DNA from: a virus
Direction: 5' to 3' (one strand)
Length of the DNA: 23,431 nt
Virus record (IMG/VR): IMGVR_UViG_3300023278_003366
Span: 1 to 23,431 of that record
The notes under the pieces are model-generated. The model did no database searches and was not told the DNA's origin. It saw only the letters and a program-made list of their open reading frames with translations. A program made the translations under genes and the position numbers. How positions within the stretch are numbered: position 1 is the first letter of the stretch; each line of letters begins with the position of its first letter. Positions 1-23,431 of this stretch are shown here, piece by piece.

Positions 1-384
1 ATGAAAATGAAGTCTATTGACGAAGATGATCTAGAGGGCTTCGAGTTACAGCTTGCATCAATCCAAGACTATCTAGAAAATTTTGATGAGAAAGATGCTG
101 TATCAAACTTCGCTATAGATAAAGGATTCCCAGACGATGGCTCTTTTGGTGGTCGGCTCCAATGCGGCTTTGCTAAAGAAAAAGGTCAACTCAAAAAAGA
201 CGGCTCTGTAATGTGGCACTGCCCTTATAAGTTCGATTTTTGGCACGTTAGCATCTTCGATAAAGATGGAGAGTTTCATTCTTCTTGCTTTCAAGATGAC
301 TTTAAAAAGGACATGGTTCCCGACGGGGGAAGTCATGAAATAAAATATTACGAAGGCTGTCCAAAACACTTGACAAATAGATAA
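1..384 (+). CDS. Unrecognised acidic protein with spaced cysteines (possibly 5'-partial)
   Basis: I do not recognise this protein. The window opens exactly on an in-frame ATG followed two codons later by another, so the true start could lie further left. The first 40 residues are acidic and probably helical. The rest is mixed beta-like sequence with Cys55, Cys74, Cys96 and Cys120, the last followed by His123, which could form a metal site, although the spacing is not that of a standard zinc finger. It ends 20 nt before the polymerase PHP-domain gene on the same strand, so it probably belongs to the replication block; that is inference from position only. Confidence 0.55.
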   Translation: MKMKSIDEDDLEGFELQLASIQDYLENFDEKDAVSNFAIDKGFPDDGSFGGRLQCGFAKEKGQLKKDGSVMWHCPYKFDFWHVSIFDKDGEFHSSCFQDDFKKDMVPDGGSHEIKYYEGCPKHLTNR

Positions 385-404
385 TAGTATGTACATTGTT
401 ATGT

Positions 405-1094
405 ATGACACCTTTATTTAAAACTCATTTTTCTATAGGTCGCAGTATTCTTCGTATCGATGATATAGATAGGATTTGCACAGACGAAAACATAGAAGAA
501 ATTTTTCTAGTAGAAGATACGATGACTGGTTTCCCAGAGGCATTTCGCACCTTTGGTGATAAGCTAAGATTTGGATTTAGATTTTCTATTTACAACGAAG
601 ATCTTAGCGAAGAGTCTGAGAGCAAGATGATTGCTTTCCCAAATGGAGATGCTGGAGCCAAGGAATTGTATTCATTATATACCAAAAGCTTTGATAAAAA
701 AATTGTAAGTCCTTGGGAGTTTACCAAAAACATACAATATGTCGTGCCGTTTTATGACTCGTTCTTACATAAAAATTTGACTTCATTTTCAAACTGCATG
801 ATTGATCTGCCTTCTGATGTCCCTTTCTTTATAGAAAGAAATGGCCTACCATTCGACATGATTCTCGAAGAAAAAATTGTAGACTACGTCACTAACACTT
901 TTGGTAATGCCAAAGAGAATATCGAATTAGCAAAATCAATCTACTATGAAAATATTGAAGACGTTAGCGCTTTTCAAACATACAAATGCATATGCAACCG
1001 TAAGCCTGGCAGACAATCGAGTTTATCTAATCCACGACTTGATCATTTTGGTAGTGATCGTTTTTGCATAGAAGCCTGGAAGGAGGACAAATAA
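405..1094 (+). CDS. Stand-alone degenerate PHP domain of a DnaE-type DNA polymerase III alpha
   Basis: 229 residues. The chain follows the N-terminal PHP domain of DnaE from end to end. An opening KTHFSIG replaces the usual HTHSxxS. EIFLVEDTMTGFPEAFRTF replaces the 'ALTDHGxxxGAxxF' strand-loop-helix, and FGFRFSIY matches the 'IGCExYV' strand. NGDAGAKELYSLYTKS matches the 'GYxNLxxLxSxA' helix. The C-terminal SLSNPRLDHFGSDRFCI matches the 'DPNRxRFxxxxFYLKS' end of the domain. The first histidine and the TDH triad used for metal binding are gone, so it is probably structural rather than a phosphoesterase. ATG at 405 was chosen over an upstream TTG at 396 because homology begins at MTPLFKTH. The stop overlaps the exonuclease ATG (TAATG). 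It presumably associates with the polymerase core encoded two genes downstream. Confidence 0.7.
   Translation: MTPLFKTHFSIGRSILRIDDIDRICTDENIEEIFLVEDTMTGFPEAFRTFGDKLRFGFRFSIYNEDLSEESESKMIAFPNGDAGAKELYSLYTKSFDKKIVSPWEFTKNIQYVVPFYDSFLHKNLTSFSNCMIDLPSDVPFFIERNGLPFDMILEEKIVDYVTNTFGNAKENIELAKSIYYENIEDVSAFQTYKCICNRKPGRQSSLSNPRLDHFGSDRFCIEAWKEDK
1081..1086 (+). promoter_or_regulatory. Strong Shine-Dalgarno of the exonuclease gene
   Basis: A perfect AGGAGG lies 7 nt before the ATG at 1094, inside the end of the PHP-domain gene. It fixes the exonuclease start at 1094 rather than at the in-frame TTG at 1064. It is the best ribosome site I see in the window. Confidence 0.85.
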
Positions 1095-1726
1095 TGGAAG
1101 ACTTACTTAGATTTAAATTTGATCAAAAATACGTTATCTTTGACACCGAAACCGAGGGTCTAAATCTCGTTTCTTCAAAGCCTTGGCAACTTGCTTGGAT
1201 TGAGGCCAAAGGTAAAAAAATAACTAAAAAGCAAAACAGATTTTTAATGTGGGAAGACCTGCATGTTTCAGAGGACGCTGCAAGAATTACTGGATTCAGT
1301 AACAAAGACTATCTTTCTAAAGCCGAAGATCCAGCCGTAGTATTCAAAGAGTTTATGGATTTAATAAGTCAAGATGATGTCATTGTCGTTGGCCAGAATA
1401 TTCTTGGCTACGACTTATACATGCTTGGGGTTATCGCTCGTAATTTAAATATAAAAATAGATTACTCTTTCGCTAAGCGGTGTTTTGATACTAAGGCAAT
1501 TGCCACGGCTATTGCTAAAGACAACAAAAATCCAGATAAAGAAGATTTCTTAGCTTGGCAGTTAAGATATCTTAATTACAGAGAAAGAGGCTTAAAATCA
1601 AGTCAAAAGTTCTTATTGCAACATTATGATATTGACTTTGATGAAAAAAAGCTACATGATGCTTTGTACGATATAGAAAAGAACTTCGAAATATTTCAAA
1701 AACAATTATGGGAATTAGAAATTTAA
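1094..1726 (+). CDS. DEDDh-family 3'-5' proofreading exonuclease (DnaQ / PolC-exo type)
   Basis: 210 residues. Motif I is DTETEGL at 17-23 (Asp17, Glu19). Motif II is N102-ILGY-D107. Motif III is H188-DALY-D193, the HxxxxD signature of DEDDh exonucleases such as DnaQ. All four acidic metal ligands and the general-base histidine are present, so the enzyme should be active. It would remove mismatched 3' nucleotides for the polymerase. The gene overlaps the PHP gene by 1 nt and the polymerase core gene by 19 nt. Its place between the PHP and polymerase parts recalls Gram-positive PolC, where the exonuclease domain is inserted in the PHP domain of one chain; here the three parts are separate proteins. 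Confidence 0.88.
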   Translation: MEDLLRFKFDQKYVIFDTETEGLNLVSSKPWQLAWIEAKGKKITKKQNRFLMWEDLHVSEDAARITGFSNKDYLSKAEDPAVVFKEFMDLISQDDVIVVGQNILGYDLYMLGVIARNLNIKIDYSFAKRCFDTKAIATAIAKDNKNPDKEDFLAWQLRYLNYRERGLKSSQKFLLQHYDIDFDEKKLHDALYDIEKNFEIFQKQLWELEI

Positions 1727-4284
1727 ATCCTCTTGAACGCCCCATGCCTCCAGGCGTTCGTTTACCAGAAATTGAGGTAAAAAGGCGAGTCTATTACCAG
1801 CTTGACCTAGACCCTAAATCTTCTAACTACGACCTTCTAAGGGCGCTGTGCCTGCGTGGAGTCCAACAGAGAGGAATTGATAAGCTAGATAACAAAAAAC
1901 AATACTATGATCGTGTAAAAATGGAGCTTTCTGTTCTAAAAGAACTAGGGTTCATTGATTATATACTTTTAAATTGGGATGTTCTAAACTTCTGCCACGA
2001 AAATGAGATACCTACTGGCCCAGGTCGTGGATCTGCGGCTGGTTCTTTAGTTCTTTACCTGTTACGTGTTACCAATGTCGACCCAATTAAGTATGACCTT
2101 TTCTTCGAGCGCTTTGTTTCTAAAAGTAGAGCAAAGAAGACTATTGTAGACGGCATTACCTACCTTGATGGGTCTCTACTTGCTGACGTAGATAACGATA
2201 TTTCTTATGATCGTCGCCAAGAAGTTATAAAATATATTGAACAGCAACACAAGGGTAGAACTTGTAAAATTTTAACTCTTAACACTCTGAGTAGCAAATT
2301 GTGTGTAAAGGAGTGCGGTAAAATAGTTGGAGAGATGTCTGAAGATGAAGTAAATCAGATAAGTTCACTCATCCCCAAGCAGTTTGGCAAGGTAGCCAAA
2401 CTAGACCAAGCACTAGAAGAGAGCGACAAATTCAAAGAATTTGCGGATAAAAACACAAAAATATTTAAAATTGCAAAAAAATTAGAAGGATTAAACAAAA
2501 ATACAGGAGTTCACCCATCTGGTATCGCCATTAGTTTCTACGATATTGAAGAAATTATGCCGATGCAAAAAACAAACGACGGCGATTTAATATCCGCCTA
2601 CGACATGAACGACGTTGCGTCTTTGACTGTTAAGTTTGATATTCTTGGACTTAGAACCCTTTCTGTCGTAAGTGATACTTGCAAACAGTTGGGTATAAAT
2701 ATCGAAGATATAGATGTCGGACTCCCAGAAATATATGAAAACTTCAAATTCATTGAGGCACCAAAAGGTTTGTTCCAGATTGAAGCGGACACAAATTTTA
2801 AAGTCTGTAAAAAGATCGCTCCTAAAAACCTGGAGGAGCTGTCTGCTGTTGTTGCGATTGCTCGCCCTGGTGCACTTGACTATCTGGATATTTATGCTGA
2901 CTATGCTAGAACCTCAAGATTTCAGTCAGTTAATGAATTCTTTGACGATATTCTTTCTTATACTGGCGGCATTCCCCTATATCAAGAGCAGTTAATGAAG
3001 ATGGCCGTTAAGGTCGGATTTACTCTTGATGAGTCAGAGCAGCTCCGTAGAATTGTGGGCAAAAAGAAGGTCGATCAAATGCCCGCTTGGAAGGCTAAAA
3101 TTGAGCAAAAGATCGAAGAAAGAAATTTAGATAAAGAAGTCGGTGAAGTTTTGTGGAAGGTCGCAGAAGATTCAGCAAACTACTCCTTTAACAAATCACA
3201 CTCAATTAGTTATGCGATTCTCGCCGCTATAACAACTTATCTAAAGTTTAAGCACCCGCAAGAGTTCTTTCTTTCCTTGCTTAAAATGGCCAAGCATGAG
3301 CCAGACTCTCATGCAGAAATAGCTTTGATTAGCCAAGAGCTTTGCCAGTTTAACATTAAACTTCTTCCACCAGATCTATCAAAGTCTGACATCAACTTCG
3401 CCACGGAAGGTCGTGATATTAGATATGGCGTCAACAGCGTTAAGGGAGTATCAGAGAAAACCCTAGAAAACTTGGTTGATTTTAGAAAAGCTCAAGAAAC
3501 TAATCAAAATAAGTACGATATATTTACAAACGCCAAGCAAGCGGGTATTAATATTGGGGTGCTTTCTGGATTAATCCAAGGAGGCACAATGGACTCTTTT
3601 TGTGAAACAAATACGACCTTGCCAAATCGTTGCCGCTTAGTCTTAGAGGCTCAATCATTCAATATACTTACTGATAGAGAAAAAAGAAACATTATACAAA
3701 TCGGAGAAGAGTATAAATATGATGTTCTAAATACAATCCAATCAATCATTAAAGATTCTTTAATAGCGGATGATGGCAGACCAATCATGAAGCCGTCACG
3801 CTTTCAAACATTCAAAAATAAGTATAAAGGCTATAAAGATATATACGAAAAAAATAAAGATCACTTAGAGTTCGCAAATTGGTTTTTCGAACGTAAGTAT
3901 CTAGGATATAGCCACTCTACAGAAATTAAAAAAGTTTTTAAAGACTCTGGCAATCTCTATAATAGCTTAGAAATAAAGTCTGTAGAGGATCATGATAGAG
4001 TTAAGTTTGTAGGGGTAGTTACAGATTGCATTTCAAGAACGAGCAGAAATGGCAACAAGTATATGAGGGCTGAAGTGCAAGACGATTTCGGCAAGGTTAA
4101 TTTCATGCTTATGAATAATAGAAGGTCGTCCACTCTAGATAACTACTTAAACAATGGGGGCAAAAAGCCCAAAGAGGGAGAGATCGTTTTTGTTTATGGT
4201 AGTAAAGGCGACGATGTTATTTTTGGAGAAAAACTCTCCATTCTTGATGAAAAAATCTATACAAAACTTTCAGAAATAAAATAA
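1708..4284 (+). CDS. dnaE: DNA polymerase III alpha catalytic core (DnaE without its PHP domain)
   Basis: 858 residues against about 1160 in E. coli DnaE. The N-terminus lacks the PHP domain and begins in the linker before the palm/thumb. GPGRGSAAGS at 104-113 is the nucleotide-site motif. LADVDNDI supplies catalytic Asp160 and Asp162 (the PDxDxDF motif, equivalent to E. coli D401 and D403), and VKFDILGL supplies Asp311 (equivalent to D555). Fingers follow, then a helix-hairpin-helix region near 572-590 and an OB fold from about residue 765. The chain ends soon after, so the tau-binding tail of DnaE is missing or very short. It should be an active C-family replicative polymerase when joined by the PHP protein and exonuclease upstream. 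The stop overlaps the ATG of the Clp-like gene, so the two are translationally coupled. Confidence 0.93.
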   Translation: MGIRNLNPLERPMPPGVRLPEIEVKRRVYYQLDLDPKSSNYDLLRALCLRGVQQRGIDKLDNKKQYYDRVKMELSVLKELGFIDYILLNWDVLNFCHENEIPTGPGRGSAAGSLVLYLLRVTNVDPIKYDLFFERFVSKSRAKKTIVDGITYLDGSLLADVDNDISYDRRQEVIKYIEQQHKGRTCKILTLNTLSSKLCVKECGKIVGEMSEDEVNQISSLIPKQFGKVAKLDQALEESDKFKEFADKNTKIFKIAKKLEGLNKNTGVHPSGIAISFYDIEEIMPMQKTNDGDLISAYDMNDVASLTVKFDILGLRTLSVVSDTCKQLGINIEDIDVGLPEIYENFKFIEAPKGLFQIEADTNFKVCKKIAPKNLEELSAVVAIARPGALDYLDIYADYARTSRFQSVNEFFDDILSYTGGIPLYQEQLMKMAVKVGFTLDESEQLRRIVGKKKVDQMPAWKAKIEQKIEERNLDKEVGEVLWKVAEDSANYSFNKSHSISYAILAAITTYLKFKHPQEFFLSLLKMAKHEPDSHAEIALISQELCQFNIKLLPPDLSKSDINFATEGRDIRYGVNSVKGVSEKTLENLVDFRKAQETNQNKYDIFTNAKQAGINIGVLSGLIQGGTMDSFCETNTTLPNRCRLVLEAQSFNILTDREKRNIIQIGEEYKYDVLNTIQSIIKDSLIADDGRPIMKPSRFQTFKNKYKGYKDIYEKNKDHLEFANWFFERKYLGYSHSTEIKKVFKDSGNLYNSLEIKSVEDHDRVKFVGVVTDCISRTSRNGNKYMRAEVQDDFGKVNFMLMNNRRSSTLDNYLNNGGKKPKEGEIVFVYGSKGDDVIFGEKLSILDEKIYTKLSEIK

Positions 4285-5768
4285 TGGATTTTACTAAATT
4301 TGATTTAACACCTAGCTCTAAAAGCGTAATTGAAGATGCTCGTAAAATAGCAGGAGACTTCGATCACTTAAAAGTGATAGACCTTCATCTTTTTTATGCT
4401 ATTTTGTGTAAGGAAAATGCTAATATTAATTTCTCGTTAAGTAGCTTGGAAATTAATCAGGCCGCCTTGTCTCAAGCATTTTGGGAAATTTTATCTTCCT
4501 ACAAAGAACCTAAAAGAAAGAAAAAAATTTATGCACCAGAGATTTTTGATATATTAGATGGAGCTAAATCAATTGCTAAAAAACAAGGTCACCAATATAT
4601 TGGGATTGACCACATCTTTCTTTATTGCTTAAAATCCAGAGAAGATATTAATGATTTTTTGACTACGCTAGAAATTAATGTAGAAAATTTAATAAAAACC
4701 GTTTCTATTTGCATATTAAAAGGTTTTGAACATGCGGTTCCTCAACCAACAAAATCAAATCAAGTTAAAGAATCAAATCCAATTGAATCTTGCTGTGAGA
4801 ACTTAAACGAAAAAATAGCAAATAGGGGTACTTTTGAAATATTCGGTAGAGATAAAGAGACAGATAGAGCTTTTGAAGTTCTGTTAAGAAAAAACAAAAG
4901 TAATGTAATTTTTGTAGGCGAAGCGGGAGTAGGTAAGACTGCAATTGTAGAAGGAATGGCAGAAAAAATAGTGAAAAGAGAGTGTCCAGATATGCTTTTG
5001 CATAAAGAAATACTGACGCTTGATATAACTTCTTTGATTTCTGGAACTATTTTCAGAGGCCAGATGGAAGAAAAAATTAAAAATATTTTAGACTTCGTTG
5101 CCAGTAGTAATCAATACATTTTGTTTATTGACGAAATACATACTATAGTTGGATCTGGTAATTCTGAAGGCACATTGGATCTAGCAAACATTCTAAAGCC
5201 AGCTTTATCTAGAGGAGAAATTTCTTGTATAGGCGCAACTACAGAAAAAGAATATAAAAGATTTTTCAAAAAAGACTCTGCCCTTGATCGACGGTTTGAA
5301 AATATAAATGTAGCGGAACCTTCAGATGAAAATACTAAAAATTTAATTATGAAAGCTAAAAAATCATATGAAGATTATCACCAAGTAAAATACACAGAAG
5401 AAACGGTTGACTTAATAATGAGCCTTTGCTCCAAGCATTTGCCAAACAAAAAATTTCCAGACAAGGCTTTTGACATTTTAGATGAATCTGGAGCTAAAGC
5501 AAAAATGATAAATTTTGTCAGACCTCAAGAAGCAAAAGATCTTGAACCCCTGCTTCAGGAAGAAAAAGACAAAGACTCAAAATATTTTAAAAAAATTCAC
5601 AAAAAATATGAGAAAATTCTCACAAAATGGGGAGAAAATTTAGAAAAAAAGACGTTTTTTGTTGACAATGACATTATATATGATATATTTGCTCATAAGT
5701 TAGACACAACTCCAGAAAATATAAAAAATGGGAAAAGTTTTAGAGTAAGTGGGCAAATAGGTTTTTAA
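4284..5768 (+). CDS. Single-module Clp/Hsp100-like AAA+ ATPase (Clp-N domain plus D1, no D2)
   Basis: 494 residues. Residues 1 to about 150 resemble the double Clp-N repeat of ClpA/ClpC/ClpB. Then comes the Hsp100 D1 AAA+ module: Walker A GEAGVGKT at 212-219, Walker B ILFIDEIHT with Asp283-Glu284, sensor region GATTEKEY, and arginines Arg336-Arg337 in ALDRRF. A lysine/glutamate-rich segment at about 430-460 and a short domain like the 'VTxEDIAxVVxxxTGIP' linker follow. The protein stops where D2 would begin, so the second ATPase ring and the ClpP-docking loop normally found in D2 are absent. Bacterial relatives are about 750-850 residues. The clean stop and intact motifs argue against decay. 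Start/stop overlap with the polymerase gene suggests a role during replication, but substrate and partner are unknown. Confidence 0.85.
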   Translation: MDFTKFDLTPSSKSVIEDARKIAGDFDHLKVIDLHLFYAILCKENANINFSLSSLEINQAALSQAFWEILSSYKEPKRKKKIYAPEIFDILDGAKSIAKKQGHQYIGIDHIFLYCLKSREDINDFLTTLEINVENLIKTVSICILKGFEHAVPQPTKSNQVKESNPIESCCENLNEKIANRGTFEIFGRDKETDRAFEVLLRKNKSNVIFVGEAGVGKTAIVEGMAEKIVKRECPDMLLHKEILTLDITSLISGTIFRGQMEEKIKNILDFVASSNQYILFIDEIHTIVGSGNSEGTLDLANILKPALSRGEISCIGATTEKEYKRFFKKDSALDRRFENINVAEPSDENTKNLIMKAKKSYEDYHQVKYTEETVDLIMSLCSKHLPNKKFPDKAFDILDESGAKAKMINFVRPQEAKDLEPLLQEEKDKDSKYFKKIHKKYEKILTKWGENLEKKTFFVDNDIIYDIFAHKLDTTPENIKNGKSFRVSGQIGF

Positions 5769-5770
5769 TT

Positions 5771-5980
5771 ATGAAAAAAGTAAATCGTATCGTAAATACA
5801 ATGAAGAAGAGCGGAGGTCGTTTTTTTGGCCTTCGGACAAAACACGGAGCAAGCTATAATGCTCAATTCGTGAATGAGACACCGAGTTATGTAGTTATTC
5901 ATGACCGAAATGCTGGAGTAAAGCGAAAGTTTGCTAAGACCAGTTTGAGTGGTCTCAAGATGGGTACAGTAAGTATCTAA
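5771..5980 (+). CDS. Small basic phage protein, possible SH3-like barrel
   Basis: 69 residues, rich in Lys and Arg, with no membrane segment. After a short basic helix (about 1-15) the sequence alternates in a way that suggests five short strands (RFFGLRTK, YNAQFVN, SYVVIHD, VKRKFAK, GLKMGTV), compatible with a small barrel that could bind nucleic acid. That fold is my guess. ATG lies 2 nt after the Clp-like stop, so it is the last gene of the replication block, directly before a terminator. I tested it by eye as a possible ClpS adaptor because of the neighbouring Clp gene, and it does not fit. Confidence 0.7.
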   Translation: MKKVNRIVNTMKKSGGRFFGLRTKHGASYNAQFVNETPSYVVIHDRNAGVKRKFAKTSLSGLKMGTVSI

Positions 5981-5984
5981 AACT

Positions 5985-6011
5985 AAAGGCGGTAGAAATA
6001 CCGCCTTTTTT
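5985..6011 (+). terminator. Rho-independent terminator with GAAA tetraloop
   Basis: AAAGGCGGTA at 5985-5994 and TACCGCCTTT at 5999-6008 form a perfect 10-bp stem closed by a GAAA loop, followed by more T residues. It starts 5 nt after the small basic protein and ends just before the promoter-like box of the next gene, so it separates the replication block from the following unit. Confidence 0.93.
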
Positions 6012-6019
6012 GTGTAATA
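6012..6019 (+). promoter_or_regulatory. GTGTAATA box, putative phage promoter element
   Basis: GTGTAATA starts on the last T of the terminator tail and lies 9 nt before ATG 6029. A perfect palindrome TATTATAATA (6020-6029) fills the gap and contains TATAAT. There is no Shine-Dalgarno. The same box recurs before other gene starts in the window. Confidence 0.5.
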
Positions 6020-6028
6020 TATTATAAT

Positions 6029-7279
6029 ATGCTAGACGAAGGTAATCAGGTTTCACTCACTAATTATGTAATCATTGACAATGATCCCTTGGGAAGGTCA
6101 AGCGATTTGTCGCAGTTTGAAAAAGATATTATCATTAAGTTTTTAGACACTTTAACTCTGGCAGAATTAGTGGATTCTTATCCAGAAGATATGAAGCAGG
6201 CAGCTTTAAATCATCCAGATTATAATTCACTTAAAAATGAGACATTTAAAATTAATGAAGATTGCTTAGAAATTAATACATTATCTTCAAACTTTTTTTA
6301 TGATAGCGTAAAAATATCAATTACGCAAGATGGGCTTACCGCATACCTTGCTTTAAAAATTAGTCTTGACCCAGAAAATAAAAAGCTTTCGAGGGAGAGG
6401 GATGCTCTCAAATCCATTTCAGATCTTGTATCTCCACGGTTATTAGCGTATCGTAATGATGAATCCGCTGGATTAGAATTTCTGTGTACAACATGGGAAA
6501 ATTCTCAAAATTTTGCGACATTAGGTATTTCCGATTTGGAATTTAATTTCGGCACGTTAGCCGCAGTAATTGATACAGTGCATGAAAGCGATAAGTCTAA
6601 TTCAATATCTTTTACAGAAAATTTCGCAGAGAATGAATCCATACTTGATACATTTGACGAAATAGAAGAAAGAGAAGAGGTTATGTTTCAAAAGTTAACA
6701 AATCTTACTGCCGACGATCTCAGAGCTATATATGCTGAAATAAATAACAATTATCTTCCTCAATACAAAGAAGATGTATCGGTTCTTTCTCACGGAAATT
6801 TACAAAAATCAAATATCTTATATCAATCTGAATACATAAAACTTATTAACTTCGAACACAGTCATGTCTGTGACATTTATTACAGTCTATTGAAAGTGGT
6901 GAATAATTTATCGCTTTATAAAAACATAAGTTCCATCAAAAGATTTTTAACTAAATACCATTATCACTCAAACCTATTAAATGATATTTCTTTGCCGCAA
7001 TTTTTAGCCAAATACGAAGAAAAAAGAGAGTTAAATAAGATTTTGCTCTTTCAAGAAACACTTTCAAAAATCCTGTTTCATTTTGCCGCTTATGGCGCTT
7101 TCGCCAGAAAAGAAAAATTAGAACACTACATGAATTTGTATATCAATATGAAACCCACCCTAGAGAAAGTTTTTCCACAATACATGGCATCGTTTGATAA
7201 ATTGTTTTTTACATGTATGCCAACTATAAAAACGTATGATGTCGAAGAGCTAAAAGCTATTGCTGAAATGTACGAGTAA
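6029..7279 (+). CDS. APH/choline-kinase-fold protein lacking both catalytic aspartates (putative pseudokinase)
   Basis: 416 residues. The middle of the protein follows the aminoglycoside phosphotransferase/choline kinase fold: ALKIS with Lys110 as the ATP-anchoring beta-3 lysine, RERDAL as the partner-glutamate helix, a hinge near LCTTWEN, then SHGNLQKSNIL at about 254-264 and LINFEHS at about 272-278. In active members these read HGDxxxxN and IDFE/IDWE. Here the catalytic Asp is Asn257 and the metal-binding Asp is Asn274, while His255, Asn262 and Glu276 remain. The coherent fold with two precise Asp-to-Asn changes suggests a binding or scaffold role rather than phosphotransfer. The first ~90 residues are unassigned. 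The stop overlaps the ATG of the ATE-like gene, suggesting a shared job. Confidence 0.68.
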   Translation: MLDEGNQVSLTNYVIIDNDPLGRSSDLSQFEKDIIIKFLDTLTLAELVDSYPEDMKQAALNHPDYNSLKNETFKINEDCLEINTLSSNFFYDSVKISITQDGLTAYLALKISLDPENKKLSRERDALKSISDLVSPRLLAYRNDESAGLEFLCTTWENSQNFATLGISDLEFNFGTLAAVIDTVHESDKSNSISFTENFAENESILDTFDEIEEREEVMFQKLTNLTADDLRAIYAEINNNYLPQYKEDVSVLSHGNLQKSNILYQSEYIKLINFEHSHVCDIYYSLLKVVNNLSLYKNISSIKRFLTKYHYHSNLLNDISLPQFLAKYEEKRELNKILLFQETLSKILFHFAAYGAFARKEKLEHYMNLYINMKPTLEKVFPQYMASFDKLFFTCMPTIKTYDVEELKAIAEMYE

Positions 7280-8043
7280 TGAAGCTATTCTTTGATCACA
7301 TTTGCGGCAAACAAGCAGATACTGATTTTATACATACTTTAGTAAGTGCTACTGTAGACAGAAGCGAAGAACAAGAAGCCCTAGATAATGGCTGGTGTCC
7401 ATCAAATATATGGTATAACCAAGATACAAATTTTATGAGGGACAACAAAATTATTTGGTATCAAAGTCGCCAAACTAGATTAAATTTAAACAAATATAAA
7501 GAAACCAAGAACGAAAAAAAAGCTTGGAAGAAAATATCTAAATCAAACATTAAAATAGAAATAACCACCGACCCAGATTTTATAAAATTATATAAAATTT
7601 ATAAAAACTATGTTCAGTATAAAAATTTTGCCTCAGTGCTATCTAAACAAGAATTCATAGAGGTTTACGAAAAAGGCAACCATGTATTTTTAATTTACGG
7701 AGATGTTGGTTTTAGTGTTGTAGAAAAAATTGGACAAAGTCTGCTGGCTCATCAATTTTGCTGGGGTTACGAAGATAAAGTATTGGGTTTAGGTAGGTTC
7801 TCTACTTATAGAGAAATATCTTTAGCAAAAGAGCTAGGTTTAAAATATTTATATTTAGGGCCGAGCTACGAAACTCACGGAAAATATAAAAGCTCATTCT
7901 CAGGGTTTGAGTTTTGGACTGGCAGAAAATGGTGCAGTAACGAAACAAAGTATTTCAATTTATTAAAACAAGATGAAAGAATAACCTCGGTGGAGGATTT
8001 GACCAACTCTTATGATTCGTTCTTCGATTCTTTTTCTGTATAA
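7279..8043 (+). CDS. Arginyl/leucyl-tRNA-protein transferase-like enzyme (ATE/Bpt family, GNAT fold)
   Basis: 254 residues, close to bacterial Bpt. The N-terminal part has the 'GW...' strand and SRQTRLNLNKYKETKNEKKAWKKI, which follows the family's 'CRxLRxxVxxFxxSxxQRR' segment. The C-terminal half is the clearer match: LGLGRFSTYREISLAKELGLKYLYLGPSYE and KYKSSFSGFEFWTGRKW correspond to 'LGTYAxLxxIxxARxLGLPYLYLGYWI' and 'MxYKxxFxPxExxxxGxW'. Known members move Arg, or Leu in Bpt, from tRNA to a protein N-terminus, creating a degradation signal. The metal-binding cysteine pairs of eukaryotic ATE1 are not obvious; Cys9 and Cys40 remain. It is coupled to the pseudokinase gene, and its last 34 nt overlap the end of the opposing gene. 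Confidence 0.72.
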   Translation: MKLFFDHICGKQADTDFIHTLVSATVDRSEEQEALDNGWCPSNIWYNQDTNFMRDNKIIWYQSRQTRLNLNKYKETKNEKKAWKKISKSNIKIEITTDPDFIKLYKIYKNYVQYKNFASVLSKQEFIEVYEKGNHVFLIYGDVGFSVVEKIGQSLLAHQFCWGYEDKVLGLGRFSTYREISLAKELGLKYLYLGPSYETHGKYKSSFSGFEFWTGRKWCSNETKYFNLLKQDERITSVEDLTNSYDSFFDSFSV

Positions 8044-8666
8044 TTTAAGTCAGTAAACTCTGTCATAAAAGAATTATCTGTATATTTTACTCTTTTATTT
8101 TCTACACTATAGAAGTTTTGGTCAATTTGATACCCAGGATTTTTAGTCAAAGGCTCCTCAACCCAAGCGTCATCATGCCATATAATTCTGTTATTTGGGT
8201 AAGCGTAAAAATTACCATTTTGCATTTTAAAAAGGTGGGCGCACTTATGTTCTGGATGTTCGGAAAAATTTGTGTCTAAGACCCCTTTGTTTTCCCAAGC
8301 CCAATCTATTGTAAACATATATTCGCCCCACTCTCTTTTGTTTGAAGGCGTTATTAGTATACCCCTTAAACCTTTTAGCCTAGATCTGACATTAACGTCC
8401 ACGTAGGGTGAAAAACAATCCCAATACATTGCCTCCTCTAGTGGCACTGGTTCACATTCCTTCCAGCAAAGAGCTGTTATTGGTCGCCTAGTCCAGTTAA
8501 CGCCATTATCTAAATAACATTCAAATAAAGGAACCCTTTTTTCCATAGAAGCCACAGAGTGTACGTCACACGGCGTATATTCGCCAAACCCCTTTTCATG
8601 ATTATAAAGATACTCGTTTCTTATAGAACAAGTAAAGGTTGGTAAATTATGATTTAAATACGCCAT
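8010..8666 (-). CDS. Unrecognised protein, single-gene minus-strand unit
   Basis: 218 residues from the ATG at 8666. An in-frame ATG at 8711 would add 15 residues, but those overlap the promoter region, whereas GTGTAATA lies 8 nt before 8666. The chain is rich in Trp, Tyr, His and Cys (ALCWKECEP, YWDCFSPY, FTIDWAWEN, IIWHDDAWVEEP) and has no signal peptide or membrane helix. The aromatic-rich middle looks like a compact globular domain. I do not recognise the family. It stands alone on this strand between plus-strand genes, and its C-terminal 34 nt overlap the end of the ATE-like gene tail to tail. Confidence 0.72.
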   Translation of the reverse strand: MAYLNHNLPTFTCSIRNEYLYNHEKGFGEYTPCDVHSVASMEKRVPLFECYLDNGVNWTRRPITALCWKECEPVPLEEAMYWDCFSPYVDVNVRSRLKGLRGILITPSNKREWGEYMFTIDWAWENKGVLDTNFSEHPEHKCAHLFKMQNGNFYAYPNNRIIWHDDAWVEEPLTKNPGYQIDQNFYSVENKRVKYTDNSFMTEFTDLNYTEKESKNES

Positions 8667-8674
8667 ATGTAGAA

Positions 8675-8682
8675 TATTACAC
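8675..8682 (-). promoter_or_regulatory. GTGTAATA box before the 8666 gene
   Basis: Read on the minus strand the sequence is AAAGTGTAATA, ending 8 nt before the ATG at 8666, with no Shine-Dalgarno. It shares a 40-nt divergent gap with the TATAATA box serving the plus-strand gene at 8706. Confidence 0.5.
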
Positions 8683-8691
8683 TTTCTACTA

Positions 8692-8698
8692 TATAATA
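8692..8698 (+). promoter_or_regulatory. TATAATA box before the 8706 gene
   Basis: TATAATA ends 7 nt before ATG 8706. If used as a sigma-70-like -10 box, transcription would start on or next to the start codon. There is no Shine-Dalgarno in the gap AGCTAAT. Confidence 0.45.
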
Positions 8699-8705
8699 AG
8701 CTAAT

Positions 8706-9170
8706 ATGCAATATAATCTATATAAACCCAACTCAAAAGGAACTGGTTGTGCTTTTTCCTTTAAAATTATTACAAAAGATAAGGAAGGCAATCCATCTAA
8801 GCCAACGTTTTTAATTCAATCTATTAAGCAAGCTAGCTGGAACGCTCAAAAAAGAACTGGCTCATTTAGCGCTAATGCAAAAGACCCAGAAAAAAATATT
8901 TATTGCAAAATCAATGAAAACGAAGCGGGTGCCATTTTAGATGCTATTGAAAAATATTCAGATTTCTCCGCATTTCACACATATAATGATGATAAAACCA
9001 CAATCTCACTCAAGCCTTACACAAAGAACAATGGCGTGAATGCTTGGTCATTTGGCGTCATTAAAAACTCCACACTTAAGTTTGGTATTGGAATTGAAAT
9101 TGGTGAAGCTAGAACTCTAAAAAGTTTACTAGAGCTTTATCTCATCAAATTTTTTACCTTTGAAGGTTAA
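8706..9170 (+). CDS. Possible ssDNA-binding protein with PC4/Whirly-like strand-helix pattern
   Basis: 154 residues. The order of elements is suggestive of PC4/Whirly-type ssDNA-binding folds: strand-rich FSFKIITK and TFLIQSIKQASWN, KNIYCKINENEAGAILDAIEKYSDFSAFHTYN (strand, helix, then the characteristic SxFH turn), then TTISLKPY, WSFGVIKN, and a final GIEIGEARTLKSLLELYL helix. Whirly proteins show a comparable strand, 'ExxxLxxL', 'FxHDP', strand, strand, 'SxAEAxxLxxxxxYxLP' order. I rest this on pattern only, with no decisive motif. The stop overlaps the glycosyltransferase ATG (TAATG). It could instead be a small unrelated beta-rich phage protein. Confidence 0.6.
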   Translation: MQYNLYKPNSKGTGCAFSFKIITKDKEGNPSKPTFLIQSIKQASWNAQKRTGSFSANAKDPEKNIYCKINENEAGAILDAIEKYSDFSAFHTYNDDKTTISLKPYTKNNGVNAWSFGVIKNSTLKFGIGIEIGEARTLKSLLELYLIKFFTFEG

Positions 9171-10861
9171 TGAAAAAAATTCTTTTCCACTCTAATTCAG
9201 CTAAAGCTTTCACGGGTTTCGGAAAAAATGCGAAAAATATTCTTCGCCATCTTTACAAAACTGGCAAATACGAGATTATTGAATTTGCAAATGGGCTTCA
9301 ATGGGGAGACCCTTCTCTCTCACTAAGACCTTGGAAAGCTCAAGGTTCGCTTCCAAACAACCCATCTGTAATACAACAAGTGAATCAAGACCCCCAAAAG
9401 GGTCGTGCTGCTGGATATGGAGCGTACACAATAGATGCCGCAATAAAGCAATACAAACCAGACATTTACCTTGGTGTAGAAGACATCTGGGCTTTTGCGG
9501 GCTATTACGATAAACCTTGGTGGAATAAAATCAATAATATGATTTGGACAACACTAGATAGCCAACCTATTTTACCTCAAGCTATTGATGCGGCTCCAAA
9601 AACAAAAAACTTTTACTCTTGGGCGTCCTTTGCCGAAAGAGACTTAAAGAAAATGGGTCATGAAAACGTCGGCACGCTTCACGGCACAGTTGACACTAAT
9701 GATTTTTTTCGAATGTCTAATCATGAAAGACAAAACTTAAGAAATAAATTTGGGTTAAACGATGAGTTTATTATTGGGTTTGTGTTTAGAAATCAGCTTC
9801 GCAAAAGCGTGCCAAATTTAATGGAGGGTTTTAAAAGTTTCAAAAAAGATCATCCTAAAGCAAAATTGCTTTTGCATACTCACTGGTCAGAAGGTTGGGA
9901 CATCCCAAGACTGATTAAAGAAAAAGAACTTAAAAACGAAGATATATTAACTACCTATTTTTGTTCTGCTTGTGGAGCGTACGAAGTTAAGCCATTTGTT
10001 GGACAGAAACAAACATGTCGGTTTTGTGGCACAGAAAAATCACTAAACACCACTAATGTGGGTGCTGGAGTAAACGAAAGTCAACTTAATGAGATTTACA
10101 ATCTTATGGATGTTTACTGTCACCCCTTTACAAGCGGCGGTATGGAAATTCCTATTTTTGAAGCAAAAATGACGGAACTAATAACTCTTGTAACAAATTA
10201 TTCTTGCGGAGAAGATTCATGCACATCTGAATCTGGCAGTTTTCCTTTAGATTGGTCTGAATACAGAGAGCCAGGAACTCAGTTTATTAAAGCTTCAACC
10301 TATCCATCAAGCATAGCCAAACAACTTAAGAAGGTTTACCAAATGAAGCTCGATAAGCGTCTTCAAATGGGAAAAAAAGCAAGAGATTGGACAATTGAAA
10401 ACTACTCTACTGAATCTGTAGGAAAAAAACTTGAAGCCATTCTAGATGCAATGCCAGATGTAGATTATGATTTTACAAATGTGCATGAATCTGAAGAAGG
10501 CAAAACAGAATTAGAAGATTTGTTGGATGACGGTAAAAGAATCGCTGTTTTAATGCCTGAATCGGCAGGGGATGTTTTATGGATTAATAGTTTAATGACA
10601 AACCTTAAAGATCTTTACCCTTCACATGATATATATGTCTTCACTAAAAATACATTTTTTGATTATATTGAAGATCATCCGTGCGTTCACAAAGCCTTGC
10701 CTTATTCTCAGAATATAGACAATCTGCACGCCCTAGAAGGAAAAGAAAGCCATGAAGGGCTTTTTGATATGGCCTTTTTGCCTCATTACGGAACTCAACG
10801 TTTCCATAATTATCATCATAACGGTTTAGATAAAACTCAATTTGAATTATATGAAAATTAA
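9170..10861 (+). CDS. GT4-like glycosyltransferase with internal zinc knuckle, fused to the N-terminal half of a GT9 domain
   Basis: 563 residues. Residues 1 to about 430 form a GT-B glycosyltransferase: N-terminal FHSNSAKAFTGFGKNAKN, an acceptor-domain region, then RNQLRKSVPNLMEGF and SGGMEIPIFEAKMTELITLVT, the donor-site segment of GT4 enzymes (the first Glu of the usual EX7E is Gly). Inserted at Cys265-x2-Cys268-x14-Cys283-x2-Cys286 is a zinc-ribbon-like knuckle. Residues about 465-563 are a different domain: RIAVLMPESAGDVLWINSLMTNLKDLYP and the following strand match the start of GT9/ADP-heptose-type transferases. It stops before the GT9 donor half, which is encoded at 11233-12357. Likely role: adding sugar to virion or host-surface glycans; donor unknown. 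It is start/stop coupled to the upstream gene. Confidence 0.82.
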   Translation: MKKILFHSNSAKAFTGFGKNAKNILRHLYKTGKYEIIEFANGLQWGDPSLSLRPWKAQGSLPNNPSVIQQVNQDPQKGRAAGYGAYTIDAAIKQYKPDIYLGVEDIWAFAGYYDKPWWNKINNMIWTTLDSQPILPQAIDAAPKTKNFYSWASFAERDLKKMGHENVGTLHGTVDTNDFFRMSNHERQNLRNKFGLNDEFIIGFVFRNQLRKSVPNLMEGFKSFKKDHPKAKLLLHTHWSEGWDIPRLIKEKELKNEDILTTYFCSACGAYEVKPFVGQKQTCRFCGTEKSLNTTNVGAGVNESQLNEIYNLMDVYCHPFTSGGMEIPIFEAKMTELITLVTNYSCGEDSCTSESGSFPLDWSEYREPGTQFIKASTYPSSIAKQLKKVYQMKLDKRLQMGKKARDWTIENYSTESVGKKLEAILDAMPDVDYDFTNVHESEEGKTELEDLLDDGKRIAVLMPESAGDVLWINSLMTNLKDLYPSHDIYVFTKNTFFDYIEDHPCVHKALPYSQNIDNLHALEGKESHEGLFDMAFLPHYGTQRFHNYHHNGLDKTQFELYEN

Positions 10862-11249
10862 TATTCCAATATCAGTAGGCGAACTCGTTGATAAAATTAC
10901 AATTCTTGAAATTAAATCGATAATGATTAATGACAAATTTAAATTGGCCGAAGTCAAAAACGAAAAAACTCAACTCACGAAAGAGTTTGAAAAAATTTGT
11001 AACGCTAATCTTTCTAAATCACAACTCTTTGCCCTAAAAGCAGATCTTTATGAAACCAACTTAAGACTTTGGCATATTGAAGATAATATCAGAAAGAGTG
11101 AACGAAATAAGGATTTTGGCGCAGAATTTATTAGATTAGCCAGAAGTGTTTATCAGGCAAATGATATGCGATTTGGTCTTAAAAACAATATTAATCAATT
11201 AACCAATTCAGACATAAAGGAAGTAAAATCATATGAGTCATATAGCTGA
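10851..11249 (+). CDS. DUF6165-like protein
   Basis: 132 residues. The N-terminus INIPISVGELVDKITILEIKSIMI followed by DKFKLAEVKNEKTQLTKEF is what I recall of the DUF6165 family, small helical proteins of unknown function often encoded near glycosyltransferases. The rest is predicted helical with many charged residues, including a WHIEDNIR helix. I chose ATG 10851 over an upstream TTG at 10842 because the conserved sequence starts there. It overlaps the GT4/GT9-N gene by 11 nt and the GT9-C gene by 17 nt, in a third reading frame, so it lies exactly between the two halves of the GT9 domain. Confidence 0.72.
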   Translation: MKINIPISVGELVDKITILEIKSIMINDKFKLAEVKNEKTQLTKEFEKICNANLSKSQLFALKADLYETNLRLWHIEDNIRKSERNKDFGAEFIRLARSVYQANDMRFGLKNNINQLTNSDIKEVKSYESYS

Positions 11250-12357
11250 AGTATACGCTAAAGATTTGGGAGTCAAAATAGGCAAACCAATAATTACCGA
11301 ACATTTTTTTCCTGGGCTTCCAGAAAAATATATAACGATACAATCTTCCAATAAAATGCCAGCGGCTAACTATCTTTATTGGGATATGGTGGTTACTATG
11401 ATTAAACCCTTCCTTAAAGATATTAAAATAATTCAAATTGGCGGCCCGAATGAAAATTTAATCAAAGGCGTTAATGCTTCAGCTCTTGGCTCATCATATA
11501 AACAGATGAATTATACTATTAGAAAAGCGCAAGCTCATGTTGGATGTGACAGTCTTCCAGGTCATGTAGCTAGTGCTTATGATGTGCCTTCGGTAATTTT
11601 GCATTTTAATCTCTACAAGGAGAATTCTAAACCCCTGTGGCATAAAAATAATTCTTGCATAAGTCTTTCGCCAGATTTCTCAAAAATCAAACCTTCCTTT
11701 GGGACAAATTGCAAAAGAATCAATGAGATAAAACCAGAAATCGTAGCGCAGTCTATTTTAGATCAGCTAGAAATTAAAGAAAAAATAAAATTCAAAACGG
11801 TCAGAATAGGTAGCGCATTTCATGACGATGTAGTAGAAATTGTCCCTAACTTTTTCGCTTTCTCTCAAGAACTATCTGGAAAGGCGATTAACGTCAGGGG
11901 AGATATAGAACACAACCTAGATAATATCTGTCAATGGTGTCAAATGTGTATGGTGAATCTTAATTTATCTGATGTTTTTGATTTAAATATCTTGCCATAC
12001 ATGCCAAACCTTAAGCAGGTCACTTACAAATATGACACGAGTGAAAAAAGAGATCTCACTTATTTCTTCAAAGCTTTAATAAATAAAAAAATCAATGTAA
12101 TTATACAAGTTAAGGACGGAGAGAATATTTCCAAAGTCCGTCTTAAATATTTTGACTTTTTAGTTGTAGACGACAGCAAAGTAGATCATGAAACAGTCAA
12201 GGCTTCGAAATTCGTATCTAAAAAAAGGTTTGTTTCTAATGCTGAAATTTTCCCTTCTGAATCTTCCGCAAAAAGGCTTGACAAATCTAATAGTTTCGTA
12301 TATGATGAAGCCTCAAAACTAGAACTAGAAAACTTATATCTATATGACGAAGAATAA
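11233..12357 (+). CDS. C-terminal (nucleotide-sugar) half of a GT9-type glycosyltransferase plus unassigned C-terminal domain
   Basis: 374 residues. Residues 1 to about 185 are the second Rossmann-like half of a GT9/heptosyltransferase: EKYITIQSS, a helix, DIKIIQIGGPNE, SYKQMNYTIRKAQAHVGCDSLPGHVASAYDVPSVILHF. The last segment is the family's 'li~~a~~~igxDSGxxHxAxAxxxPxVxlF' donor-site region. The first half of that fold is missing and sits at the C-terminus of the protein at 9170-10861. The ~190-residue remainder (SAFHDDVVEIVPNFF, QWCQMCMVNLNLSDVFDLNILPYMPNLKQVTY) looks like a leucine-rich alpha/beta domain that I cannot name. The two polypeptides presumably assemble into one GT9 enzyme. Confidence 0.75.
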   Translation: MSHIAEVYAKDLGVKIGKPIITEHFFPGLPEKYITIQSSNKMPAANYLYWDMVVTMIKPFLKDIKIIQIGGPNENLIKGVNASALGSSYKQMNYTIRKAQAHVGCDSLPGHVASAYDVPSVILHFNLYKENSKPLWHKNNSCISLSPDFSKIKPSFGTNCKRINEIKPEIVAQSILDQLEIKEKIKFKTVRIGSAFHDDVVEIVPNFFAFSQELSGKAINVRGDIEHNLDNICQWCQMCMVNLNLSDVFDLNILPYMPNLKQVTYKYDTSEKRDLTYFFKALINKKINVIIQVKDGENISKVRLKYFDFLVVDDSKVDHETVKASKFVSKKRFVSNAEIFPSESSAKRLDKSNSFVYDEASKLELENLYLYDEE

Positions 12358-13084
12358 ATTATACGGCCCAGACATCTGGCAACGCAACGAACACGGACTC
12401 TTAGAGTCTGTTGAATATGAATTTAATGAAGATGGCTCAGTCAATTGGCGAGCTATGATTAGCCCAGAACACTTATACCCCAATAAGGATCACTTCGAAA
12501 TGCGCAAAATGCCAGTTCCAGATTCTATCGAGGGTTTAGAAGACAACCAGCTTTTGATTAAGCTTGGAGGAATTAAAGAGTTAGCGAAGCTTCGTGGCTT
12601 TCATAATTTGACATACGACATTTACGAGTCTTCTGACGATCGTGTTGTGACCCAGTGCATGATTAATTGGATTGACAACTACGAAAGTAATGGCAGTCAA
12701 ACATTTAGTTCAATAGCTAATGCCACCATTCACAATACAAACGGATTTGCTGCTAAGTTTTTGGAATGCATTGCAGAAAATCGTGCGTTTGTTCGTGCTG
12801 TTCGCAACTTTCTTGGTATTCATATTGTCGGAGCTGATGAGATTGACTCTTCTAAGAACAAGTCTCCTATCGTAGCTCCCCCTTCATCCTCTGGAGCGAA
12901 GGATATTAGCCCACAAGGCATTCTAAAGGAAAAAGCGGGTGTAGACTTCAACTCTTTCAAGAACAAGCTCAGAGAGCTTTACAAGGACGAGAAATACAAG
13001 AATGACCCCGAAGTAATTAAAGCTTGGGGAGACTATAAAGACATCCCAGCAAAAGAATGCAGAAAATTGTTAAAACTGGTTTAG
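12344..13084 (+). CDS. Candidate single-strand annealing protein, Rad52-like
   Basis: 246 residues. The centre has a phage recombinase-like pattern: LGGIKELAKLRGFHNLTYDIYES, a strand VVTQCMINWID, FSSIANATIHNTNGFAAKFLECIAENRAFVRAVRNFLGI. The ending resembles the 'AExRAxxRAxRxxL' helix seen in several phage annealing and Rad52-superfamily proteins. A Pro/Ser-rich linker (about 175-190, APPSSSG) joins a charged C-terminal helical region that could bind a single-strand DNA-binding protein. The family assignment is from pattern alone; a DNA-binding protein of another family is possible. ATG 12344 overlaps the GT9-C gene by 14 nt. Confidence 0.62.
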   Translation: MTKNKLYGPDIWQRNEHGLLESVEYEFNEDGSVNWRAMISPEHLYPNKDHFEMRKMPVPDSIEGLEDNQLLIKLGGIKELAKLRGFHNLTYDIYESSDDRVVTQCMINWIDNYESNGSQTFSSIANATIHNTNGFAAKFLECIAENRAFVRAVRNFLGIHIVGADEIDSSKNKSPIVAPPSSSGAKDISPQGILKEKAGVDFNSFKNKLRELYKDEKYKNDPEVIKAWGDYKDIPAKECRKLLKLV

Positions 13085-13527
13085 GTTTTATTTTTAAAGC
13101 GGAGGCTATTGAGGAGTTTTCTAAAGCTTTAGATGATGTCTATGAAAAGACTCAATTAGATACCCACAATGGCCTTCCGTTTAATAAAAATTGTCTAGAA
13201 TCTTATCTTTCTAACCCAAAGATTTTTAAAAACTTTTTTGCTTATGGTTTTATGAACCATGATAATAAAGTTACAGCTGGCATTATATGGCAAAAGGGTT
13301 TTGACTATACAACTAAGTCAAAAACTCTGGCCGCTGTTCTTTGGGTTTCTGAAGAAAAAAAAGCGTCCTTAAGTTTATTTAAAAAATCTCTAGAGCATAT
13401 AGAATCTATTTATAAGTATGACGTTTTGATATGCGGTAATTCTTTTGACAATGAGAAATTAGAAAAATTTTACAAAAGATTAAATTTTAAAAAACTTAAT
13501 ATATTTTATAAAAATATTAATCAGTAA
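13057..13527 (+). CDS. GNAT-like N-acetyltransferase-fold protein
   Basis: 156 residues. The C-terminal FYKRLNFKKLNIFYKNI is the 'FYxxxGFxxxxxxYxK' ending of GNAT acetyltransferases. Before it, KVTAGIIWQKG and KTLAAVLWVSEEKKASLSLFKKSLEHI fit the beta4/alpha3 region, although the acetyl-CoA-binding Q/RxxGxG/A loop is not obvious. It may therefore be a divergent or inactive member. It overlaps the annealing-protein candidate by 28 nt and ends in an 11-nt tail-to-tail overlap with the last gene of the minus-strand tail operon. Substrate unknown. Confidence 0.62.
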   Translation: MQKIVKTGLGFIFKAEAIEEFSKALDDVYEKTQLDTHNGLPFNKNCLESYLSNPKIFKNFFAYGFMNHDNKVTAGIIWQKGFDYTTKSKTLAAVLWVSEEKKASLSLFKKSLEHIESIYKYDVLICGNSFDNEKLEKFYKRLNFKKLNIFYKNINQ

Positions 13528-14455
13528 TCAAGAAAGCTTCTAAAACTCCGTTTGTATCCAGTAAGCTGGCAATGCTAAATTCACCTAAATCTTGATCTGG
13601 TGATATCCTGGCCAATTCTGGTGTTATTTCTGTAAAACCATCGGTAATATTAGTTCTTAATGGTACGTTGTCCCCACTTATAAATATCTCTTGATTTGTT
13701 CTGATTCTAAAATCGCATGAGAAATCATTGGGTATTCCACTTTCTAAAACAATTCTGCATCCAGTAAATATTTGAACTGGCTCTATCGCCCTAAATAATT
13801 CTAGATCTCTTCCATTGCTTCTACTTATCACGTTTACCTCGGTGCCATTTACAATTTGATCTCCAGACGAAGTTATCGTTGGAGTAAACGGTAGCTGTGG
13901 CTGATCAACAAAACCGCTAAACATTTCTCCAGTAACAGCTTGTGAAGTATCTCCAAATGTTAAAAAATCCAGCGGTATGGCTTTATAAAAAATATTCTCA
14001 TTGAATCTATTTTGTATATCTTCGCCAGGAACAGTAATTTTAGTCGTCAAACCATTTAGGCTTACATTAAATGTATTTACTCTATTATTAAAATTAATGA
14101 TATCTGGTTGGAATTTATCGTTTGACCCACTATAAATTTCTACCTTTTTTATATTTGTGATAGCTGCTCCAGTTACAACCTGATTCGATAATTCTAAACT
14201 ATCTCCAGAAAAAGTTATATCAAAATTTATAGAATTTTCGTTTACTGTTAAGTCGGCTAAATTAACACCAGTTGCAAATATAGTCTCTTTACCTTCAAAT
14301 TTTAAATCTGTAATGGAAAATTTAGGAAATGAAACAATGTATCTTCCAGAACCGCTTACAACATCTAAACTTGAGTTGTTATCTGCCGCCAAAAAATCTA
14401 AAATATATCCGCTCTTCGCTGGGTGCTGGCCAATGAACTGTTGATTTAATCTCAT
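13517..14455 (-). CDS. Probable virion (tail fibre or tip) protein downstream of gpJ
   Basis: 312 residues, beta-rich with many Ser, Thr, Asn and Gly residues. It shows no signal peptide, membrane helix or coiled coil. It is the last gene of the minus-strand tail operon; its ATG lies 2 nt after the gpJ stop. Short repeated patterns of the type 'FSGDSLELSNQVVTGAAIT' and 'PTITSSGDQIVNGTEVNVIS' suggest immunoglobulin-like or fibre strands. I do not recognise the family. Position after gpJ is where many siphoviruses keep fibre or baseplate accessory proteins, so a virion role is inferred. Confidence 0.72.
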   Translation of the reverse strand: MRLNQQFIGQHPAKSGYILDFLAADNNSSLDVVSGSGRYIVSFPKFSITDLKFEGKETIFATGVNLADLTVNENSINFDITFSGDSLELSNQVVTGAAITNIKKVEIYSGSNDKFQPDIINFNNRVNTFNVSLNGLTTKITVPGEDIQNRFNENIFYKAIPLDFLTFGDTSQAVTGEMFSGFVDQPQLPFTPTITSSGDQIVNGTEVNVISRSNGRDLELFRAIEPVQIFTGCRIVLESGIPNDFSCDFRIRTNQEIFISGDNVPLRTNITDGFTEITPELARISPDQDLGEFSIASLLDTNGVLEAFLITD

Positions 14456-14457
14456 AA

Positions 14458-17400
14458 TTATAATGTTCCCGTTGTAGCTATAGCTATAAATGTTATTGGT
14501 GCGGTAAAACCATCTTGATTTATTAATTCGTCATTTAACAATGTGCCCTCTGTGGCCACTACATTCTGTCTCAAGTCTTCGTTTCCGTTTATATCTATGA
14601 CTGGTTTTCCTGCGGCTGCCAGCCCAGTTTTTAAAATAAATATGGTTTCAGATGCACCGCTCGTTGCAGCAGCAAGACTATCTGGGGCAGTCGTGTAGTT
14701 GGGAGTTATTTCTGTTTTGAATAAACCAAAATAGTTAAATACCCCGCCCTGATGAAGAGCTACGCCACTATTTGCTTGACTGCTCTGCATTGGCGATAAA
14801 ATCCTGTAGCCCGTATCTGCATAAAGATTTGCACCATCTAGTGATGTTATCGATGTATTTGTCTTATCTAGAGAGCCATCAATAAATGTTTTAATTCCAA
14901 CATTCCTATCAGCGTAAACTCTAATATTGTGAATAACGCCATCATTTAAATTTGTATCGGTGGCTTGATAATCAGTTCCATTTAACTGTAGGTAGTTTTT
15001 ACCATCTCCAGATTGGAACCAACCTATACCAGTCATACCGTTTGTTCCAGATCTAGTATGATCAAACAAGTATTGCTTTCCAGTTAAATTTGTTTCAAAT
15101 CTAGCCCAAGTTTCTAAAGTAAAATCTGTATTTAAATCGTGCGATGTATTTCCAGTTACATAAATATAATTTGCCAATGCATCTGAATTTGAGAATCTCA
15201 TACCAGAGCCAGTATTATTTTTATTCATATAATGTAAAAATGCGGTATTTGTATCCCCAGTTCTCAAAATAGTTATATCTTTATTTTTTATTATTTCATC
15301 ATTATCCATTCTCTGAGGGAATATAGCAAACTGATTATGGTTGAATAGAAAATTACTATCGTTATTTTTATTAATTTCGTTAAATATAGTATGAGTATTA
15401 AATTTAAAATCACTAACTAATTTAGATGCAAAATTTATACAGCCCGTTGGTAAATTATCAGAACTATGAACGTTAAAAGTTCCAGTTTCTATCGCTATAT
15501 ATGCAAAGTCAAGTCCTGTCAGTTTAGAATTACTGCCAAGGTGATTTCCATATGTCGGCCCAGTCTCTGCCCCTTCTTCTTGAAAACTTATAAATTTAAA
15601 ACCATCTGCTGTAACATCTTTTACAACTGTACTTTGCAACAAACTAGATGAATTTTGATCTGCTCCAGGCCCTCCATTTTGAGCTTGAATAACAACATTT
15701 GGAGCAGTATCAAATGACGAAGGAAACACTACAGAATGATATCCAGTATTTGAGGCCGCACCATGAGAAGTCCTACCTACTAAAATTCTCTTTTTGGCGT
15801 TATCTAAAAGAAAAACTCCTGTTTTTGATGCGATGTAATTTATTTCTGCGTTATCTGTTGATGCACCAGATATGGAAAAAGAAACTGGATTTACACTTCT
15901 TCTTCCTATCGTTCTTATATTATGTCCGCTTTCTGTTATCACTTGTGAAATAAACACAGCTGGAGTATCATCGTTAGAGTCTGCCGCTCCGAAAGGCTCT
16001 TCAAATGTTACGACTTGACCTGATAAGACTGTAGATGCGGTTCCTGATCCTGATGCAGTAAATTTTCCAATTTCGAAGTCAACGCTGGGCGGCACAATAA
16101 ATCTTCCATCTCCAGTATACTTAAAAGCCAAAGTCAATTCATCGTTTGTAATCGTCAATTCTTTTTCGTTATCAAGATTTTTAAAATTATCTTTTATCAA
16201 CGTTCCTCCTGCATCATACAAGTTAATTATCTGTCCAGAAACTTCGTCCAAAATAGAGTTACCTACTCCGCCAAAAAAAGTTTTAAATTCTAAATCAAAT
16301 ACAGCATTAATATTTTCATCGTCTTGTATATAAGAATTTATCCCACTGCCAGTTTTGTCAATTCCAGAATATCCATTTGCGAATTCTGTCCTTAACGATA
16401 TATCATTATATTCTACCAGTGCGTCGCTTGTCGCATCAAATCCGAAATCATTTGTATTAGTTGTAAAACTAATAGTAGCTGCTGTTGTACTCCTAACATT
16501 GGTAGAGCTGGACTCAGAGAATACATTTATTGTGTACGTACCAATTTGATCTAATCTCTGATTGTCTTTAAGCACAACAGATGTCGTTGAAGAATTGCTT
16601 ATTCCAAAACTGCCAACCACTACATTGGTATTAGGCTCTTCAGAAATTACTGTAAATCTATCCCCAGGATTAGAGGAGGCGTGCGTTATAGTTAATGGTA
16701 AAGTTAAAGAATTGTCAGGCAGCTTTGTAAATGTTCCAGTAGTAACTGATTGTGGAACGACGGGTCTCTGAACATCACTTAATTGAAGTTCTGGTTCGAA
16801 CGCATCTTCATTTGTATCGAAGGCTATGTTTTCTTCAATAAATTTATACTTGCCTGTATGATGAATCATAGCAGATACACTAAAACCATTACTAGGGTCT
16901 TCAGCTACACTTAGAACACGATAGTATTTTGGAGATCTACCGCTTGCGTCTACGGAGTAAGCCGCACCGTGCAATATGTTTGCGCTTTTTTCTGAAAACC
17001 ACTGAGAACTTTCGACAAATGTGCTGCCAAAAAACTTTAAATTTTCAATATTTAAATGAACTTTATCATCTATAACCCTATAACTAAGTCCAGATCCACC
17101 AGGAACTAATTGCAAAGAAATAACTTGTGGCTGATGTATATCTCTATACAATTCATTATCTGCACCAGTTTCATTATAGAACTGACTAATTCCACTTTGC
17201 CCTAAAGGATTCACTATATTTAGATTTCCCCCAGTTATATATGTCAACTGATCGCTACCCAAAGCTGGCTGAACTATAATAGCTTTTGGGCCTATTCCAG
17301 TTTTTATATTCCCCTGTGCCCCAGTTCCGTCTGGGTCGAAGTAAACATTTTGCCCAGATGTACCAATAACGGTACCAAAATTCTTTGTGAAGTTTTTAAG

Positions 17401-19656
17401 TTCATCATCTATTTGTATTATATCTCCAGGCTCAATCAAAAGAGCATCGAGACCAGCATTAAATGAAACCTTCTCGGTTGTATTGTTTGCTTCAAAAATA
17501 ATCGTCCTTGCGAGTCGAACAGCTTGTCCCCTCGAGGTCACACCCAAGCCATCAACTGATTTATAGTTTAAACCTACTTTTTTAATTGATTCTGAGTCTT
17601 CTGCGTACTCTGTTTTTGTGGTATAATTATTCCTTCTATCTAGATATGAAACTTCTACAGAATTGTGCTTTGTATTTTTATCTACATCCGAGTAAGCAAA
17701 CATTCCATTTATCACATTATTATTATTGAATATCAAATGGGGGGGAAATTTTTGTTCTTTGGGTGGATTTATATAGTCTGTTAAAATAGAATCTGTCTCA
17801 CTGGAATATTTGCTTTCAAAAGCGTCATTTCTATTAAAGTTTTGGAAGAAATGGGGTTTATCCATTCTCACATTTATGACGGAATCATTGTAATATGTCG
17901 AAGCCATAAAACCTTTAGCAAAATCCTGTAGGGTATCATAAGCGCTTACCTGATCCGACATGTAAACATTCATGCTAAACCTTGGTTCTAGTCCACCGAA
18001 ACCATCATCTAAACCCATAAAACGCCCTACACCAGAAATACCCGAAGCTAGTCCTCCGCCATCATTAAGTGATACGGCATCACAATACATGCCCATTTCA
18101 TACAAAGACCACTTGTCTACAATATTAACATCTTGCAAATACGCCCCTACTCCATATCTCGTGTTTACAAGGAGGTCATAAAATATCCAAGCGGGGTTAT
18201 CTGTCCAGCCAAACTTAAAAGTTCCATTCCAATCTCCGCTATAAATTATATTATTATACGTACCGCTACCAGCCGCTACTTCCCCAACGTTACAAAACCT
18301 TCTATCCTTTCCATCATCTTCTATTGGAAAATAGTTAGATGGTATCAAAACTTTTTTACCCTTTAGCCTGAAAGTTCTATTGGGAACCGCAGGAAAATAT
18401 TTTGCATCAATCGAACTTTCAACCATAGTAGAATTAGGGTACAGTAAATTTTCTTCAATTATTTCTACTATATTCCCTACGCCACCATTTCTTTTGACAA
18501 TACTTGAATACGTTTCGAATTCAATTTTTCTTACTCTAATAAAATTATAAAGATCATCATCATCTAATAATGGCAAAGCTATACCTTCTAAGTTTATATG
18601 ATATGGGCTTGTTACGACTCCGCTGATCGCTACCCTCCCGTTTCCTTGTCCTAAAGTGACTCCCTTTCCGCTTCTTGTTGTAAAAGATGCGGCAGAAATA
18701 GTTTCATTGCCTAATTTGTCCACCTTGCCTACGGCTATTTCAAAAGTAATTGTTATGGGGGTTAGGTTACCCACTTTGCTTGAACCAGACTCAACTTCAC
18801 CCTTGGTGGCCGAACTTCTAGCATCATTAAGGGAGTCTATTGTTAATGAAATGTCGTACTTAGTTATATTTCTATCGTAATTGTTATGATAATAGGGCTT
18901 TGCATTTTGTTCTGCGGGTACAAAATTTTGCCAATTAACAAAGTCTCTGTCGCCTTGAGTATTGATCCCAATTATATCATTAGTCGCTATAAACATAGCG
19001 AGCGCTAAGGCGCTGCCTCCACCAAAGGTCGCAGTCGGTGAAGCTGGATCGCCAGGCGCATCATCATATTGCGAAATTCCTAAGTAACTTCTGCTGTCAA
19101 ATGGATTAGCAAGAAAAGATAAATTCTCTCCCTGATGAGCGCTACTGCCGCCACTTTCTGTTCTAACATCCCTACTTCCTTTACCGCTTCTGGCTCCATT
19201 TTCTGGGCCAATCAAACTCATGTCGTACGGACCCTTAACTAGCTCATTAATTTTAATTAACCTTCTGGGTGATCTAATTATTTTCGGGCCATCCTGAAAC
19301 TCTTCTCCAGGCATAAAATTTATATCATACTTTCCATAAGTAGCGGCTCCTCCGTCCGTTCTTAATTGATTATCATTATAATAAACGCCCCTATCTACCC
19401 CCTTCTCAGTAGAGCCTACTTTATTAGCTTCTAAATCAAAATCTTTTGTAGCCCTTGTCCCTTCCAAAAATAAACCCTTTTGATCTGTTAATCCCGCAAC
19501 TGGACCTTCACAAATTAAATCTAAAACTTCATAGATCTGATAACCCACCTTAGAAAAAGTCGAATCTGGCGGTAGCATGAAGGCTGGCTTAGCGCCACCC
19601 TTACTAGACCCAGCAATTCTTAATTTTGTGTCAAATAATTTTTTATAATAACCCAT
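14458..19656 (-). CDS. J: Lambda gpJ-like tail tip / host-specificity protein with lectin-like C-terminal domains
   Basis: 1732 residues against 1132 in lambda J. The N-terminal part has YEVLDLICEGPVAGL, the 'ISEGPIxG' signature of J. Later come WTDNPAWIFYDLLVNTRYGVGAYL and FSMNVYMSDQVSAYDTLQDFAKGFMAS, which match the J baseplate core, and SVEVSYLDRRNNY with LARTIIFEANNTTEKVSFNAGLDALLIEPGDIIQI, the hub domain. A fibronectin-III-like domain starts near 965. Near 1290-1380, YHSVVFPSSFDTAPNVVIQAQN...GFKFISF...FAYIAIETGTF resembles an H-type lectin/fibre-knob domain. A LamG/concanavalin-like domain (DFTLETWARF...GIKTFIDGSL) lies near 1500-1620. These extra domains are the likely receptor-binding part. 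Start overlaps the gpI stop by 1 nt. Confidence 0.93.
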   Translation of the reverse strand: MGYYKKLFDTKLRIAGSSKGGAKPAFMLPPDSTFSKVGYQIYEVLDLICEGPVAGLTDQKGLFLEGTRATKDFDLEANKVGSTEKGVDRGVYYNDNQLRTDGGAATYGKYDINFMPGEEFQDGPKIIRSPRRLIKINELVKGPYDMSLIGPENGARSGKGSRDVRTESGGSSAHQGENLSFLANPFDSRSYLGISQYDDAPGDPASPTATFGGGSALALAMFIATNDIIGINTQGDRDFVNWQNFVPAEQNAKPYYHNNYDRNITKYDISLTIDSLNDARSSATKGEVESGSSKVGNLTPITITFEIAVGKVDKLGNETISAASFTTRSGKGVTLGQGNGRVAISGVVTSPYHINLEGIALPLLDDDDLYNFIRVRKIEFETYSSIVKRNGGVGNIVEIIEENLLYPNSTMVESSIDAKYFPAVPNRTFRLKGKKVLIPSNYFPIEDDGKDRRFCNVGEVAAGSGTYNNIIYSGDWNGTFKFGWTDNPAWIFYDLLVNTRYGVGAYLQDVNIVDKWSLYEMGMYCDAVSLNDGGGLASGISGVGRFMGLDDGFGGLEPRFSMNVYMSDQVSAYDTLQDFAKGFMASTYYNDSVINVRMDKPHFFQNFNRNDAFESKYSSETDSILTDYINPPKEQKFPPHLIFNNNNVINGMFAYSDVDKNTKHNSVEVSYLDRRNNYTTKTEYAEDSESIKKVGLNYKSVDGLGVTSRGQAVRLARTIIFEANNTTEKVSFNAGLDALLIEPGDIIQIDDELKNFTKNFGTVIGTSGQNVYFDPDGTGAQGNIKTGIGPKAIIVQPALGSDQLTYITGGNLNIVNPLGQSGISQFYNETGADNELYRDIHQPQVISLQLVPGGSGLSYRVIDDKVHLNIENLKFFGSTFVESSQWFSEKSANILHGAAYSVDASGRSPKYYRVLSVAEDPSNGFSVSAMIHHTGKYKFIEENIAFDTNEDAFEPELQLSDVQRPVVPQSVTTGTFTKLPDNSLTLPLTITHASSNPGDRFTVISEEPNTNVVVGSFGISNSSTTSVVLKDNQRLDQIGTYTINVFSESSSTNVRSTTAATISFTTNTNDFGFDATSDALVEYNDISLRTEFANGYSGIDKTGSGINSYIQDDENINAVFDLEFKTFFGGVGNSILDEVSGQIINLYDAGGTLIKDNFKNLDNEKELTITNDELTLAFKYTGDGRFIVPPSVDFEIGKFTASGSGTASTVLSGQVVTFEEPFGAADSNDDTPAVFISQVITESGHNIRTIGRRSVNPVSFSISGASTDNAEINYIASKTGVFLLDNAKKRILVGRTSHGAASNTGYHSVVFPSSFDTAPNVVIQAQNGGPGADQNSSSLLQSTVVKDVTADGFKFISFQEEGAETGPTYGNHLGSNSKLTGLDFAYIAIETGTFNVHSSDNLPTGCINFASKLVSDFKFNTHTIFNEINKNNDSNFLFNHNQFAIFPQRMDNDEIIKNKDITILRTGDTNTAFLHYMNKNNTGSGMRFSNSDALANYIYVTGNTSHDLNTDFTLETWARFETNLTGKQYLFDHTRSGTNGMTGIGWFQSGDGKNYLQLNGTDYQATDTNLNDGVIHNIRVYADRNVGIKTFIDGSLDKTNTSITSLDGANLYADTGYRILSPMQSSQANSGVALHQGGVFNYFGLFKTEITPNYTTAPDSLAAATSGASETIFILKTGLAAAGKPVIDINGNEDLRQNVVATEGTLLNDELINQDGFTAPITFIAIATTGTL

Positions 19657-20240
19657 TATTCGCTTTCTATATCTTCATTCAATACATTCACTGACACGAT
19701 AGCTGACCCAACCCTTAATTCTCCGTATAACATAGGAATTGGAAATCCTTGGACAGCTTGATTTTGTAGACTAGAAAACAGGTAACTGGCTTGATCTACT
19801 TTAGATTCTATTTGTTGCGACGCTGGGCCTTTTTGTTTAGGCGCTAGTAGCATAGCTATTCCTTCTAAAATTATACCCATAGCTAAATTACCCAAAAAAC
19901 TTCCTCCAGTTAAGAAACCGCCAACCGTCTTGGCAGCGCCAAAAGCAACCTTGAAAAACGGTACAAAAGGCCCAGACCCACAAACACTCGGCACTATATG
20001 CAATTCTTCTGGTGCGGGCTGACTTAAGTACTCATTAACTGAATCAAATTTTTCTTTCGAGCCATTAGGATCGACGAGGTCAAAATATATTTCTTTTTTA
20101 AAACTAGACAAAATAGTTTTCTTAAACCCTTTTTGATTGGCATCGATGGCCTTAACCACATCCATCTTTCTGCTAATATCTAATTCATGATATTCGCCAA
20201 AAATCTTTCCAAGCTTTCCGTGTATGTAAATTCTAGTCAT
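19656..20240 (-). CDS. I: Lambda gpI-like tail assembly protein
   Basis: 194 residues, the usual size. N-terminal RIYIHGKLGKIFGEYHELDI and VKAIDANQKGFKKTI match the ubiquitin-like N-domain of gpI. A hydrophobic Gly/Ala-rich stretch follows at about 95-132 (FKVAFGAAKTVGGFL and LGNLAMGIILEGIAMLLAP). The C-terminal FSSLQNQAVQGFPIPMLYGELRVGSAIVS is the conserved 'NxxxQGxPVPxxYGxxxVGSxxIS' segment. In lambda, gpI acts with gpL and gpK in building the tail tip before gpJ-initiated tube assembly. It overlaps gpK by 8 nt and gpJ by 1 nt, consistent with coupled translation. Confidence 0.92.
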   Translation of the reverse strand: MTRIYIHGKLGKIFGEYHELDISRKMDVVKAIDANQKGFKKTILSSFKKEIYFDLVDPNGSKEKFDSVNEYLSQPAPEELHIVPSVCGSGPFVPFFKVAFGAAKTVGGFLTGGSFLGNLAMGIILEGIAMLLAPKQKGPASQQIESKVDQASYLFSSLQNQAVQGFPIPMLYGELRVGSAIVSVNVLNEDIESE

Positions 20241-20634
20241 TGATCCCCAAACTTTCCTTAAGGCTTTTTACACAATTTTCTTCCACTTCAAATCCTTTAA
20301 GATTAAATAAAGAAAAATTTTTATCTTCAAGCGAATATATGACAAAGGGTAATAAAAGATTGGCAGAAGTAGTTTTATCATATTCAGATGGCTCTGATCC
20401 GCCCTCTGTATGAGTGTGAAAAATTGCCGCTAAATTGCCTTCTAGTTTTTTATGTAAGTAATCTATAGGCTTTATTAAAAAGGTGCCATCATCTTTAGAA
20501 TGATTGATTACTTTATGAAATTCAAAACCACTGCCTTTCTTGCAAATAAATCCGCAAACTTCACGAAATGGAGAGTCTTCTGAATAATTTATCAAATCCT
20601 CTTTGAAATTATTATCCTTTAGGTGGGTATGCAT
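20233..20634 (-). CDS. K: Lambda gpK-like JAMM metallopeptidase, lacking the NlpC/P60 domain
   Basis: 133 residues from ATG 20634, preceded by AGGA 6 nt upstream; an in-frame TTG at 20655 is the alternative. The full JAMM/MPN+ metal set is present: Glu25 in REVCGF, His73-x-His75 (FHTHTEGGSEPSEYD), Ser83 and Asp86, with the canonical HxHx7Sx2D spacing. Lambda gpK carries this domain plus a C-terminal NlpC/P60 peptidoglycan hydrolase domain. Here the protein ends after the JAMM fold, so the cell-wall-cutting part is absent or encoded elsewhere. It overlaps the gpL gene by 23 nt and sits between gpL and gpI as in lambda. Confidence 0.9.
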   Translation of the reverse strand: MHTHLKDNNFKEDLINYSEDSPFREVCGFICKKGSGFEFHKVINHSKDDGTFLIKPIDYLHKKLEGNLAAIFHTHTEGGSEPSEYDKTTSANLLLPFVIYSLEDKNFSLFNLKGFEVEENCVKSLKESLGIND

Positions 20635-21583
20635 TAGTTCCTGGGAATCCCCCAAATCTTAGTTGTGTTCCAAATCTCAGTTTACAATCTGTTATTTTTT
20701 TCGAGCAATCATCTTTTTGCCACTTTTTTGATATTGGTGGGAAATCATTATTACCAATAGCGCTATTAGCGACGCATACATAAAAAGTTTTTAATTTTTC
20801 GGATGGAGCAGTTAAATCAGTTTCGCCCTCTGTTCTTAAGGGTATATTAGTAACCTCCGTATAAACAAAATCCCCTTTGACGTACGTGGTTCCTCTTGTC
20901 CATAAACCTTTATTTTCTAAAGGGGTGACAGTATTACCGCTAGAATCTTTAAAAAGTTGTGAGTTTGATGCTCTCAGTGGGTTTCCCGCATACCTGCAAC
21001 CATGACCACGATAGATCCAAGTGCAATATCTAGCATAAGTATTTCTATTTGGTAAAAAACAATTTTCCAACTCTAAAACAGAAGAGAGTTCAAATTCAAC
21101 AAAATCTTTATTCTCAGAAACTCTTCTATTTACATAAAAAACTTGCTCGGGCAAGTGGGAAGATGGGTCTGCCATTGAAGTTCCAGCATTTATATCAAAA
21201 TATGGATTCTCGCCGCCTGCAAAATTTTCATCATCAAGAAACTTAACAAATGTTCTCTTTCTTATTATCTTGGCTCCTATCAAACTGTTAGCCGATTTTA
21301 AATATTTGGAAATAATCAAATCCGTATTAGCTATCTTTATCTTTGGCCTGGCTAGCTCTCCGTCGGATGAACTTTTAAAATTACTTGACTCAATAGGTAA
21401 AGAAAAATAATCTTGTCCCTGCCATTTTATTTTTGGGCCAATGCCATTAGCTGATGGAGTTATAGCCAGTATAGAACTTGCGTCATCTGGCCAATTATAA
21501 AAAATTAAATAAAATTCTACAATCTGAGATGGTTCTAATGAAACTATCTCTGTAGCTACATTTTTATTTATACCTTTTGCCAT
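20612..21583 (-). CDS. L: Lambda gpL-like iron-sulphur tail tip protein with inserted carbohydrate-binding-like domain
   Basis: 323 residues; lambda gpL is 232. The N-terminal two thirds match gpL: IVEFYLIFYNW, an IKWQGQDYFSLPIESSNF strand pair, and ELARPKIKIANTD. The C-terminal domain has YCTWIYRGHGCRY (Cys187, Cys196) and CSKKITDCKLRFG (Cys293, Cys300). The 9- and 7-residue spacings are those I recall for the four cysteines that hold the [4Fe-4S] cluster in lambda gpL. Between the pairs lies an extra segment of about 75 residues, LWTRGTTYVKGDFVY...KTFYVCVAN...KWQKDD, with the W/Y/GD.V/Y/W layout of CBM5/12-type modules. First gene of the tail-tip operon, preceded by GTGTAAAG 7 nt upstream. 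Confidence 0.92.
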   Translation of the reverse strand: MAKGINKNVATEIVSLEPSQIVEFYLIFYNWPDDASSILAITPSANGIGPKIKWQGQDYFSLPIESSNFKSSSDGELARPKIKIANTDLIISKYLKSANSLIGAKIIRKRTFVKFLDDENFAGGENPYFDINAGTSMADPSSHLPEQVFYVNRRVSENKDFVEFELSSVLELENCFLPNRNTYARYCTWIYRGHGCRYAGNPLRASNSQLFKDSSGNTVTPLENKGLWTRGTTYVKGDFVYTEVTNIPLRTEGETDLTAPSEKLKTFYVCVANSAIGNNDFPPISKKWQKDDCSKKITDCKLRFGTQLRFGGFPGTNAYPPKG

Positions 21584-21590
21584 ATTATTA

Positions 21591-21598
21591 CTTTACAC
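21591..21598 (-). promoter_or_regulatory. GTGTAAAG box before the tail-tip operon
   Basis: On the minus strand AAAGTGTAAAG ends 7 nt before the gpL ATG at 21583, with no Shine-Dalgarno. It would drive gpL-gpK-gpI-gpJ and the following gene, all coupled by overlaps. The divergent gap also holds the plus-strand TATAATA box. Confidence 0.5.
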
Positions 21599-21610
21599 TT
21601 TGTTTATTAA

Positions 21611-21620
21611 TATTATAATA
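21611..21620 (+). promoter_or_regulatory. Palindromic TATTATAATA with TATAATA box before the 21625 gene
   Basis: TATTATAATA is its own reverse complement and also occurs at 6020-6029. Its TATAATA (21614-21620) ends 4 nt before ATG 21625. The gap between the divergent ATGs is only 41 nt, so both transcripts must start within it. Confidence 0.45.
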
Positions 21621-21624
21621 TAAT

Positions 21625-22146
21625 ATGCAAATTGGGGAATTCAAACAAGACGTGGATTATCTACAATCCTATCTTACAGCGAGACTCCAGTTTAAAAAAA
21701 TTATTAAAAATTTTGACGCTAAAGAGTTTAAATTGAACTTTGATCAACTTTTCTTCGACAAAAAGAACTTCAAGCTCTTCTTGCAACGAGGTGAAACGAT
21801 TGTTTGTGGGGGTCTCGGGTATATTTATGGAGAGAGGGTCTTTATAGACATATTTTTCTGGAACCACGATTTATTCGAGTATGACATGCATATTGTAAGG
21901 ATATTCTTTGAAAAATTCTTTTTAAAAACCAAAGACATGGGCATTACCGAGGCTATTTTGCCGCTAGACAAGAACAGAGAAAGGTTCCCATCGTTCAAAA
22001 AACACAATCAAATATTTTTTAGGTCTCGTGAAGAAGTTAAAATTAGCGATCCTTACACGGCTAAAGAATATTTAAATCACCACCTTTTAAAAGTTAATAT
22101 CGAAAAATACTTCAATACCATAGGTTTTGATGCTCACAACAATTGA
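21625..22146 (+). CDS. Unrecognised small protein, weak GNAT-like pattern
   Basis: 173 residues. LFLQRGETIVCGGLGYIYGERVFIDIFFW followed by a helix (HIVRIFFEKFFLKTKDMG), ITEAILPLDKNRERFPSFKKHNQIFF resembles the beta4-alpha3-beta5-alpha4-beta6 run of GNAT proteins. The acetyl-CoA loop is not convincing. Phe- and Lys-rich, with no signal or membrane segment. It is divergent from gpL across a 41-nt shared promoter gap and followed 20 nt later by a probable virion gene. Function unknown. Confidence 0.65.
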   Translation: MQIGEFKQDVDYLQSYLTARLQFKKIIKNFDAKEFKLNFDQLFFDKKNFKLFLQRGETIVCGGLGYIYGERVFIDIFFWNHDLFEYDMHIVRIFFEKFFLKTKDMGITEAILPLDKNRERFPSFKKHNQIFFRSREEVKISDPYTAKEYLNHHLLKVNIEKYFNTIGFDAHNN

Positions 22147-22152
22147 TTATAT

Positions 22153-22160
22153 GTGTAAAA
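22153..22160 (+). promoter_or_regulatory. GTGTAAAA box before the 22167 gene
   Basis: GTGTAAAA ends 6 nt before ATG 22167 in a 20-nt gap, with no Shine-Dalgarno. Same layout as the other boxes. Confidence 0.45.
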
Positions 22161-22166
22161 TAAGTA

Positions 22167-23309
22167 ATGGCTAAACATCCTCACGAATTTGAAAAAGAAA
22201 TAAAAGCTATTTCACCGAGAACCTTTGGGGTTGATCTTACAGGAGCCTCTGGCTATGGAATAGCTGCCGATATAACTGGGATATCAAATGATTTTCCACA
22301 CACTAATCCAAGAAACGGTTATATATATGATAAATTGTTGCGTGAGTTTTTTAAAAATGCCAATAATACCGTAACAAACGGCCAAATTCATTTAAATGTT
22401 GATGATGTGTTCCCCAACGCAATGGACGCTGGCTTTACGCCTAATGATTATTCAAATCCCGTGCCTTACAAAGATTTTTTTGAATATGACCCATCCGCTA
22501 ATCCAATGTTGGTAACAGGCGTTCCGCTAAGTATTTATTCTGGTCATTGTGTGTTTTTTAATAGTGGTAAGCCCTATTTTCATCCTATTAACGACGAAAA
22601 CAGCACTTTTGCAGGTGCGCCAGAGCCAGCCATACAATGTTACAGCGGTGGACAAACTGGGTTTTTTAGAGAGATAAAATTAACTGGTACTAAGTTTAAT
22701 ACGGCCGCTGATAAAGCCCGAAACAATAGCCAGGGTGGGGTCATGAGAAAAGTTTACTTAGATAATGAGGGAAATGGTAAATTTCACGATATTTTCTTTA
22801 GAACTCAATTCACTGGCGGGCAAATTCAAGGAAGAAGAACGGACTTTCCCCTGGGCCACTCGCCAGGACAGCCGCACGAACGGTTTTTTGGGCGAGAAAA
22901 TCTTTACAATAATTTTCTTGACTTAGGTGTAAGTGGAGTTAATGGCGAACCTTTTGCTACTGGAAGAGTCTACTCTAGAACACTAAGGAATAACAGTGCA
23001 CTAAGAGACGGCAGTAAATACAGCCTTCTATTTACTAGAGTGCAAAATGGTAAAATAATAGAGCATCTTCAGCATAGTGATTTTCCAATCTCTGGCATAA
23101 GTTACTTAGACCTTTTCGAGCAAAACTATGATGCTCCCAGACTTGATGGTGTTCATGTTCATGTTTTTAGTTTTGGCAAAGTAATGATACAACGCAACCT
23201 CCAAGTTAGCGCCCCAGACGAAGTTGCACATGCTTATAAACAGTTTCAACATGGCCGCCCACCAATAGATTTTTCTGCTTTTCAGTTATTTACAGCAAAA
23301 CTTGATTAA
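22167..23309 (+). CDS. Probable virion structural protein, family not recognised
   Basis: 380 residues, Gly-, Asn- and Phe-rich with scattered beta-like segments (GHCVFFNSGKPYFHPI, YSLLFTRVQNGKIIEHL, GVHVHVFSFGKVMIQRNLQVS) and no coiled coil, signal peptide or membrane helix. The composition is that of phage head or tail proteins. It has its own promoter-like box 6 nt before the ATG and is followed by another box and start at 23314-23328, as expected in a run of separately transcribed late genes. No catalytic motif is visible; an alternative is a fibre-associated protein. Confidence 0.72.
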   Translation: MAKHPHEFEKEIKAISPRTFGVDLTGASGYGIAADITGISNDFPHTNPRNGYIYDKLLREFFKNANNTVTNGQIHLNVDDVFPNAMDAGFTPNDYSNPVPYKDFFEYDPSANPMLVTGVPLSIYSGHCVFFNSGKPYFHPINDENSTFAGAPEPAIQCYSGGQTGFFREIKLTGTKFNTAADKARNNSQGGVMRKVYLDNEGNGKFHDIFFRTQFTGGQIQGRRTDFPLGHSPGQPHERFFGRENLYNNFLDLGVSGVNGEPFATGRVYSRTLRNNSALRDGSKYSLLFTRVQNGKIIEHLQHSDFPISGISYLDLFEQNYDAPRLDGVHVHVFSFGKVMIQRNLQVSAPDEVAHAYKQFQHGRPPIDFSAFQLFTAKLD

Positions 23310-23313
23310 AAAA

Positions 23314-23321
23314 GTGTAATA
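23314..23321 (+). promoter_or_regulatory. GTGTAATA box before the intron-containing gene
   Basis: AAAAAAGTGTAATA is almost the same as the minus-strand box at 8675-8682 and ends 4 nt before ATG 23326. It marks a new transcription unit just after the virion-like gene. Confidence 0.5.
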
Positions 23322-23325
23322 GCTT

Positions 23326-23431
23326 ATGTTCTTTAACATTTATATGCCCGTACTGGATGAATTCAGGGAAACTCCTATTAGGGACAATCCTGAGCCAAGC
23401 CTTAGCAGGAATGCTTCGGAAGGTGCAACGA
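23326..23431 (+). CDS. Start of an intron-interrupted gene (exon 1, 3'-partial)
   Basis: ATG 23326 follows a GTGTAATA box at the spacing seen before other genes. The frame stays open to the window edge but from about 23362 it runs through a group I intron core, so the apparent peptide after the first dozen codons is very unlikely to be protein. Exon 1 must be very short; the splice site cannot be placed. The start codon lies in the 5' arm of a small hairpin, AUGUU-CUUU-AACAU (23326-23339). Confidence 0.35.
   Translation, partial: MFFNIYMPVLDEFRETPIRDNPEPSLSRNASEGAT
23362..23431 (+). ncRNA. Group I self-splicing intron, P4-P5-P6 core (3'-truncated by window)
   Basis: The sequence carries the conserved group I segments in order. 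P4 is UUCAGG (23362-23367) paired with CCUGAG (23389-23394). J4/5 is GAAA (23368-23371). P5 is UCCU (23373-23376) with AGGG (23380-23383). J5/4 is ACAAU. P6 is CC (23395-23396) with GG (23422-23423). P6a is CC..AGCA (23400-23407) with UGCU..GG (23412-23419), capped by a GGAA tetraloop. The start of the P7/R segment, GUGCAACGA, runs into the edge. CAGGGAAA, CAATCCTGAGCCAAGCC and GGAAGGTGCA are very like the cyanobacterial tRNA-Leu intron core as I remember it. The 3' half (P3', P8, P7') and any homing endonuclease lie outside. Confidence 0.85.

Follow-up and report, generated by a model that had tools for sequence, protein, structure and literature searches.

How can a phage copy its genome when the PHP and polymerase parts of its DNA polymerase III alpha are encoded by separate genes, with an exonuclease gene between them? 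The question arises from a stretch of 23,431 bases, hereafter called the window, which is a complete virus record and probably covers part of a phage genome. Its right half encodes lambda-like tail proteins of the J, I, K and L types. A first-pass annotation had described three consecutive genes with overlaps of 1 nt and 19 nt, and these coordinates and overlaps turned out to be right. The three genes, called here PHP, EXO and POL, are arranged with their neighbours as follows:

1..384, + strand: C-terminal end of an upstream gene, assigned by synteny; a neighbour, outside the enzyme
ATG 405 to TAA 1092-1094, + strand: PHP gene, for a predicted stand-alone, complete DnaE-type PHP domain of 229 aa
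1080..1087, + strand: Shine-Dalgarno-like sequence AAGGAGGA, 6 nt ahead of the EXO start codon and within the PHP gene, recognised from the sequence
ATG 1094 to TAA 1724-1726, + strand: EXO gene, for a predicted DEDDh 3'-5' exonuclease of 210 aa with D17, E19, D107, H188 and D193
ATG 1708 to TAA 4282-4284, + strand: POL gene, for a predicted PHP-less, DnaE-type Pol III alpha core of 858 aa with D160, D162 and D311
4284..5768, + strand: Clp-like gene encoding one AAA+ module (phrog_4871, 2.1e-98; AAA_lid_9 and AAA)

The overlapping genes are in different frames, PHP and EXO sharing 1 nt (TAATG) and EXO and POL sharing 19 nt. In relatives the intact upstream gene encodes a PD-(D/E)XK nuclease of about 331 aa (PDDEXK_1, 4.7e-15, in L035:4985-5977). 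The Clp-like gene lies directly 3' of POL, a position that is retained in most relatives; in one relative (L030) no match to it was found. A role of this neighbour in replication is not implied by its position.

The arrangement is not peculiar to this record. Relatives were gathered by five scans of IMG/VR and one scan of bacterial genome contigs, and the complete three-gene loci encode at least 162 distinct POL proteins, including that of the window, which are 43-100% identical. The same gene order, which the first-pass annotation had proposed to look for in related phages, was present in all of the fetched loci uncut by a contig end (255/255, including some contigs fetched more than once), the three genes being separate in each; chance is therefore excluded. 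The incomplete loci (n=32) are all interrupted there by the end of a contig or stretch, and no fusion of any of the three genes was found among the family members fetched. In the tree, the three-gene family forms one clade with 100/100 support on a long branch. All its members are metagenomic, and none was found in the phage collection searched. Some contigs belong to metagenome-assembled genomes binned under names that disagree (Flavobacteriaceae, Halobacteriovorax and Verrucomicrobiales, among others), and they may be mis-binned phage DNA. The locus is a marker of uncultured phages that are widespread.

With respect to the first gene, a Pfam search of the 229-aa product gave 0 matches, a PHROG search gave nothing meaningful, the alignment of PHP sequences found no real match among PDB sequences, and tblastn against isolated phages gave nothing at E 1. 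Sequence family searches are insufficient for this protein, which is recognisable solely by structure and profile-profile comparison; a large group of uncultured phages carries a PHP gene that Pfam misses. An AlphaFold model built with an alignment of 21 sequences as input (pLDDT 79.8, pTM 0.79) was compared by Foldseek, which returned the PHP domains of DnaE first and then PolC, at E values from 3.3e-8 to 5e-5. In VIA-align, residues 1-229 of the model were superposed on residues 6-247 of E. coli DnaE with a Z of 18.0 and an rmsd of 3.3 over 216 residues; Z was about 15 with PolC, 8 to 12 with other enzymes of the PHP superfamily and about 6 with unrelated barrels. By hhalign, the protein aligns end to end with 17 bacterial and phage C-family PHP domains (E 1.7e-16), and its residues 1-229 pair with residues 1-257 of E. 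coli DnaE. The model and the profile alignment together identify the product of 405-1094 as a PHP domain of the DnaE type, including the DnaE-specific C-terminal segment. The assignment to PHP had been made in the first-pass annotation from the letters, and the Z of 18.0 and the E of 1.7e-16 bear it out, rather than pointing to an unrelated protein.

This domain has very probably lost its nuclease activity. The metal-ligand motif HHDHEH(C/H)DH was used as reference, seven of its nine positions being alignable and two unaligned, and according to the hhalign mapping 0 ligands are retained among the 7/9 alignable positions, where the window has L4 (uncertain), K6, E37, R59, K74, S178 and Y180. 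The N-terminal HxH motif is present in 0/173 PHP sequences (the window and 172 relatives). The former metal site carries a different conserved set, namely K6, E37, D38, R59, K74, PFYD at 115-118, E144, N146, K177 and S178; K6, E37, R59, K74 and S178 are each found in 90% or more of the 172 relatives, and at the metal positions, Y180 included, most of the family has the residue of the window or a similar one. Since no alignable metal ligand is kept and other residues are conserved in its place, cleavage by this PHP is very unlikely.

The second product is recognised by standard searches. It matches Pfam RNase_T (1.5e-10) and phrog_192, annotated as 'DNA polymerase exonuclease subunit' (4.3e-21), and among PDB sequences the exonuclease domain of PolC (2p1j, 2.6e-7) is the best match and DnaQ follows at 1.7e-5. 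The five catalytic residues (D-E-D-H-D) are invariant in 162/162 sequences. EXO can be assigned on these grounds to the DEDDh (DnaQ-like) exonucleases. An origin from the fused exonuclease of Bacteroidetes, which has similar motifs, was considered and is not favoured, the score being 41 bits against 48 for an actinophage DnaQ-like protein.

The third product matches the Pfam families DNA_pol3_alpha (7e-62), finger (1e-27) and HHH_6 (5e-14). These values and the RNase_T match agree with the earlier naming of the second and third genes as DEDDh exonuclease and DnaE core. Among solved structures, POL finds DnaE chains at E values from 1e-104 to 1e-79, and it matches no PolC chain at E 1e-3. A global hhalign comparison with residues 255-1105 of E. 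coli DnaE (of 1160) gave E 1.6e-142. Residues D160, D162 and D311 are invariant in 162/162. The order of domains is palm, fingers, HhH and then a weak, putative C-terminal OB; the OB match, at 766-832, is below threshold in Pfam (15.4 vs 27 bits), and the region aligns weakly with Taq 1035-1083. The AlphaFold model of POL is poor (pLDDT 61.8, pTM 0.35) and unfit for fold search, with strands at 764-845. The tau-binding C-terminal domain is not spanned in full by any match of POL, and inspection of POL by eye gave no recognisable motif for clamp binding. Judged from these matches, POL is a C-family, DnaE-type core devoid of PHP, with a palm carrying three catalytic Asp, fingers and HhH.

The breaks between these products fall at domain borders, as the first-pass annotation had stated. 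In the hhalign comparisons, the PHP alignment stops at about residue 257 of E. coli DnaE and the POL alignment begins at about 255, so that the two proteins rebuild one DnaE chain with nothing missing at the junction. EXO is placed exactly at this junction, behind a complete PHP. PHP is a gene of its own and not the N-terminus of POL in each of the 255 uncut loci as well as in the window, and the reading frames can be extended by at most 37 aa ahead of POL, 11 aa behind PHP and 46 aa ahead of EXO. The spacing at the junctions among relatives goes from -43 to over 1000 nt, in some cases with whole inserted genes, which are located at the PHP/EXO or at the EXO/POL junction. For instance, LAGLIDADG-like endonuclease, SET-like, cupin-like and methyltransferase-like proteins (named by reading the sequences) are encoded there. 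Since the junctions accept inserted genes, the three products must be separate chains.

We favour, with a probability of roughly 0.8, a working, derived DnaE-type replicase made of three polypeptides, in which PHP would be a non-catalytic adaptor and proofreading would be performed in trans. The alpha subunit would consist of two chains, PHP being one and the remainder the other, and the gene for a dedicated DEDDh proofreading exonuclease would lie between their genes. The three products would join at the primer end as one enzyme, where POL would synthesise DNA, PHP would dock non-covalently on POL at the place that the fused PHP occupies in DnaE and, being no longer a nuclease, would hold EXO as the E. 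coli PHP holds epsilon. In E. coli, the PHP domain has a degenerate metal site and binds the exonuclease epsilon, and elsewhere inactive PHP domains are offset by exonucleases of the DnaQ type (PMC3919608, PMC12926913). It is from these two precedents that we infer an adaptor between POL and EXO. A large and diverse clade in which PHP, exonuclease and polymerase are apart, with a metal-less PHP under strong selection, makes the non-cutting role of PHP directly testable.

Median dN/dS is 0.054 for PHP, 0.034 for EXO and 0.030 for POL, which points to strong purifying selection on all of them. Pairwise distances are correlated at 0.89 between PHP and EXO, 0.91 between PHP and POL and 0.97 between EXO and POL, with null maxima under 0.07; the three genes therefore travel together and coevolve. 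The same figures lend something to another explanation, namely that PHP is now outside the polymerase and uses its rebuilt pocket for another role, for example to bind DNA, a nucleotide or a protein of the host, being merely kept in the operon: PHP evolves somewhat faster (0.054 vs 0.03 for the other two), its correlations are lower (0.89-0.91 vs 0.97), and its former metal site holds a different yet conserved set of residues. However, PHP is found near EXO and POL in every uncut locus, it retains the full DnaE-specific fold up to the C-terminal end, and in no family member is there a fused PHP that could substitute for the free one. We consider this explanation unlikely, although it is the strongest of the alternatives. 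A bolder reading is that the free PHP, whose metal centre has given way to a new conserved pocket rich in lysine and arginine, is an exchangeable adaptor that both recruits and regulates the exonuclease, or else a binder of a new ligand, so that proofreading might be turned on or off by exchange of a protein instead of within a single chain; this is a tentative idea, to which we give only a minor share of our confidence.

The role of the enzyme in the phage can be approached from its genomic context. Twelve long records of relatives (1.6 Mb; records that may be incomplete) each contain one Pol III alpha and neither PolA nor PolB, and a DnaB-type helicase is encoded on the same strand upstream of the locus, in most cases no more than about 10 kb away. 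The first-pass annotation had argued for a working split enzyme rather than decay, and this judgement holds, dN/dS being about 0.03-0.05 and a second alpha being found neither in the window nor in any relative record checked. The three-gene set looks like the own replicase of the phage. It could instead be a repair or accessory polymerase, the genome being copied by the host replicase, and the clamp motif not found in POL and the partial identification of the replication genes of these phages would agree with that; but no other DNA polymerase of family A, B or C was found in the 12 long records, in which the DnaB gene precedes the locus on the same strand, and we regard an accessory function as quite improbable.

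The replicase reading leaves the question of how the split arose. The first-pass annotation had placed the exonuclease gene exactly where PHP and palm would join and had seen in this a layout intermediate between DnaE and PolC, or derived from them. The position is correct, but an intermediate, with an exonuclease on its way into the PHP region, is not supported and has a very low probability. Apart from the position of EXO, its favourable point is that the best match of EXO among solved structures is the PolC domain 2p1j (2.6e-7, DnaQ having 1.7e-5). Against it, the exonuclease of PolC is inside PHP (PMC3919608), while EXO comes after a PHP that is complete; among solved structures the core finds DnaE chains and no PolC chain at E 1e-3; the PHP model is closer to DnaE than to PolC (Z 18 vs 15); HhH is followed by an OB signal that, where it exists, is C-terminal; and the family is a single long-branch clade. 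As far as the alignments and the tree indicate, the split is a derived state inside one phage clade and no step towards PolC. Finally, decay, sequencing or assembly artefacts, or programmed frameshifting that bridges the breaks into one chain, which overlaps of 1 and 19 nt in differing frames might bring to mind, have a negligible probability in view of identical breaks in 255/255 uncut loci, junction spacings that vary from -43 nt to more than 1000 nt and in some relatives accommodate entire genes, a strong ribosome-binding site of EXO's own and purifying selection on all three genes.

In bacteria and in most of the phages checked, the PHP and polymerase parts are in one chain. The E. coli Pol III core (DnaE1 and epsilon) has the same domains (PHP, palm/fingers, HhH and, putatively in the clade, OB), a separate DEDDh exonuclease and a PHP metal site that is also degenerate. 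It differs from the system described here in that PHP is here a separate gene and the exonuclease gene lies between PHP and POL; furthermore, the OB is weak here and the tau-binding C-terminal domain is not clearly seen. PolC likewise belongs to the C family and includes a DEDDh exonuclease of its own, but it is a single chain with the exonuclease inside PHP and the OB on the N-terminal side (PMC3919608). The DnaE1 of Bacteroidetes has a dedicated exonuclease and a variable PHP site (PMC3919608; seen in L327 and L328), although it is one chain in the order Exo-PHP-Pol, whereas the clade has PHP, EXO and POL as three chains, and its exonuclease is not specially close to EXO.

Phages provide the nearest parallels. 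Rhodococcus phage Grayson (gp102/gp103) and Microbacterium phage Krampus (gp56/gp57) have adjacent PHP and POL genes with the break at the same domain border, but, unlike the clade, no exonuclease gene between them. These splits are present in the annotation, and a literature search gave no paper that discusses them. In the tree, both phages are located beside fused relatives and apart from the three-gene clade, which indicates independent splits, the chain having been cut at this border at least 3 times. The free PHP of Grayson has 9/9 metal ligands and that of Krampus has all but one (E for D), while in the clade none of the alignable ligands is kept. This contrast, a metal site kept with no exonuclease gene between against the opposite in the clade, suggests a trade between proofreading by PHP and proofreading by an exonuclease, as read from the sequences. 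In Pbunavirus PB1, the gene for an RNase_T-family exonuclease (gp58) is directly upstream of the polymerase gene (gp57), as here; however, gp57 still begins with the PHP region, which Pfam matches weakly (PHP, 0.0034).

Other C-family polymerases are cut elsewhere. The minimal Pol III alpha of group 2.2 jumbo phages is split as well, the C-family polymerase being distributed over separate proteins (Iyer et al. 2021, PMC7824862), but there the cut is within the polymerase core, the genes are distant, PHP is absent and PolB is present alongside, whereas in the clade the POL core is intact and no PolB is found in the 12 long relatives. Mycobacterium phage Fowlmouth (gp85/86), Bacillus phage KLEB27-3 and Lactobacillus phage 8014-B2 have DnaE in two genes; in these the break is inside or after the palm (for KLEB27-3, from coordinates) and PHP is fused to palm sequence. 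The three-gene form was not found outside the clade, nor was a description of it in a search of open-licence papers, and to this extent the earlier statement that no phage polymerase of this form had been described stands; with respect to its wider sense it does not, since the two-gene splits of Grayson and Krampus, the PB1 exonuclease gene and the jumbo-phage split are known. In none of the systems compared are PHP and the exonuclease both free-standing beside a core that lacks PHP. The novelty is therefore partial: two-gene separations of PHP and POL and other C-family splits were already known, and what is apparently new is the three-gene order of this clade.

The polymerase core gene (POL) is itself broken in five relatives carrying the three-gene set (L154, L156, L162, L200 and L295), and by eye the break falls between FNK and SHS, corresponding to K496 and S497 of the window protein. 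In these loci, the N-terminal part of POL is followed by about 98 residues beginning with Cys, while the C-terminal part is preceded by about 40 residues ending in SN, both as judged by eye. The two intein-like pieces lie in separate reading frames and in most of the loci they are separated by an extra 0.2-0.9 kb of DNA, with almost none in L295. On inspection of these sequences, the break reads as a split intein, and its position is a few residues downstream of the split intein site of cyanobacterial DnaE. The POL of another relative (L149:7923-11711) carries an extra in-frame segment of roughly 375-400 aa, with borders RR/CVTGD...IIHN/C, placed ahead of the VGKKK motif; this segment is an intein-like element.

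The borders between the PHP-domain and exonuclease genes (PHP-EXO) and between the exonuclease and polymerase genes (EXO-POL) are insertion hot spots. Unrelated small genes are inserted at one or other junction in L005, L008, L010, L023, L044, L075, L098, L116, L119, L130, L153, L160 and L192, among them, from reading its sequence, a LAGLIDADG-like homing endonuclease in L116.

Beyond POL, the genes of the window include:

4284-5768, gene for a ClpA-like protein that has one AAA module, overlapping the preceding POL by 1 nt
9170-10861, glycosyltransferase-like gene
11233-12357, glycosyltransferase-like gene
13057-13527, acetyltransferase-like gene

The ClpA-like gene also adjoins POL in most relatives. 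The glycosyltransferase-like and acetyltransferase-like genes separate the replication and tail modules of the window.

Some three-gene contigs have been assigned to bacterial MAGs that belong to different phyla, named as Flavobacteria (L287, L291-L293), Halobacteriovorax (L294) and Verrucomicrobiales (L295); two different ones, L291 and L292, share a single MAG. These are probably phage contigs, and their binning is possibly a host hint towards Flavobacteria.

In each of the isolated phages Krampus (L321:2321-5672) and Grayson (L324:2573-6305), one gene encodes the PHP domain and its immediate neighbour encodes the polymerase core; the annotation calls the two genes no more than DNA polymerase III alpha or DNA polymerase.
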